This document shows positions 1-49,839 of a stretch of DNA of 49,839 nucleotides, one piece after another. Every line of letters starts with the position of its first letter. Position 1 is the first letter of the stretch. The translations under genes were made by a program, and so were the position numbers. The DNA is from Solirubrobacterales bacterium (GTDB lineage Bacteria > Actinomycetota > Thermoleophilia > Solirubrobacterales > Solirubrobacteraceae), in assembly GCA_019247075.1 (NCBI GenBank), contig JAFAPR010000100.1, forward strand, positions 1 to 49,839, in the 5' to 3' direction. The notes beneath the pieces are model-generated. The model ran no database searches. It was not told where the DNA came from and was given only the letters and a program-made list of their open reading frames with translations.

Positions 1-1684
1 TCAGATCGCCCTTGGTGAAACCGGTCTGGGGGAAGAGGACCTTGTCCCAGTTGGAGAGCTTGAGCGCCCGGCCGTCCACCTGGACGCTCAGCGCCCCATC
101 GGGAAGGGAGCTCACCTGGTCAAAGAGCGTTTCCGGGGTCGCTGCCGGGACCTCTGTGGCGGCCTCGTTTCCGGGCGCGGGGTCTTCCCTCTCCGGAGGG
201 CCGTCCGGATCGGGTCGGGTCGGGCGCCCGCTCTCGCGCACGACCTCGATGGGCTCGCGGTCTTCGCAGAGACCCTTGAACGAGGGGGCGCGCAGCACGC
301 CCTCCGCCGTCCACTGAGCGAACTCCACTTGGGCCATGAGCTCCGGCTCTACGAACACGGCGCCGCGCGGTGGAGCGGGCCCACGCGCGAACGGGCTGCG
401 CTCGGTTCGCAGCGGGCCCAGGCGGTCGGCGAGCTCGGACAGCGTCCTCTCGGTAAAGCCCGTCCCCACACGGCCGGAGAACACCAGCTCCCGGTCCTCG
501 TAGTAGCCGACCAGCAGAGCGCCGATGCGGTCGGTGCGCCTGCCCTCTCCCGGAAGCCAGCCGCCGATCACGAACTCTTGGCTGGACCGGTTTTTGATCT
601 TCAGCCACGCACCGCTGCGCCTGCCGGGTTCGTAAGGGGAACGGAGCCGCTTGGCGATGATCCCCTCGAGCCCGCGTCGCCGGGTGGCCTCCAGCAGACT
701 CGTGCCCGCGCCGCGGTGGGCCGCCGGGACCTGCCAGGCGGAGCCGCCGAGACCCAGCCGTTCCAGGCGCTCGCGCCGTTCTTGGTAGCTGACATCGAGT
801 AGCGGTTGGCCATCGAGATAGAGCAGATCAAAGATCGCGTACACGACTGGAATGGAGGCTTGAAGGCGACGGATCGCCGCCGCGGAGGCGACGTGCATGC
901 GGCTCTGGAGCCGCTCGAAACTCGGCCCACCGGTGTCGTCGAAGGCGACGATCTCGCCGTCGAGCACCGCTTCGTGCATGCCGAGGTCGCGCACCAGCCC
1001 GCGAACCTCCGGGTAGGAGTCCGTGATCTCCCGCTGGTTGCGGCTCTCGAGCCGGAGCCGACCGGGGCGAGCGTACGCGATCGCTCTGACCCCGTCCCAT
1101 TTCAGCTCGAACGACCAATCCGCCTCCGGCCGAGGGACCGCGTCCGTCGCCCGGGCCAACATCGGCACGATTCGCTCGGGCATCGGCTTGCGCCCTGGAT
1201 CGCCCGGGTCCATGCGGTGGATCATCCAGTCGCCCTGGTCCGTTCCCGCGTCGCCGGTCCGTGGCTTGAGCGCGAACAGCGCGTAACGGCCGCGCAGGAG
1301 ACCCCCGTGGAGGGTGACCTCCACCTTGTTGTGCTCCCACTTGTGCGGCTCGAAGGTCCCGCGGTCCCAGATGCGCATGGTCCCGGCGCCGTACTCCCCG
1401 GACGGGATGTCGCCCTCGAACTCGAGGTATTCGAGCGGGTGATCCTCTGTCCGCACCGCGAGCCGGTTGTCGGCGGGCTCCATGGGGATGCCATTGGGAA
1501 TGGCCCAGGAGGCGAGCGCTCCGTCGTGCTCTAAGCGCAGGTCCCAATGCAGCCTCCGCGCATGGTGCTCCTGAACCGTGAAGCGGGGGAGGCGTGGTGC
1601 CCGTTTGCAGCGCGCGCCGGTGGGCTCGGGCGTGCGCGCGAAGTCGCGCTTGCGACGGTAGGTCTTGAGCTGGTCGTCGGCCAC
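1..1684 (-). CDS. ligD: ATP-dependent DNA ligase LigD (PE-Lig-Pol), 3' end cut by window edge
   Basis: Multidomain end-joining ligase, read on the minus strand from a GTG at 1684 and still open at base 1. Domain order is: (1) N-terminal 3'-phosphoesterase, about 1600-1260, with the signature RFTVQEHHARRLHWDLRLE and, further on, GEYGAGTMRIWDRG; (2) nucleotidyltransferase/OB ligase, about 1160-230, with motif I ELKWDG (AMP-accepting Lys at 1100-1102) and a C-terminal RAPSFKG; (3) the start of the primase-polymerase domain, visible as KLSNWDKVLFPQTGFTKGDL at the edge. This is the PE-Lig-Pol order, not the Pol-PE-Lig order of mycobacterial LigD. In known systems LigD repairs double-strand breaks together with Ku; no Ku gene is in the window. 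It starts 14 nt after the upstream membrane-protein stop, so the two are probably co-transcribed. No complete reading frame is visible here only because the stop lies outside. Confidence 0.93.
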   Translation of the reverse strand, partial: MADDQLKTYRRKRDFARTPEPTGARCKRAPRLPRFTVQEHHARRLHWDLRLEHDGALASWAIPNGIPMEPADNRLAVRTEDHPLEYLEFEGDIPSGEYGAGTMRIWDRGTFEPHKWEHNKVEVTLHGGLLRGRYALFALKPRTGDAGTDQGDWMIHRMDPGDPGRKPMPERIVPMLARATDAVPRPEADWSFELKWDGVRAIAYARPGRLRLESRNQREITDSYPEVRGLVRDLGMHEAVLDGEIVAFDDTGGPSFERLQSRMHVASAAAIRRLQASIPVVYAIFDLLYLDGQPLLDVSYQERRERLERLGLGGSAWQVPAAHRGAGTSLLEATRRRGLEGIIAKRLRSPYEPGRRSGAWLKIKNRSSQEFVIGGWLPGEGRRTDRIGALLVGYYEDRELVFSGRVGTGFTERTLSELADRLGPLRTERSPFARGPAPPRGAVFVEPELMAQVEFAQWTAEGVLRAPSFKGLCEDREPIEVVRESGRPTRPDPDGPPEREDPAPGNEAATEVPAATPETLFDQVSSLPDGALSVQVDGRALKLSNWDKVLFPQTGFTKGDL

Positions 1685-1698
1685 GGAGAGGTGGGCCC

Positions 1699-2223
1699 TC
1701 AGGGTGCCGGCGGGCGGGCCAAGCGGGCCTGGCGGGCGGCCAAGAACCTGCGCCGCAGTGCAAAGAACAGCGCCGCGTACACCGGCACGACCAAGGCGAG
1801 CAGCGCGAGGCGGTCGCTCGGCGAGCCTACCGTGAGCTCTAATGCGGTGGCCACCCCCAGCGTGGGCATGGCGGCGAGCAGGGTTGTGTGCGAGCGGTAG
1901 CCCGAAAAATGCTCCCGGGCGGTGAACTCGACCACCCCCAGCGCGACAACGACCAGCCCGACGTACAGCGGCGGTCCGCCTCCCCCCACCAGGCCGACGA
2001 CGAACGCGACAGCGCCGGCGAGAATCGCCAGCTCGGATACCGGAATGCCTCCGAACGGCCCCTCCGGCCGCTCTCCGACCGTTCCCAGCGTGCGGTTGGC
2101 CGCACGTCGCTGGGACTCGGCCGCGAGCCGGCGCTGCTCTCGGTGCTCCCGGCGGGGAGCTCTAGCGCCCCGTGGCTGTTGAGCCGGGCTGCGCCGCTTG
2201 CGCTTGGACTTCTGAGTGGCCAC
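1699..2223 (-). CDS. small integral membrane protein, function unknown
   Basis: 174 aa from a GTG at 2223; no ATG is available in this frame. The N-terminal ~50 residues are very basic and disordered-looking (Lys/Arg/Gln-rich). About four hydrophobic segments follow, at roughly residues 65-82, 86-102, 114-132 and 138-157, and the protein ends in an Arg-rich tail. The 5' end overlaps the 3' end of the response-regulator gene by 62 nt in another frame, and the stop lies 14 nt before ligD, so it is probably the middle gene of a three-gene minus-strand unit. I do not recognise a named family. The topology suggests a conserved actinobacterial membrane protein, and the basic N-terminus is probably cytoplasmic by the positive-inside rule (inference). 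Confidence 0.7.
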   Translation of the reverse strand: MATQKSKRKRRSPAQQPRGARAPRREHREQRRLAAESQRRAANRTLGTVGERPEGPFGGIPVSELAILAGAVAFVVGLVGGGGPPLYVGLVVVALGVVEFTAREHFSGYRSHTTLLAAMPTLGVATALELTVGSPSDRLALLALVVPVYAALFFALRRRFLAARQARLARPPAP

Positions 2224-3055
2224 GACTGCCGGCCAGCATAGTTAGCTCGTGGGCCTGTGCGACGGGGAAGCCGCCCTCCTGCACCGGTTGGGCGACGCCT
2301 CCCTCGCGCTCCGCGGCAAACCGGTAGCCGACCCCGAAGTGCGTGTGTATGTACGTCCACCCCGGTGAGCCGCTGCGAAGCTTCTGCCGCAGCTTGCCCA
2401 CGAACACGTCGACGGACCGGTCGCCGCGAGCCATCGCATAGCCCCAGAGGGTTTCGTAGATCTCCTCGCGCCGGAGCACTCGCCCCGCCTGGCAGAGGAG
2501 GTAGAGGATCTCGAACTCGCGCGCCGTCAGCTCGAGGCTGAGCTCACCGACGTACGCCTGGTGCCGGTCGGGACGGATTCTCACCTCGCCCACGTCGATC
2601 GCCTGCTCCATCAGCGGCAGCTCGCTACGGCGATGGCGGCGCACTGCAGCCTGCACGACCGCGATCACCTCCTCGGGGTGGCAGGGCTTGGTGATCCATG
2701 CATCCGCGCCGATGCGCAACCCGCGCACGCGCTGGGCGACAGACGAGGGGCCCGTGCAGATCACCATGACCATGCTCGGAAGGCGCGCGCACAGGCGCTC
2801 GAGGTAATGCCAGCTGTCAGGTCCCAGCACGGCGATATCGGCGACCAGCGCGTGCAGACGCATCTCGACCAGCCGCTCCGGCGTGACCGGGGCCGGAAGC
2901 GGTCGAAGGTCCCAGCCCACCGCCTCCAGCCGGTTGGCGAGCACGCGCAGGAAGCCCGAGTCGCGGTCGATCACCGCGACTCGGAGCCGGCCGTCCGGCT
3001 CTCGCAAAGGCGCCGCGGTGTCGCTGCGCAGGGCCCCCGTTTGAGGCGACATCAT
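2162..3055 (-). CDS. OmpR/PhoB-family response regulator
   Basis: 297 aa two-component response regulator. The receiver domain covers about residues 24-140: acidic pair D30/D32, likely phospho-acceptor D73 (context VADIAVL), switch residue T101, and conserved K123 in ITKP. A winged-helix Trans_reg_C domain covers about 150-255, with the typical stretches LTAREFEILYLL, DVFVGKLRQKL and GVGYRF. A Gln/Ala-rich tail of about 40 residues follows. No histidine kinase is adjacent, so this is an orphan in the window. The start ATG at 3055 (a second ATG follows at once) sits 5 nt downstream of TAAAGT (3066-3061, minus strand), consistent with a near-leaderless mRNA. It is divergent from the DsbA-like gene. 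Target genes are unknown. Confidence 0.9.
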   Translation of the reverse strand: MMSPQTGALRSDTAAPLREPDGRLRVAVIDRDSGFLRVLANRLEAVGWDLRPLPAPVTPERLVEMRLHALVADIAVLGPDSWHYLERLCARLPSMVMVICTGPSSVAQRVRGLRIGADAWITKPCHPEEVIAVVQAAVRRHRRSELPLMEQAIDVGEVRIRPDRHQAYVGELSLELTAREFEILYLLCQAGRVLRREEIYETLWGYAMARGDRSVDVFVGKLRQKLRSGSPGWTYIHTHFGVGYRFAAEREGGVAQPVQEGGFPVAQAHELTMLAGSRGHSEVQAQAAQPGSTATGR

Positions 3056-3080
3056 CGTGCACTTTAGGGTAGCGGCGCCG

Positions 3081-3112
3081 TTGACGGGAACCTGAGGCCC
3101 GCCCGCTATCGT
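3081..3112 (+). promoter_or_regulatory. candidate promoter of the DsbA-like gene
   Basis: TTGACG at 3081-3086 and TATCGT at 3107-3112, separated by 20 bp (longer than the usual 17). Transcription would begin near 3119, only a few bases before the TTG start at 3126. The long spacer makes the -35 assignment weak. Confidence 0.35.
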
Positions 3113-3125
3113 CTGCCCCCCTACC

Positions 3126-3926
3126 TTGGCCGCCGCGACAAAAGGAAGACAACCCTCTCGGGCCGTCCCGGCCGACAGCGAGGAGGAGCGTCTGCGCCGC
3201 GTGCGCCGGGAGCGGAGATGGCGCCGCGCGGCGGGGTCGGTGCTGATCGCCGTGGCTTTCGTCGCCGTCGCGATCGCGATCTCGCGGGGAACTGGGGCCG
3301 GGCCGCCAAAGCCCGGCAGCCCCCAGGCAAGAGCCGACGCCTCCGCGGTGGCGCGGCTTCTGCGCGGCGTCCCCCAATCGGGAGTGACGCTCGGCTCCCC
3401 GCGGGCGCCGGTGACGGTGATCGAATTCGCGGACCTCGAGTGTTCGGTGTGTCAGGCCTTTGCTCTCGGCGCGGAGCGGCAACTCATCTCCCACCAGGTC
3501 AGGAGCGGTGAGGTCAAGCTGGAATACCGCTCGCTCTGCACGGCCACTTGCGCGGGCCCGCTTGGCCGCGGCGGCTTCGCGGGTCAGCAGGCCGCCGCTT
3601 ACGCCGCGGGCAGGCAGAACCTGGCCTGGTACTACGTGCAGATCTTCTACGCCGAGCAAGGGAGCGAGGGCACGGCCTACGTCACCCCCTACTACCTGGA
3701 CGGATTGGCCCGCCAGGTGCCCGGACTGCGCTACCGCAAGTGGCGCTCCGACAGTGCGCTCAAGCAGCTGCATGAGGCCGTGGCTGTCGACAAGCGCGCC
3801 GCGGCTCGCCAAGGGTTCAACACTACCCCGACGATCGTGGTGACTGGACCCCGGGGTAGGGCACATGCGATCGTCGGGGAGCCCTCTTACGGAATGCTCC
3901 TCGCCGCGATCAAGTCAGTGGCGTGA
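3126..3926 (+). CDS. membrane-anchored DsbA-family thiol-disulfide protein
   Basis: 266 aa. A charged cytoplasmic stretch (residues 1-34, Arg/Glu-rich) is followed by one transmembrane segment (about 36-53) and a thioredoxin-fold domain of the Thioredoxin_4/DsbA type. The redox motif is CSVC (C106/C109) in FADLECSVC, and a cis-Pro-type region is seen near the C-terminus (FNTTPTIVV). The catalytic domain should face outward and act on disulfides of exported proteins. The start is a TTG at 3126. An internal GTG near 3199 is possible, but it would remove the acidic/basic lead-in; the promoter just upstream favours the TTG. The gene is followed after 22 nt by the Ppx/GppA gene and is probably co-transcribed with it. 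The exact substrate is unknown. Confidence 0.85.
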   Translation: MAAATKGRQPSRAVPADSEEERLRRVRRERRWRRAAGSVLIAVAFVAVAIAISRGTGAGPPKPGSPQARADASAVARLLRGVPQSGVTLGSPRAPVTVIEFADLECSVCQAFALGAERQLISHQVRSGEVKLEYRSLCTATCAGPLGRGGFAGQQAAAYAAGRQNLAWYYVQIFYAEQGSEGTAYVTPYYLDGLARQVPGLRYRKWRSDSALKQLHEAVAVDKRAAARQGFNTTPTIVVTGPRGRAHAIVGEPSYGMLLAAIKSVA

Positions 3927-3948
3927 GCGCCGCGTTGACGGGGGCACG

Positions 3949-5580
3949 GTGAGCGCCGGCGTCATCGGTCCGGCGGCCGGCGGGACCTCACACGCGCGCA
4001 GGGTCGCGGTGATCGACCTGGGCTCGAACTCGTGGCGGCTGGTCGTCTTCAGTTACGGGCGGGGGGGGCGGTGGTGGAAACGCACGGACGAGCTCTACGA
4101 GGATGTGCGCATCGGCGCCGGCCTGGCCGCGAGCGGCCGCCTGAGCGTCAAGGCCATCGCCCGCGGGCTCGAGACGCTCTCGGTGTTCGCGCGCTTCTGC
4201 CGCGCAAACGGGCTCGGTCGCGAGGACGTGCACGCGGTCGCGACCAGCGCCATCCGCGAGGCCGCCAACAGGGAGCAGTTCCTCCGCGTGGCGCAGGCGC
4301 GCTCGGGGCTGAGGATCGACGTGCTCTCCGAAGACCAGGAGGCCTGGCTCGGCTACGTGGCGGCGGCGAACACCTCCACGTTGCGCGACGGCATCGTGCT
4401 CGAGCTCGGGGGTGGCAGCCTGCAGCTGATCCGGGTCGCCGCCCGGCAGGCATACGAACGCCCGTCGTTTGCGCTTGGCGCGGTCACCTTGACAGAAGAG
4501 CTGTTGCCCGGCCGCGCACCGGCGCGCGCCTCCGAGCTAAAGGCGGTGCGAGCCCGCACGCGGGATACGCTGGCCCGCCTGGAGTGGCTGCGCGCCGGTG
4601 TGGGCGCGACCCAGAACGGTGGATCTCCGGGGGTTGGGGCGGGGAATTTGGAGAACCGTCTGGTCGGCCTCGGCGGCTCGGTTCGCAACCTTGCGGCCGC
4701 CGCCATGCACGCCTCCGGCTTTCGCGACCTGGGCGTCCAGGGGTACGTCATGACCCGCAAGGCCTTGGCGGAGCTCGTGGGGACGCTGGCCGCGCTGCCG
4801 GTCCGCAAAAGGCGCACTGTCTATGGGATCAAGCCGGGGCGCGAGGACATCGTCCTGGCCGCTGCCCTGGTGATCGAGGCGGTCGTGGACCTGGGCGGCT
4901 TTCAGGGAATCGAGGTCACCGAAGCCGGGCTACGGGAAGGCGTCTTCTTCGCCCGCGCGCTGTTCGATGGGGAATCGGGTCGAAGTCCCCTGTTCGAGGA
5001 TGTCCGCCGGGCGGCGGTCATCAACCTCGCCGTCCAGTACGAGTCGGACATGGCCCACGTCGAGCACGTGGCGCGCCTGTCGATGCAGATGTTCGACTCG
5101 CTCGGGGAGCAGGAAGTGATCCACCCGCGTCCGGGCGAGAGGGAGTTGCTGTGGGCGGCCGCGATGCTGCACGACGTCGGCGTGAGCGTCGACTACGACG
5201 ACCACCACAAGCATTCCGAGTATCTGATCCTCGCGGCCGAGCTTCCTGGGTTCGACCCGCGAGAGCGCGCGCTGATCGCTCGGATAGCCCGGTTTCACCG
5301 CAAGGGCATACCGAGGCTCGGTGAGCTCGCCTCCCTCACGCGCCCCGGTGACAAGGAGTTGGTGTCGCGCTGCGCGGTGATCGTGAGGCTGGCCGAGCAT
5401 CTGGAGCGCGGACACGACCAAGCCGTATCGCAGGTCGAGCTCAGCGCGGACGGGGAAGGGGTAGGCCTCCATGTCGATGGCCACGAGGAGAGCGTTGCGC
5501 TACCACGGTGGAGCGTTGAGCGCTACGGCGATGGCGAGGCGTTTGCCCGGGTGTTCGGGCGCGAGCTCGTGATCGCCTGA
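3949..5580 (+). CDS. Ppx/GppA-family phosphatase with C-terminal HD domain
   Basis: 543 aa from the GTG at 3949; the frame stays open further upstream, but that would overlap the DsbA-like gene. The N-terminal ASKHA domain carries the two phosphate-binding signatures AVIDLGSNSWRL (about residue 20) and LELGGGSLQL (about 150), plus ATSAIREAANR between them. The C-terminal HD-type domain (about 330-540) shows DMAHVEHVARL, AAMLHDVG and RFHRKG, i.e. the metal-binding His/Asp set. Family members are exopolyphosphatases or pppGpp phosphatases. The immediate neighbour ppk (52 nt downstream) argues for polyphosphate turnover, although ppk also appears to have its own promoter. Ppx versus GppA activity cannot be told from sequence. 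Confidence 0.9.
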   Translation: MSAGVIGPAAGGTSHARRVAVIDLGSNSWRLVVFSYGRGGRWWKRTDELYEDVRIGAGLAASGRLSVKAIARGLETLSVFARFCRANGLGREDVHAVATSAIREAANREQFLRVAQARSGLRIDVLSEDQEAWLGYVAAANTSTLRDGIVLELGGGSLQLIRVAARQAYERPSFALGAVTLTEELLPGRAPARASELKAVRARTRDTLARLEWLRAGVGATQNGGSPGVGAGNLENRLVGLGGSVRNLAAAAMHASGFRDLGVQGYVMTRKALAELVGTLAALPVRKRRTVYGIKPGREDIVLAAALVIEAVVDLGGFQGIEVTEAGLREGVFFARALFDGESGRSPLFEDVRRAAVINLAVQYESDMAHVEHVARLSMQMFDSLGEQEVIHPRPGERELLWAAAMLHDVGVSVDYDDHHKHSEYLILAAELPGFDPRERALIARIARFHRKGIPRLGELASLTRPGDKELVSRCAVIVRLAEHLERGHDQAVSQVELSADGEGVGLHVDGHEESVALPRWSVERYGDGEAFARVFGRELVIA

Positions 5581-5620
5581 GGACTGGACCCCGCGCTGCG
5601 GTCAGATGACGCAGCCCGTA

Positions 5621-5626
5621 TACAGT
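5621..5626 (+). promoter_or_regulatory. -10 element of ppk, leaderless type
   Basis: TACAGT followed by exactly 6 nt and then the ATG at 5633. Transcription should start at or next to the A of ATG. An overlapping TATACA begins at 5619. Confidence 0.45.
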
Positions 5627-5632
5627 TACACG

Positions 5633-7792
5633 ATGCAACAAGCACGCGCCGAAACGCTCCCGTCGCCTGGGGCGCCGGCTGCGACCACGGAGGTCGTGCC
5701 CACCGCTCCGGCGCGGGACCTCCAAGATCCAGAGCTGTACTGGAACCGCGAGCTCTCCTGGCTCGACTTCAATGACCGCGTGCTGCAGCTGGCCGAGGAC
5801 GACCTGCTGCCACTGATCGAGCGCGTGAAGTTTCTGGCGATCTTCGTCGACAACCTGGACGAGTTCTTCATGATCAGGGTGGCCGGCCTCCACGACCAGG
5901 TCGACGCGCGCATAGACGCTCGCGGGCCGGATGGCCTCGCACCGTCTGCGACCCTCGCCTCGATCGCGGAGATGGTGAGCGCGCTGGACCGCCGCCATTC
6001 GCGCGCGTTCGAGCGCGTGATCCGCCCGGCGCTGGCCGAGCACGGCATCTCCATCATCGACTGCGAGCAATCGGTCGCCTCGGCGGACCAGATCGCGCGG
6101 CATTTCCGGGATCAGATCTTCCCCGTTCTGACCCCGCTGGCGATCGGACACGGACGACCTTTTCCGTACATCTCAAACCTGTCCCTGAGCCTGATCGTGC
6201 GCATGCGCGATCCCGAGCTCGACCACGAGGTGATCGCCCGGGTGAAGGTTCCCAAGGAGGTTCTGCCACGGTTCGTCGAGATCGCGACTGACACCTTCGT
6301 CCCGCTCGAGGACATCATCGCCCGCCATCTCGACGACCTGTTCCCGGGCATGGAGATCATCAGCTACGACCTCTTCCGGGTCACGCGCGATGCCGACTTC
6401 GAGATATCCGACGAGGCCGACGATCTGCTCCAGGCTGTCGAGGACGAGCTGCGCCGCCGCCGCTTCGGCGAGGTCGTGCGGCTCGAAGTGGGGGCGGGCA
6501 TGGACCCCGTGCTGCGTTCGCGGCTGGTCGAGTGGCTCGGCGTGGCGGAGGCGCAGGTCTACGACGTGGAGGGCCTGCTCGACCTCTCAGACCTCTGGCA
6601 GATCGCCGGTCTTGACGGGCATCCCGAGCTACGCCAGGCCCCCTGGACCCCCCTGACCCACCCGGAGTTCGTCCCCGCGCCCGGCCGCGCCGACGAGCAG
6701 CCCGACGTCTTTGCCGCCATGCGCGCCGGTCCCGTGCTCGTCCACTTCCCCTACCACTCGTTCGCGACGAGCGTCGAGCGGTTCGTCAAGCAGGCGGCCG
6801 AGGACCCCGGAGTACTAGCGATCAAGATGACCGTCTACCGGACCTCCGATGACTCGGCGCTGGTGCCGGCGCTGATCCAGGCGGCCGAGAACGGCAAGCA
6901 GGCGGTCTGCATGGTGGAGCTCAAGGCCCGCTTCGACGAGCGCCGCAACATCCGCTGGTCGCGGGCCCTGGAGGAGGTGGGAGCGCACGTGGTCCACGGC
7001 ATCCCCGGGCTCAAGACCCACGCCAAGGCGATCCTCGTGGTGCGGCGAGAGCGCGAGGGAGTGCGCCACTACGTGATGATCGGGACCGGCAACTTCCACG
7101 CCAGGACCGCCCGCCTTTACGAGGATTTCGGCCTGTTCACGACGGACCACGAGCTGGGGCAGGAGGTGGCAAGTCTGTTCAACACCCTGACCGGCTATGG
7201 ACACCCCCGGCGCCAGCGCAAGATCTTGGTCGCCCCGGATTCGCTGCGGGAGCCTCTGCTCGAGGAGATCTCGAGGACGATCGCGGCTCATCAGGCGGGC
7301 GAGTCCACGCGGATCGTGATGAAGATGAACTCGCTGGTCGATCAGAGGTGCATCGAGGCCCTCTACCGGGCCTCCCAGGCCGGCGTGCCGATCGACCTCA
7401 ACGTGCGCGGCATCTGCTGCCTGCGGCCGGGAATCGAGGGCGTCTCGGAGACGATCACTGTCGTCTCGGTGGTGGGGCGGTTTCTCGAGCACTCACGGGT
7501 CTACGCCTTCCATCGCGGGGAGGAGCGGCGCTACTACATCGGCTCGGCCGACCTGATGCCGCGGAACCTTGACGACCGGGTCGAGCTGGTGGTGCCGATT
7601 GAGCGATCCGAGCTCCAGGCCGAGCTCGACGACACCCTCGACCGTTGCCTGGCCGACGACACCTTCGGCTGGACGCTCGAACCAGACGGGCACTGGCACC
7701 GGCGGGAGGGGAATACCCGTTCCGTCCACCGCGAGCTGATGGAACGGACGCTGGTGCAGGTTCAGTCGGCGGCGCAGCTCGCGCAGGCTTAG
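5633..7792 (+). CDS. ppk1: polyphosphate kinase 1
   Basis: About 719 aa, the usual length for PPK1. It reversibly makes polyphosphate from ATP through a phospho-histidine. The N-terminal domain begins with YWNRELSWLDFNDRVLQLA; the body has the family stretches FLAIFVDNLDEFFMIRVAGL and HFPYHSF. The catalytic histidines lie in GLKTHAKAILV (H463) and YAFHRGEERRYYIGSADLMP (H627), with RNLDDRVELV at the C-terminal core. I use the ATG at 5633 because a -10-like TACAGT stands 6 nt before it; an in-frame ATG at 5606 would add nine residues. It pairs with the upstream Ppx/GppA gene. The TAG stop (7790-7792) overlaps the TAA of the convergent htrA gene. Confidence 0.96.
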   Translation: MQQARAETLPSPGAPAATTEVVPTAPARDLQDPELYWNRELSWLDFNDRVLQLAEDDLLPLIERVKFLAIFVDNLDEFFMIRVAGLHDQVDARIDARGPDGLAPSATLASIAEMVSALDRRHSRAFERVIRPALAEHGISIIDCEQSVASADQIARHFRDQIFPVLTPLAIGHGRPFPYISNLSLSLIVRMRDPELDHEVIARVKVPKEVLPRFVEIATDTFVPLEDIIARHLDDLFPGMEIISYDLFRVTRDADFEISDEADDLLQAVEDELRRRRFGEVVRLEVGAGMDPVLRSRLVEWLGVAEAQVYDVEGLLDLSDLWQIAGLDGHPELRQAPWTPLTHPEFVPAPGRADEQPDVFAAMRAGPVLVHFPYHSFATSVERFVKQAAEDPGVLAIKMTVYRTSDDSALVPALIQAAENGKQAVCMVELKARFDERRNIRWSRALEEVGAHVVHGIPGLKTHAKAILVVRREREGVRHYVMIGTGNFHARTARLYEDFGLFTTDHELGQEVASLFNTLTGYGHPRRQRKILVAPDSLREPLLEEISRTIAAHQAGESTRIVMKMNSLVDQRCIEALYRASQAGVPIDLNVRGICCLRPGIEGVSETITVVSVVGRFLEHSRVYAFHRGEERRYYIGSADLMPRNLDDRVELVVPIERSELQAELDDTLDRCLADDTFGWTLEPDGHWHRREGNTRSVHRELMERTLVQVQSAAQLAQA

Positions 7793-8967
7793 GGGAGCAG
7801 GCCGCCGCCCCCGCCGCCCCCGCCGCTGCAGGCTTGCGGGCTCTTCGGCTGCGCGCCGAGCTTGACGTTGACGTGCAAGGTCTGCCCGCTGCGCTTGATG
7901 GTGAAGGTCACGATGTCGCCGGGCGCGTAGCCGGCTACCGTCCCCACGAATTGGTCGACGGACGTCACGCGCTTGCCGTTCACAGCGGTGATCAGGTCCC
8001 CGGGCTTCAGCCCCGCCTTCGACGCGGGCCCGCCCGGCACGATCGGGGACTGCTGACATCCGCTGGTGGTGGGCTGGGCGCTCTTCGAGATCGCGGCTCC
8101 GCCTTGAACCGTCGGGTCGAGGCTGACGCCGACGTAGGCGTTTTGCGCCTTGCCGGTGGAGATGATCCGGGTGGCGATGTGCACGTCGCTGGACGAGGGC
8201 GTCGCGAACCCGACGCCCGAGCTAGATCCCTGGCCCTGACCGTTGGTGTTGTTGGTCTCGATCTGGTCGTTGAGACCGATGACCTGACCGTTTGAATCGA
8301 TCAGCGGGCCGCCGGAGTTACCCGGGTTGATCGCCGCGTCGGTCTGAATCGCGTTGGCGATCGTGAACTGATTCGGGGCCGTGATCGTCCGCCCGACAGC
8401 GCTCACGATGCCCGTGGTAACCGTATTCGGCAAGCCGAAGGGGCTGCCGATCGCGATCACACCGTCGCCGACCTGGACGCCGGCCGAGTTCGCGAACGGA
8501 AGCGGGTGCAGAACCGATGCCGGCACGTGGACGCGAATCACGGCTACATCGGCGCCGGTGTTCGAACCCAGCACCGTCGCCTTCGCCTTGCGGCCGGTGG
8601 GGAAGGTCACGGTGACCGAATTGGCCCCGCTGACCACGTGCTCGTCCGTGAGAATGTCTCCCCGCTTGTCGAACACCACGCCGGCGCCTTCACCCTCGGT
8701 CCGCTGACGGCCGAAGCCGAAGATGCCGCTGCTCTGCGTGGAGGAGGTCGTGATGTCGACCACGCCCGCGTCGGATCTGCGGTACAGCTGGCTGACCGAC
8801 AGGCCGTGAGCGGGACCTAGGGAGGCCGGCTGAGCGGCATTGGCCTCCGGCAGCACGGTGGTCGAAGAGATCGTACGGGTCGAGCCGCTTCCGCCGACGG
8901 CGAGTGCGACGATCGCGCCGGCGACAGCGCCCGCGAGGAGCGGAAGGACGAGACGGAATAGCTTCAT
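7789..8967 (-). CDS. HtrA/DegP-like S1C serine protease with PDZ domain
   Basis: 392 aa envelope protease. An N-terminal signal-anchor (residues 5-26) is followed by a trypsin-like domain with the full triad: H110 in LTDEHVV, D140 in GADVAVI, and S218 in GNSGGPL. One PDZ domain (about 280-375) includes the GPASKAGLKPGDLI substrate-binding loop. It ends in a Gly-rich tail (eight Gly in a row). Members degrade or refold misfolded exocytoplasmic proteins. It is convergent with ppk; the stop codons share two bases. The 190-bp upstream region holds the aacS 3' hairpin. There is no adjacent two-component pair. Confidence 0.95.
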   Translation of the reverse strand: MKLFRLVLPLLAGAVAGAIVALAVGGSGSTRTISSTTVLPEANAAQPASLGPAHGLSVSQLYRRSDAGVVDITTSSTQSSGIFGFGRQRTEGEGAGVVFDKRGDILTDEHVVSGANSVTVTFPTGRKAKATVLGSNTGADVAVIRVHVPASVLHPLPFANSAGVQVGDGVIAIGSPFGLPNTVTTGIVSAVGRTITAPNQFTIANAIQTDAAINPGNSGGPLIDSNGQVIGLNDQIETNNTNGQGQGSSSGVGFATPSSSDVHIATRIISTGKAQNAYVGVSLDPTVQGGAAISKSAQPTTSGCQQSPIVPGGPASKAGLKPGDLITAVNGKRVTSVDQFVGTVAGYAPGDIVTFTIKRSGQTLHVNVKLGAQPKSPQACSGGGGGGGGLLP

Positions 8968-9065
8968 CTTGGAATCGCTTCAGTTCGAGGATTACGGCGT
9001 GGTCGCCGCGTCAGTGGGGAACATCTCATCACAGGCGGCTGGTGGCCAAGTCAGACGCAGGTAAG

Positions 9066-9113
9066 GGTTCCCTGAGAGCCGTGGGCGCGGCTCTCGAACT
9101 AGGGTAGAGAACC
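9066..9113 (-). terminator. long imperfect stem-loop downstream of aacS
   Basis: Inner perfect 8-bp stem GAGAGCCG (9074-9081) / CGGCTCTC (9088-9095) with a 6-nt loop. The outer arms GGTT and CCCT (9066-9073) can pair with AGGG (9101-9104) and AACC (9110-9113) across internal loops. It lies after the acetoacetyl-CoA synthetase stop and before htrA, both on the minus strand. No T-run follows, so termination is inferred from position only. Confidence 0.45.
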
Positions 9114-9158
9114 GCGCCGGTGGGCCGCCGCAAGTCGGTCTCCCCAACGGCGCGCGTG

Positions 9159-11105
9159 TCAGTCCCGCGCGAAATCTCGCTCTTGGGCCAGCGCGACAAA
9201 GTAATCGAGCGCCTCGGGGTTAGCCAGTGATTCGCGGCTGGCCGCCTGCTCGGGCGCGGTGCCCATGAGAATGCGCTTGACCGGAACCTCGAGCACCTTG
9301 CCCGAGAGCGTGCGCGGCACCTCGGCGATCTGCCGCACATCGTCCGGCACGTGGCGCGGTGAGGCTTCCTCGCGGATCCTGCGCTTGATCGCCGCCACCA
9401 GCCCGTGGTCGAGCTTGGCCCCGTCGCGCAGCACCACGAAGAGCGGCATCCATCCCCCCGTTCCCTCTCGCGGGAGATCCAGGACGAGAGCGTCGAGCAC
9501 ATCCGGGACGTCGAGAACCGCGCGGTAGATCTCGCTCGTACCCATCCTGACGCCGCCGCGGTTGATCGTCGAGTCCGAGCGCCCGTAGATGATCGCGGTC
9601 CCGCGCGGCGTGATCTCGATCCAGTCGCCGTGGCGCCAGATCCCGGGATACATCGAGAAGTAGCTTTCGCGGTAACGCGAGCCGTCCTCATCGCCCCAGA
9701 AGTAGATCGGCATCGAGGGCATCGGCTGGCTAATGACCAGCTCTCCGACCTCGCCCACCACCGACCTGCCCTCCGGATCCCAAGCCTCGACTGCGCAGCC
9801 GAGCGCCCGGCCCTGGAGCTCGCCTTCCCTCACCGGCAGCGTCGGGACTCCGCCTACAAACGCCGTGCACACGTCGGTCCCGCCGGAGGTCGAGAACAAC
9901 CAGACGTCGGGCCCCAGCTGGTCATAGATCCAGCGGAAGCCCTCGCGCGCGAGCGGCGAACCGGTCGAGCCGACCGCCCGCAGATTCGGCAGTTCGCCGC
10001 CGGATGCGGGCTCGAGCCCCGCCTTCATGCAGGAGCTGATGAAGGCCGCGCTGGTGCCGAAGCAGGTCATGCCGGTGCGCTGCGCAAGGGTCCACAGCGT
10101 GCCGAGGTCGGGGTGGCCGGGATTGCCGTCGTAGAGCACGATCGAGGCCTCGGTCAACAGCACCCCGACGAGAAAGTTCCACATCATCCAGCCCGTGGTG
10201 GAGAACCAGAACAAGCGATCACCCGGCTGGGCATCTAGATGGAGATGGCTCTTCTTCAACTGCTCGAGCAAGATTCCGCCCTGCCCGTGGACGATCGGCT
10301 TCGGTAGCCCAGTGGTGCCCGAGCTATAGAGCACCCAGAGCGGGTGGGCGAAGTCAAGGGGCGAGAACTCGAGGTCTCCCGATCCCAGAAAGCCCGGCTC
10401 CCAGCCCGATCCGTCAAGGTAGCCGAGCGTGACGAGGCGCTGCACCGACCGAACCGAATCGGCGATCTCCCGCACCACCTGGCGGCGGTCAAAGTCGCGC
10501 CCCCCGTAGCGGTAGCCATCGATCGCCAGCAGTACCTTCGGCTCGATCTGACCAAAGCGGTCGATCACGCTACGCGCGCCGAACTCGGGCGCGGCAGAGG
10601 ACCAGATCGCGCCCAGCGAAGCGCATGCGAGAAAGGCCGCGACCGTCTCCGGGATATTGGGAAGGTAGGCGGCCACGCGGTCACCCTCGCCCACCCCCAG
10701 GTTGCGGAGTCCCGCGGCGATTGCAGCGGTGTGCTCGCGCAGCTGGCCCCAGCTCCATTCGCCGGGCTCGCGCAGCTCGGATGCGTGCCGGAGCGCTATC
10801 TCATCCGGGGACTTGTCCCGGAAGATGTGCTCGGCATAGCTGCACCGCGCGCCCGGGAGCCACTGCGCTCCGGGCATCTCGCGCCTGCCAAGCACCTTCT
10901 CCGGCTCTCGCGAGAAACGCACGTCGAAGAACTCGATGATCGACAGCCAGAACTCCTCGAGGTCCCGCACCGACCACCGCCACAGCTCTTCGTAGGAGCC
11001 CAGTTTGAGCCCGCGGGTTTGCTCCAACCAGCGCCGGTAACGCGTGATCGTGGCGCGCTCGGCACGGGCCGGCGAGGGCTTCCAAAGCGGTTCCGGCGAA
11101 CCCAT
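9159..11105 (-). CDS. aacS: acetoacetyl-CoA synthetase
   Basis: 648 aa, the usual length for AacS. It activates acetoacetate to acetoacetyl-CoA with ATP (ANL adenylate-forming superfamily). The N-terminus has the ACS-type lead MGSPEPLWKPSP...LEEFWLSIIEFF. The AMP-binding P-loop is LYSSGTTGLPKPIVHG; GRSDSTINRGGVRMG gives the adenylate-binding core; LSGKVLEVPVKRIL near the C-terminus supplies the catalytic Lys. The frame is open far upstream, but the ATG at 11105 matches the family start, and further extension would overlap the divergent redox gene. No thiolase or CoA-transferase partner is nearby. It probably feeds ketone-body or polyhydroxybutyrate-derived acetoacetate into the acyl-CoA pool used by the fatty-acid genes further along. 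Confidence 0.95.
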   Translation of the reverse strand: MGSPEPLWKPSPARAERATITRYRRWLEQTRGLKLGSYEELWRWSVRDLEEFWLSIIEFFDVRFSREPEKVLGRREMPGAQWLPGARCSYAEHIFRDKSPDEIALRHASELREPGEWSWGQLREHTAAIAAGLRNLGVGEGDRVAAYLPNIPETVAAFLACASLGAIWSSAAPEFGARSVIDRFGQIEPKVLLAIDGYRYGGRDFDRRQVVREIADSVRSVQRLVTLGYLDGSGWEPGFLGSGDLEFSPLDFAHPLWVLYSSGTTGLPKPIVHGQGGILLEQLKKSHLHLDAQPGDRLFWFSTTGWMMWNFLVGVLLTEASIVLYDGNPGHPDLGTLWTLAQRTGMTCFGTSAAFISSCMKAGLEPASGGELPNLRAVGSTGSPLAREGFRWIYDQLGPDVWLFSTSGGTDVCTAFVGGVPTLPVREGELQGRALGCAVEAWDPEGRSVVGEVGELVISQPMPSMPIYFWGDEDGSRYRESYFSMYPGIWRHGDWIEITPRGTAIIYGRSDSTINRGGVRMGTSEIYRAVLDVPDVLDALVLDLPREGTGGWMPLFVVLRDGAKLDHGLVAAIKRRIREEASPRHVPDDVRQIAEVPRTLSGKVLEVPVKRILMGTAPEQAASRESLANPEALDYFVALAQERDFARD

Positions 11106-11130
11106 TTCGAGCGGGAGTATCGCGTAGCTG

Positions 11131-11136
11131 TACGCT
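11131..11136 (+). promoter_or_regulatory. candidate -10 element of the selenoprotein gene
   Basis: TACGCT, the hexamer that recurs ahead of several genes here. Transcription would begin near 11143, which excludes a TTG start at 11136 and leaves the GTG at 11187 with a leader of about 44 nt. No convincing -35. Confidence 0.3.
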
Positions 11137-11186
11137 TGCCGACGTGGCCGCCGGCGCCTCAGGACCGCATCATCTCGGACGCGCCC

Positions 11187-11732
11187 GTGCGGGCTGACGC
11201 GCTTGCAGACATCGTGCTGCCCGACCAGGACGGCAACGAGGTCCGCCTGGGAGATCTCTGGCACGACCGCCCGGTAGCGCTGGTCTGGCTCCGCCACTGG
11301 GGCTGAATTTTCTGTAAGGAACACGCGGTCCAGTTGGACCACGCCCGGGACGAGTTCGAGGCGGCCGGCGCCGGGCTTGTGCTGATCGGGCAGGCCACGC
11401 CCCGCCACGCGGCGCACTTTCGCCGCCGCCAGGGAATCGAGCTCGAGGTGCTCGCCGACGAGTGGCGCGAGAGCTACCGGGCGGCAGGCGCCAAGATCGC
11501 AACGGTCTCGGAGCTGGTGGGGCCGAAGATGATCGCCAAGGGCGCCCTCGCCACCGTGCGCACGCGGAAGCTCCAGACACGTCCCATCGGCAATTCGGCG
11601 CAGCTGGGCGGCGCCATGGTGATCCTGCCCGACGGTCGGGTCGGCTGGTCGCACATGTCCGCGGACGCGAGCGACAACGCTGCGCCGCGCGAGATCCTGG
11701 CCGCCGTTCGCGCTTGCGGGCTGAGCGGCTGA
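11187..11732 (+). CDS. candidate selenoprotein: AhpC/TSA-like (SelU/PRXL2-type) redox protein with UxxC
   Basis: 181 aa if the in-frame TGA at 11304-11306 is read as selenocysteine (U40). Before the TGA: ADIVLPDQDGNEVRLGDLW and ALVWLRHWG. After it: IFCKEHAVQLDHARDEF and, near the end, AQLGGAMVILPDGRVGW. These two halves are the N- and C-terminal parts of one AhpC-TSA_2 thioredoxin-fold domain, whose members carry RHFGCxFCRE. The TGA replaces the first Cys of that CxxC, giving U-I-F-C. A stem-loop of bacterial SECIS type follows at 11327-11340. The family is that of vertebrate SelU/PRXL2; the likely role is thiol/peroxide redox chemistry. Start: GTG 11187 (a TTG at 11136 is the alternative). 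A nonsense mutation (TGC to TGA) or sequencing error is the competing explanation. The Sec machinery (selA, selB, selC, selD) is not in the window. Confidence 0.78.
11324..11343 (+). promoter_or_regulatory. bSECIS-like stem-loop downstream of the in-frame UGA
   Basis: Perfect 5-bp stem GGTCC (11327-11331) / GGACC (11336-11340) closing a tetraloop AGTT (11332-11335). CG (11324-11325) and CG (11342-11343) extend it across one C-A mismatch. The loop starts 26 nt after the UGA and has G as its second base. This fits the known bacterial SECIS rule: apical loop roughly 16-37 nt from UGA with a G among its first two bases. Such a hairpin would recruit SelB. Confidence 0.65.
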
Positions 11733-11815
11733 CGGCGCCTCGCTCAGCGGTGAGCGGCTGACCGCGCCTCGCTCAGCGGTGAGCGGCTGGCCGCGCCGAG
11801 CGCGCGCTCAGCGGT
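11723..11815 (+). repeat. three-copy tandem repeat with stem-loop, between convergent genes
   Basis: Unit 1 (11723-11751) and unit 2 (11752-11780) are 29 bp each and differ at one base; unit 3 (11781-11815) is a 35-bp variant with a 6-bp insertion. Each unit starts GAGCGGCTG and ends GCTCAGCGGT, so GCTGAGCG-type and CGCTCAGC-type arms can form an 8-bp stem. The TGA stop of the redox gene lies inside unit 1. The array ends 4 bp before the zur stop, so it may be a bidirectional terminator that expanded. Confidence 0.8.
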
Positions 11816-11818
11816 GAG

Positions 11819-12262
11819 CTAAGCGCACCGCTCGCAGGCGCCGCGCAGCAGGATGTCGTGTCCCGAGATGCGCATCCCGAGGCGATCCGAGAGCTTGCCG
11901 ATTGCCCGCTCGAGGCCCGGATCGTCAAATGCGATCAGGCGGCCACACCCCTCGCAGACAAGATGGTGATGGTGCTCGCCGCTTGGATGCTGGCGCTCGA
12001 ACCGAGCCTGGCCATCCCCGACCTCCACTCGCTCCGCCAGGTCGTGCTCGACGAGCAGGTCGAGTACCCGGTAGATACTCGCGCGCCCCGGCGAGCGGCC
12101 CGTGGCGCGTAGAGCGTCCTCGATCTCCGTGGCGCTCAGCGCGCACGGCTGCGCAGCCAACAGATCGATCACCCGCTCCCTGGCGCCGCCGCGCTTGAGG
12201 CCGGCGCCTGCGAGTACCTCGTGCACGTGCTCGCTCCATGCCTGGGCTTGTTGCGACGCCAT
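11819..12262 (-). CDS. zur: Fur-family zinc uptake regulator (Zur)
   Basis: 147 aa from ATG 12262. The N-terminal winged helix (about 10-85) contains RERVIDLLAAQ and SRASIYRVLDLL-like recognition elements (here GRASIYRVLDLLVEHDL). The dimerisation/metal domain follows with EHHHHLVCEGCGRLI, giving the His cluster and first CxxC, and a C-terminal CERC, the second CxxC of the structural Zn site. Fur, Zur and PerR are hard to tell apart by sequence; the divergent znuABC operon argues strongly for Zur. The start is supported by TACGCT (12276-12271) 8 nt upstream. An in-frame TTG at 12271 would lie inside that promoter and is rejected. It probably autoregulates through the shared intergenic region. 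Confidence 0.9.
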   Translation of the reverse strand: MASQQAQAWSEHVHEVLAGAGLKRGGARERVIDLLAAQPCALSATEIEDALRATGRSPGRASIYRVLDLLVEHDLAERVEVGDGQARFERQHPSGEHHHHLVCEGCGRLIAFDDPGLERAIGKLSDRLGMRISGHDILLRGACERCA

Positions 12263-12270
12263 CCGAGTCA

Positions 12271-12276
12271 AGCGTA
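12271..12276 (-). promoter_or_regulatory. -10 element of zur
   Basis: TACGCT on the minus strand, 8 nt before the ATG at 12262; the transcript would have a leader of only one or two bases. Confidence 0.4.
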
Positions 12277-12296
12277 GCGCCTTCCCGCGACAAGAT

Positions 12297-12315
12297 GGTA
12301 ATGAGACTCAATCCC
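12297..12315. promoter_or_regulatory. candidate Zur operator between zur and znuA
   Basis: Imperfect 19-bp palindrome GGTAATGAGACTCAATCCC centred on the A at 12306, with 7 of 9 positions paired and a perfect TGAGACTCA core. It sits between the divergent starts, upstream of the znuA -10 hexamer, where a Fur-family repressor would control both genes. It does not match any Zur-box consensus I can quote exactly; the assignment rests on symmetry and position. Confidence 0.5.
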
Positions 12316-12323
12316 ATCCTTGT

Positions 12324-12329
12324 TATGCT
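12324..12329 (+). promoter_or_regulatory. -10 element of znuA, leaderless type
   Basis: TATGCT followed by exactly 6 nt and the GTG at 12336. It lies 9 bp after the candidate Zur operator, so a bound repressor would block it. Confidence 0.5.
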
Positions 12330-12335
12330 TGTCGC

Positions 12336-13241
12336 GTGCACAAGCTCGCTGCACTGGCGGCCGTCGTCGCGGCCCTCGCGCTTGCGACCGGGTGCATGGG
12401 AACGCCAATGGAGGCTCGCGCGGGCGGCATCGCAATCGTCGCGGCCGAGAACTTCTGGGGCAGCATCGCCGCCCAGCTGGCGGGCTCCCGGGCGGCGGTG
12501 GTGAGCATCATCCGCAACCCCGCTCAGGACCCCCACTCCTACGAGCCAACGGCGGCCGACGCGCGTACGCTGGCAAGCGCCAGGCTCGCAATTGTCAACG
12601 GCGTCGGTTACGACCCGTGGGCCTCCCAGCTGATCGCCGCTAACCCCACGCCTGGCCGCGTGGTGCTGAACGTCGGCACAGTTGTTGGCGCCAGCGCCGG
12701 CGACAATCCCCACCGCTGGTACGACCCGGCCGACGTGGAGAAGGTCGCAAACGCGATCACCGCCGACCTGGTGCGGCTCGATCCCAAGCACGCTCTGTAC
12801 TTCGACCGACGTCGAGCGACCTTCGAGAACACCGACCTGGCTGCCTATCACGCGCTGATCGCCGCCATCGGGGCGCGCTATGCCGGCGTACCCGTGGGCG
12901 CTTCCGAGAGCATCTTCGCGCTCCAGGCGCCCTCCCTGCGCCTGAGGTTGATCACGCCGTACAGCTTCATGAAGGCCGTCAGCGAAGGCACGGAGCTCAC
13001 CGCTTCAGACGTCGCCACTGCCGAGCGCCAGGTCGCAGAGCGGCAGATCAAGGTGTGGATCTACAACGCGCAGAACTCGACGCCAGAGGTCGAGCGGCTC
13101 GCGGCGCTCGCGCGAGCCCACGGCATCCCGGTGGTGACGATCACCGAGACGCTGTCGCCCGTCTCCGACAGCTTCGAGCGTTGGCAGGTCGCCCAGCTCA
13201 AGCGCATCGAAGCCGCTCTGCACAGGGCGACAGGGCGATGA
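12336..13241 (+). CDS. znuA: zinc ABC transporter substrate-binding lipoprotein
   Basis: 301 aa from GTG 12336. A signal peptide with lipobox-like LATGC (Cys about residue 20) marks it as a lipoprotein. It belongs to the cluster A-I (ZnuA/TroA) metal-binding family: ligand candidates lie in NPAQDPHSYEPTAAD and NPHRWYDPADVEKVA, with the typical central alpha-helix before the second lobe. There is no long His-rich loop. It captures Zn2+ (Mn2+ cannot be excluded) outside the membrane and passes it to ZnuB/ZnuC. It is the first gene of a tightly coupled operon; its stop overlaps the znuC ATG (ATGA). The longer open frame upstream runs through zur and is not real. Confidence 0.92.
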   Translation: MHKLAALAAVVAALALATGCMGTPMEARAGGIAIVAAENFWGSIAAQLAGSRAAVVSIIRNPAQDPHSYEPTAADARTLASARLAIVNGVGYDPWASQLIAANPTPGRVVLNVGTVVGASAGDNPHRWYDPADVEKVANAITADLVRLDPKHALYFDRRRATFENTDLAAYHALIAAIGARYAGVPVGASESIFALQAPSLRLRLITPYSFMKAVSEGTELTASDVATAERQVAERQIKVWIYNAQNSTPEVERLAALARAHGIPVVTITETLSPVSDSFERWQVAQLKRIEAALHRATGR

Positions 13242-14110
13242 CCGAGACCGCGACGTCTGAGCCAGTCGGGGCCCAAAGCGAGCGCTGCACCGCTGCGGTG
13301 CGGATCTCTGGTGCGAGCGTCCGGCTCGGCGGCCGCATCATCTTCGCCGACGTGGATCTGACCGTCGACTCGGGGCAGTTCGTGGCTATTCTCGGGCCAA
13401 ACGGCGCGGGAAAGTCGACGTTGATGCGGGCGATCCTAGGGCTCGCGCCGCTCGCCGCCGGGTCGGTACAGGTGCTGGGAGACACGCCGGCGGGCGCGCG
13501 CTCGCGGGTTGGCTATCTGCCGCAGCAGCGAAGCTTGGACCGAGCGGCGGGAGTGCGCGGGGTTGACCTGGTGCGCCTCGGTCTCGACGGGACGCGCTGG
13601 GGCCTGCCGCTGCCTCCCCTGGGCAAAGCGCGCCGGCGCAGCGAGCGCAACCGGATCGCCGAGGTGATCGAGTTGGTGGGGGCGAGCGCCTACGCGGGGC
13701 GAGCCATCGGCGAGCTGTCGGGCGGCGAGCAGCAGCGGCTGCTGATCGCGCAAGCGCTGGTGCGCCGACCCGAGTTGCTGATCCTCGACGAGCCGCTCGA
13801 CAGCCTCGATCTCCCCAACCAGGCCGCCGTCGCGGCGCTTGTCCGTGGCGTGACGAGCCGCGAGCGGGTGGCGGTGCTGCTCGTGGCCCACGATGTAAAC
13901 CCGTTGCTCCCCCACCTCGACCGCGTGGTCTACCTCGCCGGCGGCCGCGCCCTGACCGGGCCGGTAGACGAGGTCATCACCGCGCCCAGGTTGAGCGCGC
14001 TCTACGGGGCGCCGATCGAGGTCCTGCGCACCAGCGACGGCCGCCTGGTGGTCGTGGGGCTGCCCGAAGCCCCCCACCACCACGGCGACCGTCACGAGCC
14101 GCAGCCATGA
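13238..14110 (+). CDS. znuC: zinc ABC transporter ATP-binding protein
   Basis: 290 aa. Walker A GPNGAGKST (about residue 53), Q-loop in YLPQQRSLDR, signature LSGGEQQRL (about 160), Walker B LLILDEP with D-loop DSLD, and H-loop LLVAHD. A His-containing C-terminus (PHHHGDRHE) may be a minor metal-binding tail. It energises zinc import with the two downstream permeases. The start overlaps the znuA stop and its stop overlaps znuB, so translation is coupled. Confidence 0.94.
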   Translation: MTETATSEPVGAQSERCTAAVRISGASVRLGGRIIFADVDLTVDSGQFVAILGPNGAGKSTLMRAILGLAPLAAGSVQVLGDTPAGARSRVGYLPQQRSLDRAAGVRGVDLVRLGLDGTRWGLPLPPLGKARRRSERNRIAEVIELVGASAYAGRAIGELSGGEQQRLLIAQALVRRPELLILDEPLDSLDLPNQAAVAALVRGVTSRERVAVLLVAHDVNPLLPHLDRVVYLAGGRALTGPVDEVITAPRLSALYGAPIEVLRTSDGRLVVVGLPEAPHHHGDRHEPQP

Positions 14111-15024
14111 CGCCCACAGTCAATCCCTCGCTATCTCTCAACCTGGTCGCCGATCTCCGGGATCTATTCCAGTTTCCGTTCATGGTGCACGCGCTCGAGG
14201 CGGCGACGATCGTCGCCGTGCTCGCGTCCGTGGTGGGTTGGTACGTGGTCCTGCGGCGCCAGGCGTTCGCCGGCCACACGCTTTCCGTAATGGCGTTCCC
14301 CGGTGCCGCGGGGGCGGCGCTGGCCGGCTGGCCCGCCGCGCTCGGCTATTACGTGGCGTGCGCCGCGGCGGCGCTCGCGATGGCGGGAACAGGTCCGGCG
14401 GTGGGGCGGCACAAAAGCGTGGCCAGCGCGGTGATCGCCACAGTGCAAATCACGGGTCTGGCCGCCGGATTCCTCTTCCTGTCGCTCAACCATCAGATTC
14501 TCGTCGGCCTCGAAACCCTGCTGTTCGGGACCTTTTTGGGTGTCTCGAGCAGCCAGGTGCTGGTGCTGCTGGCGATCGCGGCCGGCGTGCTCGCGGTGAC
14601 CGCGTTGATAGCGCGTCCGCTGCACTTCTGCACCCTCGATCCCGAGGTCGCCCGAGCCCGGGGCGTTCCCGTGCGCGCGCTGGACGTTTGCTTCCTGCTC
14701 ATCCTCGCGTTCGCGGTCGCGGCCACCAGCCAGATTACGGGCGCGTTGCTGACGTTCGCGCTGCTCGTCGCGCCGCCCGCGGCCGCACAGCTCATTACCG
14801 GCCGGACCCTCGCCGGGCTCGTCGTGAGCGTGGCAATCGCGCTCGTGGTGGCGTGGCTCGGGCTGGCTGCGGCGTACTTCTCGATCTATCCCGCCGGCTT
14901 CTACGTAACCACGTTCGCGCTGGCCGCATACGTGCTCGCGTGGACGGCTCGCGCCGCTCGCGGGCGCTTGGCCGCGCGGCGTCGCACAAGGCTCCCCTCG
15001 GCCGGCGTGCTGGAGAGCGGCTGA
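14107..15024 (+). CDS. znuB: zinc ABC transporter permease (first of two)
   Basis: 305 aa ABC-3 family permease with about eight hydrophobic segments from residue 30 to 285. The cytoplasmic coupling region is PEVARARGVPVRALD, and the family stretch ALLTFALLVAPPAAA lies in the last third. The C-terminus is Arg-rich and cytoplasmic. The start overlaps znuC (ATGA). It probably pairs with the second permease as a heterodimer, or the two arose by tandem duplication and serve alternative pores. Confidence 0.93.
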   Translation: MTPTVNPSLSLNLVADLRDLFQFPFMVHALEAATIVAVLASVVGWYVVLRRQAFAGHTLSVMAFPGAAGAALAGWPAALGYYVACAAAALAMAGTGPAVGRHKSVASAVIATVQITGLAAGFLFLSLNHQILVGLETLLFGTFLGVSSSQVLVLLAIAAGVLAVTALIARPLHFCTLDPEVARARGVPVRALDVCFLLILAFAVAATSQITGALLTFALLVAPPAAAQLITGRTLAGLVVSVAIALVVAWLGLAAAYFSIYPAGFYVTTFALAAYVLAWTARAARGRLAARRRTRLPSAGVLESG

Positions 15025-15860
15025 TGTTTTCGCATGACTTCGTCCGCGACGCGTATATCGCGGGGACGCCAATCGCGCTGGCCTGCGGGCTGATCGGCTG
15101 GTTCGCGGTTCTCCGCGCCCAGGTATTTGCCGGCGACGCTCTGAGCCACGTAGCGTTCGTGGGCGCGATCGCCGCGGCCGTGGCAGGCGTCGACGAGCGC
15201 GTGGGGCTGTTCGCCTTCACGCTGGCCGTCGCGCTCGGAATTGCCGCCCTCGGCGGCCGCCGGGGAGAAGCCGACGACGCGGCGATCGGCATCGTCTTCG
15301 CCTGGGTGCTCGGCGTGGGCGTGCTACTGCTGGCGGTGCTCGCAACTACCCCCCGCGGCTCGGCGGGGGTGACGCTGGCGAACACGCTGTTCGGCTCGAT
15401 CTTCTCGCTCACCAGTGGAGCGTCCCTGTTGGCGGCGGCCGTCGCGCTGATCGTGGCCTGCGCGCTGTGCGTGATGCTGCGCCCGCTGCTGCTGTCGACC
15501 TTGGACGGGGAGTTGGCGACCGTTCGGGGCGTTCCGGTGCGAGCGCTCGGAGCGGCCTTCCTCGGGCTGCTCGCCGCGGTCACCGCACAGAGCACGCAGG
15601 CGGTCGGGGCGCTGCTGTTGCTCGGTCTGCTGGCGGCGCCGGCGGGCGCCGCGCACCTCCTTACCGCGCGACCCTACCGCGGTCTGGCGCTGGCCGCGGG
15701 GATCGCAGTCGCTTCCATGTGGGGGGGTCTGGCGCTGTCGTACGCGGTGCCCTCTCTCCCTCCCTCGAGCGCGATCATTGGGTTCGCGGCGGCGGCCTAC
15801 GTGGGGGCGGCGCTGTGGCGCTGGGAACGGGCGAGGTCGCCTTTACATCAAACAACGTGA
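15024..15860 (+). CDS. zinc ABC transporter permease (second)
   Basis: 278 aa, also ABC-3 family. It shares the layout of the preceding gene: GWFAVLRAQVFAGDALSHVAFVGA near the N-terminus, GELATVRGVPVRALG as coupling motif, and GALLLLGLLAAPAGAAHLL. The start ATG overlaps the previous stop by one base (TGATG), so stoichiometric translation is expected. Two different ABC-3 permeases after one ATPase is less common than a single ZnuB homodimer. It ends 25 bp before the acyl-CoA dehydrogenase start. Confidence 0.92.
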   Translation: MFSHDFVRDAYIAGTPIALACGLIGWFAVLRAQVFAGDALSHVAFVGAIAAAVAGVDERVGLFAFTLAVALGIAALGGRRGEADDAAIGIVFAWVLGVGVLLLAVLATTPRGSAGVTLANTLFGSIFSLTSGASLLAAAVALIVACALCVMLRPLLLSTLDGELATVRGVPVRALGAAFLGLLAAVTAQSTQAVGALLLLGLLAAPAGAAHLLTARPYRGLALAAGIAVASMWGGLALSYAVPSLPPSSAIIGFAAAAYVGAALWRWERARSPLHQTT

Positions 15861-15873
15861 CAACAGATCATGT

Positions 15874-15879
15874 TATCCT
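15874..15879 (+). promoter_or_regulatory. -10 element of the first acyl-CoA dehydrogenase pair, leaderless type
   Basis: TATCCT plus exactly 6 nt before ATG 15886, in a locally AT-rich patch (15846-15879). AACAGA (15863-15868) and CATGTT (15869-15874) form a weak inverted repeat here that could be a regulator site. Confidence 0.42.
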
Positions 15880-15885
15880 GCCGCC

Positions 15886-17214
15886 ATGGCGACTCAGCAG
15901 ACTCTTGGTGAGCGCAGCATGGCCGCCGGCCTGCGCGCGCTGAACCGCTTGGCCTCCTCCTCCTTCGTCGATCGCCTGGGCCTGCGCGAACCGGCCGAAT
16001 GGTTCCTCCACGGGGCCGCTAAGACCACCGTGCGTACGGCCGCCAACGCGGGCAGGACCTTCCAGGCGACCCGGAAGCTGACCGCTGCGGCCCGCCAACC
16101 GCGCGCTGCCGCCGGGAGCCTGTTCGATCTGACTCCCACCGATGAGCAGCAGATGCTGCGCGACGCGGTCCGGAGCTTCGCGCTGGAGCGTGTTCGGCCG
16201 GCTGCCGAGCAGGCGGACGCGGGCGCCGCGGTCCCGCTCGAGCTGCTGAGCCAGGCCAACGAGCTCGGCCTCTCGATGGTGGGCGTGCCGGAGGAGCTCG
16301 GCGGCGCGCTTGCGGAGCGCTCCGCGGTCACCTCGGTGCTGATGACCGAGGCGCTCGCGCAGGGCGACATGGGTTTCGCAGTCGCCTGCATGGCGCCCGC
16401 CGGCGTCTCGACCGCTCTGGGCCTGTGGGGTGACGCCGAGCAGCAGGCCACCTACCTGCACGAGTTCCTCTCGCACGAGGTGCCGGCTGCGGCCGTGTGC
16501 GTGCTCGAACCCGAGCCGCTCTTCGACCCCGCAAGGCTCACAACTGCGGCCCGCAGGATCCCCGGCGGCTTTGTGCTCGACGGAGTCAAGGCGCTGGTGC
16601 CGCGCGCCGCGGATGCCGAACTGTTCATCGTCGCGGCCGCGCTGGAAGACCGGGGCCCGGCGCTCTTCATCGTGGAATCGACGACCCCCGGGATCGCGGT
16701 GGAACCCGAGCCGGCCATGGGCATCCGCGCGGCTGCCACCGGCCGGGTCAGCTTCGAGCAGCTCAAGCTTCCGGCGCGAGCGCTGCTCGGCGAGGCGAGT
16801 CGGGAGATCTACACCGAATGCATCGCGCTGGGCCGACTTGGGTGGTGCGCGCTAGCGGTCGGCACCGGCCAGGCGGTGCTCGACTACGTGATCCCGTACG
16901 TCAACGAGCGCAGGGCCTTCGGCGAACCGATCTCCCACCGTCAGGCGGTCGCATTCACCGTGTCCAACATCGCGATCGAGTGCAACGGAATGCGGCTGGC
17001 CACATACCGCGCTGCTTCTCGCGCCGATCAAGGTAAGAGCTTCCTGCGCGAGACTGCGCTGGCCCGCCGGCTGTGCTCCGAACACGGCATGGCGATCGGG
17101 TCCGACGGCGTGCAACTGCTGGGCGGCCACGGTTACGTCAAGGAGCATCCGGTCGAACGCTGGTATCGCGACCTGCGCGCGGCCGGCCTGATGGAGGGCG
17201 CCTTGGTGCCATGA
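15886..17214 (+). CDS. acyl-CoA dehydrogenase-family protein, C-terminally short
   Basis: 442 aa. A ~75-residue N-terminal extension (RALNRLASSSFVDRLGLREP and an Ala/Arg-rich part) precedes the ACAD fold that begins at DLTPTDEQQMLRDAVRSFA. The middle domain is divergent. The C-terminal helical domain has ERRAFGEPISHRQAVAF and GVQLLGGHGYVKEHPVERWYRD, then ends quickly with LMEGALVP. Normal ACADs continue IYEGTSEIQRxxIAREL, so about 20 residues are missing after the catalytic-Glu position. It is translationally coupled (ATGA) to a second ACAD with an intact EGT motif. The pair probably forms a heteromeric FAD enzyme for alpha,beta-dehydrogenation of an acyl-CoA (inference from actinobacterial heterotetramers). 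Substrate unknown. Confidence 0.88.
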   Translation: MATQQTLGERSMAAGLRALNRLASSSFVDRLGLREPAEWFLHGAAKTTVRTAANAGRTFQATRKLTAAARQPRAAAGSLFDLTPTDEQQMLRDAVRSFALERVRPAAEQADAGAAVPLELLSQANELGLSMVGVPEELGGALAERSAVTSVLMTEALAQGDMGFAVACMAPAGVSTALGLWGDAEQQATYLHEFLSHEVPAAAVCVLEPEPLFDPARLTTAARRIPGGFVLDGVKALVPRAADAELFIVAAALEDRGPALFIVESTTPGIAVEPEPAMGIRAAATGRVSFEQLKLPARALLGEASREIYTECIALGRLGWCALAVGTGQAVLDYVIPYVNERRAFGEPISHRQAVAFTVSNIAIECNGMRLATYRAASRADQGKSFLRETALARRLCSEHGMAIGSDGVQLLGGHGYVKEHPVERWYRDLRAAGLMEGALVP

Positions 17215-18440
17215 TCAACCTCGAGACCCCGAAGAAGTTCGAGTTGCTCGTCAGCCAGGCCCACCAAGTGGCGGTCGAGGTCTTCCGCGCCAACTCCCGC
17301 AAGTACGACCGGGCCGAGCACACCTACCCCAAGGAACTCGACATGCTCGCCGCGGTGCTTGACGGCATGAGGGAGTCGGGCTCACTGGACGGCGCCGGCG
17401 TCGCCACCGTGGGCGGAGGCGACGGCGCGTCGGCCGCTGCGGCGAGCGACGGCAGCGCCAACAGAAACGGCACCAACATGGCGAGCCTGCTCGGCCTGAT
17501 CGAGCTCTGCTGGGGGGACGTGGGACTGCTCTTGACCATGCCGCGCCAGGGGCTGGGACAGGCGGCGATTGCCGCGGTCGCCGACGACGAGCAGCTGAGG
17601 CGGTTCGGCGGCAAGTGGGCCGCGATGGCGATCACCGAACCGGAGGTGGGCTCGGACTCGGCCTCAATCCGTACGACTGCCAAGCTGGATGGCGACGAAT
17701 ACGTGCTCAACGGCGAGAAGATTTTCGTGACCTCTGGCGAGCGGGCGGAGCTGGTCGTCGTCTGGGCCACGCTGGACCCCTCCATGGGCCGCCCCGCGAT
17801 CAAGTCGTTCGTGGTCGAGCGCGACAACCCGGGGCTGAAGCTCGACCGGCTGGAGCACAAGCTCGGGATCCGGGCGTCGGACACCGCGAACTTTGTGCTG
17901 GACAACTGCCGCGTGCCCAAGGAGAACCTGCTCGGCAGCCCTGAGATCGAAGCCAAGCGCGGCTTCTCGGGCGTGATGCAGACGTTCGACAACACCCGGC
18001 CGATGGTGGCCGGGATGGCCATCGGCGTGGCGCGAGCGTGCCTTCAGCGCACGCGCGAGGTGCTCGAGGACGCCGGGCTCGCCATCGATTACGGCGCTCC
18101 GCCACATGCCCAGAGCGCCGCGGTGTCTGAGTTCATCTCGATGGAGTCCGACTGGGAGGCCGCGCGGCTCCTGACGTTGCAGGCCGTGTGGATGGCTGAC
18201 AACCGCAAACCGAACTCATTGCAGGCTTCGATGGCGAAGGCCAAGGCGGGCCGCACCGCCACGGACATCGCGCTGCGCTGTGTCGCGTTGTGCGGCAGCG
18301 TCGGCTACGGCGAGGGCGAGCTGCTCGAGAAGTGGGCGCGCGACGTGAAGATCCTCGACATTTTCGAGGGGACCCAACAGATCCAGCTCCTGATCGTGGC
18401 CAGGCAGTTGCTGCAGAAGACCTCGGCCGAGCTGAAGTAG
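17211..18440 (+). CDS. acyl-CoA dehydrogenase, catalytic partner
   Basis: 409 aa. ACAD fold: the N-terminal helical part is unusual, with a Gly/Ala/Asp-rich insert about residues 60-85. The central beta domain contains AMAITEPEVGSDSASIRTTA (FAD/substrate binding) and VLNGEKIFVTSGERA. The C-terminal domain ends DIFEGTQQIQLLIVARQLL with the catalytic Glu in FEGT. It starts inside the stop of the previous ACAD gene (ATGA), so the two proteins are likely made together. It oxidises acyl-CoA to enoyl-CoA with FAD, passing electrons to ETF. It is convergent with the enoyl-reductase-like gene 76 bp on. Confidence 0.92.
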   Translation: MINLETPKKFELLVSQAHQVAVEVFRANSRKYDRAEHTYPKELDMLAAVLDGMRESGSLDGAGVATVGGGDGASAAAASDGSANRNGTNMASLLGLIELCWGDVGLLLTMPRQGLGQAAIAAVADDEQLRRFGGKWAAMAITEPEVGSDSASIRTTAKLDGDEYVLNGEKIFVTSGERAELVVVWATLDPSMGRPAIKSFVVERDNPGLKLDRLEHKLGIRASDTANFVLDNCRVPKENLLGSPEIEAKRGFSGVMQTFDNTRPMVAGMAIGVARACLQRTREVLEDAGLAIDYGAPPHAQSAAVSEFISMESDWEAARLLTLQAVWMADNRKPNSLQASMAKAKAGRTATDIALRCVALCGSVGYGEGELLEKWARDVKILDIFEGTQQIQLLIVARQLLQKTSAELK

Positions 18441-18516
18441 TTCCGGCCGCGCCCGGAGCTCCGGCGGGTGCTCCCCGGCTACAAGCGTTGTAAGAAACCT
18501 GCGCATAGGGTCCATT

Positions 18517-19707
18517 TCATCCAACGGTGCGGGTCGCTTCTCGCACCTCAAAGCGAATACCTGCGGCGCTCAGCCTGTCGATCAGCCGCTGACCCATCGC
18601 CATCGCGGGGGTGAGCTGGCCAGAGAGCTCCGGCAGCTCGTCTTCGGCCAGGCAGAGCGCCGCCTCGGAGACCATCTTGGCCGTCTCGCCGTAGCCGGGG
18701 TCGGCGCCGGAGACCTCCGTGATCACACGCCGACCGCCGCCCTCGCCGAGGAACCTGACGCGGAACCGGGCGCGCTCGCGCTGCTCCGGCGAGGGACCGT
18801 CTCCGGCGGCGCGCAGCCCGAGCAAGAGCTTGCGCGTGGGCGGCGTTTGGGCGAGCGCGACCATTGAAGCCGTCCCCACGCCGAGTGCCGCGACCGTGGC
18901 CAGGCTGCCCACGGCCAGGTAATGGCCGTAGGAGAAGTCGGGTCCGTAGCGATCAAGCGCCCGTGCCGAGCGGAGCACGATCTGGGGGTCGATCGAGGGG
19001 AAGGGCACGATCCAGCCGCCGGCGAGCGCCTCCTGGCGGGGCAGGCCCATAACGCCTTTCACGCGCCGGTTCGCCGGGCGCGGCTCTCGCCGACGCCGCT
19101 CGGCGGCGACCGCAGCGGCTTGGCGCAGGCGGCCCATGGCCGTGACCGCCGTCTGATAGGTCCCGCCCGAGAACCTGCCCCCAGCGCGCACAAAACCTCG
19201 GATCGCGAGCGGCACCCCTTCGGGCATCTGGCCCACGGTGAAGAGCACGCCGAGATCGTGCGGAATCGAGTCAAAACCGCAGCAGTGCACGAGCCGCGCA
19301 CCCGTTTGCGGCGCCTGAGCGTGGTAGCGCAGCCACACCCGGTCGACGAACTCGGGCTCCCCGGCCAGATCGACGTAATCGGTACCGGCCGCCGCACACG
19401 CCGCCACCACCGGCTCTCCGTACTTGATGTACGGCCCGACCGTGGTGATCAGCACTCGGGTCGACTCCGCGAGCCGCCGGAGCGAGTCCGGGTCGCTCGC
19501 GTCGGCCTCAATCAATGGCAGCTCGCTCCAGGCCGCGTTGTGCTGGGCGAGCCGTTCCCTCACCTCCGCGAGCCTTCGCCCGTCACGCCCCGCCAGCGCG
19601 GCTCTGATCGAGCCGCCCGCGCGGCGTGCGAGGTACTCGGCCGTCAGCCCACCCGTATAGCCGGTGGCGCCGAACAACGCGACGTCGTACTCGCGGTCAG
19701 CCGCCAC
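18517..19707 (-). CDS. saccharopine dehydrogenase-like / trans-acting enoyl reductase-family protein
   Basis: 396 aa. Rossmann N-terminus with the NAD(P) motif ALFGATGYTGGLTAEYLA, then RVLITTVGPYIKYGEPVVAACAAAGTDYVDLAGE, which is typical of the SDH-like family that includes mycobacterial trans-acting enoyl reductases (Rv2953 type). HCCGFDSIPHDLGV is a further family hallmark. A C-terminal hydrophobic stretch (SLATVAALGVGTASMVALAQ) may associate with membrane. Members reduce enoyl intermediates in complex lipid synthesis in mycobacteria; here no polyketide synthase is nearby, so the role is open. The start overlaps the DUF6457 gene by 11 bp. Confidence 0.85.
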   Translation of the reverse strand: MAADREYDVALFGATGYTGGLTAEYLARRAGGSIRAALAGRDGRRLAEVRERLAQHNAAWSELPLIEADASDPDSLRRLAESTRVLITTVGPYIKYGEPVVAACAAAGTDYVDLAGEPEFVDRVWLRYHAQAPQTGARLVHCCGFDSIPHDLGVLFTVGQMPEGVPLAIRGFVRAGGRFSGGTYQTAVTAMGRLRQAAAVAAERRRREPRPANRRVKGVMGLPRQEALAGGWIVPFPSIDPQIVLRSARALDRYGPDFSYGHYLAVGSLATVAALGVGTASMVALAQTPPTRKLLLGLRAAGDGPSPEQRERARFRVRFLGEGGGRRVITEVSGADPGYGETAKMVSEAALCLAEDELPELSGQLTPAMAMGQRLIDRLSAAGIRFEVREATRTVG

Positions 19708-19912
19708 TGCCTATCTCGCGGGCGACCCGGAGGGCCTCGTCCGGGGTGCGGCCGGCTTGTGCCGCCACCCAGCAGGCCACCGGTGCGGCCACCCGCTCGG
19801 AGGCGTGGGCCGCTTCGCCGGCCAAGTCGAGCAGCTTGGCGAACTCCGCGGGCGTGGGCGCATCCACTCCCAGGCGGCCGGCGAAGTCCGCGATCCACTC
19901 CTTGGCGTTCAT
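19697..19912 (-). CDS. DUF6457-type small protein
   Basis: 71 aa. The motif HASERVAAPVACWVAAQAGR and the length fit the DUF6457 family, small helical proteins often found fused to or beside MobA-like molybdenum cofactor genes in actinobacteria. No such gene is adjacent. A strong Shine-Dalgarno, GAGGTGAG, stands a few bases before the ATG at 19912. It is co-transcribed with and overlaps the downstream reductase. Function unknown. Confidence 0.75.
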   Translation of the reverse strand: MNAKEWIADFAGRLGVDAPTPAEFAKLLDLAGEAAHASERVAAPVACWVAAQAGRTPDEALRVAREIGSGG

Positions 19913-20008
19913 CTAATGCTCACCTCACTTCGAATTGGGCGCGGACTCTATCTCCGACCCTGGCAGACTGCCGCCGACCAGATGAACGACCACTGGAGTT
20001 AGACCACG

Positions 20009-20836
20009 ATGAAAGTCCTCGAGGAGAAGGTCGCGATCGTCACCGGCTCGGGACGGGGGATCGGCCGCGCGACCGCGGAGCTGCTGTGCGCGCACGGCGC
20101 CAAGGTACTGATCAACGACCTCGACGCGCAGGCGGCGGAGCGCGCGGCGCGCGAGATCGAAGGCGAGACGCTCGTGTACACCGATGACCTGACCGGGCCA
20201 GGCGTGCCCGACCGGCTGGTCGCGCGGGTCATCGAGGACTGGGGCAAGGTCGACATCCTCGTCAACAACGCCGGCTACACGCTCGACGCCCCTATTCACA
20301 AACTGTCCGACGATTGGTTTGCGCGCATGCTCGACATCCACGTGGTGGTGCCGTTCCGCATGTGCCGCGCGGTCGCCCCGTTCATGCGCGAGCCGGCAAA
20401 ACGGGAGCGCGACCAGGGCATCGAGGTCTTTCGCAAGATCGTCAATGTCTCCTCCGTCTCGGGGACGATGGGCAACGCGGCGCAGGCCAACTACGCCTCG
20501 GCGAAGTCGGCCGTAGTGGGACTGACGAAGACGCTGGCGAAGGAGTGGGGTCAGTTCAAGATCAACGTCAACGCGGTCGCGTTCGGGTACATCCAGACAC
20601 GCCTGACGGCAGCCAAGAGCGAGCACAACACGGCCGAGATCGGCGGCGAGATGGTGCAGCTCGGCATCCCCGAGGAGCTTGCGCCGATGGTGAGGATGCT
20701 GATTCCCCTGGGCCGCCCCGGGTCGCCGCAAGAGGCCGCCGGCGGCATCTTCTTTCTCTGCTCGCCGTGGTCGAACTACGTCACCGGCCAGGTACTGAAT
20801 GTCACCGGTGGCTACTTCAGTGGCATGACGAGCTGA
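20009..20836 (+). CDS. short-chain dehydrogenase/reductase (FabG-like)
   Basis: 275 aa classical SDR. Cofactor motif TGSGRGIG (about residues 12-19), NNAG, and a catalytic Ser-Tyr-Lys set in NVSSVSGTMG and NYASAKSAVVGLTK. C-terminal GRPGSPQEAAGGIFFLCSP and a closing VTGQVLNVTGG. It uses NAD(P)(H) to interconvert a 3-hydroxyacyl or similar alcohol and ketone. GGAG-type SD at 19994-19997. It lies 45 bp upstream of the aldehyde dehydrogenase and is probably co-transcribed, so it may supply or remove the alcohol/ketone partner of that pathway. Confidence 0.92.
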   Translation: MKVLEEKVAIVTGSGRGIGRATAELLCAHGAKVLINDLDAQAAERAAREIEGETLVYTDDLTGPGVPDRLVARVIEDWGKVDILVNNAGYTLDAPIHKLSDDWFARMLDIHVVVPFRMCRAVAPFMREPAKRERDQGIEVFRKIVNVSSVSGTMGNAAQANYASAKSAVVGLTKTLAKEWGQFKINVNAVAFGYIQTRLTAAKSEHNTAEIGGEMVQLGIPEELAPMVRMLIPLGRPGSPQEAAGGIFFLCSPWSNYVTGQVLNVTGGYFSGMTS

Positions 20837-20881
20837 GGGCGTTACCGTTGCTTTCGAGGCACCTGCAGAAAGGCGTGAGCG

Positions 20882-22417
20882 ATGGCCACGATTGCTGAAC
20901 CGAAGTCAGCCGACGGGGGCCGCGAGGCTGACTCGATTGCCGTGATCAACCCGGCGACCGGCGAGCAGATAGTCGCACTCGAGGCGTGCAGCCCTGGGCG
21001 GCTTGCCGAGATGGCGGCCCAGGGGCGTTCGGTTCAAGCGCAATGGCAGACCCTCGGCTTCGACGGGCGGGGCAAGATCCTCCGCAGGGCGCAGAAATGG
21101 GTCCTGGACAAGGCGCAGCGCGTCATCGCCACCGTGGTCGCCGAAACCGGCAAGACGCGCGAGGATGTGACGCTCGAGCTGAGCGTGACCGCGATGGCGT
21201 TCGGGTTCTGGGCCAGGCAAGCGCCGGAGTACCTGGCCGACGAGCGAGTCAGAACCGCGTCACCGTTCCTGCTCGGCCGCAAGGTGATCGTGCGCTACGA
21301 GCCGGTGGGACTGGTGGGAGTCGTCGGTCCCTGGAACTACCCCCTGGTCAACAACATCGGCGACGCGATACCGGCGCTGGCGGCCGGCAACTCGGTAATT
21401 CTCAAGCCCTCGAGCGTCAGCCCGCTCAGCTCCCTGCTGATGGAGGAAGCACTGCGCGAGTGCGAAATCCCCGAGGGCGTCTTCCAGGTGGCAGTGGGCC
21501 GCGGCCCGCTCGGGGAGGAGCTTGTCGACCAGGTCGACTTCATCATGTTCACGGGCTCCACGGAGACGGGCCGGCGAGTGATGGAGCGCGCAGCCAAGAC
21601 GCTCACGCCGGTTTCGCTCGAGCTGGGAGGCAAGGATCCGATGATCGTCTTGGGCGACGCCGACGTGGAGCGCGCGGCCAACGCGGCCGTGTTCTGGTCG
21701 ATGCAGAACGCGGGCCAGACCTGTATCTCGGTCGAGCGCGTCTACGTGGAGGAGCCGATCTACGACGAGTTCATCCGCCGGGTCAGCGCGAAGGCCGCGG
21801 CTCTGCGCCAGGGAGTGCCGGGCGAGTTCGGCTCGGTGGAGGTCGGTTCGTTCATCAATCCGCCCCAGGCCGAGATCGTCGAGGCGCACGTGCAGGACGC
21901 CGTCTCCAAGGGCGCGAGGGTCCTCGCGGGCGGCCACCGCGTACCCGGCCAGGGCGCCTTCTTCGAGCCCACCGTGCTCGCCGACGTCGACCACTCGATG
22001 ACCTGCATGACCGAGGAGACCTTCGGGCCCACGCTGCCGATCATGAAGGTGGCCGACGCTGACGAGGCGATCCGGCTCGCCAACGACTCCCCCTATGGTC
22101 TCCAGGCATCCGTCTTCACTCGCGACATCGAACGCGGCGAGGAGGTCGCGCGCAGAATGGAGTCGGGCGCCGTGGTGGTCAACGACTGCGGCGCCAACTA
22201 CTCCGCGTTCGAAGCTCCCATGGGCGGCTGGAAGAGCTCGGGGGTCGGCGTCCGGCACGGTCCCGAGGGGATCCGCAAGTACACGCACCGCCAGACGATC
22301 GTGCTCACCCGGTTCGCCCCCAAGAAAGACATCTACATGTTCCCCTACTCGCGATGGCGCAGCGGCCTGCTGCTCGGGCTCGTCAAGCTGCTGTACGGCC
22401 GCGGGCGGCGGGAGTAG
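20882..22417 (+). CDS. aldehyde dehydrogenase with C-terminal hydrophobic anchor
   Basis: 511 aa NAD(P)-dependent ALDH. VVGPWNYPLVNNIGDAIPAL lines the cofactor site; the general-base Glu lies in SLELGGKDP, and the nucleophile Cys in NAGQTCISVERV; ETFGPTLPIMKV closes the core. The C-terminus PYSRWRSGLLLGLVKLLYG is amphipathic/hydrophobic and resembles the membrane tail of fatty-aldehyde dehydrogenases, suggesting long-chain aldehydes at the membrane (inference). SD GAAAGG upstream. The 3' end overlaps the convergent MFS gene by 35 bp. Confidence 0.92.
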   Translation: MATIAEPKSADGGREADSIAVINPATGEQIVALEACSPGRLAEMAAQGRSVQAQWQTLGFDGRGKILRRAQKWVLDKAQRVIATVVAETGKTREDVTLELSVTAMAFGFWARQAPEYLADERVRTASPFLLGRKVIVRYEPVGLVGVVGPWNYPLVNNIGDAIPALAAGNSVILKPSSVSPLSSLLMEEALRECEIPEGVFQVAVGRGPLGEELVDQVDFIMFTGSTETGRRVMERAAKTLTPVSLELGGKDPMIVLGDADVERAANAAVFWSMQNAGQTCISVERVYVEEPIYDEFIRRVSAKAAALRQGVPGEFGSVEVGSFINPPQAEIVEAHVQDAVSKGARVLAGGHRVPGQGAFFEPTVLADVDHSMTCMTEETFGPTLPIMKVADADEAIRLANDSPYGLQASVFTRDIERGEEVARRMESGAVVVNDCGANYSAFEAPMGGWKSSGVGVRHGPEGIRKYTHRQTIVLTRFAPKKDIYMFPYSRWRSGLLLGLVKLLYGRGRRE

Positions 22418-23978
22418 GCCGCCGCTGTCCACCCTGGTTGGAGGCCGCCGCGGTGGCCACGTCCCGCGGGTACGTGCGCCGCGCATAGAGCAGGAAGACC
22501 CCGGCCGCAAACAGCGCCGTCAGCATGATCAGAAAGGTGATCTCGAGTCCGGTGGCCTCCGCGGCCGAAACCCCGCCGGGCCTGGTGCCGACCGGGGCCT
22601 GCGCGGGCACGAAGCCCGCGATCAGGCTCGCCACCCCGCCAAACGCGACCGGCGCGACCGCCTGCGCCAGCGAGCGCAGGAACGTACGGGTGCTCTCCGC
22701 GCGGCCCCACAGTCCCGCCGACATGATGTCGAGCCTGGCCGCGTCGAGCGGCGGGTTGGCAGCCATCAACAGCGCAGCGCCGCCGACGGTGAACCACAGC
22801 GCCGGGGTCAGCGTGCCGATAAGGATTCCCGGTACGAGCAGGCCGGCGGCCGTCAGGTAGCAGACCGCGGGCACCCAGATCCGCGCGGTCAGCATGCCGC
22901 GGCGGAGCATCGCGTCGGTGAGCCGCCCGGAGATGAGCGTGCCCACGAGCGAAGCGATCACCAGTGCCAGCAGCACCACCTCGGCGGTCGCCTGGCCGAC
23001 GTTGTAGTGACCGCGGATGAACAGCAGCGCGAACGTCTGCAGGCCCGAGAAGAAGAAGTAACCGAGCGCCGAGGAGATGATCATCATCACGTTGCTCGGG
23101 ACCGAGAGGATGTACCTGATCGAGCGCACCATGCCCATCGCGCGCGGGTCCTCCTCGAGCACCATCTGCGGGTCGGGCTCGACCCCGCGCCGCTGCGCCG
23201 CCTCGCGCGCAAGCTCGCCCTCGCGCGGGGCGCCGGGCTCCTCCCACTCCCAGTCGAGGCGGACGGAGGCCTCGGCGACCGCCTGATGCAGGTCCTCCAC
23301 CCCGGGCTCGAGACGGCTCTGCCCGCCGCGCAGCGGCTCGGGCACCGTCCGCCACAGCGTGCGGGCAAGGAAGAAGCCGGGGATCGCGAGCAGGACGAAC
23401 GCCGCCCGCCACGAGATCGCGCTCGCCACGGTGCCCGAGACGATGAACCCCACGGCGCTGCCCGCCACCTCCCCGCCCAGGATGTACGCGTACACGCGCC
23501 CACGCTCCCGGGAGGGGAAGTAGTCGCCGGTCAGCGAGGCGATCGCCGGGCCGGCGGTCGCTATGACAGCGCCCAGGAAGACCCGCGTGAGCAGCAGACC
23601 CGAGTAGCTGCCCGCGAAGGCGCTGGCGAGCGACGCCACGCTCCACAGGACGATGCTGCCCGAAAGCAGCGGCATCCGCTTGATCCGGTCGACGAGCAGA
23701 CCCACCGGGATCACGAACAGGGCGCCCACCAGCAGCGACACCGTGCTGAGCACCCCGATCTCGGCGATTGTGATGTGCAGCGAGGCTTGGAGCTGCGGCG
23801 CCACCGCTCCGACCGTTGCAGCGTCCGCTCCGCTGAGCGCAAGCACGAGCCCAAACAGCGTAATCACCCGCGCCCGCGCCGGGCCTCCGACCGCCTGGAC
23901 GACCTGACCCCTCAGCGCGCGGCCGATGCCCGCCATCAGGGCGGCGATCCACTCTAGGAAGGGACGCATCACGCTCAC
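22383..23978 (-). CDS. MFS transporter
   Basis: 531 aa, about 12 TM helices in two halves. The MFS loop 2-3 motif appears as GLLVDRIKRMPLL, and motif C-like Gly-rich helices are present in the first half. The central cytoplasmic loop (about 210-290) is long and very acidic/basic (EWEEPGAPREGELAREAAQRR). It is closest in look to the spinster/hexuronate-type MFS group. It is the last gene of a minus-strand unit headed by an ACAD pair, 2 bp after the LPG-synthase-TM gene, so transport of a lipid or acyl metabolite is plausible but unproven. Confidence 0.88.
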   Translation of the reverse strand: MSVMRPFLEWIAALMAGIGRALRGQVVQAVGGPARARVITLFGLVLALSGADAATVGAVAPQLQASLHITIAEIGVLSTVSLLVGALFVIPVGLLVDRIKRMPLLSGSIVLWSVASLASAFAGSYSGLLLTRVFLGAVIATAGPAIASLTGDYFPSRERGRVYAYILGGEVAGSAVGFIVSGTVASAISWRAAFVLLAIPGFFLARTLWRTVPEPLRGGQSRLEPGVEDLHQAVAEASVRLDWEWEEPGAPREGELAREAAQRRGVEPDPQMVLEEDPRAMGMVRSIRYILSVPSNVMMIISSALGYFFFSGLQTFALLFIRGHYNVGQATAEVVLLALVIASLVGTLISGRLTDAMLRRGMLTARIWVPAVCYLTAAGLLVPGILIGTLTPALWFTVGGAALLMAANPPLDAARLDIMSAGLWGRAESTRTFLRSLAQAVAPVAFGGVASLIAGFVPAQAPVGTRPGGVSAAEATGLEITFLIMLTALFAAGVFLLYARRTYPRDVATAAASNQGGQRRPTPAARGRTAA

Positions 23979-23980
23979 TC

Positions 23981-25159
23981 CTAATGGAGGGTATGACGCT
24001 CTTCAGGGGTTGACTCGTGCTCCGATCGAGCCGACCTCAGTCTCGGCAGGAGGGGCCTGCGCTCCGCGCGCGGCGGTCGCAGCGTCAGCGGCCTGTCCTT
24101 GGTCCGGCGCAGGGCCACAAACGCCGCCGTCCCCCACATCGCCGGAATCCAGAGGGAGATTGCGTGATACACGAGCGTCGCCGCGGTGGCGGCGGTGGCC
24201 TTGGCGCCGTACAGCACCAGCATCCCGACCATGCTTCCGTCGAGCACGCCGATGCCGCCGGGGATCGGGATGATGTTGGACATATAGGCGATCTGGTAGG
24301 CGAGCACGATCGCGGCCACGGGCGGCACCTGACCGGTGGCGGCAAAGCACGCGATCAAGACGGCGATGTCCAACCACAGGTAACCGATCGCCCCCACGAT
24401 CCGCCAATCGCGGGAGAACAGGATGTTGCGCGTGTCGCGGATGCTGTCGGCGCTGGTCTCGAGTACGACCCGTACCGGGTTCGGCAAGCGCCGGGTGAGA
24501 CCCCGGTCGATTATCGCCGGCAGCGCGAGGAAGAAGGCCAAGATCACGGTCCCCACGGCCGCGGGCAAGAGAGTCAACAGCGGGTCGCTGGTTCCCGGAA
24601 CAATGCCGGTGAACAGCGCCAAGCCGGCCAGGATGAAGGTGATCACGTTGACCGCGCTGGTCAGCAGGAAGAGGACCACCGACCGCTCCGCCACGCGACC
24701 GGGCGAGCCCCCCCGCTCCACCAAAAGCCACGCCCCGACCGCCACGCTTCCTGCCCCGCCGATCGACACGGCGGCGTTGAAGGCGAGCTCGGAGAGCGCC
24801 ACCCGAGCGCCGAAGCGGACGGGTGCGCGCTCGAACACCTGTAGGAAGGCGATGATGTAGCCGACGCAGGAGAAGATCTCGCAGCCGACGGCCACGGCCA
24901 CCCAGCCGAGCGGCATGTGCTCGACGGTGTGCGCCACGCCCCGTAGGCCGGGGACCGCGAGCAGCAGCCCGACGACTATCAGGATCAGAACCGTCAGCGA
25001 GACCAGCCCGTGGAGCAGCCGTCGCGAAGACTGAGCGGCGTGGATGTCGGACTGGTGGCGCTGGCCCTGATCGTCTCCTCGGGGTTTGCGCGGGCTGGCC
25101 GGGGGGCTGGCTGGGACCGGCTCCCTGCTGGGACCGGGCTCGGCGCGAGGGCTGCTCAC
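23981..25159 (-). CDS. lysylphosphatidylglycerol synthase TM-region (UPF0104/AglD-like) membrane protein
   Basis: 392 aa. A disordered Pro/Ser-rich N-terminus (1-45) is followed by about eight TM helices. Hallmarks of the LPG_synthase_TM family: GYIIAFLQVFERAPVRFGARVALSELAFNAA..., SIGGAGSVAVGAWLL and NIIPIPGGIGVLDGSMVGML. Members include the flippase-like half of MprF and archaeal AglD; no MprF catalytic domain is attached, so a lipid flippase or carrier role is possible. It follows the ACAD stop by 6 bp and precedes the MFS gene by 2 bp. Confidence 0.85.
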   Translation of the reverse strand: MSSPRAEPGPSREPVPASPPASPRKPRGDDQGQRHQSDIHAAQSSRRLLHGLVSLTVLILIVVGLLLAVPGLRGVAHTVEHMPLGWVAVAVGCEIFSCVGYIIAFLQVFERAPVRFGARVALSELAFNAAVSIGGAGSVAVGAWLLVERGGSPGRVAERSVVLFLLTSAVNVITFILAGLALFTGIVPGTSDPLLTLLPAAVGTVILAFFLALPAIIDRGLTRRLPNPVRVVLETSADSIRDTRNILFSRDWRIVGAIGYLWLDIAVLIACFAATGQVPPVAAIVLAYQIAYMSNIIPIPGGIGVLDGSMVGMLVLYGAKATAATAATLVYHAISLWIPAMWGTAAFVALRRTKDRPLTLRPPRAERRPLLPRLRSARSEHESTPEERHTLH

Positions 25160-25165
25160 GGGCGG

Positions 25166-26248
25166 TTAGATCCCGGACAGCTCGGCCACGCGGTCGCGGT
25201 GCCAGCGGCCGTCCCCAAACGCGTGACCGTTGGCCTTCGCCCGTTTGAGGAAGAAGTGCAGATCGTGCTCCCACGTAAAGCCGATCCCGCCGTGCACCTG
25301 AAGCGCCGCGGCTGTCACCCGGAAGCCCGCATCGCTGGCATAAGCCTTGGCCATCGACGCTGCACGAACCGCCACGGCGGGATCGTGGTCGAGAGCCCAG
25401 CCGGCCCAGTAGCACAGAGACCGGGCGCCCTCCACCTCGAGCAGCATCTGGGCACAGCGGTGCGAGACCGCTTGATAGGAGCCGATCGCGCGACCGAACT
25501 GCTTGCGGTCCTTGGCGTGGGCGACCGCCATCTCCAGCGCCCTCTGGGCCACGCCCACGTTTTCGGCTGCAACCGCGGTCACGATCGTCGCGTACGCCCG
25601 CGTGATCCGTTCTCCGTCTCCCGCGCGCAGCTGGTCGGCGCAGGCGCCGGAAAGCTTGACCGTGTAGAACTTGCGCGTCGGATCGAGCGAACGCTCCGGG
25701 GCGATCTCCGCGCCGGGATCATCCGACCGCACCAGGGAGTGGCGAGCGTCGGCGCCGGCGACGATCACGAACTCGGCGCTGGCGGCGTCCGCCACGGCGA
25801 CCTTCGTCCCCGTCAGCCGGCCGTCGACTGACTCGAGCTCCGAGCCGTCGGGGGCCCACCCGGAGCGCTCATCCCAGACCGCAACCGTGCCCCTGGTCTC
25901 CCCTGCGGCGAGCGATGGGAGCCACCGGCTGCGCTGCTCCTGGTCGCCGGCTGCGACGAGCAGCAGCGCCGCCGAGACCGTCGAGAGTAAGGGCGTGGGC
26001 GCGAGCGCGTATCCAATCTCCTCCTGGATTACGACCAGCTCGATCGCGCCCAACCCGAGCCCACCGTCGGCCTCCGGCACTATCACGCCGGGCCAACCGA
26101 GCTCGGCCAGCTCCAGCCACTGCTCGTCGGTGAAGCCGCGCTCGTCGTCAGCGAGCTCGCGGACCGTCTCGGGCCGATAGCGAGAGGCCAGCAAGTCACG
26201 CGCGGTGCGCTTGATCGCGCGCTGGTCGTCGCTGAGCTGGAAGTTCAC
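25166..26248 (-). CDS. acyl-CoA dehydrogenase, FadE28-like subunit lacking the EGT motif
   Basis: 360 aa. Begins MNFQLSDDQRAIKRTARDLL. C-terminal LQVHGGIGFTWEHDLHFFLKRAK is the signature of the non-catalytic-Glu partner in actinobacterial alpha2beta2 ACADs (FadE28/ChsE type); the normal catalytic EGT is absent. The partner gene lies 49 bp upstream on the same strand and has it. The pair probably forms one active site per heterodimer and dehydrogenates a bulky or branched acyl-CoA, for example a steroid side chain or similar (inference from the family). Confidence 0.88.
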   Translation of the reverse strand: MNFQLSDDQRAIKRTARDLLASRYRPETVRELADDERGFTDEQWLELAELGWPGVIVPEADGGLGLGAIELVVIQEEIGYALAPTPLLSTVSAALLLVAAGDQEQRSRWLPSLAAGETRGTVAVWDERSGWAPDGSELESVDGRLTGTKVAVADAASAEFVIVAGADARHSLVRSDDPGAEIAPERSLDPTRKFYTVKLSGACADQLRAGDGERITRAYATIVTAVAAENVGVAQRALEMAVAHAKDRKQFGRAIGSYQAVSHRCAQMLLEVEGARSLCYWAGWALDHDPAVAVRAASMAKAYASDAGFRVTAAALQVHGGIGFTWEHDLHFFLKRAKANGHAFGDGRWHRDRVAELSGI

Positions 26249-26297
26249 GGGCTCGGGCGCCCTCGTTGGCCGACAAGAAGCTCGCTCACGGGACCGA

Positions 26298-27470
26298 TCA
26301 CCTCATCCGAGGCAGGCCGAGGACCCGTTCGGCCACGATGTTCTTCAGGATCTCGGTGGTTCCACCCTCGATCGAGTTCGCGCGCGCGCGCAGGAAGCGG
26401 TATGTCCAGTTGTTGTCGCCGACCCCGTCGCCCTCGATCGCTAGCGCCCGCACGCCCGAGATGTCCATCGCGAGCTCGGTGAGGGCCTGGTTCACCTCAG
26501 ACCAGTGCCACTTGGCCAGGGAGCCCTCGGGCCCGGGCACGCCACCTTGCATGGTCGCGCTGAGGCCGCGGTAGGCGTTGAGGCGCAGGACCTCGGCCTC
26601 GATCATCAACTGCGCCAGCCGCTGGCGAACCAGCGGGTCAGCGGCCGCGGCCCGTCCGTTCGAACCGGGGCTCCGTTCGGCGTGCTCGACCAGCTCTTGG
26701 AGCGCGATCTGGACGGAGACCTGGAGCCCGAAGGCGAGCGTCGCTCGCTCGTGCATGAGGGTGGTGATGGCTACCGCCCAGCCGTTGCCCTCGCCGCCGA
26801 TGATGTTCGACTCGGGCACGCGCGCCTGTTCGAGGAACAGCTCGTTGAACTCGGCCTCGCCGGTGATCTGCCGCAGCGGCCGAACCTGTACGCCCTCCTG
26901 CTCCATGTCCATCAGGAAGTAACTGAGCCCTTGGTGTCGTGGCGCGTCGGGGTTGGTGCGGGCGAGCAGCATGCACCACTTGGCATGCTGGGCGTACGTC
27001 GTCCACACCTTCTGGCCGGTGATGACCCAGCCGTCGCCGCTGCGGGTCGCCCGCGTCTTCAGCGACGCCAGGTCCGAACCCGACTCGGGCTCGGAGAAGC
27101 CCTGGCACCAGATCTCGTCCGCGGACAGGATCGGCGGGAGATAGCGCTGCCGCTGCTCTTCGGTGCCGTGCGCGATCACGGTCGGGCCACCCATCGCCAG
27201 GCCGAGCACATTGGCCAGCTGAGGCGTGCGGGCGCGGACGATCTCCTCGTTGAAGATCGCCTGCTCGATCAGGCTGGCGCCGCGGCCGCCGTAGCGCTCG
27301 GGCCACGAGATACCGGCCCAGCCGGCGTCGTGGAGGCGGCGCTGCCACGCGCGGCGGAACTCGAACGAGCCTTGCTCTTCGCGAGGGAGGGCACCCGGGT
27401 GGTTGGCCTCGAGCCAGGCGCGCAGCTCGTCGCGGAAGGCCTGCTCGGACGGCGAGAGCGTCAGGTCCAT
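26298..27470 (-). CDS. acyl-CoA dehydrogenase, FadE29-like catalytic subunit
   Basis: 390 aa. MDLTLSPSEQAFRDELRAWL start, WCQGFSEPESGSDLASLKTRA in the middle domain, and the C-terminal EGGTTEILKNIVAERVLGLPR. The Glu of EGGTTEI aligns with the catalytic region, but the spacing has an extra Gly compared with EGTTEI. It heads the minus-strand unit ACAD-ACAD-LPG TM-MFS. The start ATG 27470 lies 7 nt after TACGCT (27483-27478), so it is near-leaderless. It is divergent from xseA across a 42-bp gap. Confidence 0.9.
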   Translation of the reverse strand: MDLTLSPSEQAFRDELRAWLEANHPGALPREEQGSFEFRRAWQRRLHDAGWAGISWPERYGGRGASLIEQAIFNEEIVRARTPQLANVLGLAMGGPTVIAHGTEEQRQRYLPPILSADEIWCQGFSEPESGSDLASLKTRATRSGDGWVITGQKVWTTYAQHAKWCMLLARTNPDAPRHQGLSYFLMDMEQEGVQVRPLRQITGEAEFNELFLEQARVPESNIIGGEGNGWAVAITTLMHERATLAFGLQVSVQIALQELVEHAERSPGSNGRAAAADPLVRQRLAQLMIEAEVLRLNAYRGLSATMQGGVPGPEGSLAKWHWSEVNQALTELAMDISGVRALAIEGDGVGDNNWTYRFLRARANSIEGGTTEILKNIVAERVLGLPRMR

Positions 27471-27477
27471 TGCCCTG

Positions 27478-27505
27478 AGCGTACAGGTGGCCTGGACGCT
27501 AGCCT
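27478..27505. promoter_or_regulatory. divergent near-leaderless promoters, ACAD unit and xseA
   Basis: Minus strand: TACGCT (27483-27478), 7 nt before ATG 27470. Plus strand: TAGCCT (27500-27505), 7 nt before GTG 27513. Both -10-like hexamers fit in a 42-bp intergenic gap, so each upstream promoter region lies inside the opposing transcript or promoter. Confidence 0.4.
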
Positions 27506-27512
27506 CGGCTCG

Positions 27513-28889
27513 GTGTCAGAACACGCGGGGCCATTCACCGAGGGGACTTTCACCGGCTCCCCGGAGGGCATTCCCGGCAGTCATCTGCCCGGCCCCTTCC
27601 CTGTAGGTTCGTACGCCGCGAAGCTGAAAGCGCGGCTGCGACAGTTCGCCCGGGTACAGCTGGTCGGGGAGTCGTGGGGGCTGCGCCGGAGCCGCGCGCG
27701 CGTCTACTTCGAGCTCCGAGATGCGCACGGCGCCTTGCCATGCTCCATGTGGGCAGACGACTTCGACCGGCTGCGCCTGGAGATCTCAGACGGCGCGCGC
27801 GTCGTGGTGGGAGGCGGTTGCGACTACTACCCCGGCAGCGCGTCGTCCTCCCCGTCGTTCACCTTCGCCGTCTCCGAACTGCGGATCGCCGGGGAAGGAG
27901 ACCTGCTCGCCGCGCTAGCGCGGCTGCGCGTCAAGCTTGCCGCCGAGGGGCTGTTCGAGACACAGAAGCGGCTCGAGCGACCGCTCCTGCCGCGCACGAT
28001 CGGAGTCATTACCGGAGAACGCGGCAAGGCGCGCGATGACGTGCTGGCCGGGCTCGCACGCCGGGGGTGGGCCGGACGGCTCGTTTGGGCCTTCGCTCCG
28101 GTGCAGGACCGGCACGCCGCACCTCAGATCGCGGCCGCGCTGCGCGAGCTCGCGGCGATCCCCGAGGTGGAGGTGGCGATCGTCGCCCGGGGCGGCGGCT
28201 CACTGGCCGACCTGTTCGCGTTCTGCGACGAGACACTGTGCCGGACGGTCGCGCTCCTGCGCGTGCCCGTGATCTCCTCGGTGGGCCACCACACCGATCG
28301 CACGCTGATCGACGACGTCGCCGCGGTCAGCTGCTCCACCCCCACCCATGCCGCCGAGGCGGCGGTCCCAGTCGATGTGCGGGCGGCGCGCGATCAGCTC
28401 GTGGCCCACACCAGACGGCTGCACGGTCATGGCCGGAGGGCGTTGCTTGGCCACGCGCAACTGCTGAGGGCGCTCTCGCGTCGCCCCTCCGAGCACCTGC
28501 GGCGCCACCGCGGCCGCCTCCACCAGCTCGTGCGCGAGCTGCGGGCCTCCGGTCGCCGCTCGCTTGACGAGCGACGCAGCCTGGGGGCCGTTCACCTGCT
28601 CGTGCTGCGCCGGGGACGGGAGCGGGCGCTGGTCTCGGAGACCCTCACCAGGCGCCGCGAGCTCGAGCGGCTGGTACTGGCGCTCGGAGCGCATGACCCA
28701 CGACGAACCTTGGCGCGCGGTTACGCGCTGGTCGAGGACCGGGAAGGGGAGCTCGTGACGTCAGCCGAGGCAGCCCGTGGCGCCGCCGAGCTCTCGCTCC
28801 GATTCCACGATGGCCGAGTGCCGGCTCGTGTCCTGGGCAGCGCGGTGCAGCGGTCACGGCCGCGGCCCGAGGGGGCGAGCGATGAATGA
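27513..28889 (+). CDS. xseA: exodeoxyribonuclease VII large subunit
   Basis: 458 aa from GTG 27513; the much longer open frame upstream is antisense to the ACAD gene. OB-fold-like N-terminus (about 25-130: VGSYAAKLKARLRQFARVQLVGE, RVYFELRDAHGALPCSMW). The catalytic core has TIGVITGERGKARDDVL, EVAIVARGGGSLADLFAFCDE and the near-invariant PVISSVGHHTDRTLIDDVA. Long helical C-terminus with ARGYALVEDREGELVTS. It degrades single-stranded DNA from both ends with XseB. It starts with a near-leaderless promoter and overlaps xseB by 8 bp. Confidence 0.94.
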   Translation: MSEHAGPFTEGTFTGSPEGIPGSHLPGPFPVGSYAAKLKARLRQFARVQLVGESWGLRRSRARVYFELRDAHGALPCSMWADDFDRLRLEISDGARVVVGGGCDYYPGSASSSPSFTFAVSELRIAGEGDLLAALARLRVKLAAEGLFETQKRLERPLLPRTIGVITGERGKARDDVLAGLARRGWAGRLVWAFAPVQDRHAAPQIAAALRELAAIPEVEVAIVARGGGSLADLFAFCDETLCRTVALLRVPVISSVGHHTDRTLIDDVAAVSCSTPTHAAEAAVPVDVRAARDQLVAHTRRLHGHGRRALLGHAQLLRALSRRPSEHLRRHRGRLHQLVRELRASGRRSLDERRSLGAVHLLVLRRGRERALVSETLTRRRELERLVLALGAHDPRRTLARGYALVEDREGELVTSAEAARGAAELSLRFHDGRVPARVLGSAVQRSRPRPEGASDE

Positions 28890-29112
28890 GCAGCGGAGTT
28901 ACGAGAGCGCGGTCTCGCGGCTGGAGCAGATCATCCGACGGCTCGATTCGGGCGATGCCGAGTTGCGCGAGACGCTCGAGCTGATCCGTGAGGGGCGCGA
29001 GCTCGTGGAGTACTGCGCAAACGAGCTCGACGCGGTCAGCCGGGGACTCGAGGAGCTGCGGCTCGAAGAGTTGGTCGCGCGGCTCGAGCACAGCGGCCGC
29101 GATAGGGCCTGA
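28882..29112 (+). CDS. xseB: exodeoxyribonuclease VII small subunit
   Basis: 76 aa, typical XseB length, all helical: YESAVSRLEQIIRRLDSGDAEL and the helix-rich ELIREGRELVEYCANEL. It binds the coiled-coil region of XseA. It starts within the end of xseA (8-bp overlap), so it is translationally coupled. A 72-bp gap follows before the ABC exporter. Confidence 0.93.
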   Translation: MNEQRSYESAVSRLEQIIRRLDSGDAELRETLELIREGRELVEYCANELDAVSRGLEELRLEELVARLEHSGRDRA

Positions 29113-29184
29113 CCCCGACGGGTCAGGCGCGTATTGGCCGTAGACCCGCGACGGCGGGCGTTGCGTCGCGCAACGGCTGGGCAG

Positions 29185-31014
29185 ATGATCGATCCAAGCT
29201 TCTTCGCCACCTCTTTGCGGCGCCGGCGACGGCTCCTGCGCTACGCGCTACCCCATTGGCGGGCGATAGCCCTGCTGTGCGGGACGATGCTGATCGACAT
29301 CGCACTCGACCTGCTGAAGCCGTGGCCGCTGAAGCTGGTGATCGACAACGTGCTCGGTCACCACGGGACGCCGCAGATCATCGCCTCGACGCTGCCCGGC
29401 TCTGCCAGCCCGCACGGCCTGCTCGCGTGGGCCGCCGCGGGCACGGTGGCGATCTTCCTGCTGGCGACCGCGAGCTCGACGGCTTACAGCTATTTCTCGC
29501 TGCGGATCGGCCAGCGGATGGTGTTCGAGCTGGCCGCTGACCTGTTCGCCCACTTCCAGCGCTTGTCGCTCATGTTCCACAGCCGCCGGCCACTGGGCGA
29601 CACGATCGCACGCGTCACCGGCGACTCCTACTGCATCTCGACGCTCGTAACGGACGCGCTGATACCCGCGGTGCAAGCGCTCCTGATGCTGACCGCGATG
29701 TTCGTGGTGATGTGGACGCTCGAGCCTCTCTTGACCTTGGTCGCGCTAGGCGTGCTCCCGTTCCTCGTGGTGGTCATCCGCTTCATGGCCAAGCCGATGA
29801 AGGACCGCTCGCGCGAGCAGCGCGACCTCGAAGGCAAGCTGACATCCGTCGTCGAACAGACCTTGGGCGCCGTCCCGGCGGTGCAGGCGTTCACGCGCGA
29901 GGGGTTCGAGGAGCAGCGCTTCCGCCACTACGCGCGCCGCACCGTGCGCGCCTATCTGCGGGCGACCCTGACCGGGATCCGGTTCGAGTGGCTGGCTGGC
30001 ATCGTGACCGCGCTGGGGACCGCGGCGGTCATCTACCTGGGCTCGGACCTAGCGCTGCGCGGCAAGCTGAGTACCGGGACGATCATCGTGTTCGTCTCCT
30101 ACCTCGGCTCGCTCTACGACCCGCTCGACTCGCTCACGAGCACCGCCCAGACCGTGCAGGGCGCGGCCGCGGAGGCCGACCGGGTAATGGAGATCCTCGA
30201 AACCGAGCCTGAGATCGCCGACCGACCCCGCGCGGCTGAGGCCGTCGTGAGCGGACCGATCCGCTATGAGCACGTGACGTTCGGATACGAGCCCGGGAGG
30301 CCGGCAATCGTCGACGTCTCGCTCGAGGCCCAGCCCGGAGAAGTCGTCGCGATCGTGGGCGAGACCGGTGCGGGCAAGACGACCATCGCGCACCTCTTGG
30401 TGCGCTTCTACGACCCGTGGCAGGGGAGGATCACGATCGGCGGCACCGATATCCGCGACTTTCGCCACCGCTCACTGCGCAGCCAGATCGCGCTCGTGCT
30501 CCAGGACCCATTCATCTTCCCGCTTACGATCCGTGAGAACATCGCCTACGGCCGTCCCGACGCAGGCGACGAGCAGGTGATCGCCGCCGCCAAGGCGGCC
30601 AACGCCCACGAGTTCGTCATGCGGTTGCCGCAGGGTTACGAGACCGTCGTGGGCGAGCGGGGCGCCACGCTGTCGGGCGGCGAGAAGCAGCGGCTCTCGA
30701 TCGCTCGGGCATTCCTCAAGGAAGCCCCCGTGCTGATCCTCGACGAGCCGACGTCGGCGCTCGACGCCCGCACCGAAGCCTCGCTGCTCGAAGCACTCGA
30801 GAAGCTGATGGAGGGCAGGATCACGTTCATCATCGCCCACCGCCTCTCGACCACCCGCAACGCGACGCAGATCGTCGTCCTCCGCCAGGGCCGAGTGATC
30901 GAACGAGGCCGCCACGAGCAGCTGCTCCAGCGCCGGGGCAGGTACGCCGAGCTCTTCCGCCGGCAGATGCACGCGTCCGGGCAGGTGACGGATCGTGAAC
31001 CCGCAACCGTCTGA
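29185..31014 (+). CDS. ABC exporter, fused TMD-NBD half-transporter
   Basis: 609 aa from ATG 29185. Six TM helices (about 20-310) with exporter-type loops (LSLMFHSRRPLGDTIARVTGDSY; RDLEGKLTSVVEQTLGAVPAVQAF). The NBD (about 355-590) carries Walker A VGETGAGKTTIAHLL (about 391), signature LSGGEKQRL (about 497), Walker B VLILDEPTSALD and H-loop IIAHRLST. It is an MsbA/HlyB-like homodimer-forming exporter. Its 3' end overlaps the GT4 glycosyltransferase, so it may flip or export a glycan or glycolipid made by the following genes (inference). Confidence 0.93.
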   Translation: MIDPSFFATSLRRRRRLLRYALPHWRAIALLCGTMLIDIALDLLKPWPLKLVIDNVLGHHGTPQIIASTLPGSASPHGLLAWAAAGTVAIFLLATASSTAYSYFSLRIGQRMVFELAADLFAHFQRLSLMFHSRRPLGDTIARVTGDSYCISTLVTDALIPAVQALLMLTAMFVVMWTLEPLLTLVALGVLPFLVVVIRFMAKPMKDRSREQRDLEGKLTSVVEQTLGAVPAVQAFTREGFEEQRFRHYARRTVRAYLRATLTGIRFEWLAGIVTALGTAAVIYLGSDLALRGKLSTGTIIVFVSYLGSLYDPLDSLTSTAQTVQGAAAEADRVMEILETEPEIADRPRAAEAVVSGPIRYEHVTFGYEPGRPAIVDVSLEAQPGEVVAIVGETGAGKTTIAHLLVRFYDPWQGRITIGGTDIRDFRHRSLRSQIALVLQDPFIFPLTIRENIAYGRPDAGDEQVIAAAKAANAHEFVMRLPQGYETVVGERGATLSGGEKQRLSIARAFLKEAPVLILDEPTSALDARTEASLLEALEKLMEGRITFIIAHRLSTTRNATQIVVLRQGRVIERGRHEQLLQRRGRYAELFRRQMHASGQVTDREPATV

Positions 31015-32035
31015 GCGGCTGAGGATCGCCCAGATTTCGCCCGTCGGCTGCGCGGTGCGGCGGCGCGTGGGCGAGTCGGTGGAGCAGCATGTGTCGCTCC
31101 TCTGCGACGGGCTCGTCGAGCGTGGACACGAGGTGACCCTGTTCGCGACGGGCGACTCGGAGACGAGCGCCAAGCTCAGATCCTGCTTTGGTCGTGGTTA
31201 CGAGCACGACCCCCTGCTGTGGGACTGGCAGTTCACCGAGTACATGCATGTCGGTCACGCCTATGCCCATGCCCACGAGTTCGACGTGATGCACTGCCAC
31301 AGCTACCACTTCGGCCTGCCGTTCGCAGCATTCGTCTCGACGCCCAACGTGCACACCCACCACGTCCATGTGGAGCCCGGTGTGATCGCCGCTTACCGGC
31401 AGTCGGAGCAGGTGCAGTTGGTCGCGCTATCGGCCTACCACGCAGCCTTCTACGGCGATCGGGCGAACGTCGAGCTGATCCCTCATGGGATCGATACGGG
31501 GGCGTTTCGCTCCGGCGCGGACCTCGGCGGCTACCTGCTCTTTCTGGGGCGGATGATCGAGGACAAGGGACCTGCCGAGGCTGTCCAGATCGCGCGCCTC
31601 GCCCGCATGCCATTGATTCTCGCCGGACCGCCCGAGCGCGGCTTCGAAGAGCGGGTCGCGCCGCTGGTCGACGGCCGCCAAGTCAGGTATGTGGGTCGCG
31701 TCGAGCCCGCAGAGCGCGACCGGCTCCTGGCCGGCGCCGCCGCTCTCCTTTACCCGCTCCAGTACCCGGAGCCGTTCGGACTCGCGCCGATCGAGGCCAT
31801 GGCCTGTGGTACGCCGGTGCTCGCGGTCGGGATCGGGGCGGTGCCCGAGCTGATCGAGCCTGGGGTGACCGGCTACCTGGCGGACTCCTGGGAAGCGCTC
31901 GCGGACCTCGTCCCTGCCGCGCTCGAGCTCGACAGGTGGGCGATCCGCGCCCGCGCGGTGCAACGGTTCGATAGCCGGAGGATGGTCGAGCTGCACGAGG
32001 CGCTCTACCGCCGGCTGGTGGAGGCGAGCGGGTGA
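30995..32035 (+). CDS. GT4-type glycosyltransferase
   Basis: 346 aa from GTG 30995, overlapping the ABC gene by 20 bp. GT-B fold of family GT4: N-terminal RIAQISPVGCAVRRR...ESVEQHVSLLCDGLVERGHEVTLFATGDS, mid-protein FDVMHCHSYHFGLPFAAF, linker LLFLGRMIEDKGPAEAVQIA, and the nucleotide-sugar E-x7-E region EPFGLAPIEAMACGTPVLA. It transfers an activated sugar to an unknown acceptor. It is coupled (GTGA) to the PIG-L deacetylase, a GT4/PIG-L pairing known from mycothiol and bacillithiol synthesis; here it is more likely glycan-related because an exporter and other GTs flank it. Confidence 0.9.
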   Translation: MNPQPSERLRIAQISPVGCAVRRRVGESVEQHVSLLCDGLVERGHEVTLFATGDSETSAKLRSCFGRGYEHDPLLWDWQFTEYMHVGHAYAHAHEFDVMHCHSYHFGLPFAAFVSTPNVHTHHVHVEPGVIAAYRQSEQVQLVALSAYHAAFYGDRANVELIPHGIDTGAFRSGADLGGYLLFLGRMIEDKGPAEAVQIARLARMPLILAGPPERGFEERVAPLVDGRQVRYVGRVEPAERDRLLAGAAALLYPLQYPEPFGLAPIEAMACGTPVLAVGIGAVPELIEPGVTGYLADSWEALADLVPAALELDRWAIRARAVQRFDSRRMVELHEALYRRLVEASG

Positions 32036-32787
32036 GCGCCGTACTGGTGGTCACCGCCCACCCCGACGACGAGATCCTGGTCGCGGGCTCCACGCTCGCG
32101 GGCCTCGCGGCGGACGGCGTCGATACCGGAGTGGTCTGTCTCACCCGAGGCGAGTTGGGGCCGATCGCGGACCCCACGGTGGCGACGCGGGAGACCCTCG
32201 CGGGCGTACGTCTGGAGGAACTGCGCAAGGCATGCGCGGAGCTCGGCGTGGGCTTCGTCAGGTGCTACCGCAGGCCGGACGGCAGCCTCCGGTTCGCGCA
32301 GCACAGCCAGATCGCCCGCCAGCTGGCCGGGCTGTTCGAGCGGCGTAACGCCAGGGCCGTGATCACGTTCGGCGCTGACGGCCTCTACTACCACCCGGAC
32401 CATGTCGCCGTCTCCGCGCTGGTGCGGCGTGCCGCCGCCCGGCTCGAGCATCCGCCGACGGTCTACCGCTCCGTGTGGCCCAAGGCGACGATGGTCGCCC
32501 TCGGCTCGGAGCTGCGCCGCAGGGGATTGCCGGAGGACCTCTGGGGTCTGGAGCCCGAGGACTTCGGGGTCGACGACCTCGACGGCGCCTTTGCACTGGA
32601 CGTGCGCCGGTTCTCCCGGCGCAAGCTGCGCGCATTGCGCGCGCATCGCAGCCAGATCGGCCCCGGGCACGCCTTCGCCTCGCTCAACAGCGAGCTGATG
32701 GAGCTCTACCTCGGGTTCGAGTGGTTCGCCGTCGTCAGCGGACCCGAGCCCGACTGGCTCCGGGAGCGAGTTGGCGGCCGCGGCTGA
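32032..32787 (+). CDS. PIG-L/LmbE-family N-deacetylase
   Basis: 251 aa from GTG 32032 (GTGA overlap). Zinc-binding motifs AHPDDE (residues 9-14) and HPDH (about 121-124) are intact; the general acid/base Asp is within the first. The family removes acetyl groups from GlcNAc-type sugars (MshB, BshB, PIG-L). The partner GT4 just upstream could make the GlcNAc conjugate it acts on. The 3' end overlaps the convergent sigma-factor gene by 53 bp. Confidence 0.9.
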   Translation: MSAVLVVTAHPDDEILVAGSTLAGLAADGVDTGVVCLTRGELGPIADPTVATRETLAGVRLEELRKACAELGVGFVRCYRRPDGSLRFAQHSQIARQLAGLFERRNARAVITFGADGLYYHPDHVAVSALVRRAAARLEHPPTVYRSVWPKATMVALGSELRRRGLPEDLWGLEPEDFGVDDLDGAFALDVRRFSRRKLRALRAHRSQIGPGHAFASLNSELMELYLGFEWFAVVSGPEPDWLRERVGGRG

Positions 32788-34432
32788 CTTGTGACGCCGG
32801 TTTGCGGATCAGCGGTGGCGCCGTGGGCGTCGGGTGTGACGCGGCACGCGGGTTCCGGCTCGGACCACCGTGCGCGCGGGAGTTGTTTGATCGAGCGCTC
32901 GACGCTCGCCGCAGGCCGTACGGGCTTGCCGGGGCGGGGTGCGATCGCGCCGCGGGGCCGGGCGGTGCGGGACGGGAAGATGCCCCGGGAAGTCCGTTCC
33001 CCTGGCCCCAGCCCAGGTGGCGCCCCTCGTTGCCGCTCGATCCCGGATGGCGCCCGGCCCCGGGGCCCCGTCCCAGGTGGCGCCCCTCGCTACGGCTCGA
33101 TCCCGGATGGCGGCCGGCCCCATGGCCCCATTGATGTTGGCGGCCTTGGGAAGCGGCGTGCCGTCCGCGAGCCTCGCCGTGCGTGCCGGGCGGTGAGCCG
33201 CAGCCGGTGCACTCCGTCGCGCCAGGCCGCCCGCCCGCGCGGTCAGCCGCCAGCGATGGCTGCGGTAGGCCGTTTGCCGCCGCCCCCCCGCGGCCGTGGC
33301 TTCCGACGCCGTGTGCGCCGGGGCGCGAGGAGTGCAGTGGCACGCCGACGGAGAAGCCGCCCGCGGCGACGCCCATCGCAACCGCGAGTCCGAGCAGGAA
33401 CTTGGGGGCAAAGGCGGTGGTGAGCCCCTTGGCAAGCATCCCCGCGCCAGACCCGCCCGATGCCGCGAAGCCCGACACGCCGCCCGCCGCGGAAGGCCCG
33501 GAGCCGGTCCAGCCCGGGCCGGAGGCGGACGAGCCGGCGCCGTTGGCGCCTGCGCCGTTGGAGGCCGTGGGGCCGGTGCCGGCGCTCGTCCCGCCGTGGA
33601 GGCGCGCGCCATCGATGACGCGCTCGAGCACGGCCGCGGCGCACGCTGGCGCCATCACCGGCGTCAGCGCGCGCAGCTGCGCCCCCCGCTGCGGGATCGC
33701 GGCGGCAAAAGCAGCGCACGCGCGGCAGTCGCGCAGATGGGCCCGCAACCGGCGGCCCCTGAAGGCACGCCCGTCTCCGTCAGACAAGCGGCGCGTCACG
33801 TCGTCGCAACTCATCGCCCGCCCCTCACCGAACTCCAGAAGCCCCTTGCGCGCCTCGAAGATCGCTTGCTTCGCCGCCCCGGTCGACAGCCCGAGGGTGG
33901 CGGCGATCTCCTCGTGCGAGAGGCCGCCGAGCTCGCGCATCACGAGCGCCGCCCGAGCGCGGTCGGGGAGCATCGACAGATCCTCGAGTAGCGCCGACAG
34001 GCGGGCACGATCGCCGGCGCGCTCCTCCACGGAGGGCGCATCCAAGGGGGGCGGCTCGCGCCCGAGCCGACCTTCCGCTGCACGGTTCTCGCGCAAGAGA
34101 GATATCGCTTCGTTGTGGGCAATCCGGTACAGCCACGGGCGCAGCGGCGCGGCGCGCCGCCCCTGGCGTAACGCGACGAGCGCCTTGGTGAATGTGGATT
34201 GGACCGCATCCTGCGCATCGGCTTCGTTGCGCAAGATCGAGTAGCAGTACCGGTGCAGAACCGCGCTGTAGCGGTCGTAGATCGCCGTGAAGGGCCGCTC
34301 GCCACCGGAGGCGGCAAGCCGGGCGAGCAATTCGTCCGACTGACGCGGGCGACCGCCTGAGTGCAGCGGCGCCAGCCGCGTCGGCGCGTCCGCGGTTCCG
34401 CATGTCGTATCGACGACGCGCTCGGCGGCCAT
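32735..34432 (-). CDS. ECF sigma factor fused to zinc-finger, TM segment and low-complexity tail
   Basis: 565 aa. Sigma-70 region 2 (about 48-115: FTAIYDRYSAVLHRYCYSILRN, PWLYRIAHNEAISLL) and region 4 (about 145-200: DRARAALVMRELGGLSHEEIA). Then a zf-HC2-type anti-sigma-like module with C209, H232, C236 and C239 (HLRDCRAC), a Gly/Ser/Ala linker, one TM helix (about 343-365) and a 200-residue Gly/Pro/Arg/His/Ser-rich tail that would be outside. The sensor, anti-sigma and sigma parts are thus in one polypeptide; release would need proteolysis or a conformational switch (inference). The tail contains 20-residue repeats. It is divergent from the GH-GT gene. The last 53 bp overlap the PIG-L gene. 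Confidence 0.85.
   Translation of the reverse strand: MAAERVVDTTCGTADAPTRLAPLHSGGRPRQSDELLARLAASGGERPFTAIYDRYSAVLHRYCYSILRNEADAQDAVQSTFTKALVALRQGRRAAPLRPWLYRIAHNEAISLLRENRAAEGRLGREPPPLDAPSVEERAGDRARLSALLEDLSMLPDRARAALVMRELGGLSHEEIAATLGLSTGAAKQAIFEARKGLLEFGEGRAMSCDDVTRRLSDGDGRAFRGRRLRAHLRDCRACAAFAAAIPQRGAQLRALTPVMAPACAAAVLERVIDGARLHGGTSAGTGPTASNGAGANGAGSSASGPGWTGSGPSAAGGVSGFAASGGSGAGMLAKGLTTAFAPKFLLGLAVAMGVAAGGFSVGVPLHSSRPGAHGVGSHGRGGAAANGLPQPSLAADRAGGRPGATECTGCGSPPGTHGEARGRHAASQGRQHQWGHGAGRHPGSSRSEGRHLGRGPGAGRHPGSSGNEGRHLGWGQGNGLPGASSRPAPPGPAARSHPAPASPYGLRRASSARSNNSRAHGGPSRNPRAASHPTPTAPPLIRKPASQVSRGRQLAPGASRARVR
33001..33120 (-). repeat. two 60-bp tandem units in the sigma-fusion tail
   Basis: 33001-33060 and 33061-33120 are in register and mostly identical: shared CCCAGGTGGCGCCCCTCG and GGCTCGATCCCGGATGGCG-like blocks (the first copy has CCGCTCG). 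On the minus strand each encodes 20 residues with GAGRHPGSS and EGRHLG. A decayed third copy follows (33121-33150). The repeat preserves the reading frame. Confidence 0.85.
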
Positions 34433-34619
34433 CAGTCAGCCTGTATCTCGCTCTTGACCATCGCGATCTGGTCCGGACGCTGCCGGAGTGATTGCGCCTC
34501 CCGCCGCGGCGGTCGCCGCAGACACTGCGCGCGAACAGGATAGCCCCTGACTTTGGTCGCGGCGTCACGTTACACCGAGGAAGGCGCCGCGAACGCACCA
34601 GCTCGGGCGCCCACGCCCG

Positions 34620-37184
34620 ATGACAGCAACCGTTCGCACCGATGCCGGCCGACGAAGTGAGCGGACGAATGGCACCGTGGTCACCGCCCCTGCCCGCCGA
34701 TATCGCCAGCCTGCGGGCGCCACCCCTTCGAGGCGGACGGCCATCCGCGCCTCGGTCCGGGGAAAGGCCTTATACGTCGGTGACCGAAAGCTCGTCCTCA
34801 AGGGAGTGACATACGGACCGCTCGCGGCCGGCAGCGACGGCGGTCTCGAGCCGACATGCACACGCGCGGATTTCGAGGCGATGGCCGCGTCCGGCATCAA
34901 CGCGGTCCGGCTGTACGCTCCCCCGCCGCTGTGGCTGCTCGACCTGGCGCGCGAGCACGGGCTTCTGGTCATGATCGGCATTCCCTGGGAGCAGCACGTA
35001 GCCTTCCTCGACCTCGGACGCGGGTCCGGGATCGAGCGCACCGTGCGCGAGACCGTGCGGGCGTACGCCGGCCATCCGGCGGTTCTCTGCTACGCGATCG
35101 GTAACGAGATCCCGGCCTCCATCGTCCGCTGGCATGGCCGCCGGCGGATCGAGCGGTTCCTGGCCCGGCTGTGCCGTGCCGCCCGGCAAGAGGATCCTGG
35201 TGCGCTCGTCACATACGTCAACTATCCCTCCACGGAGTACCTGCGCCTGCCCGAGTGCGACCTGGTCGCTTTCAACGTGTACCTCGAGCGCCGGGAGCTG
35301 CTCGAGCGCTATCTCGGCCGCCTCCAGAACGTGGCCGACGACCGGCCGCTGGTGCTCGCCGAGGTCGGGCTGGACAGCCGGCGGGCTGGGCTAGACCGCC
35401 AGGCCATTACGCTCGGCTGGCAGATCGAGTGCTCACGCGAGGCCGGGTGCGCGGGCGTGTTCCTGTTCTCGTGGACAGACCGGTGGCATCGCGGCGGCCA
35501 CGACATCTCCGAGTGGGACTTTGGCCTGACGACGCGCTCGCGCGCGCCGAAGCCGGCCCTTGCCGCCGTGCGCGACGCGTTCGCCGCTCCGCTGCACCGG
35601 CAGGGGCCGCGCGCCTCCGTCATCGTCTGCACGTATAACGGCGCCGCGACCCTGCGGCAGTGCCTCTCCGGGGCGCTCGCGCTGCGTTACCCCGACTACG
35701 AGCTGATCGTGGTATCCGACGGCTCAACCGATGACTCGGCCGTGATCGCCCGCTCGTTTGACCGCGTGCGCGTCATCGAGACGCCCAACCGGGGGCTGGC
35801 GTCGGCCCGGAATGTCGGGTGGAGGGCGGCGACCGGCGAGATCGTGGCGTACCTCGACGACGATGCCGTGCCCGACCCCGACTGGCTCGCGCACGCCGCG
35901 GCGGCGCTGTCGGACGGCCGGCACGCGGCCGTGGGCGGCCCGAACGTGTTGCCCCCGGACTCGGGTTGGGTCGCCCGCTGCGTCGCCAACGCTCCCGGCG
36001 GCCCAACCCACGTGCTCGTCTCGGACCGTGAGGCTGAGCACATCCCCGGCTGCAACTTCGCCGTCCGGAGGGACGACTTGGTTCGCCTGGGCGGCTTCGA
36101 CCCCCGCTTCCGGGTGGCCGGCGATGACGTCGACCTGTGCTGGCGGCTGCTGGATTCGGGGCGCCGGATTGCATTCTCGCCGGGCGCGGTGGTACTCCAC
36201 CGCCGCCGCTGCACCGTGCGGGCGTACCTCCGCCAGCAGCGCGGTTATGGCCGTGCCGAGGCACTGCTCGAGCGCAAGCATCCCGAGCGCTATAGCGCTG
36301 CCGGGCATGTCGACTGGACGGGGCGGCTTTATGGCAACGGGGCCGCTCAGCACCGAGGCGGCTGGCGCTGGCGCGTGTATTACGGCGGCTGGGGCACGGC
36401 CTTCTACCAGTCGATCTATGGCCCGCGGCGAGGCCTTCTCGAGGCGCTGCCGCTGATGCCCGAGTGGTACCTGGCGATCGCTCTGCTCGCGGCGGTGACC
36501 GCTGCCGGGGCGGTCTGGGCGCCGCTGCTCGTCGCCGCGCCCCTGCTTTTGCTGGCGCTTTCCGCGCTACTGGTCGATGCGGGCCTCGGCGCCGCGCGGG
36601 CTCGCTTCCCGTGCGGTCCTGGACGCCTGCGCCTGCGGACGCTGACCGCGCTGCTGTACCTGCTGCAGCCGCTCGCGCGTCTGTCCGGCCGCCTCGCCCA
36701 CGGGCTGACCCCTTGGCGCCGCCGCGGGCCGCGCGCCTTGATCTCGCCATGGCCCCGAAGCGTGTCGCTGTGGAGCGAGCGCTGGCAGTCGACCGAGCAG
36801 CGCATGCGCGCGATCGCCGCGGCTGTCAGCCAGCAGGGCGCCGTGCTCCGCTCGGGAGGGGACTGGGACCGCTGGGACCTCCAGGTCCGCGGCGGCGTGG
36901 TCGGCAACGCGCGGCTCAGGGTCGCGATCGAGGAGCACGGGTCAGGCCGCCAACTCGTTCGCGTGCGCTTCTGGCCACGCACAACCGCCGGCGCCACCAT
37001 CCTGCTCGGGGTTCCGATGGCGGACGCGGCGGCGCTGGTAGCAGGTCCCGCGGTAGCCGCGATGGCGCTCGCCGGGCTTTCGCTCGCTCTCCTCGCCCGG
37101 ACGCTGTACGAATGTGGCAGGGCAATGGCGACGGTGCACGGCGCCCTCGCCGACCTGCGGGAGCCGACGACGGACCAGGGTTGA
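34620..37184 (+). CDS. fused glycoside hydrolase (TIM barrel) / GT2 glycosyltransferase membrane protein
   Basis: 854 aa. Residues about 45-325 form a GH2/GH5-like TIM barrel: KGVTYGPLAAGSDGG, INAVRLYAPPP, acid/base candidate in AIGNEIPA (about E162), nucleophile candidate in VLAEVGLDS (about E247), and GVFLFSWTDRW. Residues about 335-560 are a GT2 (GT-A) domain: ASVIVCTYNGA, LIVVSDGSTDDS, AYLDDDAVPDPDW, NFAVRRDDLVRLGGFD, GDDVDLCWRLL. TM helices lie near 615-655 and again near 800-830. Hydrolase and transferase activities in one chain suggest that a glycan is made and trimmed or transglycosylated at the membrane (inference). The gene is followed after 2 bp by another GT-like gene. Confidence 0.88.
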   Translation: MTATVRTDAGRRSERTNGTVVTAPARRYRQPAGATPSRRTAIRASVRGKALYVGDRKLVLKGVTYGPLAAGSDGGLEPTCTRADFEAMAASGINAVRLYAPPPLWLLDLAREHGLLVMIGIPWEQHVAFLDLGRGSGIERTVRETVRAYAGHPAVLCYAIGNEIPASIVRWHGRRRIERFLARLCRAARQEDPGALVTYVNYPSTEYLRLPECDLVAFNVYLERRELLERYLGRLQNVADDRPLVLAEVGLDSRRAGLDRQAITLGWQIECSREAGCAGVFLFSWTDRWHRGGHDISEWDFGLTTRSRAPKPALAAVRDAFAAPLHRQGPRASVIVCTYNGAATLRQCLSGALALRYPDYELIVVSDGSTDDSAVIARSFDRVRVIETPNRGLASARNVGWRAATGEIVAYLDDDAVPDPDWLAHAAAALSDGRHAAVGGPNVLPPDSGWVARCVANAPGGPTHVLVSDREAEHIPGCNFAVRRDDLVRLGGFDPRFRVAGDDVDLCWRLLDSGRRIAFSPGAVVLHRRRCTVRAYLRQQRGYGRAEALLERKHPERYSAAGHVDWTGRLYGNGAAQHRGGWRWRVYYGGWGTAFYQSIYGPRRGLLEALPLMPEWYLAIALLAAVTAAGAVWAPLLVAAPLLLLALSALLVDAGLGAARARFPCGPGRLRLRTLTALLYLLQPLARLSGRLAHGLTPWRRRGPRALISPWPRSVSLWSERWQSTEQRMRAIAAAVSQQGAVLRSGGDWDRWDLQVRGGVVGNARLRVAIEEHGSGRQLVRVRFWPRTTAGATILLGVPMADAAALVAGPAVAAMALAGLSLALLARTLYECGRAMATVHGALADLREPTTDQG

Positions 37185-37186
37185 CG

Positions 37187-38401
37187 ATGGCCGGCCGGCT
37201 GCGGATTGTGGTCGCGGGAGGCGCCGGCGCGATGCCGTTCGCCGGTGTCGCCTGGCAGGTAATGCACTACCTCGAGGGCTTTCGCCGGCTTGGTCACGAG
37301 GTCTTCTATCTCGAGGATACGCAGCGATGGCCCTACGACCCGCTTGCCGAGACGGTGTGCGACGACTCGGGGCCGGCGATCGCCTACTTGGCGACGCTGA
37401 TGGCGCGCTGCGGGCTCGAAGATGCCTGGTGCTACCGCGACGTCGCTTCTGGAGGTTTGTACGGCGCATCGGAGCGGCGGCTCGAGCAGATGCTCGCCGG
37501 CGCCGACCTGCTCGTAAACCTGAGCGGCGTGATGGCTCTGCGCGAGGAGCACTTGCGGGTGCCCGTGCGCGTGTACCTGGAGACGGACCCGGTTGCGCCT
37601 CAGATCGAGATCGCGAAGCGATCCGAGTTCACGATTGACTTCCTCGGCGCGCACACGCACCACGTGACGTATGGCGAGAACTTCGGAGCCCCCGACTGCG
37701 GCGTGCCTCTCGGCTTGTTCGAGTACGAGCCGACGCGACCACCCGTGATCCTCGACTGGTGGGAGTCCCGTGTCGCGGCCGACCCACCGGCGCAGCCGAA
37801 CAGCCTGCAGTTCACCACCGTCGCGAACTGGCACCAAACGGCCAAGGACATCGTGTGGCGCTACCGCTTGCTGACGTGGAGCAAGGACGTGCAGTTCATG
37901 CCGCTTTTGGCGCTCGCGCGCGCGGTGGACGCGGATATCGAGCTGGCGCTGGCAGGGGCGGATGACGAGGTCGTCACGCTGCTGCGGGCGGCGGGGTGGC
38001 GGGTCCGCCCCGCCGGCCCGCTGTCGAAGGACATCGACGCCTACCGCGATTACATCCGCTCTTCGGCGGGTGAGTTCTCGGTCGCCAAGGAACAGTACGC
38101 CGCGCTGCGGAGTGGATGGTTCTCAGACCGTACCGCCTGCTATCTCGCCGCCGGACGGCCCGCCATCGTGCAGGACACCGGCTTCGGTTGCGCGCTTCCG
38201 ACGGGCGAGGGCCTCCTCCCGTTCTCGACCGTCGAGCAGGCCCGGGCGGCGTTCGCCGTCGTGCTTTGCGACTACGCGCGTCACTGCCGCGCCGCGCGCG
38301 CAATCGCGGCGGAGTACCTGCGGGCGGAGCTGGTCCTGGGCGAGCTGCTCGACTATGCGAGCGCGTCGCCCCGCCCCCGCGTGGCGAGACTACCCGTTTG
38401 A
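37187..38401 (+). CDS. GT-B-like glycosyltransferase-family protein, uncharacterised
   Basis: 404 aa. N-terminus RIVVAGGAGAMPFAGVAWQVMHYLEGFRRLG resembles GT-B nucleotide-sugar enzymes. The second half has TTVANWHQTAKDIVW, WSKDVQFMPLLALAR, GEFSVAKEQYAALRSGWFSDRTACYLA and GRPAIVQDTGFG, the last like the acceptor/donor loop of spore-coat-type GTs. It lies 2 bp after the GH-GT gene and is certainly co-transcribed with it. I recognise it as a GT-like protein but cannot name donor or acceptor. Confidence 0.75.
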   Translation: MAGRLRIVVAGGAGAMPFAGVAWQVMHYLEGFRRLGHEVFYLEDTQRWPYDPLAETVCDDSGPAIAYLATLMARCGLEDAWCYRDVASGGLYGASERRLEQMLAGADLLVNLSGVMALREEHLRVPVRVYLETDPVAPQIEIAKRSEFTIDFLGAHTHHVTYGENFGAPDCGVPLGLFEYEPTRPPVILDWWESRVAADPPAQPNSLQFTTVANWHQTAKDIVWRYRLLTWSKDVQFMPLLALARAVDADIELALAGADDEVVTLLRAAGWRVRPAGPLSKDIDAYRDYIRSSAGEFSVAKEQYAALRSGWFSDRTACYLAAGRPAIVQDTGFGCALPTGEGLLPFSTVEQARAAFAVVLCDYARHCRAARAIAAEYLRAELVLGELLDYASASPRPRVARLPV

Positions 38402-38527
38402 CTCGGATCGGTGGGTCGCCGAGACCTCGAACACCCGAGGGCGCCGGCGGCCCGCCTTGGTCGACGGTCCCGTACTGTTCCCGGCCACATGGTCGGCGAT
38501 CGCTCAATCCGGGAGCAAGATCGGCCT

Positions 38528-39361
38528 GTGGCCAGTGAGCGACTTGGCATCGCCGGTGCAGGGGTGATCGCGTGCGGCTTGGCGGCCACGGCCGCCCGCG
38601 CCGGTGAGGTGGTGCTGTGGGCTCGCTCCGCGAGGTCGGCCGATCGGGCGAAGACGCGGCTCGAGAAGCTGTGCGCCAAGGAGCTGGAAGCCCAGGCCGC
38701 GCCGGAGAAGATCGAGATTGTGAGCGACTTCGACGCGCTCTCGGGGACGAGCTTCCTGGTCGAAGCCGTGGTCGAGGATCACCGCAGCAAGGCGGAGCTG
38801 CTATCCGAGCTGGCTCGCTGCGCCCGCGACGACGCCGTGATTTCGACCACGACGTCGTCGCTCTCGATCGCCGAGCTGGCACGCGCTGCCGGGGCTCCGG
38901 AGAGGTTCCTCGGGCTGCACGTCTTCAACCCCGTCACGAAGATGAAGCTCGTCGAACTGGTCTTTCCGCCGCAGGCCGCTCCCGAGACGCGCTCGCGGGC
39001 GACGGCGCTGTGCGAGGCGCTCGGCAAGACCCCCGTCGAAGTCCCCGACATGCCGGGGTTCGTCGTCAACCGGCTGCTGTTCCCGTATCTGTTCAACGCT
39101 GTTGAGCTGATGTCGGAGACGGGCATGGCGCCGGAGGACATCGACCGCTGCATGACCCTCGGCGCCGGCCTGCCGATGGGGCCGATCGCGCTGCTCGATT
39201 TCGTCGGCCTCGACGTTGCCGAGGCGATCGGCGACGCGATCGGAGCTTCGGTGCCGGCGGCGCTGCGGGCGCTGGTCGCGAGCGGCGACCTCGGTCGCAA
39301 GTGCGGCCGCGGCTTCTACACGTACGGTGCAGCGAATCGCGGGCGCCTCTCGGGGACCTGA
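38528..39361 (+). CDS. 3-hydroxyacyl-CoA dehydrogenase
   Basis: 277 aa from GTG 38528, with GGGAG about 12 nt upstream. NAD-binding GIAGAGVIACGLA at the very N-terminus, LVEAVVEDHRSKAELLSELA, STTTSSLSIAEL, and the catalytic His in GLHVFNPVTKMKLVEL. C-terminal domain DMPGFVVNRLLFPYLFNAVEL and DLGRKCGRGFYTY. It oxidises L-3-hydroxyacyl-CoA (hydroxybutyryl-CoA type by length). An upstream ATG at 38489 would add 13 residues before the Rossmann fold. A strong intrinsic terminator follows. Confidence 0.93.
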   Translation: MASERLGIAGAGVIACGLAATAARAGEVVLWARSARSADRAKTRLEKLCAKELEAQAAPEKIEIVSDFDALSGTSFLVEAVVEDHRSKAELLSELARCARDDAVISTTTSSLSIAELARAAGAPERFLGLHVFNPVTKMKLVELVFPPQAAPETRSRATALCEALGKTPVEVPDMPGFVVNRLLFPYLFNAVELMSETGMAPEDIDRCMTLGAGLPMGPIALLDFVGLDVAEAIGDAIGASVPAALRALVASGDLGRKCGRGFYTYGAANRGRLSGT

Positions 39362-39448
39362 CACACGGTTTTTAGGGCTCGTTCAGGTGAGACCCGCAGA
39401 CTTGCCACTCGCGACGTACCTCATAGCAGCACCTCCTCCCCAGAAGCA

Positions 39449-39484
39449 GAAGTCGGCCCGCCAGCGGCGGGCCGGCTTCTTTTT
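39449..39484 (+). terminator. strong Rho-independent terminator after the 3-hydroxyacyl-CoA dehydrogenase gene
   Basis: 14-bp stem with a single T-G wobble: GAAGTCGGCCCGCC (39449-39462), loop AGC, GGCGGGCCGGCTTC (39466-39479), followed by TTTTT (39480-39484). About 90 bp after the gene's stop. Confidence 0.88.
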
Positions 39485-39579
39485 ATGCCCGAGCTGACGT
39501 TCTCGGCGCCGCTTTGGGCCGGCGCCGGGCCAGGTCTTGCCCGAGGGCGTGCGCGGCAGCGCAAGTGGGTTCAAATATC

Positions 39580-39606
39580 GAAGCCGGCCCAAGTTGGGCC
39601 GGCTTC
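39580..39606 (-). terminator. perfect 12-bp hairpin between convergent genes
   Basis: GAAGCCGGCCCA (39580-39591), loop AGT, TGGGCCGGCTTC (39595-39606), all 12 pairs matched. Read on the minus strand it is followed by GATATTTG, so it may end the CorC transcript (stop at 39749). Its stem shares the GGCC/GGCTTC ends with the terminator 100 bp away. Confidence 0.55.
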
Positions 39607-39748
39607 ATCTCTCCTCTCAACCACCGGGAAGGCTTTAGCCAGCGGCTGACCCGGCCGTTGTTGATGATGCGAAATGTAACGAAACCGCGCGCGACGTGCG
39701 GTGTTGCTGTGCAGCCCGTGGCCGATCTGGCGCGCAGGCATCGATTCA

Positions 39749-41047
39749 CTATGCGGGCGCGCGGCGCGGCCTGATGCGGACGGCCTCGATTCGGTTCTCG
39801 CGGACGGACTCGACCCGAATCGAGTAGCCATTGGCGGTCACGGTGTCGCCCCGCTTGGGCAGGCGTCCGAGCTCGGCGAAGACAAGACCCCCCACCGAGT
39901 TGTAGGCGTCCGTGCCCAGCGGCAACTTCAGTCCGTAGTCCTCGAGGTCGGTCACCGCCACGTGGCCGCGGACGAACCAGTCGCCGTTGGCGAGCCGCCT
40001 GACAGCGCCGCCCGCCGGGTCTGTCTCATCCGAGATCTCGCCAACGACCTCCTCGATGATGTCCTCGATCGTCACGATTCCGGCCGTGCGGCCGTACTCG
40101 TCGATCACTACCGCCAGTTCGGTCCGTTCGCGCTGCAGGTCGGCAAGCAGGTCGTCGAGCGGCTTCGTCTCGGGGATGATCGGGGCGTCTCGTATGAGAC
40201 TTGAGATGTTTGCCCCTTCTCCCTCGGACATCAGCAGCTTGACCAGCTGGTTTACGTGGACGATCCCCTTCACGCGGTCTTGGTTTGAGTCCTCGGTCGC
40301 GACAAGCCGCGAGTGCCCGCTCGACACGCACAGTCGCAACGCGGTCAGGACTGTGTCGGACTCGTCGACGGTGACCACGGCGGGGATGGGGGTCATCACC
40401 TGTCGCGCCTGCTGCTCGTGCAGATGGAATACGCCGGTGAGCATGTTCGCCTCGCCGGGGTCGATGTGGCCGCCGGTCTGTGAGTGGGCTATCAGCCGCT
40501 TGATCTCCTCTGGGGTGCTCGCGTCCGCCTCGGCCTCCGGGTCGAGGCCCATCATCCGCAGAATTGAGTAGGAGGATGAATTCAGTAGGAAAATGAAGGG
40601 CAAGAAGAGCGTGCGGAAGAACTGGAGCGGACGGGCAATGCGGCGAGCCAGCGATTCCGCGTGCTGGATCGTGTACAGCTTGGGCATGATCTCGCCGACG
40701 ACGCTCTGCGCGGTCGTGATCAGCAGGTAGGCGATCACGACTGAGATCACCACGGCCGCGCCGTGACCGACCGCTCCACCTAGCGCTGGCTCCAGCAAGT
40801 GGGCAACTGCCGGCTCGCCAAGCGCGCCGATGCCGATCGAGGCCATGGTGATCCCCACTTGGCAGGCCGCGATGTAGTCGCCGATGTTCTCCTGTTGGTG
40901 GACAGCCAAGCGGGCGCCGCGGGCTCCCTCCTCCACCAGTGCCTCGAGCCGCGCCCGGCGCGACCGGACGAGCGCGTACTCCGCGATCACGAAGAACGCG
41001 TTCACGAGGACCAAGAGGCCCGTCAGGACAATGAACAGCGCCTTCAC
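39749..41047 (-). CDS. CorC/HlyC-family (DUF21-CBS) membrane transporter-like protein
   Basis: 432 aa from GTG 41047. DUF21/CNNM-type TM domain (1-180; NAFFVIAEYALVRSRRARLEAL; GEIMPKLYTI), paired CBS domains (about 205-320; QVMTPIPAVVTVDESDTV, VVIDEYGRTAGIVTIEDIIEE) and a C-terminal CorC_HlyC transporter-associated domain (GHVAVTDLEDYGLKLPLG). Family members are linked to Mg2+/Co2+ export. The 165 bp upstream shows a TATAGA hexamer but no properly spaced -35. Confidence 0.92.
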   Translation of the reverse strand: MKALFIVLTGLLVLVNAFFVIAEYALVRSRRARLEALVEEGARGARLAVHQQENIGDYIAACQVGITMASIGIGALGEPAVAHLLEPALGGAVGHGAAVVISVVIAYLLITTAQSVVGEIMPKLYTIQHAESLARRIARPLQFFRTLFLPFIFLLNSSSYSILRMMGLDPEAEADASTPEEIKRLIAHSQTGGHIDPGEANMLTGVFHLHEQQARQVMTPIPAVVTVDESDTVLTALRLCVSSGHSRLVATEDSNQDRVKGIVHVNQLVKLLMSEGEGANISSLIRDAPIIPETKPLDDLLADLQRERTELAVVIDEYGRTAGIVTIEDIIEEVVGEISDETDPAGGAVRRLANGDWFVRGHVAVTDLEDYGLKLPLGTDAYNSVGGLVFAELGRLPKRGDTVTANGYSIRVESVRENRIEAVRIRPRRAPA

Positions 41048-41212
41048 TGGCGCGTCGTCGGCACGCAGCCCCTCGCCCGAAAGCGGCTACTTCGGGATAA
41101 GTCGTCTTCGCTCATCTATACCCGAGAGGTGGCAACGGTAGCAGCCGGCTCGGCCCGTTTCTGGCCGTCATGGGACCGGGCGCAGATCGAAGTTCCCTCG
41201 AGGTGCGCAGCC

Positions 41213-41493
41213 TCAACCCAGCCGATCGAGTCGGCTTGCCATATCGAAGTCGGCGTCGGTCAAACCTCCCGCCGAGTGGTTTGTGAGCGACAGCCGCACC
41301 TTGTTCCAGCCGTGCAGCAGGATGTCGGGATGGTGGTTCGCGTCCTCGGCGAGGTCGGCGACCCGGTTGACAAACCTCATCGCCGCGGCAAAGTCGTCGA
41401 ATTGCCATTCGCGCACGATCTCGTTGCCTTCCCGGGTCCATTCACTGCCTCGAGCCGTTCGGCGATCGCATGGTCGCTCAAGAGGTCTGCCAT
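41213..41493 (-). pseudogene. pterin-4a-carbinolamine dehydratase, frameshifted
   Basis: Two minus-strand frames together give one PCD. Frame A from ATG 41493: MADLLSDHAIAERLEAVN. Frame B: WTREGNEIVREWQFDDFAAA, then NHHPDILLHGWNKVRLSLT, the active-site signature of the PhhB/DCoH family, to the stop at 41213. The junction is at 41441-41442, where GTG and TGG are separated by only two bases. One base is missing (or the assembly has an error). The downstream part alone could start at GTG 41416 but would lack the first helix. PCD recycles tetrahydropterin or acts in other pterin-dependent pathways. Confidence 0.85.
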
Positions 41494-41586
41494 AGCGCTG
41501 GTCCTCCTCGCGCTCGGGATTGTCAGGCTATCGTCGGAGAAGATGGTCCCGCATAGTTTCCCGCCTCGCGGACGCAAACACCTCTA

Positions 41587-42477
41587 GTGCGCATCGTCAG
41601 CCTCGTTCCGTCGGCAACGGAGATGCTGTTCGCCCTGGGCCTGGGAGACGACGTGGTCGCGGTCACCCATGAGTGCGACTATCCGCCAGCCGCGCGCAAC
41701 CTCCCCAAGGTCACTCGCGACGTGCTGCCGGCTGGCCTCAGCTCGGCGGAGATCGACGCTGCGGTCAAGGAGAGGACGCTCCAGGGCGACTCGATCTACG
41801 AGCTCGACACCGACGCACTGAGCGTGCTCGCGCCGGACTTGATCGTCACGCAGGCGCTGTGCACGGTGTGCGCCGTCTCCTACGAGGACGTTCGCGCGGT
41901 GGCGAACACGCTCGCCACCCGTCCGCGCGTTATCTCGCTCGATCCGCGCACGGTGGGCGAGGTGCTGGGCGACGCCCGTGCGCTCGCCGAGGCGACGGAG
42001 AGCAGGGATGCGGCGACCGGGCTCGTGCGAGAGGCCGCCGCGCGCATCGATCGCGTGCGCGTGCGCGTCCGGGACAGCCGGCGTCCGCGGGTGGTGGCGC
42101 TTGAGTGGCTCGACCCCCCGTTCGTCGCCGGCCACTGGGTCCCCCAGCTGATCGAGCTCGCCGGCGGCGAAGACACGCTGGGCTTCCCCGGCGAACCCTC
42201 CGAGGAGCGGGCTTGGGATGAGATCATCGCCGCGAACCCCGACATCGTGATCGTGATGCCGTGTGGCTACGATGCTCAGATCGCCCACCGCGAGGCGGAG
42301 ATGCACCGCGAGCAGTTGGCCGCCGTCGGTGCTGGCGAGGTCTTGGCCGTCGACGCGTCGGCGTACTTCTCGCGACCGGGACCGCGGATCGTCGACGGCC
42401 TCGAGTTGCTCGCACACATCATCCATCCCGAGCTCTTCCCGGAGTCCCCGGCGGAGGTCCTGACGGTCGAGGTCTAG
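41587..42477 (+). CDS. BtuF-like periplasmic-binding-fold protein, cobalamin-binding type
   Basis: 296 aa from GTG 41587. Begins RIVSLVPSATEMLFALGLGD, the BtuF/FepB-fold signature, with THECDYPP and LCTVCAVSYEDV typical of the corrinoid-binding subgroup. DPPFVAGHWVPQLIELAGG forms the second lobe. No signal peptide or lipobox is present and no BtuC/BtuD genes are adjacent, so it may be cytosolic or a stand-alone corrinoid-binding protein rather than a transport component. Confidence 0.85.
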   Translation: MRIVSLVPSATEMLFALGLGDDVVAVTHECDYPPAARNLPKVTRDVLPAGLSSAEIDAAVKERTLQGDSIYELDTDALSVLAPDLIVTQALCTVCAVSYEDVRAVANTLATRPRVISLDPRTVGEVLGDARALAEATESRDAATGLVREAAARIDRVRVRVRDSRRPRVVALEWLDPPFVAGHWVPQLIELAGGEDTLGFPGEPSEERAWDEIIAANPDIVIVMPCGYDAQIAHREAEMHREQLAAVGAGEVLAVDASAYFSRPGPRIVDGLELLAHIIHPELFPESPAEVLTVEV

Positions 42478-42483
42478 GCGGGC

Positions 42484-43329
42484 TCAGCCGGTGAAATTTA
42501 TGCCGCTCGGCGTGAGCCCGGCGCCACCGGCGACAGCCAGCGCTCCCGCGACGCTGGCGATCGCGACCACGGTGCAGGCGGCCAGAGCAACCGATGGCAG
42601 GCGCCGGTGCTCGGAGAACTGCACGATCAGCCAGCCGGCGATCAGCCCCCCGACAAACCCGCCGAGATGGCCGCCAATCGAGATGTTCCTGACAGCGAGC
42701 GAGAAGACGATGTTGATCACCAGGATGGGGCCGAGGCCGCTTCGCCAGACGGAGATGCCGCGGTCGTGCGCGACGACCATCAGCGCGCCGAGCAAGCCGA
42801 ACAGGGCCCCGGAGGCGCCGAGGGTTGGAACGTGTGGCTGGAAGAGCAGCGCTCCGAACGAGCCCGCCAGCAGCGAGACGAAGTACACGGCGGCGAAGTT
42901 GACGTGTCCGATCGCCGTCTCGAGCTGAGGTCCGATGATCCACAAGAAGAGCATGTTGAAGAGGATGTGGAGCAGGCCGTCGTGGAGGAAGCCGCTGGTT
43001 ACAAGGCGCCAGTACTGATGCTGATGGACGATCGCCGGCCCGAGGAGCACGCCCTTGTTGACCACCACCCCCGTGCTCCCGTTGAGCACCGGGCCGCCGG
43101 TCACGAACTCGGCGACGAACACGATCAGGTTGACCGCGATCAACGTCATCGTCACGGTCGGCCCCGTGGGCAGCGAGCGGGCCGTCCTCACCCGCGTCCG
43201 CTGCCGCGAGCAGGCCGGGCAGCGCATGCCAACAGGCGTCGGCGTCATGCAGTCGGGGCAGATAGGTCGCCCGCACGAGGAACAGGCGACGCCCGTTTCG
43301 CGGTCGGGATGGCGGTAGCAGGTTGGCAT
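42484..43329 (-). CDS. rhomboid-family intramembrane serine protease with N-terminal zinc-finger
   Basis: 281 aa from ATG 43329. The N-terminus has eight potential zinc ligands: C4, H7, C16, C19, C24, C27, C37 and C40 (B-box-like). A six-TM rhomboid core follows, with GFLHDGLLHILFNMLFLWIIGP, catalytic Ser in TLGASGALFGLLGA and catalytic His in SIGGHLGGFVGGLIAGW. It cleaves membrane proteins within their TM segments. Convergent with the BtuF-like gene; stops are 6 bp apart. The natural substrate is unknown. Confidence 0.92.
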   Translation of the reverse strand: MPTCYRHPDRETGVACSSCGRPICPDCMTPTPVGMRCPACSRQRTRVRTARSLPTGPTVTMTLIAVNLIVFVAEFVTGGPVLNGSTGVVVNKGVLLGPAIVHQHQYWRLVTSGFLHDGLLHILFNMLFLWIIGPQLETAIGHVNFAAVYFVSLLAGSFGALLFQPHVPTLGASGALFGLLGALMVVAHDRGISVWRSGLGPILVINIVFSLAVRNISIGGHLGGFVGGLIAGWLIVQFSEHRRLPSVALAACTVVAIASVAGALAVAGGAGLTPSGINFTG

Positions 43330-43390
43330 CGAAACGGAGGCTGGCTGGCCACGGTAGCAGTGGCCAGGCTTGCGTTTCGCGGGGTCGCCG

Positions 43391-43741
43391 CTAACGGCCC
43401 GGCAAAATCCGGCGCGTCTCCTCCGTGATGTCGTGCAGCGTGCGCCCGGCGAGTTCGACGATATTCGCAGAGCGCTGCCGACGGCTGCTGTGCCGCCGTC
43501 GAACACGGAGCGCGACCAGCGCGGTTCCGGCGGTCCCCCCGACGACGATCGCAACCGCCGGCCGAACCCAATTGCGGGGGTGGCGCATCGCCGAGAGCTC
43601 CCACGCTTCGAGCTCCTCCTGGGCGAACTCGGCCAGGTTCACCAGCGTCCGCTCGAGCCGCAGCGCGAGATCGGCAGGCGGGTCCACGGGCGCTAGGGCC
43701 TGCCGCAACAGCGCTTCGAAGTTCGTCGCGTCCGCGCTCAT
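43391..43741 (-). CDS. small single-TM protein downstream of ECF sigma factor
   Basis: 116 aa. An N-terminal acidic/helical part (1-50) is followed by one TM helix (about 58-77, VRPAVAIVVGGTAGTALVAL) and a basic C-terminal tail (RVRRRHSSRRQRS) that should remain inside. The start overlaps the sigma gene stop (ATGA), as for many anti-sigma factors, but no zf-HC2 Cys/His set is present. A regulator or partner of that sigma factor is a reasonable inference. Confidence 0.7.
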   Translation of the reverse strand: MSADATNFEALLRQALAPVDPPADLALRLERTLVNLAEFAQEELEAWELSAMRHPRNWVRPAVAIVVGGTAGTALVALRVRRRHSSRRQRSANIVELAGRTLHDITEETRRILPGR

Positions 43742-44340
43742 GCCGGCGCCTCGCCGTTGCTCGAGTCGCCGCCAGGTGCATGCGCTGCAAAGGCGCCGTC
43801 GTTGCCGGTCCCCTCCGCGACAATTCCCTCGAGCTGCCGGATCGCGCGGTGCAGCAGAACCTTGGTGGCGCCGTCGGTACGGCCCAGCGCGCGGGCGATC
43901 TCGCGGTTGTCCATGCCGAGTGCGAAGCGCATGATCAGCGCTTCGCGACGATCGTCGGCGAGCTGCTGGACGCCTGCCAGGATCACCTTGAGCTTCTCGC
44001 GCCCCTCGACCAGGGATTCGGTGGTGTGCGGTGCAGAGATGATCGCGGCATCCTCGATCGCGGCTTCCGGCTTACGCGCCCGGTCGCGGTAGAAGTTCGC
44101 TGCCAGGTTGTGGGCGATGCGGATGAGCCAGGGGCGCAATGGCCGGCCATTTGACTCCTTGAGCGCGCGCTCGAAGTGCCGGTACGCCTGCAGAAAGGTC
44201 TGCTCGGTGAGGTCTTCGGCGTCGTGATGGTTGCCGACTCGGTAGTAGCTGTACGAGTAGACGTCGCGCAGGTGGATCCGGTACAGCTCGGTGAAGCGAG
44301 CATCGAGGTCAGCTTTGGTCTCGGGTTGAGAGGTCTCCAC
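43738..44340 (-). CDS. ECF sigma-70 factor
   Basis: 200 aa from GTG 44340 (a longer open frame exists upstream). Region 2: FTELYRIHLRDVYSYSYYRVGNHHDAEDLTEQTFLQAY and PWLIRIAHNLAANFYRDRAR. Region 4: LADDRREALIMRFALGMDNREIARALGRTDGATKVLLHRAIRQL. Stand-alone, without a fused zinc-finger, unlike the other sigma gene in the window. TACGCT (44356-44351) stands 10 nt upstream. Translationally coupled to the 116-aa TM protein. Confidence 0.92.
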   Translation of the reverse strand: METSQPETKADLDARFTELYRIHLRDVYSYSYYRVGNHHDAEDLTEQTFLQAYRHFERALKESNGRPLRPWLIRIAHNLAANFYRDRARKPEAAIEDAAIISAPHTTESLVEGREKLKVILAGVQQLADDRREALIMRFALGMDNREIARALGRTDGATKVLLHRAIRQLEGIVAEGTGNDGAFAAHAPGGDSSNGEAPA

Positions 44341-44363
44341 GGCACCCCGGAGCGTACCTCCGC

Positions 44364-46052
44364 CTAGGCTACGCGCGCAGGCCGCATGTGGGCGGGGCCG
44401 CTGGGCTTCGTCACTGTGGCGGCCCATCGCTCGGCATCGATCCGGCCCTCGACCAGCGCGGCCAGCCCTTCGAGCGCCGGCGCTTCGACGTGCGCGCCGC
44501 GCGCGACGTTGGCGAGCAGCGGGACCGAATCAACCGCCTCGGCGGCCTGCCCCAGGACCGCGCCGATCTCCGCGGGAGGTACCCCCTGCGAAAGCAGCTC
44601 GCCGGCCCGCCGGTTCCGCGAGCCGCTGGCCACGACGGTCGCCACCAGGTCGCCGGCGCCCGCCAGGCCGGCGAAGGTTTCAGGCCGCGAGCCCCGGCGG
44701 CGGGCCAGGGCGTCGACCTCGGCAAACACCTTTCCCGCGGCGGCACCGGCGACGTTTGGACCGGCCGGAGCCGCAGCCGCAGCGGCCAGCACGGCCGCGT
44801 TCTTGGCCGCGCCGGCGAGCTCGACGCCGGCGACGTCAGTCGTGATCGAAACCTCAAGCCCGGCTGACGCGAGCGCGTCCGCGAGCTGGCGGGCGAAGGC
44901 CCGGTCGCGGGAGGCGACGATGACCGACGCTCCGTGCTTGAGCGCGTCCGCGGCGTGTGAGGGGCCGCCGACCACGGCGACCGCGCGCGCGCGGCAGCGC
45001 TGTGAGACAAACTCGGACGGCACCATTCCGAGTGGCGGTACGACGCCCTTGCAGAGGACGAGCAGGCCTGCGCGCTTCGGGATACGCTCGCCGTGGGCGG
45101 CCATCACGCCAGGCAACGCCCTTGCCGGGACTGCTAGGCACACCAAGTCGTGGCCAGCGAGCTCCAGCTCTGCGGCGCGACGCACGCGGACGGAGTCGGG
45201 AAGGCGCACGCCCGGGAGATAGCGGTGGTTCTCGCGGGCGCTCTCGAGTTCCACCACCTGCTCACGGGTACGGCAGCCAAGCTCGACCTCCAGCCCGGCG
45301 CGGGCCAGACTCACGGCCAGGCCCGTGCCCCACGTGCCCGCGCCGATGACCGCGGCGCGGCGGATGGGCGGAAGACCGCCGAGCCACTCCCACTGAAGCA
45401 TCACGCAGGGCCAGATGCGGTCAGTCACGGCGCCGGCGAGAGCCGGCGAGGGCCCCTCTACCCGCGGGAAGCGGAGCGCCCGCCCGGCGCGGATCTTCAC
45501 CTTGTGAGGTCGGATCCGCCAGCCACGCCGCACCGCCTCGGTCCCCACCACGGCCACGGGCACCACCGGCACGCCCGTCTCCAATGCCAGCCGCCCGACG
45601 CCCCGCTTGGGAGTGCCGAGCGAGCCGGGACGGATGCGCGTGCCCTCCGGGAAGATCAGAACAATGTCACCGCGGGCGAGGATCGCGTTGGCGGTGGTGA
45701 TCATCTCGGCGTCGCTGCCGCCGCGATTGACCGGGAATGCGCCAAGCGCTCCCAAGAGCCACGTCACCAAGCGCCCCCGGAACAGCTCCTTCTTGGCCAC
45801 GTAGTACATCGGCCGGCGCGCCATGGTCCCGATCACGAAAGGATCCAGGAAGCTGCGGTGGTTGGAGGCGACGATTACGGGTCCCGTCGCAGGGATGTGC
45901 TCGCGACCGACTCGGTGCATGCGGAAGTAGGTGAGAAAAAACGGCTCCAGGACCGCGCGAGTGAGCCAGTAAACGAACCGGTTGACGCCGCCCTCTCTCG
46001 CGCGCGCGTGGAGAAGTTCTTGCCTCATCGGCCCGGCGGCATCGTGACTCAT
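44364..46052 (-). CDS. PlsC-GpsA fusion: acyltransferase plus glycerol-3-phosphate dehydrogenase
   Basis: 562 aa from ATG 46052 (alternatives: ATG 46028, or a GTG just after). N-terminal ~220 residues are a PlsC/LPLAT domain with HX4D in ASNHRSFLDPF and FPEGTR. From about residue 233 there is a complete GpsA: NAD(P)-binding VIGAGTWGTGLAVSLA, LCKGV, VVGGPSHAADAL, and the GAAKNAAVLAAA substrate region. GpsA makes sn-glycerol-3-phosphate and PlsC acylates lysophosphatidic acid, so the fusion links the first and third steps of phospholipid synthesis. The missing PlsB/PlsY step is not in the window. Confidence 0.92.
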   Translation of the reverse strand: MSHDAAGPMRQELLHARAREGGVNRFVYWLTRAVLEPFFLTYFRMHRVGREHIPATGPVIVASNHRSFLDPFVIGTMARRPMYYVAKKELFRGRLVTWLLGALGAFPVNRGGSDAEMITTANAILARGDIVLIFPEGTRIRPGSLGTPKRGVGRLALETGVPVVPVAVVGTEAVRRGWRIRPHKVKIRAGRALRFPRVEGPSPALAGAVTDRIWPCVMLQWEWLGGLPPIRRAAVIGAGTWGTGLAVSLARAGLEVELGCRTREQVVELESARENHRYLPGVRLPDSVRVRRAAELELAGHDLVCLAVPARALPGVMAAHGERIPKRAGLLVLCKGVVPPLGMVPSEFVSQRCRARAVAVVGGPSHAADALKHGASVIVASRDRAFARQLADALASAGLEVSITTDVAGVELAGAAKNAAVLAAAAAAPAGPNVAGAAAGKVFAEVDALARRRGSRPETFAGLAGAGDLVATVVASGSRNRRAGELLSQGVPPAEIGAVLGQAAEAVDSVPLLANVARGAHVEAPALEGLAALVEGRIDAERWAATVTKPSGPAHMRPARVA

Positions 46053-46085
46053 CGCACATGGCGTACCCACCGTGGCGACGCCCGT

Positions 46086-46091
46086 TACAGT
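46086..46091 (+). promoter_or_regulatory. -10 element of leaderless membrane-protein gene
   Basis: TACAGT followed by exactly 6 nt and GTG 46098; the same hexamer and spacing as at ppk. Confidence 0.42.
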
Positions 46092-46097
46092 TCGCGG

Positions 46098-46655
46098 GTG
46101 GGCCCGCTTGATGGAATGTCCGCGCTCGAGCGGCGGCGCACGCTCAGAGGCGCTCTGGGCGGGGCGTTCGCCGCCGCGATTTGGGCCCTCGCTCAGCCCC
46201 TCGACAAGCTGGTCTTCAAGACCGAGTACGACGACGTCGAGCTGCTTGGCCGGGCGCTCACAACCGGCGAGCAGTGGTATCCGCTGGGCTTCGCCGTTCA
46301 CCTATGGAACGGGGCTCTGTTCGGCGCGCTGTATGCGAACGTCGCCCCGGCAATGCCGGTGCCGAGCGTCGTGCGGGGCCCCGCTCTGGCGCTCGGCGAG
46401 CACCTGGCATTCTGGCCGCTGACCCGAGTCAGCGACCGATTTCACCCGGCCCGCGACCACCTCCCGGGGCTCGCGGGAAACCGGCGCGCGTTTGCTCAGG
46501 GAGCGTGGCGTCATTTGCTCTACGGGACCGTGCTCGGGGAGCTCGAGCGGCGGCTGAACGCAGCTCCGGAGACAATCCCGCCGGCGCCCGACGAGGCTTA
46601 CGCGAGCAACGGACGCGGGTCGCTGGAGGCCGCGCTGCCAGCCCAACCGACGTAG
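46098..46655 (+). CDS. small membrane protein, function unknown
   Basis: 185 aa from GTG 46098 (an in-frame ATG lies at 46116). Two to three hydrophobic segments: LGGAFAAAIWALAQPLDKLVF (interrupted by charged residues), GFAVHLWNGALFGALYANVA, and a weaker one around LALGEHLAFWPL. A charged, Pro-rich C-terminus follows. I do not recognise the family. It is divergent from the PlsC-GpsA gene and lies just before the tRNA; the TACAGT-N6-GTG arrangement supports the start. Confidence 0.65.
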   Translation: MGPLDGMSALERRRTLRGALGGAFAAAIWALAQPLDKLVFKTEYDDVELLGRALTTGEQWYPLGFAVHLWNGALFGALYANVAPAMPVPSVVRGPALALGEHLAFWPLTRVSDRFHPARDHLPGLAGNRRAFAQGAWRHLLYGTVLGELERRLNAAPETIPPAPDEAYASNGRGSLEAALPAQPT

Positions 46656-46745
46656 TGGCGGCCCTAGGCGGCTGGTACGACGCGCCCCCGACATCACGGG
46701 GCCGCGACACGGACGTCGCCGGGCTCGCCGTACCATCACCGCACC

Positions 46746-46818
46746 GCCCGTCTAGCTCAACCGGTAGAGCACTTCACTTGTAATGAAGGGGTTGGGAGTT
46801 CGAGTCTCCCGGCGGGCT
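46746..46818 (+). tRNA. tRNA-Thr (anticodon TGT)
   Basis: Complete cloverleaf: acceptor GCCCGTC / GGCGGGC (one T-G pair), D arm GCTC-AACCGGTA-GAGC, anticodon stem CTTCA/TGAAG with loop CTTGTAA (anticodon TGT, reading ACA), variable GGGTT, T arm GGGAG-TTCGAGT-CTCCC, discriminator T. CCA is not encoded. Its 3' half is the probable integration site of the element that follows. Confidence 0.96.
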
Positions 46819-46836
46819 TGGGGATTTGGCAAAGCG

Positions 46837-46854
46837 TGTCCCCAATATGTCCCC
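46837..46854 (+). repeat. TGTCCCC direct repeat, possible integrase arm/att site
   Basis: TGTCCCC at 46837-46843 and again at 46848-46854, 11 bp apart (one helical turn), between the tRNA and the integrase start. Short direct repeats in this position are common integrase or excisionase binding sites; the second copy of the att core would lie beyond the window. Confidence 0.5.
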
Positions 46855-46863
46855 GCTGCTGCG

Positions 46864-46869
46864 TATGAT
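46864..46869 (+). promoter_or_regulatory. -10 element of the integrase gene
   Basis: TATGAT, one mismatch from TATAAT, 8 nt before ATG 46878; near-leaderless. No clear -35 at 17 bp. Confidence 0.45.
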
Positions 46870-46877
46870 GCTGCGCG

Positions 46878-48035
46878 ATGACGGCGACGTTTCGGGATCC
46901 CACGGGACACGTTTTCCGGGTGCAGCGGAAGCGAGGGCCGGTCTGGTACGCGAAGTACCGGCTGCCTGACGGACGCCAGGTCCAGAAGCGGATCGGGCCG
47001 GCCTGGACCGATCGGGGGCGACCGCCTTCGGGCTACTTCACGAAGCGCACTGCTGAGGCGTGGCTCAGGTCGGTGCTCGAAGAGGTGCGGCGCGGAACCC
47101 TCCCGGGCGCTGTCCGCACCGGCGCGACATTCGCCGACGCCGCGGCGGAGTGGCTGCGGTACATCGAACAGGATCGCCGACGCAAGCCCTCGACGGTGGC
47201 GGGCTATCGGGCGATCGTTCGGGGACAGCTGCTGCCCGCGTTCGGCGAGCTACCGCTCGAGTCGATCACCACGCCGATGATCGAGCACTGGATCGGGTCG
47301 ATGGGGCTGTCGGCGTCGTCCCAGATCAAGGCACTCGTGCTCTTGCACGGGATCTTTAAGCGGGCGAAGAAGGTGTGGGCGCTGCCGGTGAATCCGGCTG
47401 CCGAGGTCGAGAAGCCGCCGCTGACGCGGAGCGGCGACATCGACGTGTTCTCCCCCGAGGAGGTGTGGGCGCTAGTCCGAGCGGCGGCATCTGAGCAGGA
47501 CGCGGCGTTGTTCTTAACAGCCGCGTTCACGGGGCTTCGCCGAGGTGAGTTATTCGCACTGCGGTGGCGCGACGTCGACTTCGCGGGATCGGTGATCAGG
47601 GTGCGCTCTAGCTACGCGGACGGCGCATTGACCACACCGAAGTCGGGCAAAGTGCGCTCGGTGCCGCTGGCACCCGACGTCGCCGAGGCGCTCGCAAAGC
47701 TCGGCCAGCGCGGAGACTTCACGAACGACGACGACTTGGTGTTCGTAGGCCAATGGGGCGGCTACCTCGACGGCTCCGCGCTACGGCGCCGATACGACAC
47801 CGCGCTAAAGCACGCCGGTCTCCGCAAGCTTCGCTTGCACGACCTACGCCACACCTTTGGTACCCGGATGATCGGCAAGGCCGACATTCGCCGCGTCCAG
47901 GAGTGGATGGGCCACGCCAGCATCCAGACGACGATGCAGTACCTGCACTACGCCCCCCGGGAGGAGGACGCGAGGCTAGTAGCGGAAGCGTTCCGGCTGC
48001 CCAACGTGAAACCCGCCGAGCAGGCGGCGCGTTGA
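46878..48035 (+). CDS. tyrosine-type site-specific integrase
   Basis: 385 aa. N-terminal AP2-like/SAM-like arm-binding part (about 1-60, QRKRGPVWYAKYRLPDGRQ), core-binding domain (about 85-170), and catalytic domain with R in FTGLRRGEL (about 220), H-x-x-R in LHDLRHTFG (about 320), GHAS and the nucleophile Tyr in MQYLHYAP (about 354). It recombines att sites; the tRNA-Thr just upstream is the likely target. Its stop overlaps the next ATG (TGATG), so it is coupled with the small gene pair. Confidence 0.94.
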   Translation: MTATFRDPTGHVFRVQRKRGPVWYAKYRLPDGRQVQKRIGPAWTDRGRPPSGYFTKRTAEAWLRSVLEEVRRGTLPGAVRTGATFADAAAEWLRYIEQDRRRKPSTVAGYRAIVRGQLLPAFGELPLESITTPMIEHWIGSMGLSASSQIKALVLLHGIFKRAKKVWALPVNPAAEVEKPPLTRSGDIDVFSPEEVWALVRAAASEQDAALFLTAAFTGLRRGELFALRWRDVDFAGSVIRVRSSYADGALTTPKSGKVRSVPLAPDVAEALAKLGQRGDFTNDDDLVFVGQWGGYLDGSALRRRYDTALKHAGLRKLRLHDLRHTFGTRMIGKADIRRVQEWMGHASIQTTMQYLHYAPREEDARLVAEAFRLPNVKPAEQAAR

Positions 48036-48328
48036 TGACTGCCGATTTCGTGCAGGACCCCGACGGTCGCCGCGTCGAGCTGACGGCCGAGCGCTGGCAG
48101 CACATTCTCGAGGCGCACGCGGAGATCGACGAGCACCGGGATGAGATCATGCGTGCCGTGCGCAATCCCGATCACCGCCTGCCCGGGCGCGAGGCAAACG
48201 AGGAGTGGTTCTTGATCGGAGGAGGAGCTGGTCCCAGCCGTTGGCTGCAGGTCGTCGTAGCCTATGGCGAGGACCGCGGATGGATCGTAACCGCGTTCGC
48301 CCGCCGTTCATTACCGAGACAGGCATGA
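48035..48328 (+). CDS. small nuclease-like protein (PBECR/DUF4258-like), possible toxin
   Basis: 97 aa. WQHILEAHAEIDEHRDEIMRAVRNPDHRL resembles the H-containing helix and 'PD' turn of the RelE/barnase-EndoU-like phage proteins (PBECR) and of DUF4258; WLQVVVAYGEDRGWIVTAFARR supplies the following strands. These families are predicted RNases. Coupled on both sides: start in the integrase stop, stop overlapping the DUF2283 start (ATGA). Toxin-antitoxin function is inference from this pairing. Confidence 0.55.
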   Translation: MTADFVQDPDGRRVELTAERWQHILEAHAEIDEHRDEIMRAVRNPDHRLPGREANEEWFLIGGGAGPSRWLQVVVAYGEDRGWIVTAFARRSLPRQA

Positions 48329-48603
48329 TCGTTCGCATCGGCGACATCAACTTCGACCGCGTCGACTACGACCGCGACGTTGACGTGCTCTATCTCCACG
48401 TGGGCGACCCGTCGACCGCGGTTGACTTCGATGGCACGCCCGAGGGCCATCACGTTCGCTTCGACAAGGACGGCAATCTCGTCGGGATCACGCTTCTGCA
48501 TCCCAAGATGTTGCTCGACGAAGACGGCAAGATCACGATCACCATCCCTGAGCGCGTCGAGGTCGGGCACGAAGCGCTCGACGAAGTGCTCGCGGCCGCC
48601 TAG
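48325..48603 (+). CDS. DUF2283 protein, possible antitoxin partner
   Basis: 92 aa with the DUF2283 signature DYDRDVDVLYLHVGDPSTAV and FDKDGNLVGITLLHP; acidic throughout (many Asp/Glu). DUF2283 genes are often found beside DUF4258/RelE-like genes, and an antitoxin or immunity role has been proposed from that association. Here it starts within the stop of the nuclease-like gene. It closes the small cassette behind the integrase. Confidence 0.8.
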   Translation: MIVRIGDINFDRVDYDRDVDVLYLHVGDPSTAVDFDGTPEGHHVRFDKDGNLVGITLLHPKMLLDEDGKITITIPERVEVGHEALDEVLAAA

Positions 48604-48666
48604 ATCGCTCGTCGTCCTTCACTCGACCCCGTACCGGGACCTCGCTGAGATTTAGGCGCCGGACGG

Positions 48667-48731
48667 CGGCGCTGTCACCGAGCCGCGAAGCGGCGAGGGG
48701 AAGAGAGCCGAAGGCGACCTTGACAGCGCCG
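48667..48731. repeat. 11-bp perfect inverted repeat, 43-bp spacer
   Basis: CGGCGCTGTCA at 48667-48677 and TGACAGCGCCG at 48721-48731. It starts 64 bp after the DUF2283 stop and could be a terminator-like or protein-binding structure; no T-run follows. Confidence 0.65.
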
Positions 48732-48860
48732 GCGCCGGCGCCACGATCGAAGAGGTCCGGAAGGGCGATTAGGTAGTGCGCCCCAACTCCGGAGGAGCCT
48801 GGGCCGACAAGTCGCGCCGGGAACGGCGGTCGCTGGATCACCGGCCTCGGCGGCCACGGC

Positions 48861-48938
48861 GTCCCAAGACGTCCCAAGACGTCCTCAAACGTCCCGGGAC
48901 GTCTTCGAAGACGTCCCGAAACGTGGTTGAGACGTCCC
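48861..48938 (+). repeat. helically phased iteron array (10-11 bp units)
   Basis: About eight consecutive variants of GTCCCAAGAC, starting at 48861, 48871, 48881, 48891, 48901, 48913, 48923 and 48933: GTCCCAAGAC twice, then GTCCTCAAAC, GTCCCGGGAC, GTCTTCGAAGAC, GTCCCGAAAC, GTGGTTGAGAC and GTCCCGC. Spacing of one helical turn puts every ACGTC core on the same DNA face. Such arrays bind replication, partition or regulatory proteins. Confidence 0.8.
48895..48918. repeat. 24-bp perfect palindrome inside the iteron array
   Basis: Half-site CGGGACGTCTTC (48895-48906) followed directly by its exact reverse complement (48907-48918), with no spacer. Confidence 0.85.
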
Positions 48939-49322
48939 GCTCACTAGCTCATTGTTTCGGCAGTGCTGAACCGCGGCACGCATTCCTTGGGTTCGAAACG
49001 CCTTGCTCGCGGGATGGCCGCTGTTAGCGATTTGGTGAGGATGTTCTGCAGGGCGGTACTCGCGGCCCTCTGTCAGGACATTTTCATCGGCGTGTCGAGC
49101 GCCGGCTCATCGCTCCCCCTGGACCTCCCGGTGTGCGTGCGGAGAGTGGACATGCTTTTTGTTAAGCAGACAGTCTCCGATCCCGACTGCTGCGATCAAC
49201 GTCATGTGAAGCTCGGGTGGAACGACCGCGCGCAAGTTCGCGCTTCCGAACAAGCGGCCCTTGGGGGCCAACGCCGATTGAGAGCGCGTCAAGATGGCCC
49301 GCGGCTCGGCCCTCTCGAGGGG

Positions 49323-49344
49323 GGACGTCTTGGGACGTCTTGGG
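49323..49344 (-). repeat. inverted copy of the first two iterons
   Basis: 22 bases exactly complementary to 48863-48884 (two GTCCCAAGAC-type units) in opposite orientation, about 440 bp away. The intervening DNA is thereby flanked by inverted iterons. Confidence 0.8.
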
Positions 49345-49777
49345 GACGGCACGCTAGTGCGTGGAGTGTGTGCCTGTGGTTTTGGGTGCGACGGTGAGGT
49401 TCTGGGCGGTTGTTCCGGTTCGAGTAGGCAGTCGAGCTCGCAGTCCACGGGGGTTGGGGTGCCGGGGTAGATGGCGCGGTGGCGCGTCTAGCGGCGTCGA
49501 CGATCAAGTGGGTGTCAAACTGGTGTCGGGTAAGGGCAACGTCAGCGGCGGTCCATTGGCAGAGGAGCTGCAACGGGCCCAGCGGTGGCAGCGGCCAAGC
49601 CGGGTGTGCGCTGCCAGCGTCCGTCGCCGCCACCGATCGCCGGGCGCAAGAACGAGAGCGAGCGTCCCGCTTTCCGCGGTGGCTGTTGCGCTAAGGGCGT
49701 TGAGGCGCGGCCGACACGGACGCTGGTGTGTGCGGCGCTGGTGGCGGGCTCGCTGGGTAGGGCGGCGTGAGCCCGAT

Positions 49778-49795
49778 GGGGCCTTTTCAGGCCCC
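49778..49795 (+). repeat. 7-bp hairpin near the window end
   Basis: GGGGCCT (49778-49784), 4-nt loop, AGGCCCC (49789-49795). No T-run downstream; could be a terminator remnant. Confidence 0.4.
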
Positions 49796-49839
49796 GACTG
49801 CAGCGATCTGGTGCCGATGGAGCTTTGTCAGGTTGTGAC

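Follow-up and report, generated by a model that had tools for sequence, protein, structure and literature searches.

A reading frame in the genome of a Solirubrobacterales bacterium raises the question of whether a UGA within a gene marks damage or error, belongs to an altered code, or is translated as selenocysteine (Sec). The frame lies in the window considered here, the whole stretch of 49,839 nucleotides from contig JAFAPR010000100.1. It runs from GTG 11187 to TGA 11730-11732 and contains exactly one other stop, TGA 11304-11306, as the original prediction had claimed. Judged from sequence comparison, Sec is very probably inserted at UGA 11304-11306 in a protein of the SelL-related family. 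The gene is thus very probably a genuine member of an established selenoprotein family, NCBIfam NF040769, to which all that it adds is a new copy in a new taxon. The features, all on the + strand, are these:

11187..11732, + strand: putative gene of the SelL-related family, coding for a peroxiredoxin-like selenoprotein; a start at GTG 11187 gives 181 residues, Sec included
11304..11306, + strand: TGA, putative Sec codon, residue 40 and position 1 of UxxC, from the Cys/TGA column in relatives and the Sec machinery of the genome
11313..11315, + strand: TGT, Cys43 of UxxC, likely the resolving Cys; Cys in 80 of 80 related loci
11324..11343, + strand: predicted bacterial SECIS hairpin with AGTT (11332-11335) as its apical loop and a stem of 7 pairs and a single C-A mismatch
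11730..11732, + strand: TGA as the normal stop, from the reading of the frame and the ends of same-genus relatives

An interrupted frame and its family

With the internal TGA read as Sec, the surrounding motif is LRHWG-U-IFC-KE. The start codon is ambiguous, the start list and sequence offering TTG 11136 as an alternative to GTG 11187. GC content at codon positions 1, 2 and 3 is 0.87/0.41/0.85 before the TGA and 0.72/0.52/0.89 after it, a coding-type pattern on either side. Gene calling that is blind to Sec is expected to give only a headless piece of 132 amino acids, by which the selenoprotein is lost in annotation, and the mechanical list of open reading frames does hold the predicted fragment, at 11334-11732 after the TGA. 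The same list includes a 320-residue frame (10344-11306) that terminates at the internal TGA; because it matched no Pfam family and is for the most part antisense to the acetoacetate-CoA ligase gene, high GC probably accounts for its length. Counting against a Sec reading is a terminator-like hairpin with a T-rich tail at 11286-11305, which ends at the TGA in question (one found, against a shuffle mean of 0.3). No promoter-like site was found in 11050-11900. A 29-bp tandem repeat (11722-11797, 2.6 copies, 95% matches) starts inside the last codons of the gene.

The read-through protein scores 133.6 bits against NF040769, "SelL-related redox protein" (cut-off 120, residues 8-173), and exceeds the cut-offs of three Pfam families: PF00578 (residues 4-105), PF08534 (4-107) and PF13911, AhpC-TSA_2, which matches from residue 51 to 157 at 42.9 bits (cut-off 27). 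All 51 aligned members (the window copy and 50 of the 80 loci described below) match NF040769 at E <= 0.001; most of the loci fetched carry CxxC, whereas the window copy carries UxxC. PRXL2 is here taken to be the name for the SelU-type family that includes human prostamide/prostaglandin F synthase (PGF synthase). Both marks of SelU/PRXL2, a PF13911 domain and a peroxiredoxin (Prx)-like fold, are found in the read-through protein, and a Cys pair sits at the place of its UxxC in the human enzyme (9us9, 9usa); identity to SelU/PRXL2 structures is 18-20% in structural alignments. An earlier assignment to the SelU/PRXL2 type is thus sound for the wider AhpC-TSA_2 group but not at the level of the closest named family, which is SelL-related rather than SelU. 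The motif of SelL proper is presumably UxxU. SelL of fish, invertebrates and marine bacteria is, by description, likewise Prx-like with Sec in its redox motif, but it has two Sec residues (so the accessible text of PMC3473315) and a diselenide, whereas UIFC in the window protein provides one Sec and one Cys and so falls outside SelL proper.

Related selenoproteins have been catalogued before. The accessible text of PMC13188914 treats 119 prokaryotic selenoprotein families or subfamilies, and its Table 1 places a Prx-like thiol:disulfide oxidoreductase with UxxC/UxxU under PF00578, a broad label with which the window protein, compared by description, has both PF00578 and UxxC in common; the terms SelL, NF040769 and Actinobacteria are absent from that text. 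In the available portion of PMC2398784, SelL, a Prx-like protein, stands among the families of both prokaryotes and eukaryotes, and Prx-like UxxC groups are reported from marine samples. Sec users among Actinobacteria, such as Microlunatus and Nakamurella, appear in the available portion of PMC5029168, although SelL was not found in that portion or in the corresponding one of PMC9312934. The expectation that a bacterial selenoprotein of this kind would be unusual is weakened accordingly, since an NCBI family model exists, Prx-like UxxC proteins are catalogued and Sec use by Actinobacteria has been published. A search of the literature found no paper joining Solirubrobacter with selenoprotein and selenocysteine; the accessible text of PMC9727886 has thermoleophil, selenoprotein and selenocysteine once each, and the phrase SelL-related had no occurrence among the matches listed. 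Solirubrobacterales-type metagenome-assembled genomes (MAGs) are hereby added to a family whose namesake, in the accessible text of PMC2397514 (2008), was restricted to aquatic organisms, marine bacteria included.

Selenocysteine machinery and the active-site column

The source genome, a draft assembled into 367 contigs, spans 3.88 Mb and is 87% complete; 5S rRNA was not found in it. It had been supposed that the organism decodes UGA as Sec, and the presence in this draft of selA, selB, selD and tRNA-Sec, all four above their cut-offs, supports this. The selA gene (442.9 bits, cut-off 267.9) adjoins selB (298.5 bits, cut-off 242.25) on contig C99, selD lies on C61 (366.1 bits, cut-off 125), and tRNA-Sec on C203 (64.4 bits, cut-off 47) is identified by ARAGORN as tRNA-SeC with anticodon TCA. 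The tRNA-Sec model also gives weaker matches in all 26 genomes of the close set described below and in 14 of 14 controls, above the cut-off in 5 of these 14, so only the strong C203 match counts. The selD gene (L047) has an in-frame TGA of its own, FSHGAG-U-ACK. Two formate dehydrogenase alpha-like genes, on C41 (L132) and C209 (L133), score 636.2 and 173.2 bits against TIGR01591, below its cut-off of 666.25, and each has one TGA just before His; one of these, NRT-U-HAP, fits the UHxP motif given in the accessible text of PMC13188914, which the other, ARI-U-HSS, does not fully fit. Because in-frame TGA codons occur at likely Sec sites in these three genes and in the SelL-related one, the genome likely has up to four selenoprotein genes. 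Genome-wide translation of UGA as a different amino acid, Trp for example, in the manner of genetic code 4, would leave the frame equally open, but its probability is negligible: the gene itself ends at TGA, the same-genus relatives L018, L022 and L023 stop within a few codons of 11730-11732 (two of the three with TAG), the active-site column is otherwise Cys, and the tRNA with anticodon TCA is accompanied by SelA, SelB and SelD.

Homologues were collected in two sets. The close set comprises 26 genomes (the source genome and 25 relatives) searched with the NF040769 profile; nine loci exceed 113 bits, TGA is present in five, which come from four genomes with the source among them, and selB is above its cut-off in 12 of the 26. 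A wide scan, in which each species was represented by a single genome, confirmed 477 stretches, and the best 80 loci of these were retained. At the column of the window TGA these 80 loci have Cys in 67 and TGA in 13, with no other residue, so that TGA does replace the first active-site Cys as predicted; 13 of 80 should not be read as a true frequency, since the search patterns wrote U as C and TGA homologues could be caught by the second pattern only. The second Cys of CxxC/UxxC is kept in all 80. The two sets overlap (G006 = L053, G008 = L056, G009 = L052 + L055, G013 = L097, G025 = L062), and because L052 and L055 come from one MAG the 13 TGA loci represent 12 MAGs. Among named relatives the nearest are MAGs of Solirubrobacterales (Actinomycetota), and TGA loci also occur in MAGs named Sericytochromatia, Myxococcota and Planctomycetota. 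The viral contigs searched held no relative (39 pattern matches, 0 confirmed). One MAG (isolate AC_37, VAXR01) contains two family members, L059 and L060, of which one has TGA and the other Cys.

These counts bear on the suggestion that the true genome reads TGC and that the TGA is an error of sequencing or assembly. A draft in 367 contigs leaves some room for such an error, but the same TGA recurs in 4 of the 26 genomes searched, the source included, and in 12 named MAGs from several projects, three of these MAGs belonging to the four genomes just mentioned. The suggestion is barely credible.

Among the 38 genomes from the 80 loci, selA exceeds its cut-off in 8 of the 12 that have TGA and in 9 of the 26 that have Cys, a difference that is not significant (p 0.087). 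Counting against Sec decoding, three of the 12 TGA MAGs have no selA (L053, L064 and L069), and in the L058 MAG selA is in pieces under the cut-off. In the L053 and L064 MAGs selB and tRNA-Sec are also not above cut-off, for which MAG incompleteness may be the cause. The L069 MAG has tRNA-Sec at 71.5 bits, and the L058 MAG has tRNA-Sec at 68.5 bits and selB above cut-off. In the genome of L058 the selA region (G031:C60:108603-109675) lies next to selB and is split into four pieces spread over different reading frames, owing to frameshifts or sequencing errors.

A candidate SECIS hairpin and the exchange of Sec and Cys

The AGTT loop of the predicted hairpin lies 25 nt after the TGA and is closed by GGTCC/GGACC. 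The bacterial SECIS (bSECIS) model in the accessible text of PMC13188914 has a loop of 3-9 nt with G in the first two positions and a stem of 4-16 bp, 16-37 nt from the UGA, with MFE <= -7.5. When sequences were folded by a script at nine lengths, the window fitted this model with 5-7 bp and -9.5 to -17.6 kcal/mol among the six solutions listed. The model is loose, being fitted by 12 of 13 TGA loci and by 22 of 67 Cys loci. If the loop G must precede a G or U, the counts are 12 of 13 and 6 of 67. The one TGA locus outside the model, L053, has AGTT and four of the five stem pairs but takes another fold by MFE. AGTT itself stands at the loop place in 11 of the 13 TGA loci but in just 2 of the 67 with Cys (Fisher p 5.5e-10, computed on related rows with kinship ignored), and it is also found within a hairpin after the TGA of selD in the same genome. 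In the window and all seven TGA relatives compared, the loop is encoded by CAG TTG (Gln-Leu); TTG makes up 40 of 505 Leu codons (8%) in nine open reading frames of the window.

Pairing and covariation were counted in 11 rows chosen for AGTT, the window and 10 of the 13 TGA loci; L055, from the same MAG as L052, was left out, as were L070 and L074, which do not have the AGTT hairpin but have others that fit the bSECIS model (AGGTCA, 16 nt from the TGA, and GGT, 17 nt from it). The helix is paired in 93.2% of 88 cells in these 11 rows, against at most 53.4% in slid controls. Their covariation score of 0.400 was reached by 0 of 500 shuffles, and five pairs have changed on both sides, a count reached by 22 of 500; further pair types are no more numerous than chance would give, 242 of 500 shuffles reaching their number. 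At the same place, 18 of the 67 Cys loci reach 66.0% pairing over 144 cells, whereas slid controls do not exceed 50.0%; their score of 0.386 was again reached by 0 of 500 shuffles. Covariation thus did not separate TGA from Cys loci and is not special to the former, codon constraint or relic hairpins contributing; on the sequences compared, the two groups differ in the loop sequence, in the fit to the bSECIS model and in the completeness of pairing. Taken by itself, the window hairpin shows no unusual stability (z -1.58 at 42 nt and -0.15 at 50 nt), and no Rfam family besides tRNA reached its gathering score in the window.

Decay of the gene is a further alternative, in which the TGA would be a nonsense mutation in a Cys-type gene. 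Most loci do have Cys, and a single base separates TGC from TGA. No decay is seen on either side of the TGA: between the window and seven TGA relatives (dS 0.70-1.37), dN/dS is 0.05-0.30 upstream of the TGA (32-38 codons) and 0.32-0.61 downstream (123-135 codons), both halves being conserved. Against decay are also the recurrence of TGA at this one column in 13 of the 80 loci, in MAGs of several phyla, the lack of a second internal stop in the frame, and the hairpin of the SECIS model in 12 of the 13 TGA loci. A pseudogene is therefore very improbable and, like sequencing error and a genome-wide change of code, is rejected on this evidence.

On a tree of 44 rows (the window and 43 of the 80 loci) the Sec/Cys label requires at least 7 changes (6-7 over bootstrap trees), the starred branches alone forcing 4, and the AU test rejects one common Sec clade (p 7e-6); by this phylogeny Sec and Cys interchange. 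One Cys member, L057 (Bacterium HR41), falls inside the starred group of seven rows that contains the window, the other six being Sec, though its exact place within the group is uncertain. Its MAG has no selA and no selB above cut-off, and its best tRNA-Sec match of 50.6 bits exceeds the gathering score of 47 but lies within the range where control genomes also match. Because a Cys copy stands within an otherwise Sec group and selA and selB are missing above cut-off, L057 looks like a reversion to Cys with loss of the machinery. Such switches, together with a loop found mainly in Sec copies, provide a compact natural test of SECIS gain and loss.

Predicted fold, chemistry and surroundings

AlphaFold2, run on the 51-row alignment (the window and 50 of the 80 loci), predicts a peroxiredoxin-like fold with a mean pLDDT of 92.8 and pTM of 0.90, in which a helix (41-52) follows directly after residue 40. 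The best solved relative by sequence is human PGF synthase (9us9, E 1.1e-21), whose GCVVC is aligned with the GCxxC of the family. The same human enzyme ranks first by fold (9usa, by its title a C44S/C47S mutant), followed by BCP/PrxQ peroxiredoxins and ResA; ResA structures are also among the next by sequence, and BCP/PrxQ peroxiredoxins are among the solved relatives.

From these comparisons a course of events may be proposed. SelB with Sec-tRNA(Sec) would recognise the hairpin and insert Sec at UGA 11304-11306, and the UGA at 11730 would terminate the chain. Sec at the start of the helix would attack a peroxide or disulfide, Cys43 would resolve the oxidised Sec as a selenenylsulfide, and a thioredoxin-type donor would re-reduce it. 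A Sec nucleophile with a resolving Cys is the likeliest chemistry by analogy with the family. The product would be a small peroxiredoxin-like selenol/thiol oxidoreductase of the SelL-related family, its peroxide chemistry being on balance probable.

It is tentatively conceivable that Sec is inserted as described and that the enzyme is instead a ResA-like disulfide oxidoreductase or a PGF-synthase-like reductase of lipid endoperoxides and not a general peroxide reductase. The first place of the human synthase both by sequence and by fold, with ResA structures among the next matches, speaks for such an activity; BCP/PrxQ peroxiredoxins rank nearly as high by fold, and the fold does not fix the substrate. 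A narrower proposal, that the Actinomycetota have a Sec-containing, PGF-synthase-like reductase of lipid endoperoxides or hydroperoxides that is under selection and has repeatedly switched between Sec and Cys, is doubtful.

A Sec-type SelL-related domain in a Myxococcota MAG (L069:6001-7518) is continuous in frame, with no further stop, with a short-chain dehydrogenase region, whose best NCBIfam match is PRK06196 (E 5.8e-39, below cut-off). Since this Sec homologue runs in frame into a short-chain dehydrogenase, a lipid or carbonyl substrate chain is hinted at.

Directly after the selenoprotein gene, the window has a Fur-type gene. Fur-type and ZnuA-type homologues are also present near L053, L055 and L056, the Fur end lying some 1.8-1.9 kb downstream of the gene with the TGA; the locus is thus partly conserved, with distances that differ. 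The regulator is FUR by Pfam and below every NCBIfam cut-off listed, that of Zur included; it had been named zur, which is plausible from the znu-type neighbours. Elsewhere in the window are a 60-bp tandem repeat at 33004-33130 (2.1 copies, 86% matches) and, against a GC content of 69% for the window, an AT-rich 17-bp repeat (GAATTCAGTAGGAAAAT) at 40561-40597 in 2.2 copies.
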